DNA of 64,000 nucleotides from Acidicapsa ligni (GTDB taxonomy: Bacteria; Acidobacteriota; Terriglobia; Terriglobales; Acidobacteriaceae): positions 992,001 to 1,056,000 of the forward strand of contig NZ_JAGSYG010000001.1 of the NCBI RefSeq assembly GCF_025685655.1. Reading direction: 5' to 3'. The notes beneath the pieces were generated by a model. It did no database searches and was not told where the DNA came from. It was given only the letters and a program-made list of their open reading frames with translations. Position numbers and translations under genes: made by a program. Shown in pieces: positions 1-64,000 of this stretch (position 1 is the stretch's first letter; each line of letters starts with the position of its first letter).

Positions 1-884
1 GTGGCGATGGTGCGCTCGTTGATGATGCCGGTGGTTTGCGGGGTGAGGCCGACGTGGAGGGTGAGGTAGTCGGAGACGGCGAACAGTTCTTCGGTGGCTA
101 CGAGGCGGATACCGGCTTCGCGGGCGACGGCTGCGGAGACGAAGGGATCGTGGCCGACGATTTCGAGACCGAAGCCGCGGGCGCGTTTGGCTACTTCAAG
201 GCCGATGCGACCGAGGCCGAGGATGCCGAGGGTCTTGCCGCGGAGTTCTACGCCTTGCAGAGACTTCTTTTCCCACTTGCCTGCGTGCATGGTGGAGTTG
301 GCGAGGGGGAGCTTGCGGGCTAAAGCGAGCATGAGGCCGAGGGTGAGTTCGGCTACGGCTATAGCGTTGGCTCCGGGGGTGTTCATGACGACGATGCCGC
401 GGCGGGTGGCTGCGTCGGCGTCGATGTTGTCGACTCCTACGCCTGCGCGGCCGATTACGCGGAGCTTGGGGGCGTGTTCGAGCAGGGCGTCATCGACCTG
501 GACGGCGGAGCGGACGACGAGGGCGTCGGCATCGGCAAGGGCGTGTTCGAGGCCGTTGGGGAGCTGGTCGTGGGTGAGGATTTCCCAGCCGGGTTCGCTG
601 TCGAGGACGGCCAGGGTTGCGGGTGAGACCTTTTCCGCGAGGATGATCTTCATTGGAACTCCTTTAACTTTTTCTACGGATTCGTATTCGTCGAAACGGA
701 TGTCGTTTTGATCGCAGAAGAGATCGAACATGCGCACGACCGAGGCCTGGGGCTTGCCTTCGCCCTGCTCGTATTTCCAGATGGAGTTGGGGTGGACGCC
801 CAGCTTCTCGGCCATCTGGTACTGGTAGAGGTTTAGTTTTTTGCGGGCGATTATCAGCTTTTCGCCGAAGCTTAGGTCTGGCAT
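1..884 (-). CDS. serA: XRE-type HTH domain reading in frame into D-3-phosphoglycerate dehydrogenase (3' end outside window)
   Basis: The C-terminal part is the first enzyme of serine synthesis, oxidising 3-phosphoglycerate with NAD. It begins MKIILAEK at 653 and carries the Rossmann motif GLGRIG; the rest lies beyond base 1. The same frame runs upstream without a stop to an ATG at 884. It adds 77 residues: an XRE-like helix-turn-helix (EKLIIARKKLNLYQYQMAEK, then LGVHPNSIWKYEQGEG) and a short acidic linker. A good ribosome site, AAAGGAG, lies just before ATG 653, so a separate SerA could also be made from an internal start. Two readings are possible: a true HTH-SerA fusion, or a small regulator gene whose stop codon is missing, by nature or by sequencing error. 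The SerA identity is firm; the fusion is what the sequence shows, but its use is unknown. Confidence 0.85.
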   Translation of the reverse strand, partial: MPDLSFGEKLIIARKKLNLYQYQMAEKLGVHPNSIWKYEQGEGKPQASVVRMFDLFCDQNDIRFDEYESVEKVKGVPMKIILAEKVSPATLAVLDSEPGWEILTHDQLPNGLEHALADADALVVRSAVQVDDALLEHAPKLRVIGRAGVGVDNIDADAATRRGIVVMNTPGANAIAVAELTLGLMLALARKLPLANSTMHAGKWEKKSLQGVELRGKTLGILGLGRIGLEVAKRARGFGLEIVGHDPFVSAAVAREAGIRLVATEELFAVSDYLTLHVGLTPQTTGIINERTIA

Positions 885-978
885 TCGATTTACCTGGGGT
901 GTTGAGTTAAGCCTCGCTGGAGAAGCAGATTTTTCGCTTCGCTCAGGATGACGACAGTTCTTAGCTGGATTTGGTAAT

Positions 979-1013
979 CCCACATCTCCCGGCAAAAGCG
1001 CGGGAGATGTGGG
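979..1013 (-). terminator. Perfect 13-bp hairpin downstream of the aminotransferase gene
   Basis: Two 13-base arms, CCCACATCTCCCG at 979-991 and its exact complement at 1001-1013, enclose a 9-base loop. The hairpin sits just after the end of the minus-strand aminotransferase and before the HTH-SerA gene. It has no clear T tract, so it may be a weak terminator or a processing or stability element. A variant of the window's GCAGATT...GGATGAC hairpin repeat lies beside it at about 921-950. Confidence 0.5.
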
Positions 1014-1037
1014 CACCTAAGCATTGTTCCAATGCTG

Positions 1038-2246
1038 CTAGACGGTTACGGCGAAGGTTTCTTCGTAGGCTTGTTTGGGCTTGCGGGTGGCGAAAACCTG
1101 CTGTGCGGCAGCTACTCCCTGACCGAACTGGACGGGGAGTTTGAGGGTGTCGCGGGCGATGAGTTCGAGTGCGCCGAGCAGGGCTATGGTGTCCATGTAG
1201 TCGAAGAAGCCGAGGTGGGCGATGCGGAAGATTTTGCCCTTCATCTCGCCCTGACCGTTGGCGATGACGGCGCCGAAGCGCGACTTGAGTTCCTTGACGA
1301 CGGCGCCGGAATCGAGGCCTTCGGGGACGGAGACGGCGGTGGCTGCTGCAGCGGGCGCGGTTGGCGCGAAGAGGGTGAAGCCGAGGGCGACGAGTCCGGC
1401 GCGGGTCATGGCGGCGCAGGTTTCAGCGTTTTCGATGAGGCTGATACGGCCTTCGGCGAGATCGCCATTGGCCTGACCGGCGATGTAGTCGAGGGCTGCT
1501 CCGAGGCCTGCGATGAGGGAAACGGAGGGGGTGTAGGCGGATTCGCCGAGCTTGGCGGACTTACGCTCCTTGCGGAGATCGAAGTAGTAGCGCGGATTCT
1601 TGCTGGTTTCCATGGCGGCCCAGGCGCGGTCGCTGACGCTGAGGTAGGCGAGTCCGGGTGGGATCATGACTGCTTTTTGCGAGCCGCCGATGAGGACGTC
1701 GATGCCCCAGGCGTCTACGTCGAAGTGGGTGGTGCCGAGGCCGGTGATGGCGTCGACTACCAGGAGAGCTTGTGAGTTCGCGGCTTTGAGAGCTTCGGCG
1801 ATTCCGCGGATGTCGTGACGAGTGGCGGTGGAGGTTTCGGTGGCCTGGACGTAGACGGCTTTGTGCTCGGGCTTGAGGGCGGCCTTGATTGTGGCGAGGT
1901 CGAAGGTTTCGCCATAGGGGGCGTTGAGCACTTCGACGTTGCAACCAAAGGCTTTGGTGATGGCTGTCCAGCGTTCGCCGAACTTTCCGGCGGTCAGGAC
2001 GAGGACGGGATCGCCGGGCGAGGTGAGGTTGCTGACGGCGGCTTCCATTGCTCCGGTGCCGGAGGAGGAGAGCAGGAGAACGTCATTCCTGGTGCCGACG
2101 AATTCTTTGAGCTGGGCGAGGACCTTGGTGTAGAGGGCGCGAAACTCGGCGGTGCGGTGATGGAGGTCGGCGGCAGCCATGGCGAACTGGGCGGCGGGGA
2201 GTAAGGGGGTTGGTCCGGGGGTAAAGAGGCGGGTTTTACGGAACAT
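1038..2246 (-). CDS. Class V aminotransferase (alanine-glyoxylate / phosphoserine aminotransferase-like)
   Basis: This is a 402-residue PLP enzyme of the Aminotran_5 family. Visible hallmarks are the N-terminal FTPGPTP, the cofactor loop SSSGTGAMEAA, VVDAITGLG with the PLP-binding Asp, and GGSQKAVM with the Schiff-base lysine. Family members transfer amino groups between alanine or serine and glyoxylate or pyruvate; some act as phosphoserine aminotransferases. It lies directly upstream of serA on the same strand, which favours a role in serine or glycine metabolism, but the substrate is not proven. AAGGAG precedes ATG 2246, so the start is well supported. The 170-bp gap to the divergent yqeY-like gene should hold both promoters. 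Confidence 0.88.
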   Translation of the reverse strand: MFRKTRLFTPGPTPLLPAAQFAMAAADLHHRTAEFRALYTKVLAQLKEFVGTRNDVLLLSSSGTGAMEAAVSNLTSPGDPVLVLTAGKFGERWTAITKAFGCNVEVLNAPYGETFDLATIKAALKPEHKAVYVQATETSTATRHDIRGIAEALKAANSQALLVVDAITGLGTTHFDVDAWGIDVLIGGSQKAVMIPPGLAYLSVSDRAWAAMETSKNPRYYFDLRKERKSAKLGESAYTPSVSLIAGLGAALDYIAGQANGDLAEGRISLIENAETCAAMTRAGLVALGFTLFAPTAPAAAATAVSVPEGLDSGAVVKELKSRFGAVIANGQGEMKGKIFRIAHLGFFDYMDTIALLGALELIARDTLKLPVQFGQGVAAAQQVFATRKPKQAYEETFAVTV

Positions 2247-2416
2247 GATTGATCTCCTTCAAAATGTGGCCGGCGTCCACTGCGCGCCTGGGCTGCAATC
2301 ACAGAATACACATAAATGTGATTTATGTGAACGATGTATTTGGAATTTTGGGGTGAAATGCGCGAATGGGTACAATCGTAGAGACCGAAAGTTGCAAGAG
2401 ACAGAGGAGTTAAACG

Positions 2417-2890
2417 ATGAGCGAGACATTGGAAGTACGGGTTAAGGCAGAGACGATTACGGCCATGAAGGCGCGGGACGGCGAGCGGACGACGACTCTG
2501 CGGCTGATTACGACGGCGTTGAAGAACAAGGCGATTGAGAAGCGCGAGGAGCTTTCGGATGCGGAGTCGCAGCAAATCCTGGCGTCGATGATCAAGCAGC
2601 GGCGGGACTCGATTGAGCAGTTCACCAAGGGCGGAAGGCCGGAGCTGGCGGCGAAGGAAGCTGTCGAGATTGCGGTGATCGAGGAGTTTTTGCCCAAGGC
2701 GCTGAGTACGGAAGAGTTATCGGTCCTGGTGGGGCTGGTGGTGGCCCAGATCGCTGAGGGTGCGGCGCAAAAGCCTGGTCCCAAGGAGATGGGGACGGTC
2801 ATAAAGGCTGTTCAGGCGCGGTTGCAGGCGGATGGGCTGCGGGCTGAGGGACGGCTGGTGAGTGAGGCTGTGAAGGCTGCCTTGGCTTAG
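2417..2890 (+). CDS. GatB/YqeY domain protein
   Basis: This 157-residue protein matches the YqeY family: the start MSETLEVRVKAETITAMKARD, the REELSDAESQQILASMIKQRRDSIEQF block, EFLPKALSTEEL, and a C-terminal KEMGTVIKAVQARL segment. YqeY resembles the tail domain of the GatB subunit of tRNA-dependent amidotransferase and probably binds tRNA or assists aminoacylation; the exact role is unknown. The length is normal for the family. GAGGAG lies about 7 bases before ATG. The gene is transcribed away from the aminotransferase. Confidence 0.9.
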   Translation: MSETLEVRVKAETITAMKARDGERTTTLRLITTALKNKAIEKREELSDAESQQILASMIKQRRDSIEQFTKGGRPELAAKEAVEIAVIEEFLPKALSTEELSVLVGLVVAQIAEGAAQKPGPKEMGTVIKAVQARLQADGLRAEGRLVSEAVKAALA

Positions 2891-2963
2891 AGGCCGTTTT
2901 GCGCAGACTGTTTTTGCGCGAATGTGTGTTGGGTGAGGCCTTAGGATAGTCGCGAGGGATGCC

Positions 2964-4832
2964 ATGATGCTTCGCCGTACTTTTCTCAAGAATGGATTGA
3001 AGACTGCCGGGGCTGCTTCGGCTTTGCTGGGGGCGAAATCCCGCGCTTTGGCGGTTGCCGGTGCGGGTGCTGCGCCGCTGCTGGAGTTTGGCTACGGGGA
3101 TGTGCAGCTTGCTCCGGGGATTGCTCAGATGCAGTTTGAGCAGACGCAGTCGGTAATGATGGGTATGGACGAGGACTCGCTTTTGAGGCCGTGGAGGCTG
3201 CGGGCGGGATTGCCTGCTGCGGGCAGGCCGATGGGCGGATGGTATGACGAGGTTCCGCTGGTGAAGACGCCGAGCGGAGGGACAGGGTTTGCTCCGGCGC
3301 ACTCCTTTGGGCAATGGATCTCGGCTCTTGCGCGGGGGTATGCGATCAATCAGGATCCTAAAACCAGGGCTAAGTTAGAACGGCTGCTGGCTTTGTATGA
3401 GCCGGCTATCTCGGATAAGTTCTATGCTAACTTCCGCTTTCCTGCTTATAACTACGACAAGATGGTGATGGGGCTGATTGATGCGCACCAGTTTGCGGGG
3501 ATGCCGAAGGCTTTTGATCTTCTGAATCAGACTACGGATGCTGCGGAGATGCATTTGCCTCCGACGGCATTGGATCGCGATGAGCCGCAGCGAAAGTGGC
3601 GTGCTTCGGTTGGGGATAACACGACGGATGACTATACGTGGGATGAGTCCTACACGATGCCGGAGAACTTATATCTCGCGGCGCAGCGCGGTGCGGGTGA
3701 TCGCTACCGGAATATGGCTCCGAGATATCTATTGAATGCGAGTTACTTCGATCCTCTATCGGAGGGCAGGAATGTGCTGCCGGGGCATCATGCTTACAGC
3801 TTTTGCAATGCGCTGAGTTCGGCGATGCAGGCGTACATGGTGGGTGGGAGCGAGAAGCATTTACGCGCCGCATCGAATGCCTTTGACATGATCGTGAATA
3901 CGCAGAGTTATGCGACGGGCGGATGGGGTCCGGATGAGAGCTTTCGCGAGCCGGGAAGTGGCGCGTTGTATGCGAGTCTGACGAATTCGAAACATAGCTT
4001 TGAGACGCCTTGCGGGAGTTATGCGCATTCCAAGTTGACGCGCTATCTATTGCGGGTTACTCGCGATGGTAAATACGGCGACAGCATGGAGCGGGTGCTG
4101 TATAACACGGTGCTTGGCGCGAAGGAGCTGCAGCAGGATGGGCACTCTTTCTATTACTCGGATTACAGCAATACGGGGCATAAGTTCTACTTCGACGATA
4201 AGTGGCCCTGCTGCTCGGGGACGTTGCCGCAGGTGGCGGCGGATTATCGAATACTGAGTTACTTTCATGATACGGACGGGGTGTATGTGAACCTGTATCT
4301 TCCTTCTACTTTGAAGTGGACGGGAGGGAATGGTGCGCGGCTGGAGTTGACGCAGTCGGGCGGATATCCGCTGGAGGGCAGGACGAACCTGGTTTTGCGG
4401 GCCTCGAAGGCGGAGACGTTTGCGCTGCGGTTGCGGATTCCGGTGTGGGCCAATGTGGATGCGAGTGACCCTGTGATGATTCGCGTGAATGGGCAGCCGG
4501 TTGCGGCTCCGATTGCGACGGGTTTTGCTACGCTGCGGCGCAAGTGGAAGGACGGGGATCGCGTGGAGTTGAATCTTCCGTTGCCGATGCGGCTGGAGGC
4601 TATCGATCCGCAACATCCTGAGACGGTGGCGCTGGTGCGTGGGCCGCTGGTGTTGTTTGCCATGACGGATGAAGATCCGAGGGTGAGCCGCGATCAGTTG
4701 TTGAGCGCGAAACGCCAGCGTGGGCAGAGTGTGTGGATGGCGGAGAGTGGCGCGGGTCCGCTGCTGCTGACGCCGTTTACGGAGATACGGGAAGAGCGAT
4801 ATCGGACGTATGTGACGCTGACGTCAGCCTGA
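2964..4832 (+). CDS. Glycoside hydrolase family 127 (beta-L-arabinofuranosidase-like), Tat-exported
   Basis: This 622-residue protein has a twin-arginine leader (RRTFLKNGLKTAGAASALLG) and the (alpha/alpha)6-barrel sequence of GH127/DUF1680. Characterised members remove beta-L-arabinofuranose from plant glycans, using a cysteine nucleophile beside a zinc ion. The likely zinc and catalytic residues are visible: Glu347 and Cys350 in FETPCGS, and Cys416-Cys417 in WPCCSG. Export plus this fold suggests plant polysaccharide breakdown outside the cytoplasm. ATG 2964 and ATG 2967 are both possible starts, preceded by GAGGGA. An APC permease follows closely on the same strand, but its substrate need not be related. 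The exact glycosidic specificity is inferred only from the family. Confidence 0.88.
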   Translation: MMLRRTFLKNGLKTAGAASALLGAKSRALAVAGAGAAPLLEFGYGDVQLAPGIAQMQFEQTQSVMMGMDEDSLLRPWRLRAGLPAAGRPMGGWYDEVPLVKTPSGGTGFAPAHSFGQWISALARGYAINQDPKTRAKLERLLALYEPAISDKFYANFRFPAYNYDKMVMGLIDAHQFAGMPKAFDLLNQTTDAAEMHLPPTALDRDEPQRKWRASVGDNTTDDYTWDESYTMPENLYLAAQRGAGDRYRNMAPRYLLNASYFDPLSEGRNVLPGHHAYSFCNALSSAMQAYMVGGSEKHLRAASNAFDMIVNTQSYATGGWGPDESFREPGSGALYASLTNSKHSFETPCGSYAHSKLTRYLLRVTRDGKYGDSMERVLYNTVLGAKELQQDGHSFYYSDYSNTGHKFYFDDKWPCCSGTLPQVAADYRILSYFHDTDGVYVNLYLPSTLKWTGGNGARLELTQSGGYPLEGRTNLVLRASKAETFALRLRIPVWANVDASDPVMIRVNGQPVAAPIATGFATLRRKWKDGDRVELNLPLPMRLEAIDPQHPETVALVRGPLVLFAMTDEDPRVSRDQLLSAKRQRGQSVWMAESGAGPLLLTPFTEIREERYRTYVTLTSA

Positions 4833-4904
4833 TAAAAAAGCGTGGCGTTGCTGACTGGGTTAGAGTCGAGGCAGGCGGCATCCAATCCAGCAGCGGGGTT
4901 TTGC

Positions 4905-6341
4905 ATGGCTTTCAGGTCGGGGCGTAGATCGGGTAAGGCGATGCCTGATGATGCTCGCCCGGGCAATTTGGGGGCTGGTAATTCCCGGACTGGCAATTCA
5001 AGGGCAAGTAATCATCTGAAGCGCATCCTGGGGCTTGGCTTTGGGGTTGCGGTGATCTTTGGCGGGACGGTGGGCGTGGGGATTCTGCGGCTGCCGGGGA
5101 TGATTGCGGAGCAGTTGCAGAGTGAGTGGCTGATCCTGCTGGTGTGGGTGCTGGGTGGTATCTATGCGCTGCTGGGGGCAGTTTCCGTTGCCGAGTTAGG
5201 CGTGGCGATGCCGCAGGCGGGTGGATTTTATGTGTATTCGCGAAGAGCGTTTGGACCGGGAACCGGCTTTGCGATGGGCTGGACTGACTGGTTGAATAAC
5301 TGCGCCGTGATTGCATACGGAGCGGTGGCGGCTGCGGAATATATAGCTTCTTTATTGCCGGGAGTTACCGAACAGGATACGACGCTGCAGAAGGGGATTG
5401 CGCTGGGGTTGCTGGCGCTGTTCTGTGGATTGCATTGGCTGGGGCTGCGGGTTAGCAGCGGCATTCAGAAGATCACGAGCGTTGTGACGGCGGTTACGTT
5501 TGTGGTGTTGGCTGTGGCTTGTTTTCTGCATCCGAGAGTGCCGCATGTTGCGCGTTTCTGGGGTGCTGGAACTGCGCCTGGCTGGGCGGGATGGATGGCT
5601 CTCCTGGTGCCGATGGTGGCCGCGTTGCGCGCGATTATGGTGACTTATGACGGGTGGTACGCGGCTATCTACTTTACAGAGGAAGATACAGATGCGGCGA
5701 AGCATTTACCCCGGTTGATGATTAGTGGCGTGTTAGTGGTGATGGGGCTGTACCTGTTGATGAACCTGGCATTTCTTCACGTGCTTTCAATTCCGGAGAT
5801 GGCTAACTCCAGGTTACCGGCGGCGGAGGCGGCGCGGCTTGTTCTTCCTGCGTGGAGCGGCAAGTTTGTAACTGTGCTTTCGTTGCTGACGCTGCTGGGA
5901 TTGATCAATGCGGTGTTACTGGGTGCGCCGCGTATCCTGCTTGCGATTGGGCGCGATGGGTTGTTTTCCAGGCGGGCTGCGTGGGTGAGCGAGAATGGAA
6001 CGCCGGGGGTAGCGTTGCTGCTTTCGGCGGCGATGGCTGCGGTGTTTCTTGTGAGCGGACGGCTGGAAGAGATTATTGCCGTGGCGGCGATCCTGGTGGC
6101 TGGAATGTACTGCGTGAACTATATTGCGGTGTTTCGATTGCGAAGCCGCGAGCCGCGGTTGAAGCGGCCTTTTCGTGCGTGGGGATATCCGCTGAGCACG
6201 GGAGTGGTGCTGGCGGGGTCACTGGTGTTTCTGGTGGCGGCTATTCATGATGACCCGCTGAGTGCGGCCAAGGCGCTTGTGCTGCTGATGATCGCGGTGC
6301 CTGCGTATCTGTGGATGCGGGGACGCGCCAAACTTACATAG
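4905..6341 (+). CDS. APC superfamily amino acid permease
   Basis: This is an integral membrane transporter with about 12 hydrophobic segments. The first (GVAVIFGGTVGVGILRLPGM) carries the APC-type GxG helix break that contacts the amino-acid backbone. PQAGGFYVYSRRAFGPGTGF is also typical. Members exchange or import amino acids or related amines; the substrate here is unknown. The start is uncertain: the frame is open from GTG 4842, and ATGs at 4905 and 4941 are candidates with weak ribosome sites. The first 60 residues are a low-complexity tail made of short imperfect repeats (GNLGAGNSRTGNS) and are probably disordered. It follows the GH127 gene and may be cotranscribed with it. Confidence 0.88.
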   Translation: MAFRSGRRSGKAMPDDARPGNLGAGNSRTGNSRASNHLKRILGLGFGVAVIFGGTVGVGILRLPGMIAEQLQSEWLILLVWVLGGIYALLGAVSVAELGVAMPQAGGFYVYSRRAFGPGTGFAMGWTDWLNNCAVIAYGAVAAAEYIASLLPGVTEQDTTLQKGIALGLLALFCGLHWLGLRVSSGIQKITSVVTAVTFVVLAVACFLHPRVPHVARFWGAGTAPGWAGWMALLVPMVAALRAIMVTYDGWYAAIYFTEEDTDAAKHLPRLMISGVLVVMGLYLLMNLAFLHVLSIPEMANSRLPAAEAARLVLPAWSGKFVTVLSLLTLLGLINAVLLGAPRILLAIGRDGLFSRRAAWVSENGTPGVALLLSAAMAAVFLVSGRLEEIIAVAAILVAGMYCVNYIAVFRLRSREPRLKRPFRAWGYPLSTGVVLAGSLVFLVAAIHDDPLSAAKALVLLMIAVPAYLWMRGRAKLT

Positions 6342-6382
6342 CGTACTCAGCTCACAGAGACTAAGCTCACATAGATTGATAT

Positions 6383-6778
6383 TTATGTGAGAAGTTGCAT
6401 TCCAGTGGCTTTTACTGCGTTTCGATCGAAAGTTACAACTGAATTACAGCCTGAGGCGCGAGCGCAGCCTGCGATGAGGCAGTCACTCAAGTCTGAGTTA
6501 GTCTGTTCGACAAGCAGGAGAGCGTCCCAGACGAGCGGCTCGGCTTCTATGACTAACTGCTGGCTGGCCAGGAGTGTCGCGGTTGCCTGGATGCACTGGG
6601 CCCGACTTAGTTTATAGCCACGACTTAATACCCACCAGAGCTCGACGATGGTCACGAGCGGGATAAACCCCGGCTTGTCTGCGGTGAGCGAAGCCATGAA
6701 TGCATTGGCTATGGCTGATTGGTACGGATCATCCTGGGTAATGAAACGGACGAGGATGTTTGTGTCGATCCCGATCAA
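6383..6778 (-). CDS. vapC: PIN-domain ribonuclease toxin (VapC family)
   Basis: This 131-residue PIN domain starts with MIGIDTNILVRFI, where the Asp is the first metal ligand. It has a middle acidic VELWWVL segment and a C-terminal NSDLSDCLIAG...VVTFD block with the remaining acidic residues. VapC toxins cut RNA, often initiator tRNA or rRNA, using Mg2+. The reading frame overlaps the upstream antitoxin by 4 bases, which suggests translational coupling. The catalytic acids appear intact, so the toxin is probably functional. The RNA target cannot be told from the sequence. Confidence 0.9.
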   Translation of the reverse strand: MIGIDTNILVRFITQDDPYQSAIANAFMASLTADKPGFIPLVTIVELWWVLSRGYKLSRAQCIQATATLLASQQLVIEAEPLVWDALLLVEQTNSDLSDCLIAGCARASGCNSVVTFDRNAVKATGMQLLT

Positions 6779-7044
6779 ACAGCTTCCGTTTCTTCGTCCG
6801 ATTTGTGGTGTTCGGCTCCGCTGCTGGCAATGGCTTCGTTCATTTCTTCAATGGATAAAGCGTGATGGAATTTGCCGAACATGCCTTTGAGTGCCTGGAC
6901 ACTGCCGTTTTTGGGAAGCAGGACGACTCTTCCTTGTTCGTTTCGTGCAAATTCGATTCGATCCCCGGCTTTTAAGCCCAGTTCTGTCCGTACCTCGATC
7001 GGGATGGTAATTTGCCCTTTTGAAGTCATGGTAGCGCTTGCCAT
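6775..7044 (-). CDS. vapB: AbrB/SpoVT-fold antitoxin (VapB/MazE-like)
   Basis: This 89-residue protein has a swapped-hairpin DNA-binding domain, visible as TMTSKGQITIPIEVRTELGL followed by KAGDRIEF and GRVVLLPK. The C-terminal part, after residue 50, is hydrophilic and should wrap the PIN toxin. AAGGAG lies 8 bases before ATG 7044. Such antitoxins neutralise their toxin and repress their own promoter, here in the A/T-rich stretch just upstream. The pair stands alone between an APC permease and RNase HI with no mobile-element remains. Confidence 0.9.
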   Translation of the reverse strand: MASATMTSKGQITIPIEVRTELGLKAGDRIEFARNEQGRVVLLPKNGSVQALKGMFGKFHHALSIEEMNEAIASSGAEHHKSDEETEAV

Positions 7045-7106
7045 GGAATCTTCTCCTTACATTTTAAACTTTATCTTACTTGATGAAGATTACAAGGAGA
7101 GCGGGC

Positions 7107-7802
7107 TTATTCGCGGACGATTTTTACGAAGATTCCGTCGGGGAGTTCGCCTTCGATCAAGTGGATTACGCCATTTTTTACGAAGCCTTCGAGGACCTGG
7201 CGGGGTTGGGAGAGTTTTGGCGGGGCGGTGCGTGCGGCTGGACTTGCTGCCGGACTTGCTGCCGGGCGGGCGGCTATGTGCGGTGTGGAGACGGACGGCA
7301 AGGAGGACGGCGATGGGGATGCTGAGGTGGCTGGGGTTCGGCCCATTCCGCGGTCCATGGCGTCGTTGGCTAGCTGGTCGGCTTCTTTGTTGCCGCCGCG
7401 CAGGGTGTGGGCGATTTCGAATTTTTCGAGCTTGCTGACGCGACGGCGGGCTTCTTCCCAGAGGGGGCGCAGGTCGGGGCTGTTGACTTTGTATTTGCCC
7501 TGCATCTGCTTGACCATCAGCTCGGAGTCGGCGACGACGCGTATGCGGGGCTGATTGTTTTCAATGCACCAGGCGAGGACGCCGAGCAGGGCGGAGTATT
7601 CGGCGTAGTTGTTGGTGCGCTTGCCGAGGTATTCGCTGAGGCGGGCGAGGACGCGGCCCTGCTGGTCTTCGATGACTGCTCCGTAGCCGGCTGGGCCGGG
7701 GTTGCCGCGGGAACCGCCGTCGCAATGGGCGATGAGGAGTTCGGAGGAGGATTTTGGCGTTGGATTGGAGCCTGGGAGGTCGGGAAAGAGGGTGGCGTTC
7801 AT
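7107..7802 (-). CDS. rnhA: Ribonuclease HI-family protein with Ala/Pro-rich C-terminal extension
   Basis: This enzyme degrades RNA in RNA-DNA hybrids. The four acidic catalytic residues are in place: IAHCDGGSRGNPGPAGYG (Asp), NNYAEYSALLGVL (Glu), VVADSELMVKQM (Asp) and GGNKEADQLAND (Asp). The domain ends near residue 150. About 80 further residues follow, with a short repeat (ARPAASPAASPAARTAPP) and then a conserved-looking end, VLEGFVKNGVIHLIEGELPD. The function of that tail is unknown. The length of 231 residues is longer than minimal RNase HI (about 155) because of it. Confidence 0.9.
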   Translation of the reverse strand: MNATLFPDLPGSNPTPKSSSELLIAHCDGGSRGNPGPAGYGAVIEDQQGRVLARLSEYLGKRTNNYAEYSALLGVLAWCIENNQPRIRVVADSELMVKQMQGKYKVNSPDLRPLWEEARRRVSKLEKFEIAHTLRGGNKEADQLANDAMDRGMGRTPATSASPSPSSLPSVSTPHIAARPAASPAASPAARTAPPKLSQPRQVLEGFVKNGVIHLIEGELPDGIFVKIVRE

Positions 7803-7934
7803 CGGATTCAGTGTATCGGGTTTGGGGTGGACTCTTAAACGCAGCTTTTTAACAGGTCGAAATTGCTCACCTCGCTGGTTTTATGTCGTCTATCTGGCAC
7901 GCGGACAGGTGTTTTTCCCGGAGAACGAATACGT

Positions 7935-8678
7935 ATGGCGACAGACGCAGTTCCTTTTGGTGATCCGTTGGTGACGGCATGGTCGAGTGTACGGAGCGTA
8001 CAATCCTCCCAAGTGATGGAGACGAAAGCTACCAACGGGCGGGTCGGCCAGATGCGTCAGCAGGCCAGTTCTCAAAGCGAGACGGAAGATCGTCTGCGGG
8101 CGCGAGCCACGGAGATGGACCTGATTCGCGAGGCGCAGGCGGGTTCGCGGGCGGCTTTTGATTCGCTGGTGCGGCAGTATGAGCACCAGGTTCTGCGGCT
8201 GGCCCTGCATCTGACGGGCAGCGAGCAGGACGCGGAGGACATTTACCAGGAAGCCTTTTTGAAGGCTTACCGGTACCTGGGGAATTTCAGGTTCGAGTGC
8301 TCTTTCTATACATGGATTTATAGGATCGTTACAAACCTGTGTTTGGATATGTTGCGACGCAGGAAGACTCGGAAAGAGGATCAGTCGGTCGTTCTGGATC
8401 ACTCGGGGGACGAGATTGATTTGATGGCTGCGGTGTCGGATGACCGGGCCTATTCCAATCCTGCGAAAGAGTTGGATCGCAAGGTGCTGGGCCAGCGGAT
8501 CCAGGTTGCGCTGGAGACATTGACGCCGCGTGAGCGGACGGTATTTGAGCTGAAGCATTACCAGGGTCTCCGATTGAGGACAATCGGGGAGATGTTGAAC
8601 ACGACAGAAGAAACCGCCAAAAATACGCTCTTCAGGGCGACTAAAAAGTTGAGAAGTCAACTGGCGGGATTGCGGTAA
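7935..8678 (+). CDS. ECF RNA polymerase sigma factor (RpoE-like)
   Basis: This is an alternative sigma factor with region 2 (FDSLVRQYEHQVLRLALHLT, AEDIYQEAFLKAYR, YTWIYRIVTNLCLD) and region 4 (TLTPRERTVFELKHYQGL, IGEMLNTTEETAKNTLFRA). It should direct RNA polymerase to a stress regulon. The start is uncertain: ATG 7935 is chosen because GGAG stands 10 bases before it; the frame is open from 7863, and an N-terminal extension of about 50 residues precedes region 2. The next two genes on the same strand, a zinc-finger anti-sigma factor and a PDZ protein, form a plausible sigma-E-like signalling set. Confidence 0.9.
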   Translation: MATDAVPFGDPLVTAWSSVRSVQSSQVMETKATNGRVGQMRQQASSQSETEDRLRARATEMDLIREAQAGSRAAFDSLVRQYEHQVLRLALHLTGSEQDAEDIYQEAFLKAYRYLGNFRFECSFYTWIYRIVTNLCLDMLRRRKTRKEDQSVVLDHSGDEIDLMAAVSDDRAYSNPAKELDRKVLGQRIQVALETLTPRERTVFELKHYQGLRLRTIGEMLNTTEETAKNTLFRATKKLRSQLAGLR

Positions 8679-8772
8679 ACAGGTTGTCCGACGGATTGCT
8701 GGTGGGTGTTGACGCATCGATCAAGGCAATCGGGAGAGCCGAACTTTTGAGGCAGTACAGGACGTAAACATC

Positions 8773-9822
8773 ATGAAATGTGCAGAGATTCACGAGAAGG
8801 TCGCACTCGCCGCCTATGGAGAGCTGCCAGATGACCAGATGCACGCGCTTGCGCAGCACCTGGTGAGTTGCCCGGAGTGTCGGGAGGAGCAGGAACAGTT
8901 GCTGGCTCTCAAGACGCTGGCGGGCGCATATCCGGTAATAGAGCCGAATGCCAACCTGGTAGCGCGTTCGCGGACGCGGCTGGAAGAGGCGCTGGATGCG
9001 CTGCCTCCGAAACGCTGGTATGACCGTGTGGCGGATTGGATGACGCGGACGGCGGCGGGCTTGCAGAATGCTCCGGTGGCGGCTTGCCTGCTGCTGGTAG
9101 CTGGGGCTGGATTGGGCAGTTTAGGCGGCTATGAGTATGCGGCTGGCCGGGCGGCGAATTCGGTGGTGGCTGCGGCTTCTGTTCGGAGCGATCGGCCGGT
9201 TGCGGTGGCTGAGCCTGTGGTGAGTCCTGCGGCTGCGGCTACGACTCGGGTATCGGCGGCGGAGATCTCGGGCGTTTCCAATATCTCCAATATTTCAAAG
9301 ATCGTGCGCCAGCCGAATTCGAACCTGGTGGAGGTCAGCTATAACCAGGTGGAGCCGCGGCAGGTGCGCGGGACGCTGGAGAATCCACAGATACAGCAGT
9401 TGCTGATGCTGGCTTCGCAGAATGCGGCTAGTCCCGGGGTGCGCGATGACTCCGTTGGGTTGCTGGCGGCGGCGTGCAAGACGGGATCGGGTTGCCAGGG
9501 AGCGGATGCGCAGGGCACGGGGATTCGCGATGCGCTGATGGTGGCGCTGCGTTATGACCGGAGCGCGACGGTGCGGGAAAAGGCGCTGGCCGGGCTGGAG
9601 CCGTATGTGTCCGAGGATATGCAGGTTCGGAATGCGGTGCTGGAGGCGTTGCTGAATGATCCGGAGGCGAAGATTCGCTCGGAGGCGATCAGCATGTTGC
9701 AGCCGGTGGAAGCGGATACGAGTGTGCGTCAGGTGCTGTCGACGGTGGCGCTTTCGGATCAGAATTCCCATATCAGGACAGCTTCGCGGGCAGTATTGCA
9801 ACGTGTCTCCGAAATTCAGTAA
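8773..9822 (+). CDS. Membrane anti-sigma factor: zf-HC2 domain plus HEAT repeats
   Basis: The N-terminus has the zinc-binding anti-sigma motif HALAQHLVSCPECREE (His-x3-Cys-x2-Cys). A single membrane helix follows near residues 100-120 (VAACLLLVAGAGLGSLGG). The outer part is a low-complexity linker, then helical HEAT-like repeats in the last 140 residues (VREKALAGLEPYV, KIRSEAISMLQPV, HIRTASRAVLQRV). By family, the inner domain holds the sigma factor of the preceding gene and releases it on an envelope signal. The HEAT-like outer domain, probably a protein-binding sensor, is unusual compared with RseA-type proteins. It lies 94 bp after the sigma gene. Confidence 0.87.
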   Translation: MKCAEIHEKVALAAYGELPDDQMHALAQHLVSCPECREEQEQLLALKTLAGAYPVIEPNANLVARSRTRLEEALDALPPKRWYDRVADWMTRTAAGLQNAPVAACLLLVAGAGLGSLGGYEYAAGRAANSVVAAASVRSDRPVAVAEPVVSPAAAATTRVSAAEISGVSNISNISKIVRQPNSNLVEVSYNQVEPRQVRGTLENPQIQQLLMLASQNAASPGVRDDSVGLLAAACKTGSGCQGADAQGTGIRDALMVALRYDRSATVREKALAGLEPYVSEDMQVRNAVLEALLNDPEAKIRSEAISMLQPVEADTSVRQVLSTVALSDQNSHIRTASRAVLQRVSEIQ

Positions 9823-9922
9823 CCTAAAGTAACCAAGGTCGGAGTAAGATCGTCTCACTTTCCCAACCCAGCATCGTCATAAGAATGCGGGTGGGATACG
9901 AAACACCGTGGGAGAAGCGCAC

Positions 9923-10810
9923 GTGAAGTACTTTTTGAGGCCGTACAGAAGTTTATATTCGTTGCCGGGGGCGGTGGCTCTGGGGGCTCTGCTGGCTGTT
10001 GGCGGGTCGATGGCCGGTCTGACGGTTGAGGCGAGGGCGCAGGGTACGCAGGTGGGGCAGTTGGTGAAGCATGCCCGGTTGCTGCTGCATACTCCTTCTC
10101 AAAGTTATCTGGGCGTGGATGTGGGAGACATCGACCAGGAGCGCGCTGCGGCGCTGCACCTGAAGGATACCCACGGCGTTGAGATTACGGTGCTGGATCA
10201 TGATGCTCCGGCGGGCAAGGTGGGTCTGAGGCTGCATGACGTGATTCTGCAGATGAATGGCCAGGTTGTGGAGAATGCGGAGCAGGCGAAGCGGATGCTG
10301 CGGGAAACTCCGGTGGGGCGCAAGGTGCATATTGTTTTTAGCCGGGATGGCGCGCAGCAGGCGTTGACGGTGCAGATGGCGAATCGGCGCAAGATGCAGG
10401 ATGAGGCACGGGAGCAGATTGGGATGGTCGGCACGTCGGGGCCTTCGCAGGGGTTTTTGGCGAGTGGCGCGGATATTCCTTCTTCGGGTGGATTTCATTT
10501 CTGGGGAATGGGGAATTCGCTCAAGGTTGGCGCCCTGGTGGAGCCGCTGACGGCGCAGATGGCGGACTTTCTTGGTGTTTCAAGCGGGCTGATGATCAAG
10601 AGCGTGGCGCACAGAAGCGCGGCGGATGCTGCGGGATTGAAGCAGCATGATGTGATCCTGGGGATTGGCAGCGAGGCGGTTGTGACTTCGAGCGATTGGG
10701 AGCGGCTGCTGCGGACGAATGAAGGCAAGCCGGTTCAGGTAGAGATTTTGCGCGATCGGACGAAGCAGTTGGTGCTGTTGCAGGTGGATGGGAAGCGGCA
10801 TAAGAGCTAG
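9923..10810 (+). CDS. Exported protein with two PDZ domains, no protease domain
   Basis: A signal-like hydrophobic segment near the start (LPGAVALGALLAVGGSMAGL) is followed by two PDZ domains. The first is at about residues 50-140 (YLGVDVGDI, LHDVILQMNGQVV). The second is in the last 95 residues (SSGLMIKSVAHRSAADAAGL, LKQHDVILGIGSEAV). No HtrA-type trypsin domain is present. PDZ domains bind peptide C-termini; here the protein probably acts in the envelope with the preceding anti-sigma factor, as PDZ proteins do in RseA/DegS-like signalling, but this is inference. GTG 9923 is preferred because GGGAGAA lies 6 bases before it; the frame opens at 9908. Confidence 0.85.
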   Translation: MKYFLRPYRSLYSLPGAVALGALLAVGGSMAGLTVEARAQGTQVGQLVKHARLLLHTPSQSYLGVDVGDIDQERAAALHLKDTHGVEITVLDHDAPAGKVGLRLHDVILQMNGQVVENAEQAKRMLRETPVGRKVHIVFSRDGAQQALTVQMANRRKMQDEAREQIGMVGTSGPSQGFLASGADIPSSGGFHFWGMGNSLKVGALVEPLTAQMADFLGVSSGLMIKSVAHRSAADAAGLKQHDVILGIGSEAVVTSSDWERLLRTNEGKPVQVEILRDRTKQLVLLQVDGKRHKS

Positions 10811-10830
10811 TCGCGTAGAAGCAGGACAGG

Positions 10831-10867
10831 AAAAAGGCGGAATGCTCATTGAGCATTCCGCCTTTTT
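10831..10867. terminator. Bidirectional terminator shared by two converging sigma modules
   Basis: An 18-base arm (AAAAAGGCGGAATGCTCA) is followed after one base by its exact complement, which ends in five T. The A run on one side and T run on the other allow Rho-independent termination in both directions. It closes the plus-strand PDZ gene and the minus-strand exported-protein gene. Confidence 0.9.
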
Positions 10868-10893
10868 ATGCGTGCAGGATTTACTTGCCGGTT

Positions 10894-11460
10894 CTATTTG
10901 TTTAGAGGTTGCGCTTCAATTTGAATGTCAATCTTGTGGCCACTGACAGGATCGGTGGAGGAGTAGACATTGATCAGCTTACCCAACGGCAAAACCGGAT
11001 TGACCGAATAGCGTCCCGTACGTCTTACCGGGCGAAGTTTGCCTCCCGGGTCGATAACAAAATCGTTGATTTCTATCCGCAGGCTGACTGCCAACTGAGA
11101 GCCTATGCTTTTAATGTCATTCAAATCGATGTTCGTGCCAGTTTCGATGGATTCAACATCTGTTCCGACACCAAATGGGACCTGAACGCGGCTGGAATCT
11201 CGTACAGAAGGATCGCCGCCTGAGGATCTGTTAGCGGAAGTAGCGATGGTGTAGCTCTGCTTGAGCGTGGTTTTGCCGTGGTCGCTTGCTTCGAGAGAGA
11301 TGGTAAGTAAAAAGGGCTCCTGTTTAGGGCGTTCCTGGGCTGTTTTTTCCGCTGGTTGAAGGGACTCGTTGGATTGCGCATGTAGAAACGGCGCGGCGAG
11401 CAAGAGGGTGGCGACGACGAGACGGGCAACGGGGCGGGCAGCTAGGCGGGCAGCGGGCAT
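10894..11460 (-). CDS. Exported secretin-like hypothetical protein
   Basis: This 188-residue protein has a signal peptide (ARLVVATLLLAAPFLHAQS) and a beta-rich body. It contains GKTTLKQSYTIAT, TGTNIDLNDI, LAVSLRIEINDF and LPLGKLINVYSS...KIDIQIEAQ. These blocks follow the same order as the C-terminal half of the exported protein at 61823-62605, so the two belong to one family. It is the third gene of a sigma/anti-sigma operon, 11 bp after the anti-sigma factor. ATG 11460 is chosen because AAGGAG lies 5 bases upstream. It is probably an envelope protein controlled by, or signalling to, that sigma factor; the role is unknown. Confidence 0.75.
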   Translation of the reverse strand: MPAARLAARPVARLVVATLLLAAPFLHAQSNESLQPAEKTAQERPKQEPFLLTISLEASDHGKTTLKQSYTIATSANRSSGGDPSVRDSSRVQVPFGVGTDVESIETGTNIDLNDIKSIGSQLAVSLRIEINDFVIDPGGKLRPVRRTGRYSVNPVLPLGKLINVYSSTDPVSGHKIDIQIEAQPLNK

Positions 11461-11471
11461 TGGGTTCTCCT

Positions 11472-12200
11472 TCAAGGGGTGATGGGGTTCTTGGGGTCCA
11501 TTTCAATGGGGTGAATGACGATTGAGTCGGTCTTAATTTGCTGTACCTTAATTTGCGGTACTGAGATGGGATTGTTGGGGATTGGTTTTTCCGAGTCGGC
11601 GCGCGATTTGATTGTGGCGAGAGCTTCCTCGGGGTGATAGGCGGCGAATTCTGCAAGCAGCCTTTCCTGGGCTGTGAATTGGGGCCTTGCGAACTGTTCC
11701 TCGGAGGGCTTGGGCGGCTTTACCTGAGGCCGCGAGGAGTTGGCCATGCGCAGCAGTCCAGAACGGTTATTGGGGTGGGCTGGTTGATGGGGTGTTGATG
11801 TGGACGATGGTGATTGGGCTGAAGTCTGGAGTTGAATGGGTTGTGGAGATTTAGAGGCTGCGGCGCTAGGGTTTTCGTCTCGATGCGAAATCGGGTGGTG
11901 CAGCAGGATTGCGCCGAGTGTGGCAACTGCGGCCAGTGTCGCTGCGATTGCAAATGCGGGCTGCCAGAGTGAGCGGCGGTGCGAATTCCGGGCGTTTTTG
12001 AGGGATTCGGCCTGGGCAATGGCTTCGGATGCGATTTGTGCGTGAATGCGCTGGGTCAGTCCGGGGCGCGGCTCGGCTGAGACGTAGCTGACGATTGCCT
12101 GGTCCAATATCTGGTCCAACATCTGGTCAGGTAATTGGTCCTGTACCCGGTCCAGTGAATTGCCTGTCGAGTTATTGAAATCGTCTGGTTCGTGATTCAT
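11472..12200 (-). CDS. Putative membrane anti-sigma factor
   Basis: This 242-residue protein has a cytoplasmic N-terminal region of about 70 residues that includes a short repeat (VQDQLPDQMLDQILDQ). A single membrane helix follows at about residues 75-100 (AFAIAATLAAVATLGAILL), then a Pro/Ser/Gln-rich outer region. No zinc-finger motif is seen. Its start overlaps the stop of the upstream sigma gene in an ATGA, so translation is coupled. Position and topology make it the likely partner of that sigma factor. The C-terminal part (FTAQERLLAEFAAYHPEEAL) looks helical. Sequence similarity to known anti-sigma families is weak, so the call rests mainly on context. Confidence 0.7.
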   Translation of the reverse strand: MNHEPDDFNNSTGNSLDRVQDQLPDQMLDQILDQAIVSYVSAEPRPGLTQRIHAQIASEAIAQAESLKNARNSHRRSLWQPAFAIAATLAAVATLGAILLHHPISHRDENPSAAASKSPQPIQLQTSAQSPSSTSTPHQPAHPNNRSGLLRMANSSRPQVKPPKPSEEQFARPQFTAQERLLAEFAAYHPEEALATIKSRADSEKPIPNNPISVPQIKVQQIKTDSIVIHPIEMDPKNPITP

Positions 12201-12781
12201 TCCGTGCCTCCTTTTCTGTTTTGAAATCGCAGGTTTTCCCAGTGGTTTCGCAACAATTGTCTTGCGCTGTGAATGCGTCGGCGGACGGTGCCTTCAGGGA
12301 TATTGAGAATTACGGCGATCTCGACGAGTTTCAGTTCGCCAAGGGCTGAGAGTGCCAGCGGCTGGCGGAGTTTTTCCGGGAGTTGGTCGATGAGGGCGTG
12401 AAGTTTGCGCTCCATCTGCTGGTCCATCACGAGATTTTCAGGGCTGGTGCCGGGCGCCTGCAGCGATGGGGACAGCTCCTCCTGGTGGGTTTGTGCTGGG
12501 GAACGCCGTTTGCGAACTGCGAGTCGCCATGCGGTGCGGGCGAGGTAGGCTTGTTCGTCGTCCAATTGCTGCCATCGGTCTCCTTTGTAAATTTGGAGGA
12601 ATGTTTCCTGGACGACATCTTCGGCGTCCTGCGAGTCTCGCGTGACGGCGAGGGCGATCCTGAAGATCAGGCGGGAGTGCCGTTCAACGAGGGATGCGAA
12701 CGCAGCCGATTTTTCCTCTGCCAGTTCCACGACTCGCGTCAACGGCTCTCCCAGACCTGCGATAGTGATCGCGTTTTGCAT
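12197..12781 (-). CDS. ECF RNA polymerase sigma factor
   Basis: This 194-residue sigma factor has region 2 (FASLVERHSRLIFRIALAVT, AEDVVQETFLQIYKGD) and region 4 (LPEKLRQPLALSALGELKLV, ILNIPEGTVRRRIHSARQLL). The length is typical of ECF factors with no extra domain. It heads a three-gene operon: sigma, membrane protein (4-base overlap) and exported protein. This layout suggests control by the coupled membrane protein, as in other envelope-stress systems. No clear autoregulatory promoter was identified upstream. Confidence 0.92.
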   Translation of the reverse strand: MQNAITIAGLGEPLTRVVELAEEKSAAFASLVERHSRLIFRIALAVTRDSQDAEDVVQETFLQIYKGDRWQQLDDEQAYLARTAWRLAVRKRRSPAQTHQEELSPSLQAPGTSPENLVMDQQMERKLHALIDQLPEKLRQPLALSALGELKLVEIAVILNIPEGTVRRRIHSARQLLRNHWENLRFQNRKGGTE

Positions 12782-13343
12782 CTCTCAACAGTAAAGAGTG
12801 TTGGAGTGGCCGGAGCGTTCGGTTTGGGTGGGATTTATTTTTGGATGTCTGCCTGGCGGGGTAGAGATCGGTTCTCTTTACATAATCTTTTCGGCTTGCG
12901 GCCTAGAGTTGGTTGTCATGGGAGATCGCTCTGAGTTGTCTGTGTGGAAGGCTTTGCTGCTGATTCGCGTGAGAAGGTGGCGGAATTTTCTTGAGTCTGT
13001 TCGGCGTGAGGTTTTGGGTGGCCGGGGGGATTCTTGAGGTTTGTTGTTGTTTTTGGGTTGGGATTTTGGGGGCTTCTGTGCAGAGGGGTGGATGAAGCAG
13101 ATTCCCTTCGGGAATGACAGCCAGAACAACAACTGCAAGGGCAACTGCTAAGGGCAAAGGCTAAGGCAGAAGCAGATTCCCTTCGGGAATGACAGACAGA
13201 ACTGCAAGGGCAACTGCAACTGCTAAGGGCAAAGGCAAAGGAAAGGCTAAGGCAGAAGCGGCAGCGGCTTGGGCTGGGGTTGAGCTGGTATCTGGAAGAG
13301 GGTGGGATGGATGTGGATGCCTAAATGTGATTGAATAGTAAAC
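12782..13343. other. 562-bp divergent gap with composite repeat and a doubtful small ORF
   Basis: This gap lies between the minus-strand sigma gene and the plus-strand radical SAM gene. The right half holds the composite repeat listed separately. The left half contains a short open frame at 12918-13037 (39 codons) beginning MGDRSELSVWKALLLIRVRR, rich in Arg and hydrophobic residues. It lacks a ribosome site and resembles the first residues of some permeases. It may be a gene remnant or chance, so it is not called as a gene. Confidence 0.4.
13094..13266. repeat. Composite repeat, copy 1 (two hairpin cores plus GCAACT/GCAAGG tract)
   Basis: Two copies of the palindromic core ATTCCCTTCGGGAAT, at 13101-13115 and 13176-13190, are each preceded by GAAGCAG or AGCAG and followed by GACAG. 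They are joined and followed by purine-rich DNA with a 6-base period (units such as GCAAGG, GCAACT, GGCAAA). The same composite appears at about 16.7, 19.8 and 45.1 kb. Confidence 0.85.
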
Positions 13344-14408
13344 ATGGCTACACCCCGGAGATTATCGGTGCAGGGTCGCGCGAAGGCTGCGTCGCGTAAG
13401 GTGCGTGAGCTGGCGCTGGTAGGTCGGGCTTTGGCTTCGACCGGGCATCCGGTGATGGCGCAGATTGTGCCGATGCGGTTTTGCAATCTGTCATGCGGAT
13501 ATTGCAATGAGTATGACAAGGTTTCGAAGCCGGTGCCGATTGATGAGATGGAGCGGCGCATCGACCACCTGGGGCGGCTGGGAACAAGCATTATTACGAT
13601 CTCCGGTGGAGAGCCGCTGACGCATCCGGAGCTGGATGATGTGATCCGGCGCATGCGCAAAGTTGGCGCGATGGCGGGGATGATTACCAATGGCTATCTG
13701 CTGAATGTGGAGCGCATCGAGCGGCTGAATGATGCTGGTCTGGACCACATGCAGATCTCGATCGACAACATCAATCCTGATGACGTGTCGATGAAGAGCC
13801 TGAAGGTGCTGGATAAGAAGCTTGAAATGCTGGCTGAGCATGCTGAATTTCATGTGAATATCAATTCGGTGGTGGGTGGCGGCATCAAGGATCCGAATGA
13901 CGCGCTGGTGATCAGCAAGCGGGCGCTGGAGTTGGGGTTCAGCAATACGATCGGGATTATTCACGATGGCGACGGGCAACTGAAGCCGCTTGGTCCGGAA
14001 GAGGCGAAGATCTACTTCGAGGTGCGGAACCTGGAGCGGAAGAGCTATTCGCGCTTTAACCAGTTCCAGGAAGCGATTGCGCAGGGCAAGCCGAATGACT
14101 GGCGTTGCCGCGCGGGTTCGCGCTACTTGTATATCTGCGAAGACGGGCTGGTGCATTACTGCTCGCAGCAGCGGGGATATCCGGGTGTGCCGTTGTCGGA
14201 GTACACGACGGCGGATGTGAAGAGGGAGTTCCTGACGGCGAAGTCCTGCTCGCCGAACTGCACTGTGAGCTGTGTTCACCAGATCAGCTATATCGATCAC
14301 TGGCGTGCTCCGCAGACTCGGCAGATTGGGCCGGGAAGTGGTTTGAGCGAGGGACATGGGGCGGGGCATGCGGCGCCAGAGCTGGTGACTATTCAGGGCG
14401 CTAATTAA
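13344..14408 (+). CDS. Radical SAM protein with C-terminal cysteine cluster
   Basis: This 354-residue enzyme has the iron-sulfur motif FCNLSCGYCNE (Cys-x3-Cys-x2-Cys, about residues 51-58). It also has the SAM-binding ISGGEPLTHPELDD and TNGYLLN segments and a C-terminal cysteine set (WRCRAGSRYLYICEDGLVHYC, then CSPNCTVSC) like a SPASM or twitch domain that binds another cluster. Such proteins often modify peptides or small molecules. No precursor-peptide gene is obvious nearby, so the substrate is unknown. The N-terminal 40 residues are basic. ATG 13344 is supported by the frame; the nearby divergent gap contains the composite repeat. Confidence 0.88.
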   Translation: MATPRRLSVQGRAKAASRKVRELALVGRALASTGHPVMAQIVPMRFCNLSCGYCNEYDKVSKPVPIDEMERRIDHLGRLGTSIITISGGEPLTHPELDDVIRRMRKVGAMAGMITNGYLLNVERIERLNDAGLDHMQISIDNINPDDVSMKSLKVLDKKLEMLAEHAEFHVNINSVVGGGIKDPNDALVISKRALELGFSNTIGIIHDGDGQLKPLGPEEAKIYFEVRNLERKSYSRFNQFQEAIAQGKPNDWRCRAGSRYLYICEDGLVHYCSQQRGYPGVPLSEYTTADVKREFLTAKSCSPNCTVSCVHQISYIDHWRAPQTRQIGPGSGLSEGHGAGHAAPELVTIQGAN

Positions 14409-14565
14409 AGTATTTCTCCGATTGCACTGCACCGGCCGAGACTCGCACAGCGTGACTTTTCTTAATGAAAAGCCACGCAATGCCCTTCGATTCAAAGCTG
14501 TACTCCCTGCCTGAGAACGCCTGTTCCTTCAAACTCACAGCAACTGGCTGAGTTTTGGTGTTGCT

Positions 14566-15498
14566 TTATAGCAGGATGTATTGCTTTGGTCCGGAGATGG
14601 GTTCGGGGACGCTTTGGCCTATCATTTCCTGCAGGGAATGCTCGATTCCGTAGGAGAAGTATTCGATGGCGAGGTCGTTGGGCAGGGTGCCGAAGGGTTC
14701 TTCGATCTCGTCGGCCAGGGTTTCGAGGGCGATGAAGGTGTAGGCGACCAGGACGGAGATGACCGGCGTCATATAGTCCAGCGTAGAGACCAGGCCGAAG
14801 GGCAGCAGCAGGCAATAGAGATAGAGTGTTCGGTGAATCATTACAGAGTAGGGATAGGGCAGTGGGGTGTTGGCGAGGCGTTCGCAGGCTCCAACTACCT
14901 CGGATAGATCGTTGAGATTGCGATCGAAGGCGACTGCCGTGATCTCGCCATATTCTCCTTTACGCAATCCGTCGGAGACCCACTTGCCTAATTCTGTGAG
15001 AAGGGCGATTGGGCGGAACTGTGTTTTCAGCGTTTGTGCGCAGATGTCGGGGGGAAGCAGGCGGTTGAGGTCCGGCTCCGGATTGGTGTTGCGGAGTTGA
15101 TGGCGCAGGGCGTGGGCGAAGGCTGCGAGGAGGGCTACCCACTCCTTGTTACGCTGTTGGGTTTGCGGGGTGGATTGTTCGAGGCTGCCAATGGTGAGGG
15201 CCTGGCGAACGAGCGAGCGGCCTACGTTGAGTAGAGTGCCCCACTGCTTGCGTGCCTCCCAGTAGCGGTCGTAGCTGGCGCTGTTGCGGAAGCCGAGAAA
15301 GATGGCGAGGGATACGCCGAGCAGGGTGAAGGGAGCGACGGTCAGCTCGACCTGGTAGTGGTAGATGTAGCCGTGCGTCGCGGTGACGATGATGGAGATG
15401 ACCAGCACGGTGAGGAGTTGCGGCAGGACGGAACGGATGACCGAGCCTCTCCAGATGAAGAGCATGCGGAGCCAGTTTAATTTGGTACGGACAATCAT
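14566..15498 (-). CDS. Bestrophin-like channel protein (UPF0187 family)
   Basis: This 310-residue membrane protein has the family pattern: an N-terminal WRGSVIRSVLPQLLTVLVIS helix, then LTVAPFTLLGVSLAIFLGFRNSASYDRYWEARKQW, and a later pair of helices (PFGLVSTLDYMTPVISVLVAY) with the acidic EIEEPFGTLPNDL segment. Bacterial bestrophins form pentameric ion channels in the inner membrane. The ion carried here is not predictable. It is a single gene, with the next genes on the other strand or across a terminator. The start ATG 15498 matches the conserved N-terminus. Confidence 0.88.
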   Translation of the reverse strand: MIVRTKLNWLRMLFIWRGSVIRSVLPQLLTVLVISIIVTATHGYIYHYQVELTVAPFTLLGVSLAIFLGFRNSASYDRYWEARKQWGTLLNVGRSLVRQALTIGSLEQSTPQTQQRNKEWVALLAAFAHALRHQLRNTNPEPDLNRLLPPDICAQTLKTQFRPIALLTELGKWVSDGLRKGEYGEITAVAFDRNLNDLSEVVGACERLANTPLPYPYSVMIHRTLYLYCLLLPFGLVSTLDYMTPVISVLVAYTFIALETLADEIEEPFGTLPNDLAIEYFSYGIEHSLQEMIGQSVPEPISGPKQYILL

Positions 15499-15665
15499 CT
15501 TTTCTCCGACATGGCAGCGATTTGCTGGCCGATGCTTTCAAGGATGAGATCTCTATGAGTGATTGTCGGCTATTCCGACGAAGCTGTCATTTTAGACGGG
15601 CCTGGTGACGAACTCATAGTTGGGATTATTTTCCAATATTCGATATCGCGGGATCTTCAGGGACG

Positions 15666-15698
15666 AAAATGGCGCAACCGGATTGGTTGCGCCATTTT
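15666..15698. terminator. Bidirectional 14-bp stem terminator
   Basis: AAAATGGCGCAACC at 15666-15679 pairs perfectly with 15685-15698 around a 5-base loop, and a T run follows. It stands 20 bp after the end of the minus-strand DsbA-like gene and upstream of the bestrophin gene. Confidence 0.88.
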
Positions 15699-15718
15699 TG
15701 CCTGAGAGGCCGGGGTGG

Positions 15719-16402
15719 TTATTTTGCGGATTTGGTGTCGGCTATGGCCTGGTCGATTATCTGGAAGAGCCGGGAGCGATCGACTACTTCTATGAAGGGA
15801 GCGCCTTTGGACTGGCTGGTGCTTATCCAGATGGTGGGGGTGTGCTGGATGCCGATGCGTTGACCGAGGGCGTAGTCCGCTTTGACGAGGGCGGCGAGGT
15901 TGCCCTGTGGATCGAGCGCGAATGGCAGCGGCGTTCCGTGGCTGGAGGCATAGCGCTGGGTGAACTGGAGCAGGACATCGAGGGAGGTAATGGAGCGCTG
16001 GTTCGCGAAGACTTCATCGCGGTAATCGTCGCCGAGCTTTTTGGACTTGGTGTCAAACCAGCGGGCATTGACCGCAGCCTGGAAGCTCCATGCGTGGAAG
16101 GCGAGTGGGAAGTCGTGGCGCACCCAGGGGATGTTGTATTTTGCCGCGGCCTGTTTGAGCAGAGGGTTGGCATTGGCGCAGTCGGGGCACTCCATGTCTT
16201 CAAATTCGACGATGGCGACGCGGGCTCCGGCGGGAGGCTTGATGGCGCTGGGGTCATGGACCTGGGTGGTGGGCGCGGAGTCCCCGAACTGGGCTTTTGC
16301 CGGCGTGACGAAGAGAACGGCGAGGGCCAGGGCGGCGGCGGGAAGCAGGACGCGGGAAGATTTCAAAATGGCGAGAGAGCGGGGCGTCGAAGAAATGTTC
16401 AT
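15719..16402 (-). CDS. Exported DsbA-like thioredoxin-fold protein
   Basis: This 227-residue protein starts with a signal peptide (SSRVLLPAAALALAVLFVTPAKAQ). A thioredoxin fold follows with the redox motif CPDC (ECPDCANANPLLKQ), a helical insert rich in Trp/Arg, and the cis-Pro loop IGIQHTPTIWIS. DsbA-family enzymes make or shuffle disulfide bonds in exported proteins. The CPDC centre differs from the CPHC of E. coli DsbA. It is a single gene; no DsbB or VKOR partner is visible in this window. Redox direction and partner are unknown. Confidence 0.88.
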   Translation of the reverse strand: MNISSTPRSLAILKSSRVLLPAAALALAVLFVTPAKAQFGDSAPTTQVHDPSAIKPPAGARVAIVEFEDMECPDCANANPLLKQAAAKYNIPWVRHDFPLAFHAWSFQAAVNARWFDTKSKKLGDDYRDEVFANQRSITSLDVLLQFTQRYASSHGTPLPFALDPQGNLAALVKADYALGQRIGIQHTPTIWISTSQSKGAPFIEVVDRSRLFQIIDQAIADTKSAK

Positions 16403-16487
16403 GATGGTTGGACGTTGTCCTCGAAATTATTGTAACGGTCGGTCGGGGGAAGCTGCATTTTCTTGTTCAGGAGTCTGGGTTCGGAGC

Positions 16488-16616
16488 TTATTTTTTGGGG
16501 ATTGATTCGTTGTCTCGATCGCGTTTGCGGGCGGCTATCCACTGTTTCCATTTGTAATCGGCGATTACGGTGAGGGTTACGAGGATGAGGGCGACGATGC
16601 CGAGGAGGATCTTCAT
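16488..16616 (-). CDS. Small single-pass membrane protein (42 residues)
   Basis: The frame begins MKILLGIVALILVTLTVIAD, a clear membrane helix, and ends with a very basic, charged tail (YKWKQWIAARKRDRDNESIPKK). No good ribosome site precedes ATG 16616, and the same frame stays open further upstream through the composite repeat, which is probably not translated. The topology (helix then positive tail) is typical of real small membrane proteins. No known family is recognised, so it is a tentative gene. Confidence 0.5.
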   Translation of the reverse strand: MKILLGIVALILVTLTVIADYKWKQWIAARKRDRDNESIPKK

Positions 16617-17450
16617 GGCTGAGGATAGGATCGCATGGATGTGGTGGGGGAGATTCGCTTTGGGATTGTGGATGGAATGGTTGGGCGGAAGCAGAGGCAA
16701 GGGCGGAAGCAGATTCTCTTTGGGAATGGCAGACGGAACGGCAAGGGCAGCGGCAACTGCAGCGACAAAGGCAACTGCAAGGGCTAACAGCAGATTCCCT
16801 TCGGGAATGACAGACAGAAAGGCAGCGGCAAATGCAGCGGCAACTGCAAGGGCAAGGGCAACTGCAAGGGCAGCGGCAAAGGTAAAGGCAAAGGCGGGGC
16901 AAAGTATTTGAACCTGGATGCTGTATGCGGGCTGGGCTGCTGCCTGCTTTTGGCGGAGTATTGAGGGTTGAGGTTGAGTTGTGTTAGGCTTCGGGACCTC
17001 AAGAGACGACGCCGCGCGCTGGGACTGTGTTGAAAGATGCGCTGGCGCCTGCCGGGGTGATCCGTATGACGGGGATCGGCAGTAAGACGCGTTGGCTGCA
17101 TCTTTGGGCGTGGTCTTCAACTCGGGAAGAGATACGAGGCGAGCAGGGAAATGTTCCTCGTATGACTCTCCTGCTTGGCTCTGTTACAAGCTGTCTTGCT
17201 CTGGCGTGCCGGGCGTATCTTTGCGCTCCGCTGGTGGATTGCGATCCGGTGAATGATCCGGACTGCGGGCCTACGGGGAAGAAGGTTCTGGTTTCGACGG
17301 CGGACGCTGGCGCTCGCTCTATGCCTGGCGATATGACGACTACGTTTGCCGGGGCTGGCAATTCTGAACCTGGCAATTCTGGTTCTGGACTTGCTGGCGC
17401 TGGGCTTGGCAGCTCTGGACTTAGCAGTTCGGGGCTCAAGGAGATTATGG
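16617..17450. other. Long gap with composite repeat and no convincing gene
   Basis: Bases 16681-16905 hold the composite repeat. From about 17000 to 17450 both strands have open frames (for example plus 17027-17473, minus 16999-17439), but none has a ribosome site or recognisable domain. The stretch 17345-17440 is a degenerate short repeat of CTGGCAATTCTG-like units, which keeps frames open by its composition. It ends in the ribosome site AAGGAG of the EF-G-like gene. Confidence 0.5.
16681..16905. repeat. Composite repeat, copy 2
   Basis: One decayed core (ATTCTCTTTGGGAAT, 16713-16727) and one perfect core (ATTCCCTTCGGGAAT, 16794-16808) sit within about 200 bases of GCAAGG/GCAACT/GGCAGC hexamer-periodic sequence. 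The longest periodic tail follows the second core up to about 16900. It lies between the divergent small membrane protein and the EF-G-like gene. Confidence 0.85.
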
Positions 17451-19703
17451 ATGAGAACTTATCTCGGAAGTGAGATTCGAAATGTGGCCGTGATTGGTCA
17501 TGCGCACAGCGGTAAAACTACGTTGATTGCGGCTCTGTTGCATGCGGCGAAGATGACTTCGACGCAGGGCCGGGTGGCGGATGGTACTGCTGCGACTGCG
17601 TATGACGAAGAGGAAGTGGCGCGCGGGACGACGATGCAGAATGCGGTGGCTTTTGCGGAGTGGCAGGGGGTGAAGGTCAATCTTGTCGATACTCCGGGGT
17701 TTCACATGTTCAGCCACGAGGCTCGGTCGGCGATGCTGCCGGTAGAAGCGGCGCTGGTGCTGGTGAATGCGCAGTGCGGCGTGGAGGCGGTGACGGAGCG
17801 GGTGTGGTCGTATGCGGCGGAGTACAATCTGCCGCGTATTGTGGTGCTGAACCAGATGGATTCGCCGCGGGCTGGCGGGGGGCAGGGATTGTCGGCGCTG
17901 ATGGAGGATCTGCATGAGCGCTGGGGGCGGACCTGCGTTCCGGTACAGTTGCCGATTACCGGGCCGGAGGGATTTACAGGTGTGGTGGACCTGGTGACGA
18001 TGCAGGCTTTTTTTTACCAGCCGGGCGGGCAGGGCGCGGGCAAGATTGGCGAGGTTCCTTCGGGAATGCTGGCGTCTGCACGGGCGGCGCATGAGGCGCT
18101 GGTGGAGCTGGTGGCCGAGGGTAAAGATGAGTTGATGGAGGAGTTTTTTGAGCAGGGGACGATTCCGGAGCAGCACCTGATTACGGCGCTGCATGAGGCG
18201 ATTCGCGAGGACCGGATTTTTCCGGTGTTGTTTACCAGCGGGCAGACGAATGTGGCGACGGATCATCTGCTGGATTTTCTGAAGGTGTATGCGCCGACGG
18301 CAACGGAGCGGGCTGCGATTGCGGTGAGCGATCCGGTGGTGGAGACTGCGGATGTGATGCAGAGCGTGGCGGTCAGCGGGGCGAATGGGAGTTCGAACGG
18401 GCATGGCGGCGACTTTGGGGTGGAAAAAGAGACGAGCATGAGCAATGGGCTGGAGCATTCTGAAAGCCGCCATTTATCGGGGATCGATACGGGGATTGTT
18501 TTGCGGGCGGTGACGGATTCTGAACCTGCGGCGTTGTTTGTCTACAAGACGATGGCCGATCCATTTACGGGGCGGGTCAGTTTTTTCAAGGTGGTGAGCG
18601 GGGTCGTCAGGACGGATGCTGTTGTGGAGAACTACACGCGCAAGGGGCAGGAGCGGCTTTCGCATCTGAGTGTGATGCAGGGGCGCAAGGCGGTTGAGGT
18701 TGCGGAACTGCATGCGGGCGACCTGGGTGCGGTGGCCAAGCTGCGCGAGACGTTTACCGGCGATACGCTTGGGCAGAAGGGTGCGGAGATTCGCGTGGAG
18801 TCGGTGCCTCGTCCGGAGGCGAGTATGACGTATGCGATTGAGCCGAAGACCAGGGCGGATGAGGATAAGCTGGCCGGCGCTCTGCATAAGGTGATGGAAG
18901 AGGACCAGATGGTGCGGTTCTTCCGGGATGCGGAGACGAACGAGTTCCTGGTGGCGGGCGCGGGACAGCAGCATATTGAGGCGATCGTTGCGCGGCTGAA
19001 GAGGCGATATCACACCGAGGTGACGCTGAAATCTCCGAAGGTGCCTTATCGGGAGACGATTCGGGGTAAGGCGGAGGCGCAGGGACGGCATAAGAAGCAG
19101 TCGGGCGGTCATGGGCAGTATGGGGATTGCAAGATCCGGCTGGAGCCGTTGCCTCGCGGGGCGGGCTTTCAGTTTGGGAATGAGATTTTTGGCGGGTCGA
19201 TTCCGCGGCAGTATGTTCCGGCGGTCGAGAAGGGGATTCTGGAGACGGCTTTGCGGGGATTTCTGGCGGGGTATCCGGTGGTGGACTTCAAGGCGACGGT
19301 TTACGACGGAAGCTACCATGATGTTGATTCCAATGAGCTTTCGTTCAAAGTGGCGGGCCGGATGGCTTTCCGGAAGGCGATGGAGCAGGCGCGGCCATGC
19401 CTGCTGGAGCCGGTGATGCGGGTGGAGATCGAGGCTCCGGAGGAGTTTGCGGGGGCGCTGATGGGGGATCTCAATGGCCGTCGCGGGCGGGTGCAGGGGA
19501 TGAATGCGCGGGGGAAGACTACGGTGATTGAAGCGGAGGTTCCGATGGCGGAGATGCTGAGCTATGGGGCGACGCTGACTTCACTGACGCAGGGGCGAGG
19601 GAGTTTTCGGATGGAGATGAAGCATTACGACGTGGTGCCGCCGGCGGTTGCGGAGAAGATTTTGGCTTCGGCCAAGCGGGTGGTGGTAGAGGATGAGGAG
19701 TAG
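17451..19703 (+). CDS. EF-G-like translational GTPase (second, atypical elongation factor G)
   Basis: This 750-residue protein has the P-loop GHAHSGKTTL, the DTPGFHMF G3 motif and NQMD as G4 (usual NKxD with Gln for Lys). It continues through EF-G domains II-V (KSPKVPYRETIRGKAEAQGR, HGQYGDCKIRLEP, LSYGATLTSLTQGRGSF). A linker insert of about 60 Ser/Gly/His/Glu-rich residues separates domains I and II. It is an EF-G paralogue rather than the main factor, since the usual str-operon neighbours are absent. It may act in ribosome recycling or in a special growth state. ATG 17451 is chosen for AAGGAG 8 bases upstream, although the frame opens at 17346. Confidence 0.9.
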   Translation: MRTYLGSEIRNVAVIGHAHSGKTTLIAALLHAAKMTSTQGRVADGTAATAYDEEEVARGTTMQNAVAFAEWQGVKVNLVDTPGFHMFSHEARSAMLPVEAALVLVNAQCGVEAVTERVWSYAAEYNLPRIVVLNQMDSPRAGGGQGLSALMEDLHERWGRTCVPVQLPITGPEGFTGVVDLVTMQAFFYQPGGQGAGKIGEVPSGMLASARAAHEALVELVAEGKDELMEEFFEQGTIPEQHLITALHEAIREDRIFPVLFTSGQTNVATDHLLDFLKVYAPTATERAAIAVSDPVVETADVMQSVAVSGANGSSNGHGGDFGVEKETSMSNGLEHSESRHLSGIDTGIVLRAVTDSEPAALFVYKTMADPFTGRVSFFKVVSGVVRTDAVVENYTRKGQERLSHLSVMQGRKAVEVAELHAGDLGAVAKLRETFTGDTLGQKGAEIRVESVPRPEASMTYAIEPKTRADEDKLAGALHKVMEEDQMVRFFRDAETNEFLVAGAGQQHIEAIVARLKRRYHTEVTLKSPKVPYRETIRGKAEAQGRHKKQSGGHGQYGDCKIRLEPLPRGAGFQFGNEIFGGSIPRQYVPAVEKGILETALRGFLAGYPVVDFKATVYDGSYHDVDSNELSFKVAGRMAFRKAMEQARPCLLEPVMRVEIEAPEEFAGALMGDLNGRRGRVQGMNARGKTTVIEAEVPMAEMLSYGATLTSLTQGRGSFRMEMKHYDVVPPAVAEKILASAKRVVVEDEE

Positions 19704-19749
19704 GCTTCGGTTTTTTGGGGAGAAGCGGGTTTTTGGGAATTCGAGACGG

Positions 19750-19905
19750 AAGGGCAAGGGCTACTGCTAAAGGCAAAAGCTAGGGCAGAAGCAGATTCCC
19801 TTCGGGAATGACAGACAGAACTGCAAGGGCAACTACAACTACAACTGCATGGGCAACTGCAACTGCAACTGCAAGTGCGAGGGCAAATGCAAAGGCAAAT
19901 GCTTG
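19750..19905. repeat. Composite repeat, copy 3
   Basis: A single core, ATTCCCTTCGGGAAT at 19795-19809, preceded by GCAG and followed by GACAGACAGAACTGCAAGG, lies in hexamer-periodic DNA (GCAACT, ACAACT, GCAAAT units). It fills the 270-bp gap between the EF-G-like gene and tolC, both on the plus strand. No separate terminator for the EF-G-like gene is seen, so the core hairpin could serve as one. Confidence 0.85.
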
Positions 19906-19975
19906 GGGTGGCTGCCAATTTTGTTGATTTTGTGCTGGTGGCGGAATCTTCGGGCTGGTTTTGACATCTGAGAGA

Positions 19976-21478
19976 ATGATGTCAATGGATCGAATGCTAA
20001 AAACAGATTTTTGGCAGCGGGGAGTACCTGCACTCGGCCTTGTTTTTGCTGTATTGCTGGGTGGTGGGGCGTCTTCTGCTGTTGCGCAGTCGTCGGACCT
20101 GCCTTCCAGTCCGCAGGCGAATCCGAGTTCGCTGGCTAATCCTTTTTACGGTAGCGTCACGCTGCATCCGGCGACGGATGAGGTGTTGAGGCTGTCTTTG
20201 GACGATGCGGTGAATCGCGGTTTCCAGACGAATCTCGGTCTGAAGGAATCGGAGCAGGGAGAGCAGTCGCTGCACAGCCAGAAGCTTGAGGCGATGCAGC
20301 TATTTCTGCCGTCGATTACGGTAACGGGTGGGCCGGAGGTTCATCAGTACAACCTGGCGGCGCTGGGTTTTGGGCCGAGTCTACTGGCAAAGGCTGCTCC
20401 GCTTTTTCCGGAGTTCAACTTTGCGGATCTGTCGTTGATTACCAAGGCCGACGTGGTGACAGGGCAGGTGAATTACGAGCAGACGCTGTTTTCCGGTCCG
20501 GTGTTCAGCGGCTACAGGGCAGTAACGGCTGCCGAGCAGGTTGCCTACTATGCGAAGATGTCGGCGCGCGGCGAGGTTGTGCAGCAGGTGGCGACGGCGT
20601 ACCTGGCGGTGATTGCGGCGCAGAGCGAAGTGGATAATGCCAAGTCGCTGCTGGAGGCGGACAAGGTACTTGCGGACCAGGCGCATGACAAGCATCTGGC
20701 GGGGACGATTCCGAATCTGGATGAGATTCGGGCGCGCGTGCAGTACCAGCAGCAGGAGCAGGTGATGCTGGCGGATGAGAACAAGCTGGATAAGAGCTTG
20801 ATCCTGCTGAAGCGGGAGATTGGCGTTGCTCCGGGGCAGAAGATTACGCTGACCGATCCTGCTCCATATAGCGACCTGGCGGCGCTGACGCATGAGGAAT
20901 TGAGGGCTGAGGCTTACGACAATCGGCAGGACTATCAGAATTTGCAGGCTCAGGAGCGGGAGCTGGCCATGGTGTTGAGCGCTCGCAGGCAGGAGCGGTT
21001 GCCGACCCTGACGTTCAAGGGGAACTATGGCGTTACGGGTGTGACGGGGGATGGCTATCACGGCACGATGTCCGCTGTCGGCACGTTGAAGGTGCCGGTT
21101 TTTCAGGAAGGTACGCTGCGCGGCGACAGGGATGTGGCTCGGGCGCAACTGGCGGCAACGAATCTGCAGCTTGGAGATCTGAGGAACAAGATCGATCAGC
21201 AGGTGCGTTCTGTGCTGATGGATGTACATGCCGACCGGCAGCTTGTGGATGTGGCGCGGTCGAATGTTGACCTGGCGGGCAGTGCGCTTTCGGATGAGAT
21301 GGATCGCTTCAAATCCGGAATTGACGATACGCTGCCGCTGGTGCAGGCGCAGGCTTCGCTGGCCTCGGCGCAGAGCAACCTGGTGCAGAGTTTGTATCAG
21401 TACAACGTTTCGAAGTTGCTGCTGGCGCGAACGGCCGGAGTGTTGGAGCAGCAGTACAAGACTTATCTGGGTAAGTAG
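19976..21478 (+). CDS. TolC-family outer membrane efflux protein
   Basis: The protein has a signal peptide (VPALGLVFAVLLGGGASSAVAQ), then two related halves of helices and strands. The first contains LRLSLDDAVNRGFQTNLGLK and VNYEQTLFSG; the second contains RQERLPTLTFKGNYGVTGV and LKVPVFQEGTLRGDRDVARA. These are standard outer-membrane-factor blocks. TolC trimers form the outer-membrane tunnel of tripartite pumps or type I secretion. No inner-membrane pump or adaptor gene is adjacent, so the partner is encoded elsewhere. The start is one of several ATGs from 19976; TTG 19961 is also open. Confidence 0.9.
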   Translation: MMSMDRMLKTDFWQRGVPALGLVFAVLLGGGASSAVAQSSDLPSSPQANPSSLANPFYGSVTLHPATDEVLRLSLDDAVNRGFQTNLGLKESEQGEQSLHSQKLEAMQLFLPSITVTGGPEVHQYNLAALGFGPSLLAKAAPLFPEFNFADLSLITKADVVTGQVNYEQTLFSGPVFSGYRAVTAAEQVAYYAKMSARGEVVQQVATAYLAVIAAQSEVDNAKSLLEADKVLADQAHDKHLAGTIPNLDEIRARVQYQQQEQVMLADENKLDKSLILLKREIGVAPGQKITLTDPAPYSDLAALTHEELRAEAYDNRQDYQNLQAQERELAMVLSARRQERLPTLTFKGNYGVTGVTGDGYHGTMSAVGTLKVPVFQEGTLRGDRDVARAQLAATNLQLGDLRNKIDQQVRSVLMDVHADRQLVDVARSNVDLAGSALSDEMDRFKSGIDDTLPLVQAQASLASAQSNLVQSLYQYNVSKLLLARTAGVLEQQYKTYLGK

Positions 21479-21553
21479 TTTTAACGGATAGCTCTTCGGA
21501 TTGCTCTGTGCATTCCAGCCGGGATATTTCGTGGAAACTGGTGGATCTGTTTT

Positions 21554-21590
21554 CCCATCCTTTGTGCGCGTGAGGCTCACGAAGGATGGG
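21554..21590. terminator. Hairpin between converging tolC and glycosyltransferase genes
   Basis: CCCATCCTT at 21554-21562 pairs with AAGGATGGG at 21582-21590. An inner GTGA/TCAC pair can extend the structure. It lies in the convergent gap and is likely to stop transcription from both sides, though T runs are short. Confidence 0.55.
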
Positions 21591-21616
21591 ATGGTGGATA
21601 TCCGGAGAGTTGTTTT

Positions 21617-23185
21617 TTAGTCTATGTCTACGTCGAAGTTGTCTTCCGGCATGGATTGCTGGAGGTTGGTTCCGTGGGCTTCGCGGACTTCGCCGTTGGG
21701 TAGTGGATGCAGTTTAAATAGATAAAGCATGTTGCGATCGGGGTCGTCGAAGGCGGGAAACTGCGCGACCTGTTCCAGGGAAAAATGCACGTGGAGATCT
21801 TCCAGCGTGCCGGGGTCGAGATCGTTCCAGGTGGCATACCAGCCGGGCTGGTACTGGGCGAGCTTGGTGGGCAGTTCTTCTGTACCGAAATCATCACACA
21901 GTGTTTGCAGATGGGTTATGAGGGTGATGTCGTCTCCGCTGATGGAGACGAGCAGGCGATTGCCGTTGGGATGCTGATCGATGTAGCGGGTTAGATTTTC
22001 AGCGGCGGTGACGAAGGTGTATTGCGGATGCAGGACGTACTTGAGCGTCCAGATGCCGTTTACCGCTGCGTCGATGCAGATGAGCGCGACGAGGGCGAGC
22101 CCGATGCGGCGCAGGTTTGCGCGCTGGTAGAGAAGCTGGGCTGTGACTCGTACGACGACGAAAAAGCTGAAGAAGGCTACGACCGTGTAGTAGCGGGGCT
22201 GGGGGTGGTTCTGGTAGGTCATGAAGCCGAGGTAACCGGCAACGATCAGCACGGAGCCACCGAACATGGGGTCGAGCCAGAGACCTTCTGTCCAATCTCT
22301 GCGGCGTGCGTAGAGGGTGCTGAGGACGAGGAGGCCTGCGAGCGGGATGAGGAGCATGTCGACCCAGAGGCCGCCGTGGAAGGCCCACCAGAAGCTCATG
22401 AGCCGATCCCAGATGCCGTGGGGTTTGACGTAGTTGTTGATGAAGAAGAGGTATTTGTAGTCGGCAAAGAGATCGTTGTTGACGACGAGGAGCATCCACA
22501 GGCTGAAGGAGAGCACGGAGGCTCCGCCAGCGGCTACGAGGAGGCGGAAGAGTCTGCGCTTCTGGTGTTTCCAGAGCGGCAGGGCGATGACCCAGATCAA
22601 TGCGGGAAGTAGAAAGAGCGCAGTGGTCTTGGTGAACATCATCATGGTGAAGAGCAGGCCAAGGAGGGCTGCGACTGCTTCCTGATGGCGGAAGCGCGGC
22701 AGGCGTACGGCGAGGTTGAGGGAGCCGAGAGTGAGCGCGAGCAGGAGTGGTTCCAGGATGGCGAGACGGCTGAAGCAATAGAGGAACGGACTTGTGACCA
22801 GCAGCGTGACGGCGAAGAGGCCGACCCAGGCGGGACCGCGTTCGCGAAAGAGCTTGTAGCTCAGGAGCAGGTTGAGGAAGAAGAAGCCGATGGCCAGACC
22901 GCGGGCGGCCTGGATGCTGACTCCGGTGAAGAAGAACAGGACCCACTCCAGAAACGGCCAGACGGGGACGGCGGGAGCGGGATTGAAATCGCCGGGGACA
23001 TACCAGTTGCCGAAGAGATGGGCGCGGATGGCGGCGTTGCCGTACCAGCCTTCGTCGGTGTATTTGGACCAGTCCTGCCAGGGCGAGAAATTGGGGAAAT
23101 CTGCGCGAAGATGCCATGCGTGCATGGCGGCAAAGAGCAGGATGAAAGCAATCCACAGGGGATAGATGAAGCGTTTGAAGGACAT
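21617..23185 (-). CDS. GT-C fold glycosyltransferase (family 39 / ArnT-like membrane protein)
   Basis: This 522-residue protein begins with a membrane helix and has the early loop FSPWQDWSKYTDEGWYGNAAI, whose acidic residues match the catalytic first loop of polyprenyl-phosphate-sugar glycosyltransferases. About ten further membrane helices follow (PFLEWVLFFFTGVSIQAARG, LEPLLLALTLGSLNLAVR, TKTTALFLLPALIWVIAL). The last 130 residues form a soluble outer domain. Such enzymes move a sugar from a lipid carrier to a lipid or protein in the periplasm. The acceptor is unknown. It is a single gene facing tolC across a hairpin. Confidence 0.82.
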   Translation of the reverse strand: MSFKRFIYPLWIAFILLFAAMHAWHLRADFPNFSPWQDWSKYTDEGWYGNAAIRAHLFGNWYVPGDFNPAPAVPVWPFLEWVLFFFTGVSIQAARGLAIGFFFLNLLLSYKLFRERGPAWVGLFAVTLLVTSPFLYCFSRLAILEPLLLALTLGSLNLAVRLPRFRHQEAVAALLGLLFTMMMFTKTTALFLLPALIWVIALPLWKHQKRRLFRLLVAAGGASVLSFSLWMLLVVNNDLFADYKYLFFINNYVKPHGIWDRLMSFWWAFHGGLWVDMLLIPLAGLLVLSTLYARRRDWTEGLWLDPMFGGSVLIVAGYLGFMTYQNHPQPRYYTVVAFFSFFVVVRVTAQLLYQRANLRRIGLALVALICIDAAVNGIWTLKYVLHPQYTFVTAAENLTRYIDQHPNGNRLLVSISGDDITLITHLQTLCDDFGTEELPTKLAQYQPGWYATWNDLDPGTLEDLHVHFSLEQVAQFPAFDDPDRNMLYLFKLHPLPNGEVREAHGTNLQQSMPEDNFDVDID

Positions 23186-23581
23186 CAGAGGCGAGGTCTC
23201 CGGGGGCGATGAGGGCTATATCGAAAGGCAGTCGCCAGGGGCGTTCTTTAAGGGGAGTATATAGCCGAAGTTGTTGCTTTCATCCAGTATTCGGGAAGAC
23301 AGCATTTGAGCGGGGTTGCATTCGTCGTATCGCGTGCGTGGAGAGATGTTGGGCAGGGTCAGGCGGCTGCCATTGCGATTCTCCTTCGCCGCCCGCAAGC
23401 CAGGGAAATCGCGAAAACCCAACGCCCTTGCCCGGTATGAAACGGCGCTGACTTTGAGGAAGTCTGCGTCGTTCACTTGATATAGAAGCGTGTTGGGGGC
23501 TGGATGTTGCCTTGGCTTTTGCGGATGGGAGTAGTCGCATGGAATTGGATAGAGAGTAAGGTAGAGGCCCAAGGAGGAATT
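23186..23581. other. 395-bp gap with no recognised gene
   Basis: This stretch separates the divergent glycosyltransferase and Uma2 genes and should contain both promoters. No tRNA, palindrome of note or convincing small ORF was seen. The Uma2 ribosome site AGGAGG is at its right end. Confidence 0.5.
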
Positions 23582-24097
23582 ATGGCGTCAGCAGTCAACT
23601 TTGTACCCGTTGAGGTTTATCTGGCCAGTTCCTTCGAGCCTGACGCCGACTATGTCGATGGTGAAATTGAGGAGCGAGCTTGGGGAGAGAACGACCACTC
23701 GGCATGGCAGGACGCGATAGCTGCCTGGTTTCGACAGCAGGCTCGCGAGGGCGGAATACGGGTGAGGCCTGAGTTGCGGGTGCAGGTGGCTCCGACGCGA
23801 TTCCGTGTTCCGGATATTACTTTGCTGGATCGGAATCTGCCGCAGGAATCGATTGTGAAGATTGCGCCGGTGGCGGTCTTTGAGATTCTTTCGCCGGAGG
23901 ATACTTTGCGGCGTGTGATGACCCGGTGTGCCGATTATGAGCAGATGGGAATCCGGACGATTCTGGTGATTGATCCGGCTGGGCCGAAGTATCGCTTTCT
24001 GGAGGGTCGATTGGAGCCGCTGGAAGCAAGAGCTTTTGATCTACCGGGATGCACGGCGCGGTTTGATCTGGATGCGATAGAGAAGCTGATCGATTAG
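23582..24097 (+). CDS. Uma2-family putative nuclease (DUF820, PD-(D/E)XK fold)
   Basis: This 171-residue protein shows the family layout: an N-terminal VEVYLASSFEPDADYVDGEI, then PELRVQVAPTRFRVPDITLLD, and the core VAVFEILSPEDTLRRVMTRCADYEQMGIRTILVIDP. The conserved acids (Asp in PDI, Glu in VFEIL) match the PD-(D/E)XK active site. Uma2 proteins are common in cyanobacteria, chloroflexi and acidobacteria, often in many copies; their biological role is not established. ATG 23582 is chosen because AGGAGG lies 6 bases upstream; the frame is open from 23504. Confidence 0.88.
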   Translation: MASAVNFVPVEVYLASSFEPDADYVDGEIEERAWGENDHSAWQDAIAAWFRQQAREGGIRVRPELRVQVAPTRFRVPDITLLDRNLPQESIVKIAPVAVFEILSPEDTLRRVMTRCADYEQMGIRTILVIDPAGPKYRFLEGRLEPLEARAFDLPGCTARFDLDAIEKLID

Positions 24098-24161
24098 TTT
24101 GTGGTTCCTGTTTTATAGCCCGTCAAAATTTTATAGCCCGAAAACAACCGGCCCTATCTCT

Positions 24162-24228
24162 CCAAATGCCGAGACGCGCTATGAGTGGGTTAGTCGAGTT
24201 CCCACTCATAGCGCGTCTCGGCATTTGG
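24162..24228. repeat. Perfect 28-bp inverted repeat (very strong hairpin)
   Basis: The arm at 24162-24189 (starting CCAAATGCCGAGACG) is matched without a mismatch by 24201-24228, around an 11-base loop. It lies between the convergent Uma2 and ABC permease genes and is far longer than a normal terminator. It may be a bidirectional terminator or a palindromic repeat element. Confidence 0.92.
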
Positions 24229-24251
24229 GGTTTGGGGCTTTATTGGCTCTT

Positions 24252-25355
24252 CTATTCGTAGGAGAGAGCGTCGATGGGGTCTTTACGGGCAGCCATGAGG
24301 GCAGGGTAGGCTGCTCCGAATATGGCTCCGAGGAAGGCGATGATCGAGGCTTTGATGATCCAGCCCTGGGTGATTTCGAAGAAGAGGGTTGGGAATTTTG
24401 CGTCGAGATAGGCATGGATGGTGTAGATCAGTCCAATGCCGAGGCCTACGCCGACGATGGCCATCAGGATCGATTCGCGAAGGACCATGCTGACGATAGC
24501 GCTTTTTGACGCTCCCATTGACTTGAGGATGCCGATTTCGCGCGTACGTTCGAGAACGGCGGTATACATCGACAGGAAGATGACCAGGAAGCCGACCAGG
24601 GTGGCGATGAGGGTGACGACGTTGAGCGCGATATTAAAGCCGGGGATATTGTCTGGGGCCATCATGGAGAGCCACTCGCGCATGGTGGCTACCTGGTAGC
24701 TTTGCAGGCCGGGGGTGTTGAGGATTTCCTGGCGGATGGCTTCTTCGTTGGCTTCGTTATCGCTCTTGAGGAAGAATTGCGAGGCTTTGCCTTCGGAGCC
24801 GATCAGTTCTCCGAGCGTCTCAATTGGAACCATCTTGCGACCGCCTTTGCCGTGTTCGACGACCCCGGAGATGCGGAAGGGATGGTTGAGAATCTTGATG
24901 GTATCGCCTGCGTGGAAGCCTTTGCCGGTCTGGGCGAAGACGTTGTCTACGATGACGTCGTTGGGGCCCTGGAATGGACCTCCCTCAAGGAAGGTAAAGG
25001 GGCGGAGGGCGTTGTAGCTGGCGTAGTCGATGCCAAAGAGGATTTCAGGGCCGCCGGTGAGATTGAAGCTTTGGATGACGGGCGAGGCGATGGCGACGTG
25101 GGGCAGCTTGCGGAAGGCTTCAACGTTCTTTGCCGGGATGGGCGCGCCGCCGACAGCGTTGATGAAGCTGGCGTTGGCGGGGCGCACGATCATGTCGGCG
25201 CCGATTCCGTTGGTGCGGATCTTCTGACCGTCGATCTGGCCGAGAAAGATGGCGGCTACGGAGATGATCATCACCACTTCAATGGCGATGGCTGCAGCCG
25301 AGATGATGGAGCGCATGGGACGGTGGATCAAGTTGGCGAAAACGAGTTTATTCAT
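24252..25355 (-). CDS. ABC transporter permease, MacB/FtsX type
   Basis: This 367-residue protein has an N-terminal membrane helix (IISAAAIAIEVVMIISVAAIFL) and a periplasmic MacB-like domain of about 220 residues. Three C-terminal helices follow, around NVVTLIATLVGFLVIFLSMYTAV and a cytoplasmic loop with ERTREIGILKSMGASKSAI, the hallmark of FtsX-fold permeases. Such proteins move or extract lipids or peptides, or signal mechanically. Its ATPase and adaptor are not adjacent: upstream is a divergent FG-GAP gene and downstream a convergent Uma2 gene. It is therefore an orphan permease in this window, with its partner elsewhere. Confidence 0.9.
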   Translation of the reverse strand: MNKLVFANLIHRPMRSIISAAAIAIEVVMIISVAAIFLGQIDGQKIRTNGIGADMIVRPANASFINAVGGAPIPAKNVEAFRKLPHVAIASPVIQSFNLTGGPEILFGIDYASYNALRPFTFLEGGPFQGPNDVIVDNVFAQTGKGFHAGDTIKILNHPFRISGVVEHGKGGRKMVPIETLGELIGSEGKASQFFLKSDNEANEEAIRQEILNTPGLQSYQVATMREWLSMMAPDNIPGFNIALNVVTLIATLVGFLVIFLSMYTAVLERTREIGILKSMGASKSAIVSMVLRESILMAIVGVGLGIGLIYTIHAYLDAKFPTLFFEITQGWIIKASIIAFLGAIFGAAYPALMAARKDPIDALSYE

Positions 25356-25534
25356 TGGATAGGGTGAGCCTCTGGCGCTTAGATGAGGTTAACAGGCGGA
25401 GCCGTGGAGAGCAGGAGCAAAGCGGATGAATTCACGGGCGGGGATGGCGTAAGCTGTGGTTCAGGCGTTAGTCTTGTGCGTTGCTCTTTGCGGTTACTTT
25501 TCGGAGCGTTACTTTTCGTGCCAGGAGGAAGCTT

Positions 25535-26335
25535 ATGTTTTGCATCGCGGGCAGGCCTGCAGGGATGGCTTCCATCCGGACTTCGATATGCGCGGTTATT
25601 TCGGTAGCTGTTTTGGTATTCGTCACGATTGTTCCTGCTCATGCATTTGCCGCGGGTGGGATGGGCGATGACGATGAGGATGGAATTCCCACTCCGACGG
25701 TTGCGGGGGATTTTAACCGGGACGGTATTGCCGATATGGCCATGGCAAGTATGCCGGTGGCGGGCCGTACAGGTGTGGGCTCCGGACAGGCGTTTTTGAC
25801 GGTTCTGCTGGGGCAGAAGGATGGTTCTTTCCGGCAGGCGGCTTCGAATCCTGCAATTGGGCTCGATCCTCAGTCGATTGTTGTGGGTGACTTCAATGGC
25901 GACGGTATTCCGGACTTGATTGTGGGCGACGCTGACGGTTCGTTGATTGAGTTGCTGGGCGATGGGACGGGCAACCTGGTTTCTGCGGGCGAGATCGCGC
26001 ATGTGAGTTCGGTTGTTTCGATTGCGCGGGGCGACTTTAACCACGACGGCATACCGGATATGGCGGTCTCGGACTCGACTTCAGGTTCGATCACGATTCT
26101 GCTGGGGGAGAAAGGCGGTTCCTTCCACACGGAATGGTCTTTTTCCTATGAGAGGCTGGGAATGGCCGAGTATCTTACGGCGGCGGATTTCAATGGGGAT
26201 GGTTTCACTGACCTGGCAGTTACCAATAAAGATGGCGAGATGATTGAAGTAATGCTTGGTAATGGTCATGGTACTTTTACTGCGTCCCCGGAGTTACGGT
26301 CGGTCAAAGACCCTTATTCGCATTGCGCGACTTGA
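25535..26335 (+). CDS. Exported FG-GAP/VCBS repeat protein
   Basis: A signal peptide (ICAVISVAVLVFVTIVPAHA) is followed by four FG-GAP-type repeats, each with a calcium-binding Asp pattern: GDFNRDGIADMAM, GDFNGDGIPDLIVG, GDFNHDGIPDMAVS and ADFNGDGFTDLAVT. The repeats are spaced about 55 residues apart, as in beta-propeller blades. With only four blades it is short for the family and may form an incomplete propeller or pair with another protein. ATG 25535 is chosen for AGGAGG 7 bases upstream; the frame is open from TTG 25481. Likely surface or periplasmic; ligand unknown. Confidence 0.85.
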   Translation: MFCIAGRPAGMASIRTSICAVISVAVLVFVTIVPAHAFAAGGMGDDDEDGIPTPTVAGDFNRDGIADMAMASMPVAGRTGVGSGQAFLTVLLGQKDGSFRQAASNPAIGLDPQSIVVGDFNGDGIPDLIVGDADGSLIELLGDGTGNLVSAGEIAHVSSVVSIARGDFNHDGIPDMAVSDSTSGSITILLGEKGGSFHTEWSFSYERLGMAEYLTAADFNGDGFTDLAVTNKDGEMIEVMLGNGHGTFTASPELRSVKDPYSHCAT

Positions 26336-26498
26336 TTCCCGTTATGCATTTGGGTCCATTTTGGAATAAAATCGCTCCAGCCTACTGAAAAGAAAGACAT
26401 GATTTGGTTTTCGCTTTGACCTGGACAGCGATTCCGTTTTATCTTGTCTGTGGAAATCTTTTTGGGAAAGTGTCCCGGGTTGCGATAAGCATTTTGCG

Positions 26499-27002
26499 AT
26501 GAGCATGGGAAGCTTTGGAGAAGACCTGCGGATGGAGCGGTTGAACCGCGGCATCGCGCTGGAGAGGATTACCGAGGTTACCAAGATCAGCCCGCGCCAC
26601 CTGAGGGCGCTGGAGGAGAACGAATTTCGTGTGCTTCCGGGCGGAATTCTGAACAAGGGGATTGTTCGCGGGTACGTGAAAGTTCTTGGACTGGATGAGC
26701 TGGATTGGGTATCGCGTTTTCAGCGGGCCTATGTCGCCTCTGGTGAATTGCTGGAAGATGACCGCAACTGGATCGAGTTTGCTGCAAATGTAGGCAGGGC
26801 GCGGGTGCGTCCGCGCGATGCGGCTACGGAGCGGTTGAAGTGGGCTGGCGCGATTCTGCTGCTGATGCTGGTTGGACTGGCGGGATTTTTCGCGGTTCGC
26901 TATTTTGGGTATCGTTCTGGCTGGTGGCCTACGGTGGTGCCGGGGCGGGAAGCGATGGCCAGTGTTCGATCCAGTCTTGGAATGTTCCTGAAACGCCCTT
27001 AG
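26499..27002 (+). CDS. RodZ-like helix-turn-helix membrane protein
   Basis: This 167-residue protein has an N-terminal HTH_25 domain (SFGEDLRMERLNRGIALERI, ITEVTKISPRHLRALEENEF, LPGGILNKGIVRGYVKVLGL). A basic linker follows, then a single membrane helix near residue 115-135 (AGAILLLMLVGLAGFFAVRY). RodZ proteins use this domain to bind MreB and organise cell shape; short relatives of unknown function are common in acidobacteria. The outer domain seen in E. coli RodZ is missing. It is a single gene preceding metK by about 260 bp. Confidence 0.85.
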   Translation: MSMGSFGEDLRMERLNRGIALERITEVTKISPRHLRALEENEFRVLPGGILNKGIVRGYVKVLGLDELDWVSRFQRAYVASGELLEDDRNWIEFAANVGRARVRPRDAATERLKWAGAILLLMLVGLAGFFAVRYFGYRSGWWPTVVPGREAMASVRSSLGMFLKRP

Positions 27003-27260
27003 GCTTACGGGTTCAAGAGCGTGGCTTGCTGCTCAGTCCTCTCCGCTCACCCCTCTCATGGAACTGCTGAACCCGCTTTGCTCCCCGTTGAGCGTGGTTG
27101 ACTTTGCCGCATTCCGGTTTGGGCGATTACCATAGGACGATGCAGTATTGGGCCTAATCCCTTCTCTGGCAGAAGTGCCTGCCGCGGTGACTGATTGTGG
27201 GTCATTTGGGTGGGGAGCGAGGCAGCCCGAGATGCACATTTGTATCGGGAGGAAAGAAAT

Positions 27261-28424
27261 TTGAGCGATCGTTTTTTATTTACCTCTGAATCTGTGACGG
27301 AAGGCCATCCGGATAAGATTGCCGACCAGATCTCCGACGCGATTCTGGATGCCTGCCTCGAACAGGATCCTTACAGCCGTGTAGCTGCGGAAACGCTGAC
27401 TGCTACCGGCCTGGTGGTTATCGCGGGCGAAATCACAACCAAGGCTTACGTAGATTTTCAAACGCTGGTGCGTGGCGTGGTGCAGTCGATTGGCTACGAT
27501 AACGCGCTGTATGGGTTCGATTCGAACACCTGCGCGGTGATCTCGACGATCAACAGGCAGTCTGGCGATATTGCCCAGGGTGTGGATACTGGCGGCGCCG
27601 GTGACCAGGGCATGATGTTCGGCTATGCCACCAACGAAACTCCGGAACTGATGCCTGCGGCGATTTCGCTGGCGCATAAGCTGACCAAGCGGCTGAGCGA
27701 AGTTCGCAAGAGCGGCAAGCTCTCGTATCTTCGTCCGGACGGCAAGAGCCAGGTCACGGTGGAGTATGACGAGGCGGGCAAGCCGGTTCGCATTGACGCT
27801 GTGGTGATTTCGACGCAGCACGCGGAGCATGTCGGCAACGAGGAATTGCGTGGCGACATTCTCAAGCATGTTATCCAGGCTGTGCTGCCGGAAGAGTGGT
27901 TGGACGAGAACACGAAGTATCACATCAATCCGACGGGACGTTTTGTTATCGGCGGGCCGATGGGCGATACCGGTCTGACCGGGCGCAAGATTATCGTGGA
28001 TACCTATGGTGGCGCGGGCCGTCATGGCGGCGGCGCATTCAGCGGCAAGGATCCGACAAAGGTCGATCGTTCTGCGGCGTATGTGGCCCGCTATATTGCC
28101 AAGAACATTGTGGCTGCCAAGCTGGCGGATCGTTGCGAAGTGCAGTTGGCTTACGCGATTGGAGTTGCGGAGCCGGTGAGCGTGCTGGTGGAGACGTTTG
28201 GCACGGGCAAGATCAGTTCGCAGAAGATCACGGAGCTGGTTCGCAAGAACTTCCTGCTGACGCCGAAGGGGATCATCGACAGCCTGAATCTGCGTCGCCC
28301 GATCTATCGCAAGACGGCTGCTTACGGGCACTTTGGACGCAACGAACCCGATTTCACCTGGGAGGCCACCGACAAGGCGGCTACCCTGGCGGAGCAGGCT
28401 GGGTTGGTAGCTGCGGCCAAGTAG
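27261..28424 (+). CDS. metK: S-adenosylmethionine synthetase
   Basis: This enzyme makes S-adenosylmethionine from methionine and ATP. The 387-residue protein has the [16 protein letters not shown] motif, [13 protein letters not shown], the ATP loop [19 protein letters not shown] and [12 protein letters not shown]. The start is TTG 27261, preceded by GGAGG and giving the standard N-terminus [11 protein letters not shown]; the frame is open to 27195, but that part does not match the family. A 258-bp leader precedes it, in which no known SAM riboswitch pattern was recognised. Confidence 0.96.
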
Positions 28425-28448
28425 GTACTTTGTATTTTTAAATTCAAC

Positions 28449-28478
28449 ATGGGTCTTTGCCTTCGGGTAAAGGCCCAT
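28449..28478 (+). terminator. metK terminator
   Basis: A 13-bp stem (ATGGGTCTTTGCC against GGTAAAGGCCCAT, two G-T pairs) closes on a TTCG tetraloop and is followed by TTTTG. It lies 24 bp after the metK stop. Confidence 0.85.
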
Positions 28479-28569
28479 TTTGTTTGCGGATAGAGGTTGC
28501 CTGAATACGACTGTCTCGATGGAGCGTCTATCTCGTAGAATCAGTTGCGTGAAGGTTTAGGAGAAGTCT

Positions 28570-29313
28570 ATGCGTCGTGTCGGGATTGTTCTACTTGGAT
28601 TGTGCATGGGAGCGCCGTTGCTGGCACAGCAGGCGGGTGCACCGTGGGGCTATGAGGGTAAAGAAGGTCCGCTGAACTGGGGCAAGCTGGACCCCGCTTA
28701 CAAGGCTTGTGCGTCGGGCAAGGAGCAGTCACCGATCGATATTCGCGGTGCGCACCCGAACAGGAAGCTGCAGCCGATCGAGTTTCACTACATTAGCGGC
28801 ACAATGGCGCTGGTGAATAACGGACACACGATTCAGATAACTCCGCCGGCGGGGAGTTACATTGTGGTCGACGGTGTGCGCTATGACCTGGTGCAGTTTC
28901 ATTTTCACCATCCGGGCGAGGAAGCGGTGAAGGGCGCGCTGCCGGATATGTCATTGCACCTGGTGCATAAGAGTGCAGATGGCAGGATTGTGGTGGTTGC
29001 TGTCCGGTTGAATGAGGGCAATCCGAATGCTGTGCTGGCGGCGCTGTGGCAGCATCTGCCGAAGACGGTGGGCGCGACGGACAAGCTGACGGAGGAGATG
29101 AATCCGGCGGGCTTGTTGCCGGCTGATCGCGCTTATTGGACGTACGAAGGATCGCTGACTGCTCCGCCATGCACGGAAGGCGTGCGCTGGTTGATCTTCA
29201 AGCAGCCGGTGGAGCTTTCGCGCAGCCAGTTGCGCAGCTTTGCGACGCTTTACAAGGTCAACAGTCGTTTGATCCAGGCGACGCGTGGACGAAAGATTCA
29301 GGCCAGCGAGTAG
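28570..29313 (+). CDS. cah: Alpha-class carbonic anhydrase, exported
   Basis: The protein hydrates CO2 to bicarbonate with zinc. A signal peptide (IVLLGLCMGAPLLAQQ) precedes the catalytic domain. Visible features are WGYEGKEGPLNWGKL, QSPIDIRG, the zinc-ligand histidines in VQFHFHHPGEE and SLHLVHK, and the C-terminal GSLTAPPCTEGVRW. The length of 247 residues is normal for bacterial alpha anhydrases. It probably acts in the periplasm, helping pH balance or CO2 supply; PEP carboxylase elsewhere in the window would use bicarbonate, but no direct link is shown. It is a single gene after metK. Confidence 0.95.
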   Translation: MRRVGIVLLGLCMGAPLLAQQAGAPWGYEGKEGPLNWGKLDPAYKACASGKEQSPIDIRGAHPNRKLQPIEFHYISGTMALVNNGHTIQITPPAGSYIVVDGVRYDLVQFHFHHPGEEAVKGALPDMSLHLVHKSADGRIVVVAVRLNEGNPNAVLAALWQHLPKTVGATDKLTEEMNPAGLLPADRAYWTYEGSLTAPPCTEGVRWLIFKQPVELSRSQLRSFATLYKVNSRLIQATRGRKIQASE

Positions 29314-29494
29314 GGTTGGGGTTTCTCTGGATCTCGGGATTGCCTGCTGTTGTGGGGCGGTCCCGGGATCGGATGATGTGAAATGAAGTTTATGAGTGTG
29401 GGTTATTTATCGTCTGTTCTTTAGAGCCAATTATTTATCAAAGATATACGGTTATCGATGTTGCCGAAGTTGGTGCGCTGTAAGGTCAACAAAG

Positions 29495-29538
29495 CACTAC
29501 ATCTAGTGGCTGGCACTTGACCTGCACCACCTGGAGCG
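29495..29538 (+). promoter_or_regulatory. Probable NrdR box pair upstream of nrdJ
   Basis: CACTACATCTAGTG at 29495-29508 is palindromic at both ends and close to the NrdR consensus (ACACTATATMTWGTGT). A weaker copy, CACCACCTGGAGCG, lies exactly 30 bp downstream at 29525-29538, matching the usual three-turn spacing. NrdR represses ribonucleotide reductase genes when dATP is high. The rest of the 500-bp leader has no gene; it ends with a tandem 11-bp duplication (CAGGTTCTGAA) at 29782-29803. Confidence 0.55.
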
Positions 29539-29812
29539 GTATTTTTGCATCTGCGACAGAGTAAAGGCGCGATGCACGGGGTCGAGTTGATTGGGATGGT
29601 TTGCCGGGTTTTTCCCGGTGAATTGAGTGGCTCTTCCCTGGGAAATTTCTCGCAAAATTATGACTGTCACTGGCCTGAAATCGCGGCTCTTCCGAGGTGG
29701 ATCTGGCTCTTTTTGCCTGCTGCTTCATCCAATATCTGGGGGTCTTTTCAGGGCCCTAACCGATTTTCCCTGACCAGTTTCCAGGTTCTGAACAGGTTCT
29801 GAAGGAGATTCA

Positions 29813-32800
29813 ATGCCGGATATTTACTCCCCCTCATCCAATTCGCAGAATGCCAGTGGTAGTGCATCCCAGGGTTTTGCGCGTGGTGGCCTGACGTTTA
29901 CGCGGCGTTTTTCGAAGGCGGGTTTTTCGCCTTACGAGGAAGTGCAGTGGGAAAAGCGTACGGCTTCGATTACCGACTCCAGCGGCAAGTCGATCTTTGA
30001 GCAGAAGGATGTGGAGGTGCCGGTCGACTGGTCGATGACGGCGACGAATATCGTGGCCTCGAAGTATCTGCATGGGCAGATGGGCACTCCGGAGCGGGAG
30101 ACGGGGGTGCGGCAACTGGTGGCGCGCGTGGCGGAGACGATTCGCGACTGGGGCCTGGCGGGGGGATATTTTTCGAGCGCGCAGGATGCTGCGATCTTCC
30201 ATGACGAACTGGTGTCGATGCTGGTGCAGCAGAAGGTGGCGTTCAATTCGCCGGTGTGGTTCAACGTGGGTTGCGATCGGTTGGAGCCGAATTCGGATGC
30301 GCAGAACTGGCATTGGGATTCGCATACGTGTGCTGTGCGTTTTTCGGTGACGGGTTATCGGAAACCGCAGTGCTCGGCTTGCTTTATCAACTCGGTTGAG
30401 GATTCGCTGGATGCGATTTTGACGCTGGCGAAGACGGAAGGAATGTTGTTCAAGTGGGGCTCGGGCACGGGGACGAATCTTTCTTCGATTCGCGGCTCGA
30501 TGGAGCTGCTTTCGGGTGGTGGAACGGCTTCGGGGCCACTGAGTTTCATGCGCGGGTTTGATGCTTTTGCGGGCGTGATCAAGTCGGGCGGCAAGACGCG
30601 GCGGGCCGCGAAGATGGTGATCCTCAATGTGGATCATCCGGATATTGTTGACTTCATCGATAGCAAGTCGAAGGAAGAGGCGAAGGCTTTTGCGCTGATT
30701 CGCGAGGGCTATGACGGGTCTGGTCCTGACTCGGAGGCTTACTCTTCGATCTTCTTTCAGAATGCGAATAACTCGGTGCGCGTGAATGATGAGTTCATGC
30801 GGGCGTATGAGAAAGACGGCGAGTTTACGACCAAGGCGGTGAAGGATGGCTCACCGATCAAGACATACAAGGCGCGCGAGATCATGGGCAAGATTGCCGA
30901 GGCGACCTGGCAGTGCGGCGACCCTGGGATGCAGTTCGATTCAACGATCAATCGCTGGCATACGAGCAAAAATTCGGGGCGGATCAATGCGTCGAATCCC
31001 TGCTCGGAGTATATGTTTCTGGATAACTCGGCGTGTAACCTGGCGAGCTTTAATTTGATGAAGTTTCTAACTCCGGCGGGGACATTCGATATCCAGGCTT
31101 ATCGTCATGCTATCTCGGTAGTTATCACGGCGATGGAGATCCTGGTGGATAACTCGGGTTATCCGACGGAGGCGATTGCGAAGAATTCGCATGACTATCG
31201 GCCTCTGGGATTGGGTTATGCCAACCTGGGTGCACTGCTGATGGCTTGCGGGTTGCCGTATGACTCGGATGCGGGGCGCGACTTTGCCGGGTGCCTTACG
31301 GCGATCATGTGCGGGCAAGCTTATCTGCAATCGTCGATTGTGGCGGCGACTTGCCAGCCGATTGCTTCGGCTACTCCGTTGACGGCTGAGGTTGATCGCC
31401 AGGGTGGGGCTTGCCCGGGGTTTTATGTGAATCGTGAGCCGTTCCTGGATGTGATTCGGATGCATCGTGCGGAGGTGAACAAGATAGGCAAATCCAAGCA
31501 GAGTGCGGAGCCATTTGTGGTGCCGCAGTTGGAGTCGCTGATTGAAGCGAGCCGCGAGTGCTGGGATATGGCGTTGATTTATGGCGAGCGCTATGGGTAT
31601 CGGAATTCGCAGACGACGGTGCTGGCTCCGACGGGAACTATCGGCTTCATGATGGACTGTGACACGACGGGTATTGAGCCTGATCTGGCGCTGGTGAAGT
31701 ACAAGAAGCTGGTAGGCGGCGGGATGATCAAGATTGTGAATCAGACGGTTCCGTCGGCGCTGTTCAAGCTGGGCTACAAGGATGAAGATGTCAACGCGAT
31801 TGTGAGCTACATTGACGCGACGGGTACGATTGAGGGCGCGCCGGGCATCAAGGCGGAGCATCTGAACGTGTTCGATTGCTCATTCAAGCCGTCGAAGGGT
31901 ACGCGCTCGATCAACTACATGGGCCACATCAAGATGATGGCGGCAGCGCAGCCGTTTCTTTCGGGAGCGATCTCGAAGACAGTGAATCTGCCGCATGAGG
32001 CGACTGCGGAACAGATCGCGGAGGCGTATACGGAAAGCTGGCGGCAGGGGCTGAAGGCTGTCGCGATTTATCGGGATGGTTCAAAGGGTGTGCAGCCGTT
32101 GAACACGAGCAACGAGGCCAAGAAGAACGAGGCCAAGAAGAACGAAGCCGAGAAGAGCGAGCTGACGGCGCTGGACGAGGCTGGAGCGCGGTTGCTGGAG
32201 GCGATAGCGGCCGGGGCTGCGCGGTCTGAGGCTGCGGAGGCGGATCTCAAGATTGTGGAAGCGCATCTCGCCAACAAGATCAGCGACAAGCTGGAGGTGA
32301 GCGCAAGGCAGTTGATTGCCGCGACTATGACGTTTCAGGCGACGATGGAGGCGCTGGCGAAGGCAGCAACGGCTCCAGTTGCGCCGACGCCCATACCGGC
32401 GCCAGCACGGGCGGCTGCGGCGTCTGGGAATCAGGATCTGAATGCTCCTCCGAAGGCGGTGCGGCATCGGCTGCCTGAGGAGCGTGCTTCAGTGACGCAT
32501 AAGTTCTCGATTGCGGGGCATGAGGGCTACATCACTGTCGGCCTTTATCCGACGGGACAGCCGGGCGAAATCTTCATCAAGATGGCCAAGGAGGGTTCGA
32601 CGGTATCGGGGCTGATGGATGCGTTCGCTACGTCGATTTCGCTGGCGCTGCAACATGGTGTTCCGCTGAAGGTGCTGTGTGAGAAGTTTGCGCACACGCG
32701 CTTTGAGCCATCGGGTTGGACGGGCAACGAGCAGATTGGCTATGCGAAGAGTTTGATGGATTACATCTTCCGCTGGCTGCAGTTGCGTTTCCTCTCGGGG

Positions 32801-33244
32801 ACGCAGTTGCCGCTGTTTGCGGGGCTGTTGCCGCCGGTACAGCAACTGAGCGCTCCGCAGAGTCTTGCTCCTGAGGCGGAGCCGGAATCAGCGGCGGGTG
32901 TGTTGGGTGTTTCAGGCTCTGCGCTGACGAAGCTGGTTGAGGATATTGCGCGGCGGTTGAACCAGGTGAGCGGATCGACTGCGGGTTCGGTGATTGGCTC
33001 GGCCAGCGCGGGCGGTGCAGTTGACAGGCTGCCGGAAACAGCGGGGATGGATGTTCCGGGGCTTGCAGGGCCCGCAGGACTAGCAGGGCTTGCAGATCGT
33101 GGTCTGTATCACGCTGCGGATGCGATGCGTGAGATGTATGACATGGGGGATGCGCCGAGTTGCGGAACGTGCGGGGCGATCATGGTTCGCAGCGGATCGT
33201 GCTATCGGTGCATGAGTTGTGGTTCGACGAGCGGTTGCAGCTAA
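29813..33244 (+). CDS. nrdJ: Adenosylcobalamin-dependent (class II) ribonucleoside-diphosphate reductase
   Basis: This enzyme reduces ribonucleotides to deoxyribonucleotides with a B12-derived radical. The 1143-residue protein has the catalytic block SACFINSVEDSLDAI, GSGTGTNLSSIRGS, the radical-site motif NPCSEYMFLDNSACNL and GTIGFMMDCDTTGIEPD. After about residue 760 comes a low-complexity linker with a 15-base repeat (NEAKKNEAKKNEAEK). A TSCPD-type domain follows (VTHKFSIAGHEGYITVGLYP), and then a zinc-ribbon tail (CGTCGAIMVRSGSCYRCMSC). The cell therefore needs cobalamin for DNA synthesis by this route. AAGGAG lies 6 bases before ATG. Confidence 0.95.
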   Translation: MPDIYSPSSNSQNASGSASQGFARGGLTFTRRFSKAGFSPYEEVQWEKRTASITDSSGKSIFEQKDVEVPVDWSMTATNIVASKYLHGQMGTPERETGVRQLVARVAETIRDWGLAGGYFSSAQDAAIFHDELVSMLVQQKVAFNSPVWFNVGCDRLEPNSDAQNWHWDSHTCAVRFSVTGYRKPQCSACFINSVEDSLDAILTLAKTEGMLFKWGSGTGTNLSSIRGSMELLSGGGTASGPLSFMRGFDAFAGVIKSGGKTRRAAKMVILNVDHPDIVDFIDSKSKEEAKAFALIREGYDGSGPDSEAYSSIFFQNANNSVRVNDEFMRAYEKDGEFTTKAVKDGSPIKTYKAREIMGKIAEATWQCGDPGMQFDSTINRWHTSKNSGRINASNPCSEYMFLDNSACNLASFNLMKFLTPAGTFDIQAYRHAISVVITAMEILVDNSGYPTEAIAKNSHDYRPLGLGYANLGALLMACGLPYDSDAGRDFAGCLTAIMCGQAYLQSSIVAATCQPIASATPLTAEVDRQGGACPGFYVNREPFLDVIRMHRAEVNKIGKSKQSAEPFVVPQLESLIEASRECWDMALIYGERYGYRNSQTTVLAPTGTIGFMMDCDTTGIEPDLALVKYKKLVGGGMIKIVNQTVPSALFKLGYKDEDVNAIVSYIDATGTIEGAPGIKAEHLNVFDCSFKPSKGTRSINYMGHIKMMAAAQPFLSGAISKTVNLPHEATAEQIAEAYTESWRQGLKAVAIYRDGSKGVQPLNTSNEAKKNEAKKNEAEKSELTALDEAGARLLEAIAAGAARSEAAEADLKIVEAHLANKISDKLEVSARQLIAATMTFQATMEALAKAATAPVAPTPIPAPARAAAASGNQDLNAPPKAVRHRLPEERASVTHKFSIAGHEGYITVGLYPTGQPGEIFIKMAKEGSTVSGLMDAFATSISLALQHGVPLKVLCEKFAHTRFEPSGWTGNEQIGYAKSLMDYIFRWLQLRFLSGTQLPLFAGLLPPVQQLSAPQSLAPEAEPESAAGVLGVSGSALTKLVEDIARRLNQVSGSTAGSVIGSASAGGAVDRLPETAGMDVPGLAGPAGLAGLADRGLYHAADAMREMYDMGDAPSCGTCGAIMVRSGSCYRCMSCGSTSGCS

Positions 33245-33276
33245 AGCGATTGAAGTTGAGGATGGATGGAATACTG

Positions 33277-33303
33277 AGGGCGCTCCGGTTGACGGAGCGC
33301 CCT
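33277..33303. terminator. 11-bp stem terminator after nrdJ
   Basis: AGGGCGCTCCG pairs perfectly with CGGAGCGCCCT around GTTGA. It sits 33 bp after the nrdJ stop and before the convergent gnd gene, so it probably serves both. Confidence 0.8.
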
Positions 33304-33355
33304 TGGTATTATGCGGCCAGGTTATTTTGCTTTCGCTATTACTTAGCCTTCGCCG

Positions 33356-34372
33356 TTACTTGGCTTTTTCTATGTGTCCGCCGAATTCGAAACGCATTGC
33401 GGAGAGAAGTTTGTTGGAGAAATCGGCTTCGCCGCGTGAGCTGAATCTTTCGTAGAGCGATGCGGTGAGGACTGGTGTGGGCACGCCTTCGTCGATGCCG
33501 GCTTTGATGGTCCAGCGGCCTTCGCCGGAGTCTGAAACGCGGCCTTGAAAGTTGGACAAATCAGGGTCGGAGATCAGTGCGGAAGCGGTCAGGTCGAGGA
33601 GCCATGAGGCGACTACGCTGCCGCGACGCCAGACCTCAGTGACCTCGGGGAGATCGAAGTCGTATTGATAGTGCTCGGGGTCGCGGAGGGGGGTGGTTTC
33701 GGCGTCAATCTCGCCGAGGTGCTTGCCGATATTGGCGGCTTTGAGTACGCCAAGGCCTTCGGCGTAGGCAGCCATCATTCCGTACTCGATGCCATTGTGA
33801 ACCATCTTCACGAAATGGCCTGCGCCGTTGGGGCCGCAGTGCAGATAGCCTTCTTCGGCGGTGCCGGAGTTCTTAGGCCGCTTGGGTGTTGGAGGTATGT
33901 CGCCGATGCCGGGGGCGATCGTTTTGAAGATGGGGTCGAGGTGTTCGACGGTTGATTTGGAGCCGCCGATCATGAGGCAATAGCCGCGTTCCACGCCCCA
34001 GACGCCGCCGCTGGTGCCTACGTCTACATATTCGATACCTTTGCCTGCGAGCATCTTGGCGCGGCTAATGTCGTCGATGTAATACGAGTTGCCGCCGTCG
34101 ATGACGATGTCTCCCTGATCGAGCAGCGGGGTGAGTTCTTCAAGAGTTTCCTGGACAGCGCCTGCCGGAATCATGAGCCAGATTGCGCGGGGCTTTGCGA
34201 GTTTGCTTACGAGCTCCTGCAGGGAGGCTGTTCCGGTTACGCCTTTTTCCTTCGATAGCGTTGCAACGATCTCCGGCGTCTGGTTATAGACCACGCATTC
34301 ATGACCGTGCGCGATGAGGCGGCGCACCATGTTCGCACCCATACGTCCGAGACCTACCATTGCTAGCTGCAT
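33356..34372 (-). CDS. gnd: 6-phosphogluconate dehydrogenase, decarboxylating (short form)
   Basis: This enzyme oxidises 6-phosphogluconate to ribulose 5-phosphate and CO2. The 338-residue protein has the N-terminal GLGRMGANMVRRL nucleotide-binding motif, the substrate motif VDVGTSGGVWGVERGYCLMIGG, and KMVHNGIEYGMMAAYAEG with the catalytic Lys and His-Asn pair. It is the short form, lacking the C-terminal extension of E. coli Gnd. It lies 199 bp after the MDR dehydrogenase gene at the end of the sugar-acid cluster and may have its own promoter in that gap. CTCCTTTG upstream gives a good ribosome site on this strand. Confidence 0.93.
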   Translation of the reverse strand: MQLAMVGLGRMGANMVRRLIAHGHECVVYNQTPEIVATLSKEKGVTGTASLQELVSKLAKPRAIWLMIPAGAVQETLEELTPLLDQGDIVIDGGNSYYIDDISRAKMLAGKGIEYVDVGTSGGVWGVERGYCLMIGGSKSTVEHLDPIFKTIAPGIGDIPPTPKRPKNSGTAEEGYLHCGPNGAGHFVKMVHNGIEYGMMAAYAEGLGVLKAANIGKHLGEIDAETTPLRDPEHYQYDFDLPEVTEVWRRGSVVASWLLDLTASALISDPDLSNFQGRVSDSGEGRWTIKAGIDEGVPTPVLTASLYERFSSRGEADFSNKLLSAMRFEFGGHIEKAK

Positions 34373-34571
34373 GTTGTTCTCCTTTGACAGGCTGAATTGC
34401 GTGATGGATAAAGGTCGAATCTCGTTACCGTGACCCAGGCCGCTTAACGTTGAGATTCAGTTTATCGCGAAGAGGCGAGGGCTTTAGAGCGATTCATCTC
34501 ATCTTCATTGAGCGGGCGGAATAAGACCGTATTGCGGGTTGTGGCCGGTGTGCGAGGTAACGGCGGCAGAA

Positions 34572-35585
34572 TTAGTCGAGCTCGATCATGATTTTCGAGT
34601 AGGCTGCGGGATTGGCGCTCCAGGCTTTGAACAGGCCGGGGGCATCGTTCATGGAGACGATGTTGCTGATCGCTTCTTTGACCGGGAAGCGATGCTCTTC
34701 CAACATTCGGATGACTTCGCGGAAGTCTTCGGGGAGAGCATTGCGGGAGCCGAGGATGTCCAGCTCTTTTTGCACGAAGAGGCGCGTCTCGTAGGCGACT
34801 GGCTCTTTGGCGTAGCCGATGTAGACGACGCGGCCGGTGAAGGCTACTTCTTCAACCGCTGCGCTGAAGGTCGATGGCAGGCCGATGGCTTCGATGATGA
34901 CGTCGGGGCCGCGACCGTCGGTCAGCTCGTGGAGCTTGTCGTGCATATTTTCGCGCGTGGTGTTGATGGTGTCTGTTGCGCCGGATTTTGTGGCGATGGC
35001 TAGTTTGGCGTCATCCACATCGATGGCGATGGTGCGGGCGCGGCGAAAGCCGGATGCTGCTACGGCGCCTAGTCCGACGCCGCCGCAGCCGATGATAGCG
35101 ACGGTATCTTCGGGAGTAACTTGTCCGCGGGCAACGGCGTGAAAGCCGACGGTGAGCGGCTCGACGAGGCATAACTCTTTGAGGGCGAGGTTAGCGGTGT
35201 AGAGCTTGCCGGGTGCTATGGATAAGTACTGCGTCAATGCGCCATTTCGCTGTACGCCGAGGGTTTCGTTGAACTGGCAGGCGTTGGGGCGATTGCGCAG
35301 GCAGGATGGGCATTTGCCGCACTGCGAGTAGGGCGAGAGTGTGACGTTGGTGCCGATGGCCAGATGGGGATGGGATGGACTGCTCTCGACGATGGTGGCT
35401 GCGACTTCATGGCCGGGGATGCGAGGGAAAGTGACCATGGGATTTTTGCCGCGGAATGAATTGAGATCGCTGCCGCAAAGACCGACCATCTTTACCTGCA
35501 GCAGGATCTCGTTTTCGGCGCGGGTTGCATCGGGAACCGACTCTACTGAAATCTCGCCAGGGTGGCGCATTACCAGTGCTTTCAT
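34572..35585 (-). CDS. Zinc-binding MDR dehydrogenase (polyol / sugar-acid dehydrogenase-like)
   Basis: This 337-residue alcohol-dehydrogenase-type enzyme has the catalytic-zinc region VGLCGSDLNSFRG, GHEVAATIV, and the structural-zinc cysteine set CGKCPSCLRNRPNAC. The NAD-binding loop is GCGGVGLGAVAA. Relatives oxidise sorbitol, threonine, L-galactonate or similar polyols and acids. The position, between KDPG aldolase (22 bp upstream) and 6-phosphogluconate dehydrogenase, points to a sugar-acid substrate; the exact one cannot be stated. Confidence 0.88.
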   Translation of the reverse strand: MKALVMRHPGEISVESVPDATRAENEILLQVKMVGLCGSDLNSFRGKNPMVTFPRIPGHEVAATIVESSPSHPHLAIGTNVTLSPYSQCGKCPSCLRNRPNACQFNETLGVQRNGALTQYLSIAPGKLYTANLALKELCLVEPLTVGFHAVARGQVTPEDTVAIIGCGGVGLGAVAASGFRRARTIAIDVDDAKLAIATKSGATDTINTTRENMHDKLHELTDGRGPDVIIEAIGLPSTFSAAVEEVAFTGRVVYIGYAKEPVAYETRLFVQKELDILGSRNALPEDFREVIRMLEEHRFPVKEAISNIVSMNDAPGLFKAWSANPAAYSKIMIELD

Positions 35586-35607
35586 TTTGAGTGGGTTCCC
35601 TTCTGCG

Positions 35608-36264
35608 TTACTTCTGCTTGCTGCGATGTTCGGCGATGATGGCCAGGTATTTGCGGGCGTTTTCGGTGATGCTTTCAGGCTTGCCTGCGCGGATGGCTTT
35701 GTTATCGACGAGCTCGCCGCCGACGCCGAGCGCGATTGCTCCAGCTTCGAGGAACTCCGCTGCTGTGGCCAGCGATACGCCGCCGGTGGGGATGAGATCG
35801 ATCTGCGGAAGAGGAGCTTTGAGGGCCTTGAGATACTTGGCTCCGCCCATTGCGGAGCATGGAAATACTTTGACTGCGTCGGCGCCAGCTTCCCATGCGG
35901 AGACGACTTCGGTCGGGGTAAGTCCGCCAGGAAATACGGCTACGTTATAGCGGCGGCATAGCTCGATGGTGCGCAGATTGAGTGCGGGGCTTACGATGAA
36001 CTGCGCTCCGGCTAACATGCAGGCGCGAGCGGTTTCAGGATCGAGGACGGTGCCTGCGCCGATGAGTATGCGGTCGCCTGCTTCTGAGGCCAGGCGGCGA
36101 ATTGCATCGATTGCGCCGGGGACGGTCATGGTGACTTCGAGGACGGTGACGCCGCCTGCTTCGAGGGCGTAGGCGATGGCGAGAGCTTCTTCTTCGGAAT
36201 CGGCGCGAAGGACGGGCAGGAGGCCTACTTCGCGGATCTTTTGCATTACTTCGGACTTATGCAT
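35608..36264 (-). CDS. eda: 2-keto-3-deoxy-6-phosphogluconate aldolase (KDPG/KHG aldolase)
   Basis: The enzyme splits KDPG to pyruvate and glyceraldehyde 3-phosphate, the last step of the Entner-Doudoroff route. The 218-residue protein has the Glu of LEVTMTVPGAIDAI, GAGTVLDPETARACMLAGAQFIVSP, and the Schiff-base lysine in GADAVKVFPCSAMGG. The next block, IPTGGVSLATAAEFLEAGA, binds phosphate. The upstream gene is the matching KDG kinase, so the pair converts 2-keto-3-deoxygluconate to central metabolites. It is in one strand-consistent cluster under a LacI-type regulator. Confidence 0.94.
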   Translation of the reverse strand: MHKSEVMQKIREVGLLPVLRADSEEEALAIAYALEAGGVTVLEVTMTVPGAIDAIRRLASEAGDRILIGAGTVLDPETARACMLAGAQFIVSPALNLRTIELCRRYNVAVFPGGLTPTEVVSAWEAGADAVKVFPCSAMGGAKYLKALKAPLPQIDLIPTGGVSLATAAEFLEAGAIALGVGGELVDNKAIRAGKPESITENARKYLAIIAEHRSKQK

Positions 36265-36307
36265 CTATAACCTCGGGGGCTGAGCCCCATTGCGTTGCTG
36301 AATTGAT

Positions 36308-36327
36308 GTACGGGCAGAAGCCCGTAC
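36308..36327. other. Hairpin between kinase and aldolase genes
   Basis: GTACGGGC and GCCCGTAC flank AGAA as a perfect 8-bp stem; another small GGGGCTGAGCCCC stem-loop lies at about 36275-36288. Both are in the 93-bp gap inside the operon and may affect relative expression or message stability. Confidence 0.5.
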
Positions 36328-36357
36328 TCTCCAATTGCGATAGCGTGTTGAAGATTT

Positions 36358-37458
36358 CTAGCGCAGTACGCGGGCGGTGCCGCCCTTCATTACTCGTTCG
36401 ACTTCGGGCAGTGTGACCATGGTGGTGTCGCCGGGAGTGGTCATGGCGAGAGCGCCGTGCGCACAGCCGCAATCGACGGCGTATTGTGGGCCTTTATCGG
36501 CGAGGAAGCCGTAGATGAGGCCGGAGGCGAAGGAGTCTCCGCCGCCTACGCGGTCGAGGATTTCCAGGCCGGGCATGGGACGCGCTTCATAGAACTGGCC
36601 GTCGGCGTAGCAGACTGCGCCCCAGTCGTTGATGGTCGCGGTGCGAGCGTTGCGCAGCGTGGTGGCGACTACTTTGAAGTTGGGATATTTGGCGACGGCC
36701 TTTTCGATCATGCGGCGGAAGTTCGCGGTGTCGAGGTCGGACATGTGTTCGTCGACGCCTTCTACTTCGAAGCCGAGAGATGCGGTGAAGTCTTCTTCGT
36801 TGCCAAGCATCACGTCAACTAAAGGAGCCAGTTCGCTGTTGACTTCAAGTGCGCGCTGCTTGCCGCCGATGGATTTCCAGAGGCTGTCGCGATAGTTCAA
36901 ATCATAAGAAACGATGACGCCGTTCCGATGGGCGGCTTCAATGGCTTCTTTGGCGACGAGTGGTGTGGAATCGGAGAGTGCGGCGAAGATGCCGCCGGTG
37001 TGAAACCAGCGTGTGCCTTCGCTCTTGAAGATTTCGTCCCAGTCGATCTGGCCGGGAACAAGTTGCGAGATGGCGGTGTTACCGCGATCGGAGCATCCCA
37101 GAGCTGCGCGCATTCCGAAGCCGCGCTCGGTGAAGTTGAGACCGTTGCGGACGGTGCGTCCGACGCCGTCGTACTTGACCCATGAGACGTGCGATTGATC
37201 CACGCCGCCCTGGAACATGAGGTCTTCGACGAGGCGGCCGACGGGGTTATCGGCGAGGGCGGTGACGATGGAGGTGCGCAGGCCGAAGCAGCGCTTGAGG
37301 CCGCGAGCAACGTTGTATTCGCCGCCGCCTTCCCATACCTGGAACTGACGAGTGGTGGCGACGCGTCCGACGCCGGGGTCGAGGCGAAGCATGACTTCGC
37401 CGAGGCTGACTAGATCCCAGCGAATGGCTGACGCTGGTTTGAGATTCAACTTACTCAC
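36358..37458 (-). CDS. kdgK: PfkB-family sugar kinase (2-keto-3-deoxygluconate kinase)
   Basis: This 366-residue kinase of the ribokinase fold has the sugar-site motif GGGEYNVARGLKRCFG near residue 45 and the catalytic GGGDSFASGLIYGFLAD near the C-terminus. By family and by its KDPG aldolase neighbour it should phosphorylate 2-keto-3-deoxygluconate at C6. The protein is longer than E. coli KdgK (about 310) mainly at the N-terminus and in loops. It lies 42 bp after the SDR gene. The substrate is inferred from context. Confidence 0.88.
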   Translation of the reverse strand: MSKLNLKPASAIRWDLVSLGEVMLRLDPGVGRVATTRQFQVWEGGGEYNVARGLKRCFGLRTSIVTALADNPVGRLVEDLMFQGGVDQSHVSWVKYDGVGRTVRNGLNFTERGFGMRAALGCSDRGNTAISQLVPGQIDWDEIFKSEGTRWFHTGGIFAALSDSTPLVAKEAIEAAHRNGVIVSYDLNYRDSLWKSIGGKQRALEVNSELAPLVDVMLGNEEDFTASLGFEVEGVDEHMSDLDTANFRRMIEKAVAKYPNFKVVATTLRNARTATINDWGAVCYADGQFYEARPMPGLEILDRVGGGDSFASGLIYGFLADKGPQYAVDCGCAHGALAMTTPGDTTMVTLPEVERVMKGGTARVLR

Positions 37459-37500
37459 CGAATATTCTCCTGAAGCTTAGGGCTGTTTTGTGCTGATTCT

Positions 37501-38277
37501 TTACTGATTCACGCCGCTGGCAAGGAAGCCGCCATCGACGGTGATGATTTCGCCGGCGACGAAAGAGGCTGCGTCTGAAGCCAGATAGATGGCTGCGCCT
37601 ACGAGTTCTTCGGTCTTGCCGAAGCGGGCCATGGGGGTGCGAGTGAGAAATTCCTGACCGCGCGGTGTGCTGTCGAGCAATTGCGAATTGAGTGCAGTGC
37701 GGAAGACGCCGGGAGCAATTGCATTCACCAGAACTCCGTGCTTTGACCACTCGACTGCGAGGGATTTGGTGAGCGATCCGACGGCGGCTTTGCTGGCGGC
37801 GTATGCGGCTACTTCATTAAGCGCGACGAAGGTGGAGAGGGATGCGATGTTGATGATACGCCCGTAATTGCGGGCGAGCATGGCTTCGCCAAAGACCTGG
37901 CAGCCGCGCAGTGTGCCGGTGAGGTTGGTGGTGAGGATGTGATCCCAATCGTCTTCGGCGAAGGTAAGTGTCGGGCCGCGTTTGGTGGTGCCTGCGCAGT
38001 TGATGAGGATGTCGACTTTGCCGAAGAATTCGAGGACAGCTTCGCGAAGTGTGATGAGGGACGCGCGATCTTTTACGTCAGATGTGAGTTGCAGGGTTTT
38101 GCGTCCGCGCTGCTCGATTTCAGCAGCGGTCTTCTGCACTTCATCCAGGCGGCGTGAAGAGGCGATAACGTCTGCGCCAGCGTCCGCGAGACCGAGTGAC
38201 AAGGCATGACCGATGCCGGTGGTTCCGCCGATGACGACGGCTGTCTTTCCGCTTAAATCAAACAAGGACGAGGACAT
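37501..38277 (-). CDS. SDR oxidoreductase (gluconate 5-dehydrogenase / KduD-like)
   Basis: This 258-residue short-chain dehydrogenase has the cofactor motif VIGGTTGIGHALSLGL, NCAGTTKRGP, and the catalytic Ser plus YAASK. It ends in the ASFVAGEIITVDGG block. Relatives interconvert keto-sugar acids such as 5-ketogluconate or 2,5-diketo-3-deoxygluconate, feeding KDG kinase, the next gene. ATG 38277 is chosen because GGGAG precedes it; the frame is open to 38373. The upstream gap holds a LacI-type palindrome. Confidence 0.9.
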   Translation of the reverse strand: MSSSLFDLSGKTAVVIGGTTGIGHALSLGLADAGADVIASSRRLDEVQKTAAEIEQRGRKTLQLTSDVKDRASLITLREAVLEFFGKVDILINCAGTTKRGPTLTFAEDDWDHILTTNLTGTLRGCQVFGEAMLARNYGRIINIASLSTFVALNEVAAYAASKAAVGSLTKSLAVEWSKHGVLVNAIAPGVFRTALNSQLLDSTPRGQEFLTRTPMARFGKTEELVGAAIYLASDAASFVAGEIITVDGGFLASGVNQ

Positions 38278-38347
38278 AGTTTTCTCCCAACACAGTCTAA
38301 CAATCCTTGATGGGAGGCATGGGAAGCATCGGACAATTGCCCTATAG

Positions 38348-38357
38348 TAAACGTTAA
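38348..38357 (-). promoter_or_regulatory. Candidate LacI-family operator
   Basis: TAAACGTTAA is near-palindromic around a central CG, the pattern bound by LacI-family proteins. It lies 71 bp before the SDR start and 38 bp after the end of the regulator gene, where the catabolic operon promoter is expected. Confidence 0.35.
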
Positions 38358-38394
38358 AGTAGAGAAGATGCAATCAATTTGTGGCGAGGGATGT

Positions 38395-39408
38395 TCAGGA
38401 GCGGAGCGTGGAACGACGTGCGATGACCTCTGCCTCGACGATGATGTTGCGCGGGGGCAGGGGTGTTTTTGACTTGATCATCTGCAGGACGAGCTGGGCG
38501 GTGCATTCGCCGATTTGACGGCTGTGTTGATTGACGCTGGAAAGACTGACGCGCAGCGAGGTATTGAAATGCAGGTTGCCGCAGCCGATTACGGCAATGT
38601 CGCCTGGCACACGGAGACCGGCGTCGAGGATGCAGTCGATTGCGCCGATGGCTAACGGGTCGTTATAGCAAAAGACGCCGTCGGGGCGGGGTTCGATGGC
38701 GAGGAGTTTTTTCATGGCGGAGTAGCCTTGCTGCAGGCTATCCACATCGACGTTGCCGGGCGAGAGGAGATAGGCGGGATTGAATTTGAGCCCGCTGTTC
38801 TGCAGGGCGTGTTTGTATCCGGCGAGCCGTTGTACTCCGGGGGTGCTTTCGGGACCGCGCAGATGCGCAATGCGCTTTGAGCCGTTTTCGATCAGGTGGT
38901 TTGTTGCAAGGCGGCCTACGGATTCGTCATCGACACCGACAAAATTGGCTGGAAAGCCGGGGAACTGGCGGTCGATGAGGACGAAGGGCGTCTGCTGCTC
39001 CTCGATGCGGCGGAAGATGGCTGGAGAGGCGCTCGCGGACGCGATGATCAGAGCATCGAGGTTGCGGCCCAGGAGTTGGTCTATCTCGCGCTCTTCGAGG
39101 CTGGGGTCTTCTTCAGAGGAGCTTATGACGAGGTAATAGCCCTCTTGCCGCAGCGCATTGGATAGGAACCTGGCGACCTCGGCGAAGAAGGAATGAACGA
39201 GGTCGGGCACGATCAGTCCCACCAGAAAGGTACGGCCTGTGACGAGGCTTTGCGCGGTGAGATTAGGACGATAGTCCAGCTCTTTTACGCGTTTGAGTAC
39301 GCGCTCTCGCGTTTCTTCGCCGATATCGGAATGGTTGCGGAGAACCTTGGAAACCGTCACCACGGACACGCCAAGATCTTTGGCGATGTCCTTCATCGTT
39401 ACTCTCAT
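38395..39408 (-). CDS. LacI-family transcriptional regulator
   Basis: This 337-residue protein has an N-terminal LacI helix-turn-helix (MKDIAKDLGVSVVTVSKVLR) and hinge region. A periplasmic-binding-protein-like sensor domain follows (FLVGLIVPDLVHSFFAEVAR, FVLIDRQFPGFPANFVGVDD, VFCYNDPLAIGAID). It stands directly upstream of the sugar-acid genes on the same strand and should repress them until a pathway sugar or phosphate ester binds. The inducer is unknown, but 2-keto-3-deoxygluconate or a derivative is reasonable. ATG 39408 or ATG 39396 could be the start. Confidence 0.93.
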   Translation of the reverse strand: MRVTMKDIAKDLGVSVVTVSKVLRNHSDIGEETRERVLKRVKELDYRPNLTAQSLVTGRTFLVGLIVPDLVHSFFAEVARFLSNALRQEGYYLVISSSEEDPSLEEREIDQLLGRNLDALIIASASASPAIFRRIEEQQTPFVLIDRQFPGFPANFVGVDDESVGRLATNHLIENGSKRIAHLRGPESTPGVQRLAGYKHALQNSGLKFNPAYLLSPGNVDVDSLQQGYSAMKKLLAIEPRPDGVFCYNDPLAIGAIDCILDAGLRVPGDIAVIGCGNLHFNTSLRVSLSSVNQHSRQIGECTAQLVLQMIKSKTPLPPRNIIVEAEVIARRSTLRS

Positions 39409-39472
39409 GTCCGCACTATACTACGGCACAAATGAGGCAAATATCCCGATGTGTGGGACTGTTTGCAGAGGC

Positions 39473-39859
39473 TCAGACTCGGCCGCGAAAACGATTGATC
39501 TGACGCCGGTCGCGTTTGGATGGGCGGATGGCCGGAGCACCTTCGAGTAGCTGCAGAGCTTTCTGCTCGGCTGCGAGTTTGAGGCGCAGTTCGCGGCCTG
39601 CCTCGGTCTCGCGATAGAGTGTCTGGGCTACGGCGGCTGGACCGCGCGTCTCGCCCAGGAGCAGGACTTCGATTTCGAATTCGCCGGCATCGTTTTTGAC
39701 GTGGAGCATGTCCCCGATGCGGACGTCGCGGGCGGGTTTGGCGAGATGTCCATTGGATGAGATGCGGCCCATCTCGCAGGATTTCTGGGCGAGGGCTCGG
39801 GTCTTGAAGAAGCGGGCGGCCCAGAGCCATTTGTCGATACGAACGCTAATGGCGGTCAT
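39473..39859 (-). CDS. S4-domain RNA-binding protein (Hsp15/HslR-like)
   Basis: This 128-residue protein opens with the S4 RNA-binding domain (VRIDKWLWAARFFKTRALAQ, GRISSNGHLAKPARDVRIGD) and ends in a basic helix (RPSKRDRRQINRFRG). In E. coli, Hsp15 binds stalled 50S subunits carrying a nascent chain after heat shock. The length and both blocks match that family. It is a single gene divergent from the ABC-F gene, which also acts on ribosomes, though they do not share a transcript. Confidence 0.9.
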   Translation of the reverse strand: MTAISVRIDKWLWAARFFKTRALAQKSCEMGRISSNGHLAKPARDVRIGDMLHVKNDAGEFEIEVLLLGETRGPAAVAQTLYRETEAGRELRLKLAAEQKALQLLEGAPAIRPSKRDRRQINRFRGRV

Positions 39860-40025
39860 GCTTATATTTTCTTACATTGGATCAGCGAGCAGTGGGATGG
39901 CAGGTCATGGTTAAAGTTCAACTGTCAACGTATAAGAGGGGAAAGGTGCGTATTTTGAGAAGGTATCGTGCAATGGCGAGTAAAGACGCGCAAGACAGGC
40001 GCCAAAGGCGATACCCTGAATAGGA

Positions 40026-42020
40026 ATGCTTTCTCTACAAAATGCGGGTAAACGGTTTGGGCCGCGGATCTTGTTTCAAGATGCGAACTGGCTGATCACT
40101 TCTCAGGAAAAGACTGCGCTTGTCGGCGCCAATGGCACTGGCAAGTCCACGTTGATGAAGGTGCTGGCGGGGCTGGAAACGCTGGACTACGGCATGATGC
40201 AGCTTACGCGCGGCATGTCGATTGGTTACCTGCCGCAGGAGGGGTTGCGGCTGAGCGGCCGGTCCGTCTTTGACGAGTGCCTGTCGGTCTTTGACGAGCT
40301 GCGCGAGATGGAGATGGAGATCGAGCGGCTGGCCGGTCAGCTCGCCACGCTGGATCATGCGAGCCAGGAATATACGGCTGTGGCTGAGCGCTACTCCACG
40401 CTGCAGGGGCGATTTCATGCGCTGGACGGCTATGCGCTGGATGCGCAGGTGGGGTCTGTTCTAACTGGCCTGGGCTTTAGCAAGACGGACTGGGCGCGTC
40501 GAACGGAGGAGTTCAGCGGTGGCTGGCAGATGCGGATTGCGCTGGCGAAACTGTTGCTTGCACGACCGAACCTGCTGCTGCTCGATGAGCCTACGAACCA
40601 TCTTGATCTGGAGACGCGCAACTGGTTGGAGAACTATCTGCGCAGCTATCCCTTTGGCTACATTCTCATTTCGCACGACCGGTATTTTCTCGATGTAACG
40701 GTGGATCGCACGGTTGAAATCTGGAACAAGCGATTGCAGATTTATGCGGGAAACTACACGAAGTATCTGAAGTCAAAAGAGGAGCGCAAGGCGCAGCTTG
40801 TGGCTGCTTACAAGAATCAGCGTGAGCAGATCGAGCACCTTGAGGCATTCATTACGCGGTTTCGCGCGCAGGCTACGAAGGCCAAGCAGGTGCAGTCACG
40901 CATCAAGGAGCTGGAGAAGATTGAGCGTATCGAGATTCCTGAGGAGGAGCCGGTTATTCACTTCAGTTTTCCGCAGCCTCCGCCTTCTGGAAAGACCGTG
41001 GTTACGGCGCAGAACCTGGGCAAGTTCTATGGAGAGAAAGAGATTCTGAAGGGCGTTAACTTCACCATCGAGCGGGGTGACCGCGTGGCGTTGGTGGGCC
41101 ACAATGGCGCGGGTAAATCCACGCTGATTCGATTGCTGACGGGCATGGAGATGCCGAGTTCAGGATCGGTGCAGTTGGGGCATAACGTGATTGCGGAATA
41201 TTTTGCGCAGGATCAGTACAAGGTGCTCGATCCTGAGGCGCGGATGCTGGACGATATCAGCAAGGCGGCGATCAAGGTTCCGGAGCTTGCGCTGCGGTCG
41301 CTGCTGGGCTGTTTTTTGTTTTCCGGCGAAGATGTTTTCAAGCCGCTTGGGGTGCTGTCGGGCGGAGAGCGCAATCGGTTTGCGCTGGCGAGGATCCTGG
41401 TTTCGCCATCGAACTTTTTACTGCTGGATGAGCCTACGAACCATCTCGATATGCGGGCAAAGGATGTGCTGCTGGAGGCGATTGAGTCGTTCACTGGTAC
41501 GGTGATTTTTGTTTCGCATGACCGCTACTTTCTCGATCGCCTGGCGACGAAGGTTTTCGAGATCAAGGATGGCGGGCTGATGGTTTATCCGGGGAATTTC
41601 GCGGAGTATATGCGGGATCAGGAAGAGGCTGCCGAGAGTCCGAAAGGGATTGCCGCTTTGCCTTCAACACCTGCAAAGGCCGCGGTCAGCGCGGTTGCGA
41701 CGAGGCAGGGGACGGTAAACGAGCCGGTTGTTTCGCCTGCGGATGCTGTGGCGAAGGACGATGCGAAGGACAAGATCAAGCGGTTGAATCCGATCAAGCT
41801 GAAGCAGATGGAAGAGCGATGCGCGTTTCTCGAAGAAGAGGTGCCGCGCATCGAGGCCTCTATCGCGCACACGGAAGGCCAGCTTGGGAGCTTTGTTTCT
41901 GCGGAAGAGACGCAGCGGCTTTCTGCATTGCTCGATCAGTTGCGAGAGCAGCTTGCGCAGTCCACGGAAGAGTGGGAAGAGCTTATGCTGGCGCTTGAGG
42001 AGCAGGCTGCGCACTCCTGA
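40026..42020 (+). CDS. ABC-F family ATPase (ribosome-associated)
   Basis: This 664-residue soluble protein has two ABC cassettes and no membrane part. Walker A motifs are GANGTGKSTLMKV and GHNGAGKSTLIRL; signatures are FSGGWQMRIALAKLL and LSGGERNRFALARIL, each followed by LLLDEPTNHLD. The interdomain linker with ERKAQLVAAYKNQREQIEHL is the ABC-F arm that reaches the ribosomal P/E site. The C-terminus is a coiled coil after an Ala/Pro-rich spacer. Members resolve stalled ribosomes or protect against antibiotics; the subtype (Uup/EttA-like) is not assigned. Confidence 0.93.
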   Translation: MLSLQNAGKRFGPRILFQDANWLITSQEKTALVGANGTGKSTLMKVLAGLETLDYGMMQLTRGMSIGYLPQEGLRLSGRSVFDECLSVFDELREMEMEIERLAGQLATLDHASQEYTAVAERYSTLQGRFHALDGYALDAQVGSVLTGLGFSKTDWARRTEEFSGGWQMRIALAKLLLARPNLLLLDEPTNHLDLETRNWLENYLRSYPFGYILISHDRYFLDVTVDRTVEIWNKRLQIYAGNYTKYLKSKEERKAQLVAAYKNQREQIEHLEAFITRFRAQATKAKQVQSRIKELEKIERIEIPEEEPVIHFSFPQPPPSGKTVVTAQNLGKFYGEKEILKGVNFTIERGDRVALVGHNGAGKSTLIRLLTGMEMPSSGSVQLGHNVIAEYFAQDQYKVLDPEARMLDDISKAAIKVPELALRSLLGCFLFSGEDVFKPLGVLSGGERNRFALARILVSPSNFLLLDEPTNHLDMRAKDVLLEAIESFTGTVIFVSHDRYFLDRLATKVFEIKDGGLMVYPGNFAEYMRDQEEAAESPKGIAALPSTPAKAAVSAVATRQGTVNEPVVSPADAVAKDDAKDKIKRLNPIKLKQMEERCAFLEEEVPRIEASIAHTEGQLGSFVSAEETQRLSALLDQLREQLAQSTEEWEELMLALEEQAAHS

Positions 42021-42042
42021 TTTATGCAGTGGAACAGGTGAC

Positions 42043-42648
42043 TCAGGAGGCTTGTTGCTGGCGCTTGCGGAATGCGGCGACCTTGTTGCGATTGCCACAG
42101 GCAGCCATGCTGCACCAGCGTCGATGATGCGATTTGGTGCGGTCGTAGAACCACAGCACGCACTCGGTATCTTCGCAGCGTCTTACGAGATTGAAATCAG
42201 CGTTGGCCATCAGATCTGCTGCAGATTCAGCCAGTGGGGCCAACAGTTCTTCAGCTGTTTTGTGTTTCCATTTCCGCTCCACTTGCAGGCTGCCATCCTG
42301 TTGTATTGACAGCTTGAGGTAGGTTCGAGCGTGCGCCAGGAATTCATTGAGCGCCTGTGGGTCGGGCCGCTTGCCGGCCTTTCGCTGCTCTACGAGGGTG
42401 CGGATGGTGCTGCGTAGGCTGCGTGCGGTCTTGAGCAGGGATGAGCGCAGAGGGCGGGCGAGCTCGTTTGCCGCTTTCTCTGACAACCAGCCGAAATGGA
42501 TGATCCATTGCAGGACGTCGCGGTCACTTTGCAGGGAATCTGTCAGCTCTCCGTCAATTTTCACAACGGTGTTCAGGAAATCGAGTGCGGGATGATCGCC
42601 CCAGAGGGTGGGTTCATTGCCTGTTGCTTGTGAAGTTTGGCTCGACAT
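42043..42648 (-). CDS. CGNR zinc-finger / ABATE-domain transcriptional regulator
   Basis: This 201-residue protein has the N-terminal ABATE domain (LWGDHPALDFLNTVVKIDGE, LQWIIHFGWLSEKAANELAR). The C-terminal CGNR zinc finger is CEDTECVLWFYDRTKSHHRR followed by WCSMAACGNRNKVAAFRKR. The family is thought to include stress-linked transcription regulators. It is divergent from the alpha/beta hydrolase gene across a 130-bp A/T-rich gap and may control it; this is inference. Confidence 0.92.
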   Translation of the reverse strand: MSSQTSQATGNEPTLWGDHPALDFLNTVVKIDGELTDSLQSDRDVLQWIIHFGWLSEKAANELARPLRSSLLKTARSLRSTIRTLVEQRKAGKRPDPQALNEFLAHARTYLKLSIQQDGSLQVERKWKHKTAEELLAPLAESAADLMANADFNLVRRCEDTECVLWFYDRTKSHHRRWCSMAACGNRNKVAAFRKRQQQAS

Positions 42649-42777
42649 TTTTTCTACCTTTTCGATGTAACCACTATAAATAAATTTGACAGGTTACGCA
42701 AATGATGTAACTATCAAAATCGTAAATAGGCGGTGTTGTCATGGCGCTGTTGCATGCGCTCAGGCTGTGGAGGTTTC

Positions 42778-43785
42778 ATGAACAGGCGAAATTTTATGGC
42801 GGGAAGCAGCGCTCTGGCTGTGGCTAGTATGATGCCGGTGATGTCCGCGCAAACCAGGATGCAAGATCCAAAAAAAGGCGAGTCTGTGAAAGGCGAAATC
42901 ATGAGTAATGGCACGGGTATTCCGCAAACTTTTGTCCGTCGAGTTGAGGCGGATGGTGTCAACGTTTTTTATCGTGAAGCTGGGCAGGCTGATGCGTCGG
43001 TTGTGTTGTTGCTGCATGGCTTCCCAACGTCTTCTTTTCAATATCGTGAGTTGATCCCTCGGCTGGCGGATAAGTATCGGGTGATTGCTCCAGATCTGCC
43101 GGGGTTTGGTTTTACCGAAGTGCCTGAGAAGCGTGGCTACAAATACAGCTTTGACTCGTTGGCAAAGACGATCGAGGCCTTTACCGATGCGCTGGAGTTG
43201 AAGCGTTATGCGCTGTATGTTTTCGATTATGGTGCGCCCACGGGCTTTCGTTTAGCGATGGCGCGGCCGGAGAGGGTTACGGCGATTGTTTCGCAGAATG
43301 GGAATGCGTACGAGGCCGGGCTGGGCGATGCGTGGGCTCCGATTCGACACTACTGGAGCGAGCCTACTGCGGCGAATCGCGAAACGGTTCGCACGGCAGC
43401 GTTGAGTCCTGCGGGAATACGCTATCAGTATTTCGAAGGCGTGCCTCACCCGGAGAGAATTGCTCCAGAGGGATACACGCTGGATGAGGCGCTGATTGCG
43501 CGACCGGGCAACATCGATATTCAACTGGATCTGTTTTTGGACTACCGGAATAACGTGAAGCTTTATCCGGCGTTTCAGGAGTATTTTCGCAAGTCGAAGC
43601 CGCCGTTGCTGGCTATCTGGGGCAAGCATGATCCGTTCTTTATTCCGGCTGGCGCGGAGGGATTCAAGCATGACAATCCCAATGCTACGGTGCAGTTTTT
43701 AGACACGGGGCATTTTGCGCTGGAGACGCATGTGGAAGAGGTTGCAGAAGCGATGCGGGAACTGCTGGCTAAGCATATTGGGTGA
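42778..43785 (+). CDS. Exported alpha/beta hydrolase (haloalkane dehalogenase / epoxide hydrolase-like)
   Basis: This 335-residue protein starts with a Tat-like leader (NRRNFMAGSSALAVASMMP). The hydrolase core has the oxyanion region LLLHGFPTSSFQYRELIPRL and the nucleophile elbow YVFDYGAPTGFRLA, where Asp takes the place of Ser, as in dehalogenases and epoxide hydrolases. The acid is in WGKHDPFFIP and the His in DTGHFALETH. The substrate is unknown. ATG 42778 is chosen for GGAGG 5 bases upstream; the frame opens at 42733. The divergent neighbour is the CGNR regulator. Confidence 0.9.
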   Translation: MNRRNFMAGSSALAVASMMPVMSAQTRMQDPKKGESVKGEIMSNGTGIPQTFVRRVEADGVNVFYREAGQADASVVLLLHGFPTSSFQYRELIPRLADKYRVIAPDLPGFGFTEVPEKRGYKYSFDSLAKTIEAFTDALELKRYALYVFDYGAPTGFRLAMARPERVTAIVSQNGNAYEAGLGDAWAPIRHYWSEPTAANRETVRTAALSPAGIRYQYFEGVPHPERIAPEGYTLDEALIARPGNIDIQLDLFLDYRNNVKLYPAFQEYFRKSKPPLLAIWGKHDPFFIPAGAEGFKHDNPNATVQFLDTGHFALETHVEEVAEAMRELLAKHIG

Positions 43786-43957
43786 GCATCTGTGAGGAAC
43801 GAAGGCGGAAGCGAAAGGGCGGCGCGGATCATTACAGGTGCGGATTCTTGCAGGTGCGGATCCTTGTATGACGGCTACGAAATGCGTCTTGAGTGCGCGG
43901 TAACGGGCCTTTTCGCTTCGCTTCGGTTGTGACTACATCTTAATCAAGTGCGTGATT

Positions 43958-44344
43958 TCACGCAGCGGCTTGATCTGAAGCGGTAAGGGTTGAGTGGTTG
44001 TCGTTCTTTGCGTGGGCGTTTTCGACGCCGGGAAGAATCTCCACAATTTCGAAATAGCGATCCCATATTGGCGTGTCGCGGAGTTCTTCTACGAGTTGTT
44101 CGTAGGCCTGGTGGCTTGTCGCTTCCCACATCCATAGATCTGTGATTCGCGCGGAATAAAACTCTACATCGTAGAAGCGCAACGTCACGTTTGTGCTGTA
44201 TTTGCGAAGGATCGGCGCGACGTAGGTCTTGAACTCGGAGATGCGTTGATCAGAGGTGAAGCCGAGCCACTCCGGGGTGGTTTTTACCAGCATGAAGATC
44301 GTAAGTGCGATCGGAGGGGTAGGGGATTGTTCCTGATAGGTCAT
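43958..44344 (-). CDS. Darcynin-family protein
   Basis: This 128-residue protein resembles the darcynin family: ALTIFMLVKTTPEWLGFTSD near the start, LRFYDVEFYSARITDLWMWE in the middle and WDRYFEIVEILPGVENAH near the end. The family has a small alpha/beta fold and no assigned function. The last 15 residues are not conserved-looking. It is divergent from a TetR regulator with only 81 bp between them, so TetR probably controls it. The family call is from memory of its sequence pattern. Confidence 0.75.
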   Translation of the reverse strand: MTYQEQSPTPPIALTIFMLVKTTPEWLGFTSDQRISEFKTYVAPILRKYSTNVTLRFYDVEFYSARITDLWMWEATSHQAYEQLVEELRDTPIWDRYFEIVEILPGVENAHAKNDNHSTLTASDQAAA

Positions 44345-44388
44345 GGTTGGTTATTCCTTGTTGCTGGATTCTGTAACATTGTTAGAAT

Positions 44389-44404
44389 ATGAGTTAAAGC
44401 TCAT
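44389..44404. promoter_or_regulatory. Palindrome between darcynin and TetR genes (candidate TetR operator)
   Basis: ATGAG and CTCAT flank TTAAAG as a perfect inverted repeat in the middle of the short divergent promoter region. Its position, 22 bp before the TetR start, suits autorepression. Confidence 0.5.
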
Positions 44405-44425
44405 GTTTTCTACTCGCATTCTGCT

Positions 44426-45034
44426 ATGACAAAATCCACTCGGAAAAAGCGTTTAGACCCTCGTAAAACACCAGCGCAATCGCGTTCTGCAGCCACGGTA
44501 ACGGCTGTGCTGGAGGCGGCTGCTCGCATTCTCGAACGCAAGGGTTTTGCTGGATACACGACGAATGCGGTCGCTGAAGTGGCTGGTGTGAGCATTGGCT
44601 CGCTGTACCAGTATTTTCCAAACAAGGATGCTTTGACTGTGGCTTTAATCGAGCGCGAGTCTGAAGCGCTGCTTGCAGATATCGTTGCGGGCGACTCCAT
44701 TACTGAGGGCAGGAGTGGGCTGAAGCACCTGATTGGCGCGGCAGTCGCTCACCAGATGCGGCGCCCGAAGCTTGCGCGGCTGCTGGATTTTGAAGAAGAC
44801 AGGTTGCCGATTCGCGCGCGGATCAGGCGGGTTGGAGATCTGCTGCATGCGGCGCTGGTTCGGTCGCTGACTGCGGCTACTTCTCTGAGCGCGGAGGAGA
44901 TCGACATTGCGGCGCTGGATATTCTTGCGATGGCTCGGGGGATTATCGATGCTGCGGGGGATCGGGGTGAGACGGATGCTCGTGGTCTGGAAAAGCGGGT
45001 GGGGCGGGCGGTTTTTGGTTATCTTGGCATTTGA
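44426..45034 (+). CDS. TetR-family transcriptional regulator
   Basis: This 202-residue protein has the N-terminal TetR helix-turn-helix (ILERKGFAGYTTNAVAEVAG then VSIGSLYQYFPNKDALTVAL). The C-terminal ligand domain includes VRSLTAATSLSAEEIDIAAL. The N-terminus is basic (TKSTRKKRLDPRKTPAQSR). It probably represses itself and the divergent darcynin gene and releases DNA on binding a small hydrophobic ligand. The ligand is unknown. A composite repeat follows directly downstream. Confidence 0.93.
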   Translation: MTKSTRKKRLDPRKTPAQSRSAATVTAVLEAAARILERKGFAGYTTNAVAEVAGVSIGSLYQYFPNKDALTVALIERESEALLADIVAGDSITEGRSGLKHLIGAAVAHQMRRPKLARLLDFEEDRLPIRARIRRVGDLLHAALVRSLTAATSLSAEEIDIAALDILAMARGIIDAAGDRGETDARGLEKRVGRAVFGYLGI

Positions 45035-45059
45035 CGCGGGGCTTCGTTTAGAAGGCAAG

Positions 45060-45236
45060 GGCTCAAGGGCAGAAGCGGATTCCTTCGGGAATGACAGGCA
45101 GAGCTGCAAGGGCAACAACAAAGGCAAGGGCTAACAGCAGATTCCCTTCGGGAATGACAGACAGAACCGCAAGGGCAACTGCAACTGCTAGAGCAACAGG
45201 AACTGCAAGGGCAACTGCAACAGCAAGGGCAACGGT
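45060..45236. repeat. Composite repeat, copy 4
   Basis: Two cores are present: a 14-base form (ATTCCTTCGGGAAT, 45079-45092) and the full ATTCCCTTCGGGAAT at 45141-45155. Hexamer-periodic sequence with GCAAGG, GCAACT and GCAACA units follows each core. The copy lies in the convergent gap between the TetR gene and the ECF44-like sigma gene. Confidence 0.85.
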
Positions 45237-45254
45237 AACTCGCCTGAGATTTGC

Positions 45255-45833
45255 TTATGTGGCTTGGCTTGGGTGGCAGGTGCAGTCGAGGCAGCCGTGT
45301 TCGGCGCAGGTGCCGCAGCAGCGGATGAGCTGCTTGCGCAATGCGGTTCGTGCTCGATGGGCGCGGACTGCGGCATTGCCGGGAGTGATGTCGGCTGACC
45401 TGGCGTAGGTGGATAGAGCGGTTTCTCCGAGATCTACTTCGCGTAACAAGGTGGCGTAGGCAGGTGTGAGCCGGTCCAGCGCACTGGCGATACATTGACA
45501 CGTCGTTTCGTGCAGAAGAGGCTCGAAGTTCTGAGATGGACTGGGCTCCGTTTCGAGCTCCTGTACCCAGCGTTCCAGAGCGGCTCCTTCGCTGGTGCGG
45601 CGGCGGTAGTGATCGATGATTGCATTGCGCAGAATGCGATAGAACCAGGCGACAGATGACTCCGCTGCGCGCAACTGGTTGCCTGTTTCAAGAGCGCGCA
45701 GATAGGCGATCTGCAGAATGTCTTCGGCGGTGGCGCGGTCGTTGACGCGGCGCTGGATGAAGCCGAGGAACTGGCGGCGCAGGCTGAGCAGCGAGTTGAT
45801 TGGGCTTCCGGTCATTGAGTGTTCGTGATGCAT
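45255..45833 (-). CDS. ECF44/CorE-like metal-responsive sigma factor with cysteine-rich tail
   Basis: This 192-residue ECF sigma factor has region 2 (FIQRRVNDRATAEDILQIAY, SVAWFYRILRNAIIDHYRRR) and region 4 (LDRLTPAYATLLREVDLGET, TPGNAAVRAHRARTALRKQL). The tail has six cysteines: Cys172, 173, 176, 181, 184 and 186 (CCGTCAEHGCLDCTC). Cys112 and Cys114 also form a CQC in the linker. This tail is the hallmark of CorE-type factors, in which bound copper or another metal switches activity without an anti-sigma protein. None is encoded nearby. The upstream gene on the same strand is a Cys-rich mini-peptide. The metal is inferred. Confidence 0.88.
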   Translation of the reverse strand: MHHEHSMTGSPINSLLSLRRQFLGFIQRRVNDRATAEDILQIAYLRALETGNQLRAAESSVAWFYRILRNAIIDHYRRRTSEGAALERWVQELETEPSPSQNFEPLLHETTCQCIASALDRLTPAYATLLREVDLGETALSTYARSADITPGNAAVRAHRARTALRKQLIRCCGTCAEHGCLDCTCHPSQAT

Positions 45834-45895
45834 CCTGGTTCAGAGGTCGGTTTTGGGGTTAGGTTTCGAGTTCAGTTCCGGGGTTCATTCAGGTT

Positions 45896-45921
45896 ACGGC
45901 AGGAGGATTGGCTCCTGCCGT
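45896..45921. terminator. Hairpin between metallothionein-like peptide and sigma gene
   Basis: ACGGCAGGAG pairs perfectly with CTCCTGCCGT around a 6-base loop, just 26 bp after the peptide stop. No T run follows on the minus strand, so partial readthrough into the sigma gene is plausible. It could set a high peptide-to-sigma ratio. Confidence 0.6.
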
Positions 45922-45947
45922 TTGTATTTGATGGTTGAAGGAAGCAC

Positions 45948-46031
45948 CTAGTTGCGAGTGGGGCAATTGCAGATCGGGCCACATTCACAAGCTGAACCGC
46001 AGGGGCAGATGGTTGATAGATTTGTTCGCAT
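45948..46031 (-). CDS. 27-residue Cys-rich peptide, metallothionein-like (three CxC hexads)
   Basis: The open frame reads MRTNLSTI and then CPCGSA, CECGPI, CNCPTR, N. It has six cysteines at residues 9, 11, 15, 17, 21 and 23, as three CxC pairs exactly six residues apart. AAGGAG lies 8 bases before the ATG, a strong ribosome site, and an ECF-type promoter pattern lies about 50 bp upstream. CxC pairs are typical metal-thiolate ligands, so it should bind Cu(I), Zn or Cd in the cytoplasm; there is no signal peptide. Together with the adjacent metal-type sigma factor it suggests a metal buffering unit. It is too short for automatic gene callers. Function is inferred from composition and context. 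Confidence 0.75.
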   Translation of the reverse strand: MRTNLSTICPCGSACECGPICNCPTRN

Positions 46032-46081
46032 GATGATTTCTCCTTGAACGTATTGAATTGGTTGGTACGTTCGAAATGGCT

Positions 46082-46107
46082 GACGCAGCGGGGCAGTAAA
46101 CATTACA
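46082..46107 (-). promoter_or_regulatory. ECF-type promoter pattern upstream of the Cys-rich peptide
   Basis: On the minus strand, TGTAAT (46107-46102) is followed after 16 bases by CGTC (46085-46082), the general layout of ECF-dependent promoters (an AAC/AAT-like -35 and a CGTC -10). It is 50 bp before the peptide ATG. No such pattern stands directly before the sigma gene itself. Confidence 0.5.
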
Positions 46108-46175
46108 CCCCTTCACGCCGGTAGTACCGATATTCAGTTCGAGGGGTACGGGGCATCAGGCATAATCAAGATACG

Positions 46176-49037
46176 ATGGCGCTTTTGTGGAATCCGGAGA
46201 GCTGGTCGCAGCGACTGGCAGAGTTGCAGGCAGAGTCAGGGGAGCTGAAAGAGGCTCCTTTACGGCGTGATGTGCGTTCGCTTGGCATGTTGCTGGGCGA
46301 GGTATTGCGCGAGCAGGCTGGCGATGAACTGTTTATGCAGGTGGAAGAGCTGCGCCAGGGCACGATTCGGCGTCGCGAGGCAGAGGATCAGGGGGCGGAG
46401 GAAGCTGCCGCTGAACATGCCGCACGGGCGTTGGCGCTGGTGCATCGGTTGCCGGTGGATCGGGCGCTGCTGCTGACACGGGCCTTCGGGTTCTATTTTG
46501 AACTGATCAATCTGGCGGAGACCAATCATCGCAAGCGGCGTCGGCTGGCGCTGCAATTGACGGGCGCGGCAGGCAAGCAGCGCGGTAGTCTTGCGGGTAC
46601 GCTACGGGCGATGCAGCGTGTTGGGATTACGGCAGAAGAGGCAATGGAGTGGCTGCGCAAGGTGCTGGTGGTGCCGGTGTTTACGGCGCATCCGACTGAG
46701 GTGGCGCGGCGCTCGGTGATGTTCAAGCGGCGGCGTATCGGTGAGTTGCTTGAGGAGTTAGATCGCATTCCAGTGCCTGAAGAAGATATGGCGCGGCTGG
46801 AAGAGGAAGTGCTGGCGGAGATCACTTCTCTGTGGCAGACGGATGAGGTGCGGAGCCGGCGTCCGACGGTGTATGACGAGATCAAGATGGGGCTGGACTA
46901 CTACGATGTCTCCATCTTTGCGACGCTGCCCAGCCTTTATCGCGAGATTGCGGAGGCGTTGAATGCCGCCTACGGGTTGGAGCTGGAGGCGCACGATCTG
47001 CCCAAGGTGCTGGCTTTCGGTTCGTGGATTGGCGGCGATCGGGATGGCAATCCGTATGTCACTCCTGAGGTGACACGGAACGCGATTCAACTGGCGCGGG
47101 AGCACTTGCTGCATTTTTACGATGCGCAGTTGCAGATTGTGATCGATTTGCTGAGCACCTCGGCGCAACAGATGCCGGTACAGGATGCGGTGCGGGATCG
47201 CCTGGAGGAATACGAGTCGAGGATACATACGACTGAGGAGTCGTTGTATGGGCAGCGCTTTGAGTTCGAGTTATATCGACGATTTTTGATTTGTGTGCGG
47301 GCGCGAATGCGGTGCTCGCTCCACCAGCGGGTTGCTAGCCAGTCGAGTACGACTGCTGGTTTGCTTTCGACGATTGCTGAGTCCCAGGAGCGGATGGCGC
47401 AGGTGCTGCCGCCGTATGCATCCGCGGCGGAGTTTCAATCTGACCTGACGATTTTGCGGGATTCGCTGGCGGCCAATCGCGGATTGAGGATTGCGCGTAA
47501 CCTGATCGATCCGCTGCTGCTGCTGGTGCGGACTTTTGGGCTGCACCTGCATACGCTGGATATTCGGCAGCATGCGAAGTTGCATGCGCAGGCGCTTAAG
47601 GAAGCGATTGAAGATACGCTTGCTTCGGAGCTGCCGAAGAGGCTTTCGGCGGAAACGGCCAATGTTCTCGATACTTTTCGCGTGATTGCAGAGGTGAAGG
47701 CAGGCAGTACGCCTGAGGTGATCCGGCATTATGTGATCAGCGGCGCTACGTGCGTGGAGGATGTGCTGACGGTTGTTCGCCTGGGACGGCTGACGGGCGT
47801 GAAGCTGGAGGGCAGCGCAGGCAATTCAGAGACGGGCAGCTCGGATCCGGGGCTGATGCCGGTGCCGCTCTTCGAGTCGATCGAGGATCTGCGTAATGCT
47901 GCCGAGATCTGCGGCGAGCTTTGGGCGCGCGAAGATTATCGGGCGTTGCTTGCGACCTGGAACGATACGCAGGAGGTCATGCTGGGCTACTCCGATTCGA
48001 ACAAGGACGGAGGTATGCTGACGAGCACGTGGGAGATCTTCCGCGCGCATCGGGCGTTGCATGAGGTGGCGCGCAAGGCTGGCGTGCGGTTGCGGCTCTT
48101 TCACGGGCGCGGCGGCACGGTTGGCCGAGGCGGCGGACCGACGCATCGAGCTATTTTTGCGCAGCCGCTGGATTCGTTCGAGGGGCAGTTTCGCATTACT
48201 GAACAGGGCGAAGTGCTGAACTTCAAATATGCGGATGTGGTGCTGGCGGAGCGCAATCTGGAGCTGATGATTGCTGCTTCACTGGATGCGCTGGCGAGAC
48301 CGAATGCGCGCGATCCTGAGGGGCACTTTACGGGCAAGCTGCTGCCGGAGTGGGAGCAGGCGCTGGATCGGCTTTCGGTGCTTTCGTATGAGTTTTACAA
48401 AGAGCACATTCTGGACGATGCGGGGCTGCTGGACTACTTTGAGCAGTCGACGCCGATGGGCGAGTTGGAACACGCAAAGATCGGTTCGCGGCCGTCGAAG
48501 CGCAAGGGCTCGCTGAGCCTGGAGACGCTGCGCGCGATTCCGTGGGTTTTTGGGTGGACGCAGTCACGGCTGCTGATTCCGGCCTGGTTTGGGGTGGGTC
48601 ATGCGGTTGAGGCGTATCTTGCCGAGGGCGGTTCGCTGGCTACGTTGACGACCATGGCGAAGGAGTTTCCGCTGTTCATCGACCTGGTGCGCAATGTGGA
48701 GATGGCGCTGGGCAAGGCGGATCTTGGCACGGCGCGGCTTTACTCCTCGCTGGTTGAGGATATGCAGTTACGTGCGCGCATCTACACCGGCTTTGAAGAG
48801 GAGTATCAGCGGACGGTGGATGCGGTGCTGGCTATCACGCAGCAGACGGAACTGCTGCAATCCAATCCGGTGCTGGCGCGGTCGATCAAGCTGCGTAATC
48901 CGTACGTGGACCCGATGCACCTGATCCAGGTGGATCTGCTGCGGCGCAAGCGAGCGGGGGAGGATACTCCTGAGGTTAACCGGGCTCTTTCGGCTACGAT
49001 CAGCGGGATTTCTGCGGGTCTGCGCAATACGGGTTGA
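46176..49037 (+). CDS. ppc: Phosphoenolpyruvate carboxylase
   Basis: The enzyme fixes bicarbonate onto PEP to give oxaloacetate, refilling the TCA cycle. The 953-residue protein has the catalytic His in VFTAHPTEVARRSV, SWIGGDRDGNPYVTPEV, YSDSNKDGGMLTSTWE and the glycine-rich loop FHGRGGTVGRGGGPTH. The C-terminus ends RNTG, the allosteric-site end seen in this family. A short low-complexity insert (EGSAGNSETGSSDPG) lies near residue 550. It is divergent from the Cys-rich peptide gene. ATG 46176 fits the family N-terminus. Confidence 0.96.
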   Translation: MALLWNPESWSQRLAELQAESGELKEAPLRRDVRSLGMLLGEVLREQAGDELFMQVEELRQGTIRRREAEDQGAEEAAAEHAARALALVHRLPVDRALLLTRAFGFYFELINLAETNHRKRRRLALQLTGAAGKQRGSLAGTLRAMQRVGITAEEAMEWLRKVLVVPVFTAHPTEVARRSVMFKRRRIGELLEELDRIPVPEEDMARLEEEVLAEITSLWQTDEVRSRRPTVYDEIKMGLDYYDVSIFATLPSLYREIAEALNAAYGLELEAHDLPKVLAFGSWIGGDRDGNPYVTPEVTRNAIQLAREHLLHFYDAQLQIVIDLLSTSAQQMPVQDAVRDRLEEYESRIHTTEESLYGQRFEFELYRRFLICVRARMRCSLHQRVASQSSTTAGLLSTIAESQERMAQVLPPYASAAEFQSDLTILRDSLAANRGLRIARNLIDPLLLLVRTFGLHLHTLDIRQHAKLHAQALKEAIEDTLASELPKRLSAETANVLDTFRVIAEVKAGSTPEVIRHYVISGATCVEDVLTVVRLGRLTGVKLEGSAGNSETGSSDPGLMPVPLFESIEDLRNAAEICGELWAREDYRALLATWNDTQEVMLGYSDSNKDGGMLTSTWEIFRAHRALHEVARKAGVRLRLFHGRGGTVGRGGGPTHRAIFAQPLDSFEGQFRITEQGEVLNFKYADVVLAERNLELMIAASLDALARPNARDPEGHFTGKLLPEWEQALDRLSVLSYEFYKEHILDDAGLLDYFEQSTPMGELEHAKIGSRPSKRKGSLSLETLRAIPWVFGWTQSRLLIPAWFGVGHAVEAYLAEGGSLATLTTMAKEFPLFIDLVRNVEMALGKADLGTARLYSSLVEDMQLRARIYTGFEEEYQRTVDAVLAITQQTELLQSNPVLARSIKLRNPYVDPMHLIQVDLLRRKRAGEDTPEVNRALSATISGISAGLRNTG

Positions 49038-49074
49038 GGGCATTGTCTTTGGGTTGAAACGACAGGGACAGGAC

Positions 49075-49117
49075 AAACAGGAATGGCCAACTCATGATGA
49101 GTTGGCCATTCCTGTTT
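49075..49117. terminator. Perfect 21-bp bidirectional terminator
   Basis: The arm AAACAGGAATGGCCAACTCAT (49075-49095, split here as one stem) is complemented exactly by 49097-49117, which ends in GTTT. It lies between the convergent ppc and BamD-like genes, 37 bp after the ppc stop. Confidence 0.88.
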
Positions 49118-49132
49118 GCGGATTGAGAGGAA

Positions 49133-50698
49133 CTAGAAGGGGTTCAGCTTGCTCAGACCCTTCTTCTTTTTCTTCTTGCTGGAAGACTCGTCGCTTTGAT
49201 CCAGCTTGGGCTTTTTCTTGGAGGCCTTGGCGTCGGCTGGGGCCGCTGTATTCTGCGCGGGTGTTGAGCCGGACTTGACGTCGTTGACCTGCTCGGGTGC
49301 GGCTGCGGGAGCCTCTGCTTCGGGCAGCTTGGTTTCCGTGGGGCCGACGGATTTTACGACGGCATTGGGATCTTCTTCAGGCTTGGCTGCTGGAGCGGCG
49401 TTAGGAGCGCTTACGATGGATGCGCCGACACTATTGCCACTGCCGCCACTTGAGTCGGGAACATTCTCAAACTGCAGAGGAGCCTGGGGCTGGTCGGAGC
49501 GCGGCGGCTCGTTGGCTCCAGTGGGCTCGGCTGTCTTTCCTGCTTCGGCGGGAGCACCGGGCTGGCTGGCGCGGAAGGCGGAAGCGAAAATCTGCTGATT
49601 TTCCTTGGTGATTGAGGGAGCGATGGTCCGCGAGGGGGCGGTCATGGTGGGCTCGCCTACGTGGGCGGCTTCGACGACCAGAGGACCGTGCTTGATCAGG
49701 CCCAGAGTCTTGTCGGTGAAGCGAACGGGCTGGCGGCTGCGCTCTTCTGCATCATTCTCGGCAACGGCTTCCTGGGTAGGCTCGGGAACGGGCCGGTTCA
49801 TGGCGACGAGACGGTCACGGGCATCCTCGACATGGGGAGCCATTGGGTAGCGGACGATGATTTTGCCGTAGGCTGCTGCGGCCTTGTCCAGATAAATCTG
49901 GTTCAAGCGTTCACGAACCGAGCCGGGAAGAGCTTTTGCGGCTTCTACGGAACGAGCTTCGCCGGAATAGGCGTCGCCGATCGTCAGCCAGAGCTGATCG
50001 CTTCTGCTGTAGAGGGGATAGGTGTCTGCGACGGTCTGCAGGCGGGCGATTGCTCCGGCCCAGTTTTCGCGGCTGGCATAGTACTGGCCGATGAGGAACT
50101 CGCGTTCGCCGAGGACTTCCTGGGTTTCGCGGAGCTTCTGCTTGGCGCGCGGTACGAGAGACGAGTCGGGGAACTGGTTAATCATTTCGCGATACGCCTG
50201 TTCGGCATGAACGGCGTTGTTGAAGTCGCGATCGGGTTTTTCCATCTGCATGAAGTAGATGTCGGCTACCTTCATCTTTGCTTCTGCCGCTTCGGGAGCC
50301 TGCGGGAAGAAGGTGATGAAGTCGTTGTACTCGGCCTCGGCCTGGGTGAGAGCGGCGGTGCCGCCTTCCTTGAACCAGCTATCGCCTACGGCCAGTTTGG
50401 CGCGCATCTGGTATTCCGACTCGGGGTAGGTGTTCAGAAGGGTCTGCAGGTCGAGCCGGGCTACGTCGAAACGGCCCTTTTTGAGCGCGATCATCGCCTT
50501 GTCGAACAACTCTTTGTCGGGCTGACGGCTGGAGACGTTGGCGAGCGGGTTGGCGCTCAAGTCCTGATTTTTCTTCGTTTTCGGGACCTTGGTCTTGGCC
50601 TGTGCCGGAACCATTGTCAGTGCCAGGGTGAGGATGCCGAGGGTCGCGGTAAGGCGCCCGGCGTTCCTGTTCAAGGTTTTCGTTGTAAACACCGTCAT
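49133..50698 (-). CDS. bamD: BamD-like outer membrane assembly protein with long C-terminal extension
   Basis: The first 270 residues match BamD/YfiO: TPR-type helices (YPESEYQMRAKLAVGDSWFK, EAEYNDFITFFPQAPEAAEA, AYREMINQFPDSSLVPRAKQ). A signal peptide (GILTLALTMVPAQA) is present, but no lipobox cysteine, unlike E. coli BamD. About 250 Ala/Pro/Glu-rich residues follow, ending in a poly-Lys stretch and GLSKLNPF. BamD helps insert beta-barrel proteins in the outer membrane; the extension may contact peptidoglycan or partners. GAGG before ATG 50698 sets the start; the frame opens at 50740. Confidence 0.82.
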   Translation of the reverse strand: MTVFTTKTLNRNAGRLTATLGILTLALTMVPAQAKTKVPKTKKNQDLSANPLANVSSRQPDKELFDKAMIALKKGRFDVARLDLQTLLNTYPESEYQMRAKLAVGDSWFKEGGTAALTQAEAEYNDFITFFPQAPEAAEAKMKVADIYFMQMEKPDRDFNNAVHAEQAYREMINQFPDSSLVPRAKQKLRETQEVLGEREFLIGQYYASRENWAGAIARLQTVADTYPLYSRSDQLWLTIGDAYSGEARSVEAAKALPGSVRERLNQIYLDKAAAAYGKIIVRYPMAPHVEDARDRLVAMNRPVPEPTQEAVAENDAEERSRQPVRFTDKTLGLIKHGPLVVEAAHVGEPTMTAPSRTIAPSITKENQQIFASAFRASQPGAPAEAGKTAEPTGANEPPRSDQPQAPLQFENVPDSSGGSGNSVGASIVSAPNAAPAAKPEEDPNAVVKSVGPTETKLPEAEAPAAAPEQVNDVKSGSTPAQNTAAPADAKASKKKPKLDQSDESSSKKKKKKGLSKLNPF

Positions 50699-50810
50699 AC
50701 CACCTCTATTTTGCTGTGGGCAGCCATGAGGTTCGCCCACCCTGCATCCTGAAAACTTGTCTGGGCGAATGTTCTACCGCCCTGTTGCCGATCTGATTGG
50801 CCGACTCTGC

Positions 50811-51482
50811 TTATGCTTCGCCTGATGCGATTTTCGCAACTGCCAGCAATTCGCGTGCATTCTGTTCGGCGCTGCCGTTGCTAAATACGGCACTGCCTGC
50901 CACGAGCAGATCCGCTCCTGCTTTGACGACCTGGGCGATGGTATCGTGAGCCACGCCGCCGTCCACTTCAATTCTAAACGCCAAGCCGAGCTCCTGGCGG
51001 ATTTCTGCTAGTCTACGGATCTTATCCAGGGAGAAAGGGATAAAATTCTGCCCGCCGAAGCCGGGATTCACGCTCATGATGAGCACGTGGTGCAGCATGG
51101 GCAGGATATCGAGCAGGACATCGACGCGTGTAGCCGGATTGAGAACGACTCCGGGGTGCATGCCGTGATTCTGAATCAGCTCGATGGTGCGATGCAGATG
51201 CGGGCAGGCCTCGTAATGAACGCCGATCCAGTTTGCGCCTGCTTCGGCAAAGGCGGGAATGTAGTCGTTGGGATTGTCGATCATCAGGTGGCAGTCGAGC
51301 GGCAGGCTGGTGGCTTTGCGCAGACTTCTTACGACGGGCGGCCCCAGAGTGATGTTGGGGACGAAATGGCCGTCCATTACATCGACATGAATGACTGTGC
51401 CGCCGCCTCGCTCGGCCGCGGCTACTTCGTCGGCAAGATGCGCAAAATCGGCGGAGAGGATAGATGGAAGCAGTTCAACCAT
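50811..51482 (-). CDS. rpe: Ribulose-phosphate 3-epimerase
   Basis: The enzyme interconverts ribulose 5-phosphate and xylulose 5-phosphate in the pentose phosphate pathway. The 223-residue TIM-barrel protein starts MVELLPSILSADFAHL. It has the metal and substrate residues in HVDVMDGHFVPNITLG, LDCHLMIDNP and EVDGGVAHDT, plus the phosphate loop VAGSAVF. Family length and N-terminus favour ATG 51482, though the frame extends to GTG 51596. It acts with 6-phosphogluconate dehydrogenase (33356-34372) in the same pathway but is not in its operon. Confidence 0.94.
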   Translation of the reverse strand: MVELLPSILSADFAHLADEVAAAERGGGTVIHVDVMDGHFVPNITLGPPVVRSLRKATSLPLDCHLMIDNPNDYIPAFAEAGANWIGVHYEACPHLHRTIELIQNHGMHPGVVLNPATRVDVLLDILPMLHHVLIMSVNPGFGGQNFIPFSLDKIRRLAEIRQELGLAFRIEVDGGVAHDTIAQVVKAGADLLVAGSAVFSNGSAEQNARELLAVAKIASGEA

Positions 51483-51648
51483 GGGTAGTATCTGACTCGC
51501 TTTCCGGCCTGTTTTCGGCACAGTTCCAGAGATTTCAAGTGTACCAGCCAGCGGGAGTTGGATTTCTACAGAAGAAGGCTGCCGGGTGGCTTGCACTCAT
51601 TCTTCATTCTGGAAAGCGGGGCTGTCAGGCAATATGCCAGGCAAATTG

Positions 51649-52545
51649 TCAGTTCGGGGAGGGCCGTTCGGCGCTGTCGACTACAAGTGCGTTTACCGGT
51701 CCATGGGTTGGGACGAGCCGGAGGCCGAGTTGGTCCTGGATGGCACGAAAAAGCGGTGGGCTTGGAGCGTCCGCGGAGGCAACGGGAACATCACCGCCGA
51801 ACTGCGTTTCGTCGGGGGCCCATTCGAAATCGAAATCATATCTGCCGGAAAGGCCGGTCTTGTCCACGACCGGGCGGTCGAGAATGGCTCTCTGCAGCAG
51901 TGAAGCGAACTCGCCCATGGTCGCGTTCCGTCCGGGAAGCACGATGCGCTGCGGATAGACTACGCCGGGGCCTACGGACGGAGGCGTATCGGGAGCGGCG
52001 GTGGGCTTGAGTTTTGGACCATCTTTGCTTACTTGTAATTCAAAGATGGAAAACTCCTTTGCTTCGCGATGGAAGGTGAGTTTGAAGCGGTCGACGAGGA
52101 GAGCCCGCAGCATAGTCATCTGCTCATTGCGGGTGGGCCGGATCTCGCTTGAAATTTCTCCCTGGACTTTGCCTGGACCTTCGCCCGGATGTTCGCCCGG
52201 TGTGACGGCGACGATGTTGTAGTGATCGGACTCGATCCAGTTTGGACCGCCGGAGATGGTTTTGGGGTTGAGGTCGTAGGCGGCGGCAATCAGCAGCTTG
52301 AGTGTGTAGTCTTTGGCCACGAATCGGTGGGCGTCCTGCATGGTGATGAAGCGGCCTTTTCCTTCGTCGGGGCCGACGGGCTTGATTGTGGCTACATCGA
52401 AGGCGTCGAATTTTGGTCGTTCGGCGCTGGGCTGGGGTTGGGATTGGGGCTGCGTTGGGGGCTGGGCGATGAGGCTGTATGGGGAGAGAAGAAGAATCGC
52501 GGCGGCGATCTGCCGGGCCGTTCCATGCATTGTTAAATGGGCCAT
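51649..52545 (-). CDS. TIGR03435/DUF3738 family exported protein
   Basis: This 298-residue protein has a signal-like start (IAAAILLLSPYSLIAQPP) and the family blocks: FDVATIKPVGPDEGKGRF, YTLKLLIAAAYDLNPKTISG, RALLVDRFKLTFHREAKEFS and DRPVVDKTGLSGRYDFDFEW. This family is found in large numbers in acidobacteria, often near membrane peptidase or M56-type genes, and has no known function. Here there is no such neighbour; the next gene upstream is the UvrC-like one, 16 bp away. Confidence 0.9.
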   Translation of the reverse strand: MAHLTMHGTARQIAAAILLLSPYSLIAQPPTQPQSQPQPSAERPKFDAFDVATIKPVGPDEGKGRFITMQDAHRFVAKDYTLKLLIAAAYDLNPKTISGGPNWIESDHYNIVAVTPGEHPGEGPGKVQGEISSEIRPTRNEQMTMLRALLVDRFKLTFHREAKEFSIFELQVSKDGPKLKPTAAPDTPPSVGPGVVYPQRIVLPGRNATMGEFASLLQRAILDRPVVDKTGLSGRYDFDFEWAPDETQFGGDVPVASADAPSPPLFRAIQDQLGLRLVPTHGPVNALVVDSAERPSPN

Positions 52546-52561
52546 GATGCTCTGCCTTTCA

Positions 52562-53881
52562 TCAAAGACTCGTCGGGGGAAGGCCTGCTGGGGAAAGACT
52601 TGCAGGGGAAAGACTGGCTGCCGCTACGCGGCCGATGCTGCGCAGCATGGATTTCAGTGGCCAGGGCTGGTTTTCGCCGGTATGCGGAAAACAGATTTCG
52701 CCGATGCGTTTTTGCTGGGGACGGTAATACCAGCGAGTGACGAGCGCTAAATGTCCCTGCCGGGTGGTTGCGTTGGGCTGGGGACGGGTCGCGGCGAGGG
52801 ATTCGAGGACGGACTCCAGGCGGGCTTCGAGGAGATCGCGATTTGCTTTTCGGCCGGGCTGGCTGGAGGTGCCTGGCGTGCTGGAGGTGCCGGATGGGCT
52901 GCCTTGGGGTTCGCTCTCGGGAACGGGCTGAATGGCCATCGGTTGGGCGAAAAGAGAACTCGATCCGGACTGCTCGTTTTGAATTCTCATGCCGAGGGTT
53001 GAAAAAGGCGCAGGGCCGCGCAGTTCGCCGTTCTCATAAAGAAAGACGGAGACTTCTTCGGGATTGGCTGACACCTGGAAGAAGCAGGCGCGGAGTTCGC
53101 TAAGGGGACGCACGATTTCGGCGGCGAGGGCGCGGACGGATTCGACGCGCTGGAACTGGGCGTGCAGGGCGGCGGCGGCTTCAAACTCCATTTGCTCGGA
53201 GGCGTGATCGCGCTGCTGGCCGATGATGGTGAGCTTGCTTTCGCCGCGCGTGGCGAGGAAGCTACGAACGGCATCGGATTCCTCGGCATAACGCTCGTCG
53301 GTGCAGCCCTGATAGCAGGGAGCGAGACACTTTTTCATTTCGGAGTAGACGCAGCCGGGATGGCTGGGATGGGGATCGAGATTTTCTTCGCAGCGGCGCA
53401 GGAGGAAGAGCTTGAGCACCTCTTCGCAATAGCGTTCGGCGGAGGTGCGAGATGGAAACGGTCCGAAGGCCCACTGGCTTTCTTTGAGGCTGGGGCGGTT
53501 GGTGATGGTGAGGCGCGGATAGGGATTGCCGCCGTGAAAGCGCACGAAAGCTGGGGGGCGCAGGTGCATGCGTTCCAGTACTTTTGCACCGTAGGCCTGC
53601 TCCAGCAGGCAGAATTGCAGCAGTAGCGATTCAAATTCAGAGCCGGTGATTTGCCAGGCGATGCGGCGGACGCGTGAGACCAGTTGCAGGCGCCGGGTTT
53701 GCCCGACGGCGGGGCGCAACAGGCGTTCGAGACGGCGGCGCAGGTCGGGAGTGGTGCCGATGTAGGGCTCGGCGGACTCGTCGGCTCCGTAGAGGGCAAA
53801 GACGGCGGCTTTGCGCGCGGGTAGCTGACGGAGCGCTTCAGCGGGGTTGGCGGCGTCGAAAGGGAGCGTTTGATTCAGCAT
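52562..53881 (-). CDS. UvrC-like protein lacking the C-terminal nuclease and HhH domains
   Basis: The 439-residue product has a GIY-YIG-like start (AVFALYGADESAEPYIGTTP, then LRRRLERLLRP). The UvrC-type central region follows (FGPFPSRTSAERYCEEVLKL, CLAPCYQGCTDERYAEESDA) and a UVR-type helix (EQMEFEAAAALHAQFQRVES). UvrC normally has about 600 residues with an RNase H-like nuclease and HhH repeats; here these are absent, and the last 120 residues are Ser/Pro-rich with short repeats (SLSPASLSPAGLPPTSL). The GIY-YIG active site looks altered (YGA, YIG). It lies 11 bp after the TldE-like gene, probably cotranscribed. Repair activity is doubtful. Confidence 0.78.
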   Translation of the reverse strand: MLNQTLPFDAANPAEALRQLPARKAAVFALYGADESAEPYIGTTPDLRRRLERLLRPAVGQTRRLQLVSRVRRIAWQITGSEFESLLLQFCLLEQAYGAKVLERMHLRPPAFVRFHGGNPYPRLTITNRPSLKESQWAFGPFPSRTSAERYCEEVLKLFLLRRCEENLDPHPSHPGCVYSEMKKCLAPCYQGCTDERYAEESDAVRSFLATRGESKLTIIGQQRDHASEQMEFEAAAALHAQFQRVESVRALAAEIVRPLSELRACFFQVSANPEEVSVFLYENGELRGPAPFSTLGMRIQNEQSGSSSLFAQPMAIQPVPESEPQGSPSGTSSTPGTSSQPGRKANRDLLEARLESVLESLAATRPQPNATTRQGHLALVTRWYYRPQQKRIGEICFPHTGENQPWPLKSMLRSIGRVAAASLSPASLSPAGLPPTSL

Positions 53882-53892
53882 GGCTGAGCCTC

Positions 53893-55293
53893 TCAGGCTC
53901 CCGCGATGGCCATGCCGTCGACGCGCAGGGTCGGTGCGGCGACAGAACTGCGGAAAACGAGATCGTTGCCGATGGCTGTGATGTTGCGGAACATCTCGCG
54001 GAGGTTGCCGGCGATGGTGATCTCTTCGACGGCATAGGTCAGTTCGCCGTTTTCTATCCACAGGCCGGAGGCGCCGCGGGAGTAGTCGCCGGTGACCATA
54101 TTGGCTCCGAAGCCCATGAGGCTGGTGACGTATAGTCCGCTGGGAATGTCGGCCAGAATTTCTTCCGGAGTCTGACTGCCGGGCACGAGGTACAGGTTGC
54201 CTGCTCCGATACCGGGGCTGCCTGCCAATCCGCGCGTCGCGTTGCCTGTCGAGCGCATGTTCAGCTTGCGGGCGGTGTAGGTGTTGAGCAGGTAGGTTTG
54301 CAGGATGCCATTTTCGACGACAACGGTGCGACGGGTGGGCAGGCCTTCGCCGTCGAAGGGTGAGGTGCCGTAACCGCCTACTCCGTTGGGGAGAAGCATG
54401 GTGTGGTCATCGATGACGGTGAGATTGGCGGCGGCGATGCTTTCGCCGAGCTGGCCGACCAGGAAGGAGGCTGAGCGCCAGATGGAGTCGCCGGAAGCAG
54501 CCTCGAAGAGATGGCCGATGAGAGAGCGCGATACATCCTGCGAGAAGACGATGGGTACCTGCTGGGTGGGAACGCGGCGTGCTCCGAGATGGCGCAGGGC
54601 GCGGCGGGCAGCTTCTTTGCCGATGGACTCGGGGGATTCAAGGTCGGCGATGCGACGAGCGCTGCTGGACCAGGAATCGCGCTGCATGGAGCCTTTTTCA
54701 TCCATTGCGAGCGGAACAGCGGATAGACCGCAGTAGCTGGAGCGATATTGGCCGAGGAAGCCGCGCGAGTTGGCGAGCACACGACGGCCGGTGGCCGCGT
54801 CGAAGCTGCCACCCTGGGAGTTGGTGATGCGGGGATCGGCTGCGAGTGCTGCTGCTTCGGCGCGTTTGGCGCGGTCGATGCGTTCGGCGGCGGGCAGGGA
54901 ATAGACGTCTTCGTAATAGAGGTGCAGATCGTCCTGCAACTGGCCAAAGTCGGCGGGATCGGGCAGTCCGGCGAAGGAGTCCTCTTCGGTGACCTGGGCC
55001 AATGCCATTGCGCCGGATACGAGCTGAGCGATGCCGTCCGGAGTGAGGTCGCTGGTGGAGGCTGAAGCCGATCGCTGGCCCCTGAAGACGCGCAGGCCAA
55101 GGCCGCGGGAACCGGATTCCTGGAGTGTTTCCACTTCGCCCATGCGGACTGAGACGGAGAACTCATCTCCCTCGCTGACGATGGCTTCAGCGTCGGTGGC
55201 TCCTGCTTTGATGGCGCGGTCGACAACCTCGGCAGCCAGGGATTTCAGGTCGAGTTTGGAATTCGATTGGGACGTTGCGGCAACTTCAGACAT
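53893..55293 (-). CDS. pmbA: TldE/PmbA-type subunit of the TldD/E protease
   Basis: This 466-residue protein shows the TldD/PmbA fold: VVDRAIKAGATDAEAIVSEG, SGSRGLGLRVFRGQR, FEAASGDSIWRSASFLVGQL, FDGEGLPTRRTVVVENGILQ and GANMVTGDYSRGASGLWIEN. It lacks the HExxxH metal motif, so it is the non-catalytic partner. The TldD subunit is encoded at 56220-57683 on the same strand. The heterodimer cleaves unfolded peptides, for example in bacteriocin maturation. Two small genes separate the pair here. Confidence 0.9.
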   Translation of the reverse strand: MSEVAATSQSNSKLDLKSLAAEVVDRAIKAGATDAEAIVSEGDEFSVSVRMGEVETLQESGSRGLGLRVFRGQRSASASTSDLTPDGIAQLVSGAMALAQVTEEDSFAGLPDPADFGQLQDDLHLYYEDVYSLPAAERIDRAKRAEAAALAADPRITNSQGGSFDAATGRRVLANSRGFLGQYRSSYCGLSAVPLAMDEKGSMQRDSWSSSARRIADLESPESIGKEAARRALRHLGARRVPTQQVPIVFSQDVSRSLIGHLFEAASGDSIWRSASFLVGQLGESIAAANLTVIDDHTMLLPNGVGGYGTSPFDGEGLPTRRTVVVENGILQTYLLNTYTARKLNMRSTGNATRGLAGSPGIGAGNLYLVPGSQTPEEILADIPSGLYVTSLMGFGANMVTGDYSRGASGLWIENGELTYAVEEITIAGNLREMFRNITAIGNDLVFRSSVAAPTLRVDGMAIAGA

Positions 55294-55415
55294 GGCTTCA
55301 CAGTATCAAAAACGGGGGGATGTATGCGGCTGGAGGAGCCTGGGCGGTGAGTTCACATGAAGGAAGAACCCGGTTTTGGGCCGGGTTCAGATTGGGTTTG
55401 GGGAAAAGCGGCGGG

Positions 55416-55724
55416 TTATTTGTGCGAAAGGTGGGGTGCGGAGTGTTCGGAGTCGTTTGATCCGTTTGATCTATCGAATCCGTCGGAGCCATGCTGCTTA
55501 ACCAGCTTGTTGTAAATGCCTAAGAGCAAAAAGGGAGCGGCCCACTGGCCGACAAACAAGGCCCAGTCGGGTTTTCTGGCGATCTTGAAACCGGCAGACA
55601 TGGCCATAGATGCCAGAGCGGCTCCGAGGTAGGCGCTGGAGGGAATCTGGGCAGTGTGTTTTTCGATGGAAGCGGTGAGCTGATCTTCGCGGGCTTCGCC
55701 GGGAAGGACGCGGTTGTCGGTCAT
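55416..55724 (-). CDS. Small membrane protein of unknown function
   Basis: This 102-residue protein has an Asp/Glu-rich start (MTDNRVLPGEAREDQL) and two hydrophobic segments (AYLGAALASMAMSAGFKI and WALFVGQWAAPFLLLGIYNK). The tail is rich in Ser, Asn and Asp. AAGGAG precedes ATG 55724. No known family is recognised. Three direct repeats and a hairpin lie immediately upstream, so it may be strongly regulated. Confidence 0.75.
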   Translation of the reverse strand: MTDNRVLPGEAREDQLTASIEKHTAQIPSSAYLGAALASMAMSAGFKIARKPDWALFVGQWAAPFLLLGIYNKLVKQHGSDGFDRSNGSNDSEHSAPHLSHK

Positions 55725-55737
55725 ACGGGTCTCCTTA

Positions 55738-55769
55738 ATCTCGTTTGAGATCTCGTTTGGGATCTCGTT
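55738..55769 (-). promoter_or_regulatory. Three 12-bp direct repeats upstream of the small membrane gene
   Basis: ATCTCGTTTGAG, ATCTCGTTTGGG and ATCTCGTTGGTA follow one another at a 12-base period, starting 14 bp before the gene. Period near one helical turn suggests protein binding on one DNA face, or a simple tandem duplication. Confidence 0.5.
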
Positions 55770-55797
55770 GGTAGCGCCAAAGTTATGGCGCTACCAA
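55768..55797. other. 12-bp stem hairpin in the same leader
   Basis: TTGGTAGCGCCA pairs exactly with TGGCGCTACCAA around 6 bases. It may be a terminator for the minus-strand gene at 55910-56176 or part of the operator region of the next gene. Confidence 0.55.
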
Positions 55798-55909
55798 CTG
55801 AGATGCCGAAAGGCAGGAGTCCTGGAGAGCTGCTATTGGTGTGGTCAAAACCGGAGTGGCTTTTTTCAATGAGCAGTGGGCAAAAGCTGGAAATGCCCAG
55901 TGCAATGAG

Positions 55910-56176
55910 CTAGTTCAGGGGCTTGGGGTGAGTCCGTTTTTCTCCGGCGAAACAATCGCCCAGGCTGCAGCCGGGGTTTTTGCTGAAGTGCTCGCCACGC
56001 TCTGCCAGTTCTTTTTCCGGGGCGGCGGCGCGCAGGCGTACTCTGCCCAAGCACTCCGGACAACGGAAGGTATCATCCTGCAGGCGTAACGCTTCTTTTA
56101 CGGGCATGCGCTGCCATCCAAAAACGCGGCTATCGGCCGCACCATGCCATCGCTTTACTTCAACTTCTTCAACCAT
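55910..56176 (-). CDS. Small zinc-ribbon-like hypothetical protein
   Basis: This 88-residue protein has FRCPECLGRVRLR (Cys-x2-Cys) and later SKNPGCSLGDCF (Cys-x4-Cys), a likely zinc site of four cysteines. It lies between the TldD and TldE genes on the same strand, 43 bp after TldD. It could be a nucleic-acid or protein-binding adaptor; no function is claimed. Confidence 0.65.
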   Translation of the reverse strand: MVEEVEVKRWHGAADSRVFGWQRMPVKEALRLQDDTFRCPECLGRVRLRAAAPEKELAERGEHFSKNPGCSLGDCFAGEKRTHPKPLN

Positions 56177-56219
56177 GTATATCCCTGCTTTCGGTTCATC
56201 CTGCGTTGCATCTCAGGTG

Positions 56220-57683
56220 TTATCGTCCGGTGCCGCCGACGGTCATTTTGTCGAGTTTAATGGTGGGCATGCCGACTCCGACAGGCACGCTTTGGCCGTT
56301 TTTGCCGCAGGTGCCGATGCCTTCATCGAGCTTGAGATCGTGGCCGACCATGGAGACATATTTCAGAGCCTCCGGACCGTTGCCAATCAGGGTTGCGTCC
56401 TTCACTGGGGCGGTGATTTTGCCATCCTCGATGAGGTAGGCTTCGGACGCTGAGAAAACGAATTTTCCGTTGGTAATATCCACCTGTCCGCCGCCGAAAT
56501 TGACGGCGTAGAGGCCGCGCCGAACGCTGCGGATAATGTCTTCAGGGGAGTCGTCGCCGGCGAGCATGTAGGTGTTGGTCATGCGCGGCATGGGGATGCA
56601 CTGATAGTTCTCGCGGCGGCCGGAACCGGTGTTGGCTGCGCCTGTGAGCCGCGAGGAGAGCTTATCGGTGAGATAGCCCTTGAGGATGCCGTTTTCGATC
56701 AGCACGGTCTCCTGGGTTGGCGAACCTTCGTCGTCGACGTTAAGCGAGCCGCGGCGACCAGCGATGGTTCCGTTATCAACGACGGTCACCTTGGAACTGG
56801 CGACAGACTGGCCGACGAGTCCGGCGAATGCGGAGGTTTTTTTGCGGTTGAAATCGGCTTCGAGGCCATGACCGACGGCTTCGTGGAGCAGGATGCCGGG
56901 CCAGCCGGGGCCGAGAACGACTTCCATTTCGCCTGCCGGTGCGGGGACTGCGCCGAGTTGCAGGATGGCTCCGCGGGCGGCTTCGCGAGCCAGACTTTCC
57001 GGGCTCTTGGAGCCGACGAAGATGTCCAGACCGCCGCGTCCGCCGCAGCCTCCGGAGCCGCGTGTGGTGTTCGAGTCGTCTTTCGCGATGACGAAGACGT
57101 TCAGGCGGCAGAGGGGCTGGGTGTCGGAGGCAAAGGCTCCATCTGATCCGGCAATGAGGATGCGCCGCAGCTCTTCGCTATAGCTGGCGCGAACCTGAAT
57201 TACGCGTGGATCGAAGGCACGCGCTGCGCGATCGGCGCGCTGGATGAGATCGAGTCTTGCGGCCAGATCGAGGTCAAAACCGCCCAGCGGAACGGGGTAA
57301 AGATCGGCGACGGGTGCGTCGTTGAATCCCTGGATGGGCTGTTTGGATGGCCCTGAGGCTATAAGCGCAGCGGTCTTTGCTGCGTGGATCAGGCGTTCGG
57401 GGCTGAGATTGTCAGTGTAGGCATAGCCGGTGCGCTCGCCGGAGAGGACGCGAATGCCGCATCCGGCGCTGGTGCCCTGGCTGGCGGATTTGACGATCTG
57501 CTCATCGACACCGAGCGCTGTGGCTGTAACTGACTCAAAGTAAAGATCCGCGTAGTCTCCGCCTGCGGAAAGGGCTTCCCCGAGGCATCGTTCCAAAAGG
57601 CTTTCTGTAATTCCAAATTTCTGGAAAAAGTAGCGTTTGTGGCTGGCGGTCGGAAGTGGAGCGAGTATTGGAGAAGCACTCAT
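56220..57683 (-). CDS. tldD: TldD-type metalloprotease subunit
   Basis: This 487-residue protein has the zinc motif HEAVGHGLEADFNRK (HExxxH with a later Glu/His). It also has the family blocks SGERTGYAYTDNLSPERLIH, GSLNVDDEGSPTQETVLIEN and TNTYMLAGDDSPEDIIRSV. It is the active subunit of the TldD/TldE protease; TldE/PmbA lies downstream on the same strand with two small genes between. The complex degrades small unfolded peptides in the cytoplasm. The start ATG 57683 has no strong ribosome site. Confidence 0.92.
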   Translation of the reverse strand: MSASPILAPLPTASHKRYFFQKFGITESLLERCLGEALSAGGDYADLYFESVTATALGVDEQIVKSASQGTSAGCGIRVLSGERTGYAYTDNLSPERLIHAAKTAALIASGPSKQPIQGFNDAPVADLYPVPLGGFDLDLAARLDLIQRADRAARAFDPRVIQVRASYSEELRRILIAGSDGAFASDTQPLCRLNVFVIAKDDSNTTRGSGGCGGRGGLDIFVGSKSPESLAREAARGAILQLGAVPAPAGEMEVVLGPGWPGILLHEAVGHGLEADFNRKKTSAFAGLVGQSVASSKVTVVDNGTIAGRRGSLNVDDEGSPTQETVLIENGILKGYLTDKLSSRLTGAANTGSGRRENYQCIPMPRMTNTYMLAGDDSPEDIIRSVRRGLYAVNFGGGQVDITNGKFVFSASEAYLIEDGKITAPVKDATLIGNGPEALKYVSMVGHDLKLDEGIGTCGKNGQSVPVGVGMPTIKLDKMTVGGTGR

Positions 57684-57903
57684 CGTACTTATCAGTGTAC
57701 GCCTGAGAGCAACAATTCACCGATTTGCTGTTGATTGGCAGGCGGCTGGGTAAGGCTACGGGATAAAGCGGCAGGTGCCCGATTCATTAAAATTAGGCGC
57801 GGAGTCTGCGTAATTCCAATGATCCCAGCCCCGAGGCGTAGCGCTCTTGATACCTGTGTATTCCGTAAGGAATTTGCGGGTGGAATCATGCTACGCTCCT
57901 AGC

Positions 57904-58020
57904 ATGAAGAAGTTACTCGTTGCCACTCTCCTGTTGCTGGTTTGCGCAAGCCCTGCTTTTGCAGCGGGCAGACACCATCATCATCGTCGCCATCACCACC
58001 CTCATCACCGCGCGGCCTAA
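57904..58020 (+). CDS. Exported histidine-rich peptide (38 residues)
   Basis: The frame starts MKKLLVATLLLLVCASPAFA, a clean type I signal peptide with AFA cleavage site. A mature part of 18 residues follows, AGRHHHHRRHHHPHHRAA, with nine His and four Arg. Such a peptide would bind Zn, Cu or Ni in the periplasm, or form a polycationic pH-dependent layer. It has no strong ribosome site, but a palindrome ATTCCGTAAGGAAT (57860-57873) lies in the promoter area and a terminator follows. It is not recognised from any known family. A real gene is likely because the signal peptide is so regular. Confidence 0.72.
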   Translation: MKKLLVATLLLLVCASPAFAAGRHHHHRRHHHPHHRAA

Positions 58021-58051
58021 CGCATACTCAGCCGTGTGATATACGTGGCGT

Positions 58052-58083
58052 AGAGCCCCGGGAGCGAACAGCTTCGGGGCTCT
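58052..58083 (+). terminator. Terminator-like hairpin after the His-rich peptide
   Basis: AGAGCCCCG pairs with CGGGGCTCT across 14 bases, 31 bp after the peptide stop. Only a short T stretch follows. Confidence 0.6.
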
Positions 58084-58152
58084 TGCCATTTGCAGATTTG
58101 CTTATAGCTCCCTGCTTTATCGACTGCCTACAAATCTGATAGCTTTGCCCCA

Positions 58153-58683
58153 ATGACACTTTCTACGGACTTGCGCTATCCGGTTGGCCGCTTCAGTGCG
58201 CCTGCGAGTAAAACTTATGCTGATTTCACTGCCGCCATCGATGTGCTGAGGCAGTTGCCGCGACTGCTTACGGCTGCGGTCGATGGCCTGGACGACTCAC
58301 AGCTCGACACACCTTATCGCGACGGCGGCTGGACGGTGCGCCAGGTGGTGCATCATCTGGCTGACAGCCATTTGAATTCGTACATACGGTTCAAGCTGGC
58401 TCTCACTGAGAATTGGCCGACTATCAAGGCTTATGACCAGGAGGCCTGGGCGAATTTGCCTGATTCGAAGATGCCGGTGCAGGTTTCGCTGGACCTTGCT
58501 ACCGCGGTGCATGCCCGGTGGGTTGCGCTGCTGGAGTCGATGACGGAAGAGCAGTTTGAGCTCGGTTTTACTCATCCGATTTATGGAAGTATGACGCTGG
58601 CTCATGCGCTGGCGATGTACGACTGGCATAGCCGTCATCACGTGGGCCACATCAACGGCCTGCGCAGCCGGATGGGCTGGTAG
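58153..58683 (+). CDS. DinB/YfiT-family metal-dependent protein
   Basis: This 176-residue four-helix protein has the three metal-ligand histidines in WTVRQVVHHLADSHLNSY and WHSRHHVGHINGLRSRMGW, the pattern of YfiT/BstA-type enzymes. The family includes thiol transferases (bacillithiol-S-transferase) and unknown hydrolases; YfiT itself binds nickel. The next gene begins 8 bp after its stop, so the two are likely cotranscribed. Confidence 0.88.
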   Translation: MTLSTDLRYPVGRFSAPASKTYADFTAAIDVLRQLPRLLTAAVDGLDDSQLDTPYRDGGWTVRQVVHHLADSHLNSYIRFKLALTENWPTIKAYDQEAWANLPDSKMPVQVSLDLATAVHARWVALLESMTEEQFELGFTHPIYGSMTLAHALAMYDWHSRHHVGHINGLRSRMGW

Positions 58684-58691
58684 TTCGCGTT

Positions 58692-60308
58692 ATGGCCGTC
58701 GTCATGCCCGTAAGCAGCGAGGGTGAGCCTGCGTCCGCTACGGCCCTGGTTGCGGCCATTGAGGCATACCTGGCGGACCATGCGGCGGCTGCGGTGCTCG
58801 AAGATGGGCGCGTGCTTTTTGATCTGCGGTATGCGCGCTACTCCGTCGCGGAGGCTCATGGCCGCTGCGTATTGCAGTTCTGGAGCGAGGAGCGCAATGT
58901 TGTTCGCTCGGTGATCAGCAGTCAGCGACGGGCGGGTTCTCTGCGGCTGCTGACGCGGCGTATGGGTGCTCCCAAGCCGGTTGCTCTGGAACTGGTTCCG
59001 AGCAGCGATCGCCGCACGCCGACTGCTCGGGATGCGGCTCGCCGCCAGTACATGCGGCTGCTGGAGCGAGTGCTGCTGCGAAACTTTCCGGAATGGAAGC
59101 CGGATGGATTTCGTTCGGCTACCGATCTTGAGCACAGCTTTGGTCCAGCTTATGTTCGCGGGGTGTTGGTGCGCGGAACGATGGCTACGATGGCTGAGGC
59201 AGTTGTCGGCATCGGTGTTTCGGAGTCGTCTGCGATGGTCGATGGAGTGCTGACTCCTGGCCTGCTGTGGCTGGATCATTGTCGCGAACACAGTGTGGGC
59301 AAGGCTGGGCGCGGTCGCCACTTTGGCGGGCTCAGGATTATCGTGCCAGCGGGCGCGTGGCGAACTACTGCGGAGCGCATGGTGTGGCTCAATCATGGTG
59401 TAGCGAGCTTTCAACTCTTCACGCTGGATGAACGGTCGGAAGAGCTTGTCGCGATAGACTTTCGCGATGTTGGCAATATGGACTCACGGCTGGTGCACGC
59501 CTTTGATGCGCAGGCAGCTATCGAACGCGCCCAGGCTGGTGTGGCACGTGTGCTGAAGCTGATCCCTGAGGCGGCGCATGCGCGGATCGAGTTACGCGCA
59601 TGCGCCGCGGCGGAGGTTGGCATGCTGCTGCATGGGCTGGAGTTTGCCCGTATACGTCAGAATGCTGCACGTTCTTTTGCTCGCGAGGATGAGATTGTTT
59701 TTGGTGCTGGCGCGAATGAAACGGTACTCGATGATGGGTCGGAAATGCTGTGCCGCAAGCTGCTGGAGCAGCTCTTCGATAGCCGCCATTCGGAGGGAGT
59801 GCATACGAATTCGCTCTTTCGTATGCAGCCGGAGCGATGGCTTGAATCGCGCATGCGCATGTCGATTGCGGAGTTGCTTCCTGCGCTGCGCGGTGAGTTT
59901 CTTTATTCGCAGGTGCCGGCGATTACTACAGGGGAACGCGGCATGCTCGACCTGTTGACTATCGATCGCAATGGCCGCCTGACCATCATCGAAGTAAAGG
60001 CAGACGAAGATATGCAGCTTCCGCTGCAGGGGTTGGACTATTGGATTCGCGTTCGCGCGCTGAATGCGGACCGGGCTATTGTTGGCAATCGCGAAGTTAG
60101 CGCATTCGAACGGCAGGGATATTTTGCGGGAGCCGAGTTAGCGAATCGTTCGCCTAAACTGCTGCTGGTTGCGCCTGCGCTGCGCATTCATCCGTCGAAT
60201 GAAATTGTGCTGCGTTACTTATCGCATGAGGTGGACTGGGAGTTGATCGCAGTCAGCGAACACTGGCGTCGTGAGCTGAAGGTGGTCTTTCGCAAGCATG
60301 GTGCTTAG
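58692..60308 (+). CDS. Hypothetical protein with C-terminal PD-(D/E)XK nuclease-like region
   Basis: The N-terminal 350 residues are not recognised (blocks VLEDGRVLFDLRYARYSVAE, GRHFGGLRIIVPAGAWRTTA). The C-terminal part contains GERGMLDLLTIDRNGRLTII then EVKADEDMQLPLQGLDYWIR: an Asp followed by Glu-x-Lys, the pattern of restriction-like nuclease folds. It may cut or process DNA, or be a structural relative only. It is 538 residues long and follows the YfiT-like gene by 8 bp. Confidence 0.75.
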   Translation: MAVVMPVSSEGEPASATALVAAIEAYLADHAAAAVLEDGRVLFDLRYARYSVAEAHGRCVLQFWSEERNVVRSVISSQRRAGSLRLLTRRMGAPKPVALELVPSSDRRTPTARDAARRQYMRLLERVLLRNFPEWKPDGFRSATDLEHSFGPAYVRGVLVRGTMATMAEAVVGIGVSESSAMVDGVLTPGLLWLDHCREHSVGKAGRGRHFGGLRIIVPAGAWRTTAERMVWLNHGVASFQLFTLDERSEELVAIDFRDVGNMDSRLVHAFDAQAAIERAQAGVARVLKLIPEAAHARIELRACAAAEVGMLLHGLEFARIRQNAARSFAREDEIVFGAGANETVLDDGSEMLCRKLLEQLFDSRHSEGVHTNSLFRMQPERWLESRMRMSIAELLPALRGEFLYSQVPAITTGERGMLDLLTIDRNGRLTIIEVKADEDMQLPLQGLDYWIRVRALNADRAIVGNREVSAFERQGYFAGAELANRSPKLLLVAPALRIHPSNEIVLRYLSHEVDWELIAVSEHWRRELKVVFRKHGA

Positions 60309-60335
60309 AGTATTTTGCCTATCAGGGAAAATGTT

Positions 60336-61484
60336 TTAGCGGCTCTTTTCCAATGCCAGTACGGAAAAGCCGGTGGCTGCATCGCTCATGAATTTTCCAA
60401 TGTCGGAGTTGGGATCGCGCTTTACGTTGACTGACCAGGCAGGCCACTGGCCCTCGGCTTTGTTCTGATTGGCCAGTATCCACGATAGTCCGCGCCTGGA
60501 TTCGACAGTCTTTCCCATACCGTTTTCTTCGAGCGCAAGCACGATGATGCCTGTCGCGTAACCGTCGCTGCGCAGGTCAAAGGGGGTGTTATCGTGGCGC
60601 TTCCAGGTGCCTTGTCCCAGGTCTGTGAGGCTCCAGCCGCCGTCCTCGTGCTGCTTTGTGTAAAGCTCTTTTGCCAGTGCGGCGCGTTCGGGATCGGTCA
60701 TCAGGCCGGGCAGTTTTGAAGATGCCCACAGCAGCGTGATGCGATTGATGAGTGGTTGAGCTGCCGCTTCGCGGTGAAGATATCCGCGCAACAAAGTTAG
60801 ATTGCGTTGAATCTTAGGGTCATTCCGATAGTTATCGGGAGCCATGCCGACGGCGAGCGCGGCCATTGCTGCGCCGTTGTATTCGCTCTCTGGTGCTTCC
60901 CAGGGAGAGAAGTGAAAGTCCTGCCAGATCCACGCACCGGCCTTTGCGCCGGTCTGTTCCTGCGATGTCCACATGCTCTCAAATGCTTTGCGAGTAACGG
61001 GCTGCAAGTGCCCTTGCTGCGCGTCGTATGCGACGAGAATCACAGCGTTATTGACTGCTTCAGCGTTGCGCGCTTCTTTGGTTTTGCCGGGGCCGTGCTC
61101 TGCGTCGGTGTAGAAGGTTGTCGCTTCCTTGCCTAAGTTGACGCGCTTGATGATGCTGTCGAGCATTACGCGTTCGGGATCGGACAGGTGTTGCTCTCCT
61201 AACTGTTCGCGCAAGGCGGGCCGCGCCAATGCATACGGGACCTGTGTGTGGCATGAGACGCAGACGGTGTCGTGATCCTTTTGCGCGTGTGGCCATGCCT
61301 GCCACCAAACTTCGCGACTGTCGAGATAGCTGGCCGCGGTAGCTTCATTCCATTTTTGATCAGACGGCGCATTGGCGGCCGATGAAGTATCGGAGTCTGG
61401 ATGCGTGGCCGCGCTGGCTGCTGCGGTGAGAGCGAGAGACGCAATCAGCGGGAGAACTACGCGCGAGATGGATAGCTTGAGCAT
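60336..61484 (-). CDS. Exported protein with haem-c motif and helical-toroid-like body
   Basis: This 382-residue protein has a signal peptide (LPLIASLALTAAASA) and a CVSCH motif (DTVCVSCHTQVPYALARPAL) for covalent haem. The following 260 residues form repeated helix pairs with QxxxGxW-type motifs (QEQTGAKAGAWIWQDFHFSP, KQHEDGGWSLTDLGQGTWKR, NKAEGQWPAWSVNVKRDPNS), as in squalene-cyclase or prenyltransferase-like alpha/alpha toroids. Such a fusion suggests a periplasmic electron-transfer or carrier role, not cyclisation. ATG 61484 is chosen for GGAG upstream; the frame opens at 61556. Confidence 0.72.
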   Translation of the reverse strand: MLKLSISRVVLPLIASLALTAAASAATHPDSDTSSAANAPSDQKWNEATAASYLDSREVWWQAWPHAQKDHDTVCVSCHTQVPYALARPALREQLGEQHLSDPERVMLDSIIKRVNLGKEATTFYTDAEHGPGKTKEARNAEAVNNAVILVAYDAQQGHLQPVTRKAFESMWTSQEQTGAKAGAWIWQDFHFSPWEAPESEYNGAAMAALAVGMAPDNYRNDPKIQRNLTLLRGYLHREAAAQPLINRITLLWASSKLPGLMTDPERAALAKELYTKQHEDGGWSLTDLGQGTWKRHDNTPFDLRSDGYATGIIVLALEENGMGKTVESRRGLSWILANQNKAEGQWPAWSVNVKRDPNSDIGKFMSDAATGFSVLALEKSR

Positions 61485-61822
61485 TGGCGCTCCATACGGG
61501 GACTCATAACGCAGAGGGGCTAACAAGGCAGAGACTAACTGGACCGCGACTAACAAGGCAGAGCCTTATGAGATCGGAGATTAGCACAGAATCGCATGTT
61601 ATTGGCGAATTTTGGAGCTAAGTGAATCATGCGCCCTTCAGGGCTGTTTCGTGGAGCTGAGGGTTGCTTCGCTTAGAGCGTAGTTACAGGCCGCAAAAAT
61701 ATTGTCGAGCGTAGGCGGGCTCCAAGCGTCTGTCTGATTAGAAGTCGCCGTTTGAAAGTCAATGGGCACCAATCGAGTCGCTGGGAAGTGCTCTTTTTGA
61801 ATGCATAATTTTGGAGGTAAAG
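61485..61822. other. 338-bp divergent gap with a 14-bp direct repeat
   Basis: CTAACAAGGCAGAG occurs twice, at 61520-61533 and 61550-61563, exactly 30 bp apart. The spacing and place, just upstream of the haem-motif gene, suit a dimeric regulator. No small gene is visible. The right end has GGAGG before the exported-protein start. Confidence 0.45.
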
Positions 61823-62605
61823 ATGCGATTGAATCATGATGCGCCTGTCAGGCGGAGCATAGGCTCTGCCCGTGTTTTTTCTGGGCTTTCGCTGGCCCTT
61901 GTGCTCTTTGTATCAAGCGGAGTTTTGCGGGCACAAACTACAGAGCTCAAGCCTGCGGAAGCGAAGCCGGTAGAGAGTTATCAGATCATTTACCTCACGA
62001 ATATTACGCAGGTCAATGATGCGAACGAGATTCAGACTGCGCTGCGCAACATGCTTCCGGGAGCGAAAATTTACTACGTTCCATCGCAGAGCGCCATCAC
62101 CATACGCGCGAATGCTGAAGATATGCAGGTGGCGCAGAAGATCGTATCGGATCTTAACCGGACGAGAAAAACTTACCGCCTCACCTATACGATCACCGAG
62201 ATAGAGAATGGCAAGCGAGCCGATCCTCATCACTTTGAGATAGTGGTGATTGCCGGTGCGCGAACAACGCTGAAGCAAGGCAGCCGTGTGCCGATCGTTA
62301 CCGGGACTTATGGCGAGAATGCACCTGCGCAGAGTTCGCAGGTGCAATATATCGACATTGGGATGAATATCGAAGCGTCCGTGGAGGAGTCTGTGGATGG
62401 GGTGCGGCTGCGTACGAAACTGGAGCAGTCGAGTGCTGCGGAGGATAAGTCTGGTATCTGGGCCCAGGATCCGGTGATACGGCAGATTCTGTTCGAGGGT
62501 ACGTCTACCTTGACGCAAGGCAAGCCGCTCGTTCTGGGAACGCTTGATTTACCGGGTGGTGCGCGGCGTGAGGAGATTGAGGTTACTTCAGAGCTTGTTC
62601 GGTAG
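61823..62605 (+). CDS. Exported secretin-like protein (paralogue of 10894-11460)
   Basis: This 260-residue protein has a signal peptide (GLSLALVLFVSSGVLRAQ) and an N-terminal domain like the N1/N3 repeats of secretins (TQVNDANEIQTALRNMLPGA, AITIRANAEDMQVAQKIVSD). A beta-rich part follows (GARTTLKQGSRVPIVTGTYG, SQVQYIDIGMNIEASVE, LTQGKPLVLGTLDLPGG). This suggests a role around type II/IV secretion or a stand-alone envelope protein. It lacks the C-terminal pore domain of true secretins. ATG 61823 has GGAGG upstream. The beta part matches the exported protein at 10894-11460. Confidence 0.8.
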   Translation: MRLNHDAPVRRSIGSARVFSGLSLALVLFVSSGVLRAQTTELKPAEAKPVESYQIIYLTNITQVNDANEIQTALRNMLPGAKIYYVPSQSAITIRANAEDMQVAQKIVSDLNRTRKTYRLTYTITEIENGKRADPHHFEIVVIAGARTTLKQGSRVPIVTGTYGENAPAQSSQVQYIDIGMNIEASVEESVDGVRLRTKLEQSSAAEDKSGIWAQDPVIRQILFEGTSTLTQGKPLVLGTLDLPGGARREEIEVTSELVR

Positions 62606-62641
62606 GGGCAAAAGGCTGAGGTGCGAGGGCTGATAAGGGTG

Positions 62642-62669
62642 GGGTGCTCGATGATGTTGTCGAGCACCC
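62642..62669 (+). terminator. Terminator after the secretin-like gene
   Basis: GGGTGCTCGA pairs with TCGAGCACCC around 8 bases, followed by TTTTTCTTT. It lies 36 bp after the stop and ahead of the convergent dus gene. Confidence 0.85.
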
Positions 62670-62707
62670 TTTTTCTTTATGGAAGCTGTGAGACGGTCAG
62701 CGGTGAA

Positions 62708-63958
62708 TCAGTCGGCGCAGCTAAGCGCTGACTCGGCTAGGGCATCTTCGGGGAAGTAGTCGCTGTCTAAGATCGCTTCTTCATGGGTGGCGTTCAGACG
62801 GGCGTCGAAGAACTCATCTACTGCTTCGAGGACGGCTTTGCCTGTTTTGGACATGAAGATCTGCTGGCGGAGTTTCGACCCGCCAGCTACTCCGTGGGTG
62901 AACCATGACGCGAACTGCTTCATCTTGCCTGCGGTTTCGCCGTGGCGTGCATCGCGGGGCAGGGACTGGCTGGCTTCTGCGTCCTCAATCAGCATTTGAA
63001 AGTATGTACGGATCATGCGATAGCGGTCGGCCTCGGTTGGCCTGGCGTATGCGCCGGTCGCGGTGTATTCGGCAATCTGCCGGAAGATCCAGGGATTCGA
63101 CGGGGCGGCGCGGCCAATCATTACCGCATCGCAGCCGGTCTGGGCGACCATGGCGGCAGCGTCTTCCGGCGTGCGGATATCTCCGTTGCCGATGACGGGA
63201 ATTGTGACGGCATCTTTGACGGCGGCGATCCACTCCCAGCGGGCCTGGCCGGTGTAGCCCTGCTCGCGGGTGCGTGCGTGGAGCGCAACGGCGCAGAGGC
63301 CTTCTTCCTGGGCCATGCGCGCCAGTTCGACGCAGACGATGTTCGAGTCGTTCCAGCCGAGGCGAAATTTGACGGTGAAGGGGATGGTGACGGCTTTGCG
63401 GATTTCCTTGAAGATTTCGCCGATTTTGGGCAGATCGCGCAGCAGGCCGCTGCCGCCGTTGCAGCCAACGACGCGTTTGGCGGGGCAGCCGAGGTTCAGA
63501 TCGACGGTGTCAAAGCCTGTGTCCTGAACAATGCGAGCGGCGTCGGCGAGTGTTTCGGCATTGGAGCCGAAAAGCTGCGCACCGATGGGGTGCTCATCAT
63601 CGTAAAACGTCAGATAGCGCTTGCGTTTTGACTCGCGCATGCGCGAGAGGCCGTCCGCAGAGGTGAACTCGGTCATCAACAGTCCGCAACCGGATTGCTG
63701 ATTGCTTACTTCGGAATCCACCGTTTCTGGAGATGTCGGGCTGGAGGCGGTGGTGAACAGGCTGGCATGGCGAATGAAGCGGCGAAAAACGGTGTCCGTG
63801 ACGCCGACCATGGGTGCGAGCACCGTCGCCGGAGCCACGTGGACTCCGTTGGAGGCTGGGCCAATATGGAACTCGGCGGGCACGCGAGCCGTTTCGGGCA
63901 TGGCGTGTTCGAGTGGATTGTCCCAGTTCTTGTTCACGGTAAAGCCCTTACCGGCCAT
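62708..63958 (-). CDS. dus: tRNA-dihydrouridine synthase (DusB-like)
   Basis: This FMN enzyme reduces uridines in tRNA to dihydrouridine. The 416-residue protein has TVLAPMVGVTDTVFRRF, the DLNLGCPAKRVVGCNGGSGL loop with the catalytic Cys, VKFRLGWNDSNIV, ALHARTREQGYTGQARWEWI, and GNGDIRTPEDAAAMVAQTG with GRAAPSNPWIF. It has an N-terminal extension of 40 residues and a 30-residue insert (ASSPTSPETVDSEVSNQ) after the first barrel strand. GGAG precedes ATG 63958; an internal ATG at 63901 is possible. No second gene follows in the window. Confidence 0.94.
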   Translation of the reverse strand: MAGKGFTVNKNWDNPLEHAMPETARVPAEFHIGPASNGVHVAPATVLAPMVGVTDTVFRRFIRHASLFTTASSPTSPETVDSEVSNQQSGCGLLMTEFTSADGLSRMRESKRKRYLTFYDDEHPIGAQLFGSNAETLADAARIVQDTGFDTVDLNLGCPAKRVVGCNGGSGLLRDLPKIGEIFKEIRKAVTIPFTVKFRLGWNDSNIVCVELARMAQEEGLCAVALHARTREQGYTGQARWEWIAAVKDAVTIPVIGNGDIRTPEDAAAMVAQTGCDAVMIGRAAPSNPWIFRQIAEYTATGAYARPTEADRYRMIRTYFQMLIEDAEASQSLPRDARHGETAGKMKQFASWFTHGVAGGSKLRQQIFMSKTGKAVLEAVDEFFDARLNATHEEAILDSDYFPEDALAESALSCAD

Positions 63959-64000
63959 CGGGGTTGCTCCGTTCTGACATCTTAATCAAAGCCTGACACA

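Follow-up and report, generated by a model that had tools for sequence, protein, structure and literature searches.

The locus

The window (the whole 64,000-nucleotide stretch of Acidicapsa ligni DNA that was analysed) holds a short gene for a Cys-rich peptide followed by a gene for a CorE-like ECF sigma factor, with an ECF-type promoter ahead of both (Table 1). The large genes flanking this unit encode a TetR regulator, darcynin and PEP carboxylase. No anti-sigma gene was found among these large flanking genes, and no copper gene beside the locus. The darcynin-family gene (window 43958-44344, minus strand; PF17074, E=7e-50) has no known function. Between the TetR and sigma genes, at 45052-45230, there are diverged direct repeats with CCTTCGGGAATGACAGGCAGAG and GCAAGGGCAAC units, which might be a dispersed repeat.

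Table 1. Features of the peptide-sigma unit, in window coordinates
Feature	Position	Strand	Remarks
-35 element TGTAAT of ECF-type promoter	46102..46107	minus	
-10 element CGTC	46082..46085	minus	16 nt after TGTAAT
5'-UTR stem-loop GAACGTA-13 nt-TACGTTC	46046..46072	minus	directly before ribosome site
Shine-Dalgarno AAGGAG of peptide gene	46040..46045	minus	8 nt 5' of ATG
Cys-rich peptide gene, 27 aa	45948..46031	minus	6 Cys = CxC-x3-CxC-x3-CxC
Intercistronic hairpin, peptide-sigma gap	45896..45921	minus	10 bp, loop 6
CorE-like ECF sigma gene, 192 aa	45255..45833	minus	PF04542, TIGR02937 matches
CXC linker motif C112-Q-C114	45492..45500	minus	between sigma regions 2 and 4
Sigma C-terminal Cys-rich domain, residues 172-186, CCGTCAEHGCLDCTC	45276..45320	minus	six tail Cys

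A preliminary description, made without database searches, had proposed a metal-sensing unit here, and its structural claims held. The 27-residue frame with three CxC pairs at an exact period of six is present on the minus strand, preceded by a strong ribosome site and by the TGTAAT-N16-CGTC pattern (46107-46082); a hairpin follows the frame, without a U-run on the minus strand, and the sigma frame (45833-45255) ends in a six-Cys tail. The second conserved hairpin, in the 5'-UTR, had been overlooked.

The peptide

The peptide has the sequence MRTNLSTICPCGSACECGPICNCPTRN; its CxC pairs are residues 9/11, 15/17 and 21/23. With six Cys among 27 residues, three CxC pairs and no F, W or Y, it meets the sequence criterion for the metallothionein class. 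Its N-terminus is hydrophilic and, as read from the sequence, carries no signal sequence. Corresponding peptides of relatives are Cys-rich and 20-45 residues long, with 6-11 Cys and variable spacing and length; a CPCG-x2-C-x-C core is common to most of those aligned.

The 27-residue frame is a conserved gene, beyond chance. Between close pairs of loci, third-position and synonymous changes are prominent, including TGC/TGT exchanges in conserved Cys codons. Differences by codon position (first/second/third) are 1/3/12 between the peptide genes of L019 and L027, and 3/2/7 between those of L057 and L061.

No Pfam or NCBIfam model matched the window peptide or eight relatives above its curated cut-off; the best metallothionein-model score was for Metallothio_2, below cut-off (E=0.041), in one relative. 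A PDB search with the peptide gave no match. The suggestion that the peptide may be undescribed thus stands as far as these models go, and prior description is not excluded.

Linkage to the sigma factor

Sigma homologues were sought in 200 genomes of the order with a cut-off of E<=1e-30, and 64 of the 200 have one. At 43 of 72 homologous sigma loci a Cys-rich frame of 21-45 aa with a ribosome site lies directly upstream on the same strand. The preliminary description had named lack of conservation of the CxC peptide beside ECF44 genes as a refuting result; when checked in relatives, the claim survived. Peptides also occur in more distant classes, with the promoter motif present at L117, L133 and L134 and absent at L138.

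Other arrangements were also found. At three loci (L041, L042, L064) the peptide gene is divergent from the sigma gene and the promoter points at the peptide. The L149 copy is 1.4 kb upstream of the sigma gene and separated from it by another gene, and the L144 copy is solitary, at a distance of 130 kb; both of these copies keep the promoter, the 5'-UTR hairpin and the ribosome site. Since the peptide has its own promoter when divergent, 1.4 kb or 130 kb away, it is a target in trans and not a leader. In L067 the promoter is kept and the peptide is apparently frameshifted.

A peptide profile matched in 11 of 200 family genomes, and all 11 of these also have the sigma factor. Most of the peptides behind the profile were linked to the sigma gene, and divergent forms are poorly detected by it, so this co-occurrence tests exclusivity only in part.

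One subclade nested in the peptide clade (L034, L037, L056, L065, L068, L075, L077) has lost both peptide and promoter. In six of these seven loci the tail motif CAEH has a different residue in place of its His, reading for example CAQA, CART, CAGA or CARN. This suggests that the sensor has been rewired toward unknown targets.

Promoter and regulon

TGTAA[TG]-N16-CGT[CTG] occurs shortly before the peptide ATG in all 43 same-strand loci, always with a spacing of 16 nt. Over 95 sigma loci there were 84 occurrences of the motif, against 2 for the reversed motif. TGTAAK-N16-CGTY has a single match in the 64-kb window, where shuffles lead one to expect 0.10.

Across the whole source genome TGTAAK-N16-CGTC has seven matches including the window site; the other six are inside or antisense to genes, or have no plausible start behind them. 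A wider regulon in the source genome was rejected, no other motif match preceding a plausible gene. The chromosomal copA on contig 3 was likewise rejected as a sigma target; the gene is present and the motif is absent from it. In three related genomes motif counts were near background. The sigma factor's only recognisable target in its own genome is then its own operon, as judged by exact motifs (weaker targets would escape such a search) and with recognition of the promoter by the sigma factor inferred.

At plasmid CorE-like loci outside the phylum, TGTAAN-N16-CGTC was found near the sigma gene, but the Cys-rich peptide was not. L139 and L141 (Nitrospirota, alphaproteobacterial plasmids) have TGTAA[CG]-N16-CGTC just 3' of a CorE-like sigma gene, and from these sites the promoter consensus may extend beyond Acidobacteriota.

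Hairpins and ribosome sites

A perfect 5'-UTR stem of at least 5 bp occurs in 32 of 43 loci, where 6.4 are expected, and is built from 27 distinct arm sequences. In a 20-sequence alignment the covariation score of this stem was 0.348 against 0.140 in shuffles, with none of 500 as high, and it was also above all slid controls; neither the number of pairs nor that of pair types exceeds the controls. Hairpins of at least 8 bp occupy the peptide-sigma gap in 19 of 43 loci (0.4 expected). A role for the intercistronic hairpin as an intrinsic terminator for the operon was rejected, since the U-run is absent on the minus strand. An Rfam search gave no match.

The Shine-Dalgarno duplex in the window is -8.5 kcal/mol for the peptide and +0.1 for the sigma factor, and the peptide has the stronger site in 41 of 43 loci (mean -8.3 versus -2.7 kcal/mol). 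We infer from the hairpins and ribosome sites that the peptide message would be stabilised and heavily translated, while little sigma factor would be made.

The sigma factor as probable sensor

Region 2 of the sigma factor matches PF04542 (E=9.5e-13), meeting the criterion for ECF architecture. Region 4 is weak (PF08281, 0.023, below cut-off), and TIGR02937 covers residues 17-169 (E=8e-16). A CXC motif in the linker is a feature of CorE-like sigma factors (PMC8999054), and C112-Q-C114 is conserved in all 69 aligned homologues. The tail pattern C-x2-C-x4-C-x2-C-x-C corresponds to CorE Cys181/184/189/192/194. Residues C173, C176, C184 and C186 are the four invariant CorE-like Cys (CorE 181, 184, 192, 194), and C181 corresponds to CorE Cys189, on which activation by copper mainly depends (PMC3107203). 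The sigma factor is CorE-like by these sequence hallmarks, so the proposed CorE/ECF44-like identity is supported (PMC8999054, PMC9023288); copper-dependent activation is inferred.

In CorE2, which responds to Cd and Zn (PMC8999054, PMC9023288), Cys174 sets the Cd/Zn specificity, and CorE lacks it (PMC9023288). The window sigma factor has A177 in place of this extra Cys, which would directly follow the CorE Cys184 position, and does not meet the criterion for the CorE2 subtype. The CorE-type spacing is found in 93 of 94 homologues, and CC in only one, L059, whose tail, CGTCC-TSASSNCTC, is CorE2-like (Zn/Cd) and whose promoter and peptide are unchanged.

Exchange of the peptide for a copper pump

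Among peptide-less loci, the 26 with enough downstream sequence have the same motif on the stop codon of the sigma gene or directly behind it, a position where it occurs in no peptide locus. A P-type ATPase follows in 24 of the 26; the exceptions are L136 and L078 (no ATPase found in the 1.5 kb available). In most pump loci the TGTAAG -35 element of the copA promoter includes the TAA with which the sigma gene ends. This overlap (motif offset -2) is seen in L052, L062, L070, L074, L076 and others.

The linked ATPases that were sampled score 507-608 bits with TIGR01511 (copper-translocating), against a cut-off of 397 bits, and copper models outscore cadmium models. Multicopper oxidases are linked to the sigma gene in some relatives. 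On the basis of the copper-ATPase relatives and the CorE-like tail spacing, and without a copper gene at the window locus, we infer that copper is the most likely metal.

On the sigma tree the peptide and pump states require five changes, and the association therefore arose or was lost several times. In L073 the peptide, sigma factor and copper ATPase stand in one row behind a single promoter; this locus could be an intermediate between the two outputs. The promoter before copper ATPases of sister lineages is a comparative link that was not available to the preliminary description.

Proposed mechanism

We consider it likely that the locus is an autoregulated metal-response operon, in which a CorE-like sigma factor and a metallothionein-like peptide share one promoter, with induction and metal binding both inferred. 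When metal is in excess, copper being the most likely, the sigma factor would sense it with its CXC linker and its Cys-rich C-terminal domain and would need no anti-sigma factor. The sigma factor would then direct RNA polymerase to the TGTAAT-N16-CGTC promoter of its own operon, whose first and most strongly translated product would be the 27-residue cytosolic peptide. The peptide may form thiolate clusters with Cu(I) or another soft metal, lowering the free metal that keeps the sigma factor active, so that the sigma factor would go off and the response would limit itself. In sister lineages the same sigma factor and promoter would drive a copper-exporting ATPase instead of the peptide, and in one case both.

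The comparative support has been shown computationally: gene conservation, promoter-peptide linkage, the relation in trans, the copA swap, the CorE hallmarks, the contrast in ribosome-site strength and the conserved hairpins. The conserved linkage and promoter thus back the earlier proposal that peptide and sigma factor form a metal-sensing unit. The identity of the metal, its binding, promoter recognition by the sigma factor and feedback shut-off are inferred, and no expression, proteomic or metal-binding data stand behind the operon model. As part of this whole explanation the peptide is probably a minimal cytosolic metallothionein acting as a Cu(I)-thiolate buffer, where again metal binding is inferred. 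In Myxococcus, Cu(II) switches CorE on and Cu(I) switches it off (PMC3107203), which complicates the simple buffer model.

Alternative explanations

Another metal. The same circuit could serve Zn/Cd (or Ag/Hg) instead of copper, which is possible but unlikely. In its favour are the response to Cd and Zn of CorE2, a member of this sigma group (PMC8999054, PMC9023288), the affinity of CxC-rich peptides for a range of soft metals, and L059, which combines a CorE2-like CC tail with the same promoter and peptide. However, the window sigma factor and 93 of 94 homologues lack the additional Cys174 of CorE2, the linked ATPases favour copper over cadmium models, and multicopper oxidases are linked in relatives.

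Metallochaperone. The peptide might give metal to, or take it from, the Cys-rich tail as a direct modulator of the sigma factor and not as a detoxifying buffer. The strict co-occurrence of peptide with sigma factor is in favour, and so is a proposal made for CorE itself, that a metallochaperone, not identified, acts upstream of it (PMC3107203). We regard this as unlikely. The sensor seemingly does not need a peptide, since none is encoded next to it in the CopA-type relatives, whose linker and tail are the same; moreover, the peptide takes the promoter position of the efflux pump, which is the effector's place, and its sequence is too variable for an obvious protein contact.

Leader peptide. 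The frame might be a uORF of the CruR kind, making translation of the sigma gene depend on metal or cysteine as sensed by its Cys codons or by the nascent chain. The peptide does precede the sigma gene on the same strand at 43 of 72 loci, flanked by conserved hairpins, and there is precedent for a copper-responsive uORF (PMC9426467). Against it, the peptide gene is divergent in L041, L042 and L064, and the L149 and L144 copies lie 1.4 kb away and alone at 130 kb with a promoter of their own; the peptides stay Cys-rich although their Cys vary in number (6-11) and spacing, and the intergenic hairpin has no U-run. The CruR-type position in cis is true of the window locus, but it is not required in relatives, and the peptide does not qualify as a member of that class. 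Because divergent and unlinked copies exist, the leader reading was rejected as the main explanation and is very unlikely.

Modified peptide. That the peptide is the precursor of a RiPP or bacteriocin is all but ruled out and was rejected, the only support being a match to a bacteriocin precursor model far below cut-off (E=0.96), while none of the genes examined had a recognisable modification enzyme next to it, the peptide has no leader or signal sequence, and copper RiPPs of the bufferin type come with Sec signals and MNIO enzymes (PMC12452194).

Comparison with known systems

Among the known systems close to the autoregulated buffer operon that we prefer are those of the Myxococcus xanthus sigma factors CorE and CorE2, once classed as ECF44 and now placed in ECF238. 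The CXC linker and the C-terminal Cys-rich domain are shared with both, and the five-Cys tail spacing with CorE. Neither has a linked anti-sigma gene, as at the window locus, and their links to copper ATPases and multicopper oxidases recur among relatives of the window sigma factor. The output differs, being a tiny Cys-rich peptide plus the sigma factor and not a pump or oxidase, and CorE Cys206 has no equivalent in the window sigma factor. The CorE paper lists acidobacterial members, and metallothionein is nowhere in its text (PMC3107203).

The copper metallothionein of Neurospora crassa (PDB 1t2y, 25 residues) is of similar size, with seven Cys mostly in CxC and no aromatics. However, it is fungal and without detectable homology to the peptide, and the likeness is convergent at most. 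SmtA/BmtA, PflQ2 and MymT are Cys-rich cytosolic metal-binding proteins, as the peptide is inferred to be, and MymT belongs to the copper-responsive RicR regulon (PMC10141476). They are about twice as long as the window peptide, and differ in Cys pattern and regulators.

Bufferins (DUF2282, Buf2) are also small, Cys-containing, copper-sequestering peptides with sigma genes in some clusters, but they are exported, MNIO-modified and anti-sigma-linked (PMC12452194). The window peptide does not meet the criteria for a bufferin or MNIO RiPP, its N-terminus being hydrophilic and the identified large neighbours not being MNIO enzymes. The CruR uORF of Bordetella pertussis is also a short frame ahead of a copper-related operon; it acts in cis as a post-transcriptional sensor (PMC9426467), whereas peptides of the window type are also found divergent or unlinked.

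In the open-access literature searched, an acidobacterial CorE-like sigma factor with such a peptide is undescribed, which does not exclude prior description. For metallothionein, Acidobacteriaceae and copper together, the same kind of search returned only a community survey of metal pollution.

Significance

A bolder reading, which as a joint claim we favour by a small margin only, is that these peptides make up an undescribed family, widespread across the Acidobacteriota and comprising the smallest metallothioneins of bacteria, each forming with a CorE-type sigma factor a sense-and-sequester switch behind a single promoter. A buffer would here replace the efflux pump as output, and the peptide would set the shut-off by withdrawing metal from the tail.

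Metallothionein-like peptides of 20-45 residues are probably missed by gene callers and are not covered by Pfam/NCBIfam models, and this family sits in one of the most abundant soil phyla. CorE-type sigma factors would gain a clean promoter consensus and a new kind of output. The many natural swaps between pump and peptide behind one promoter make metal specificity and feedback directly testable.
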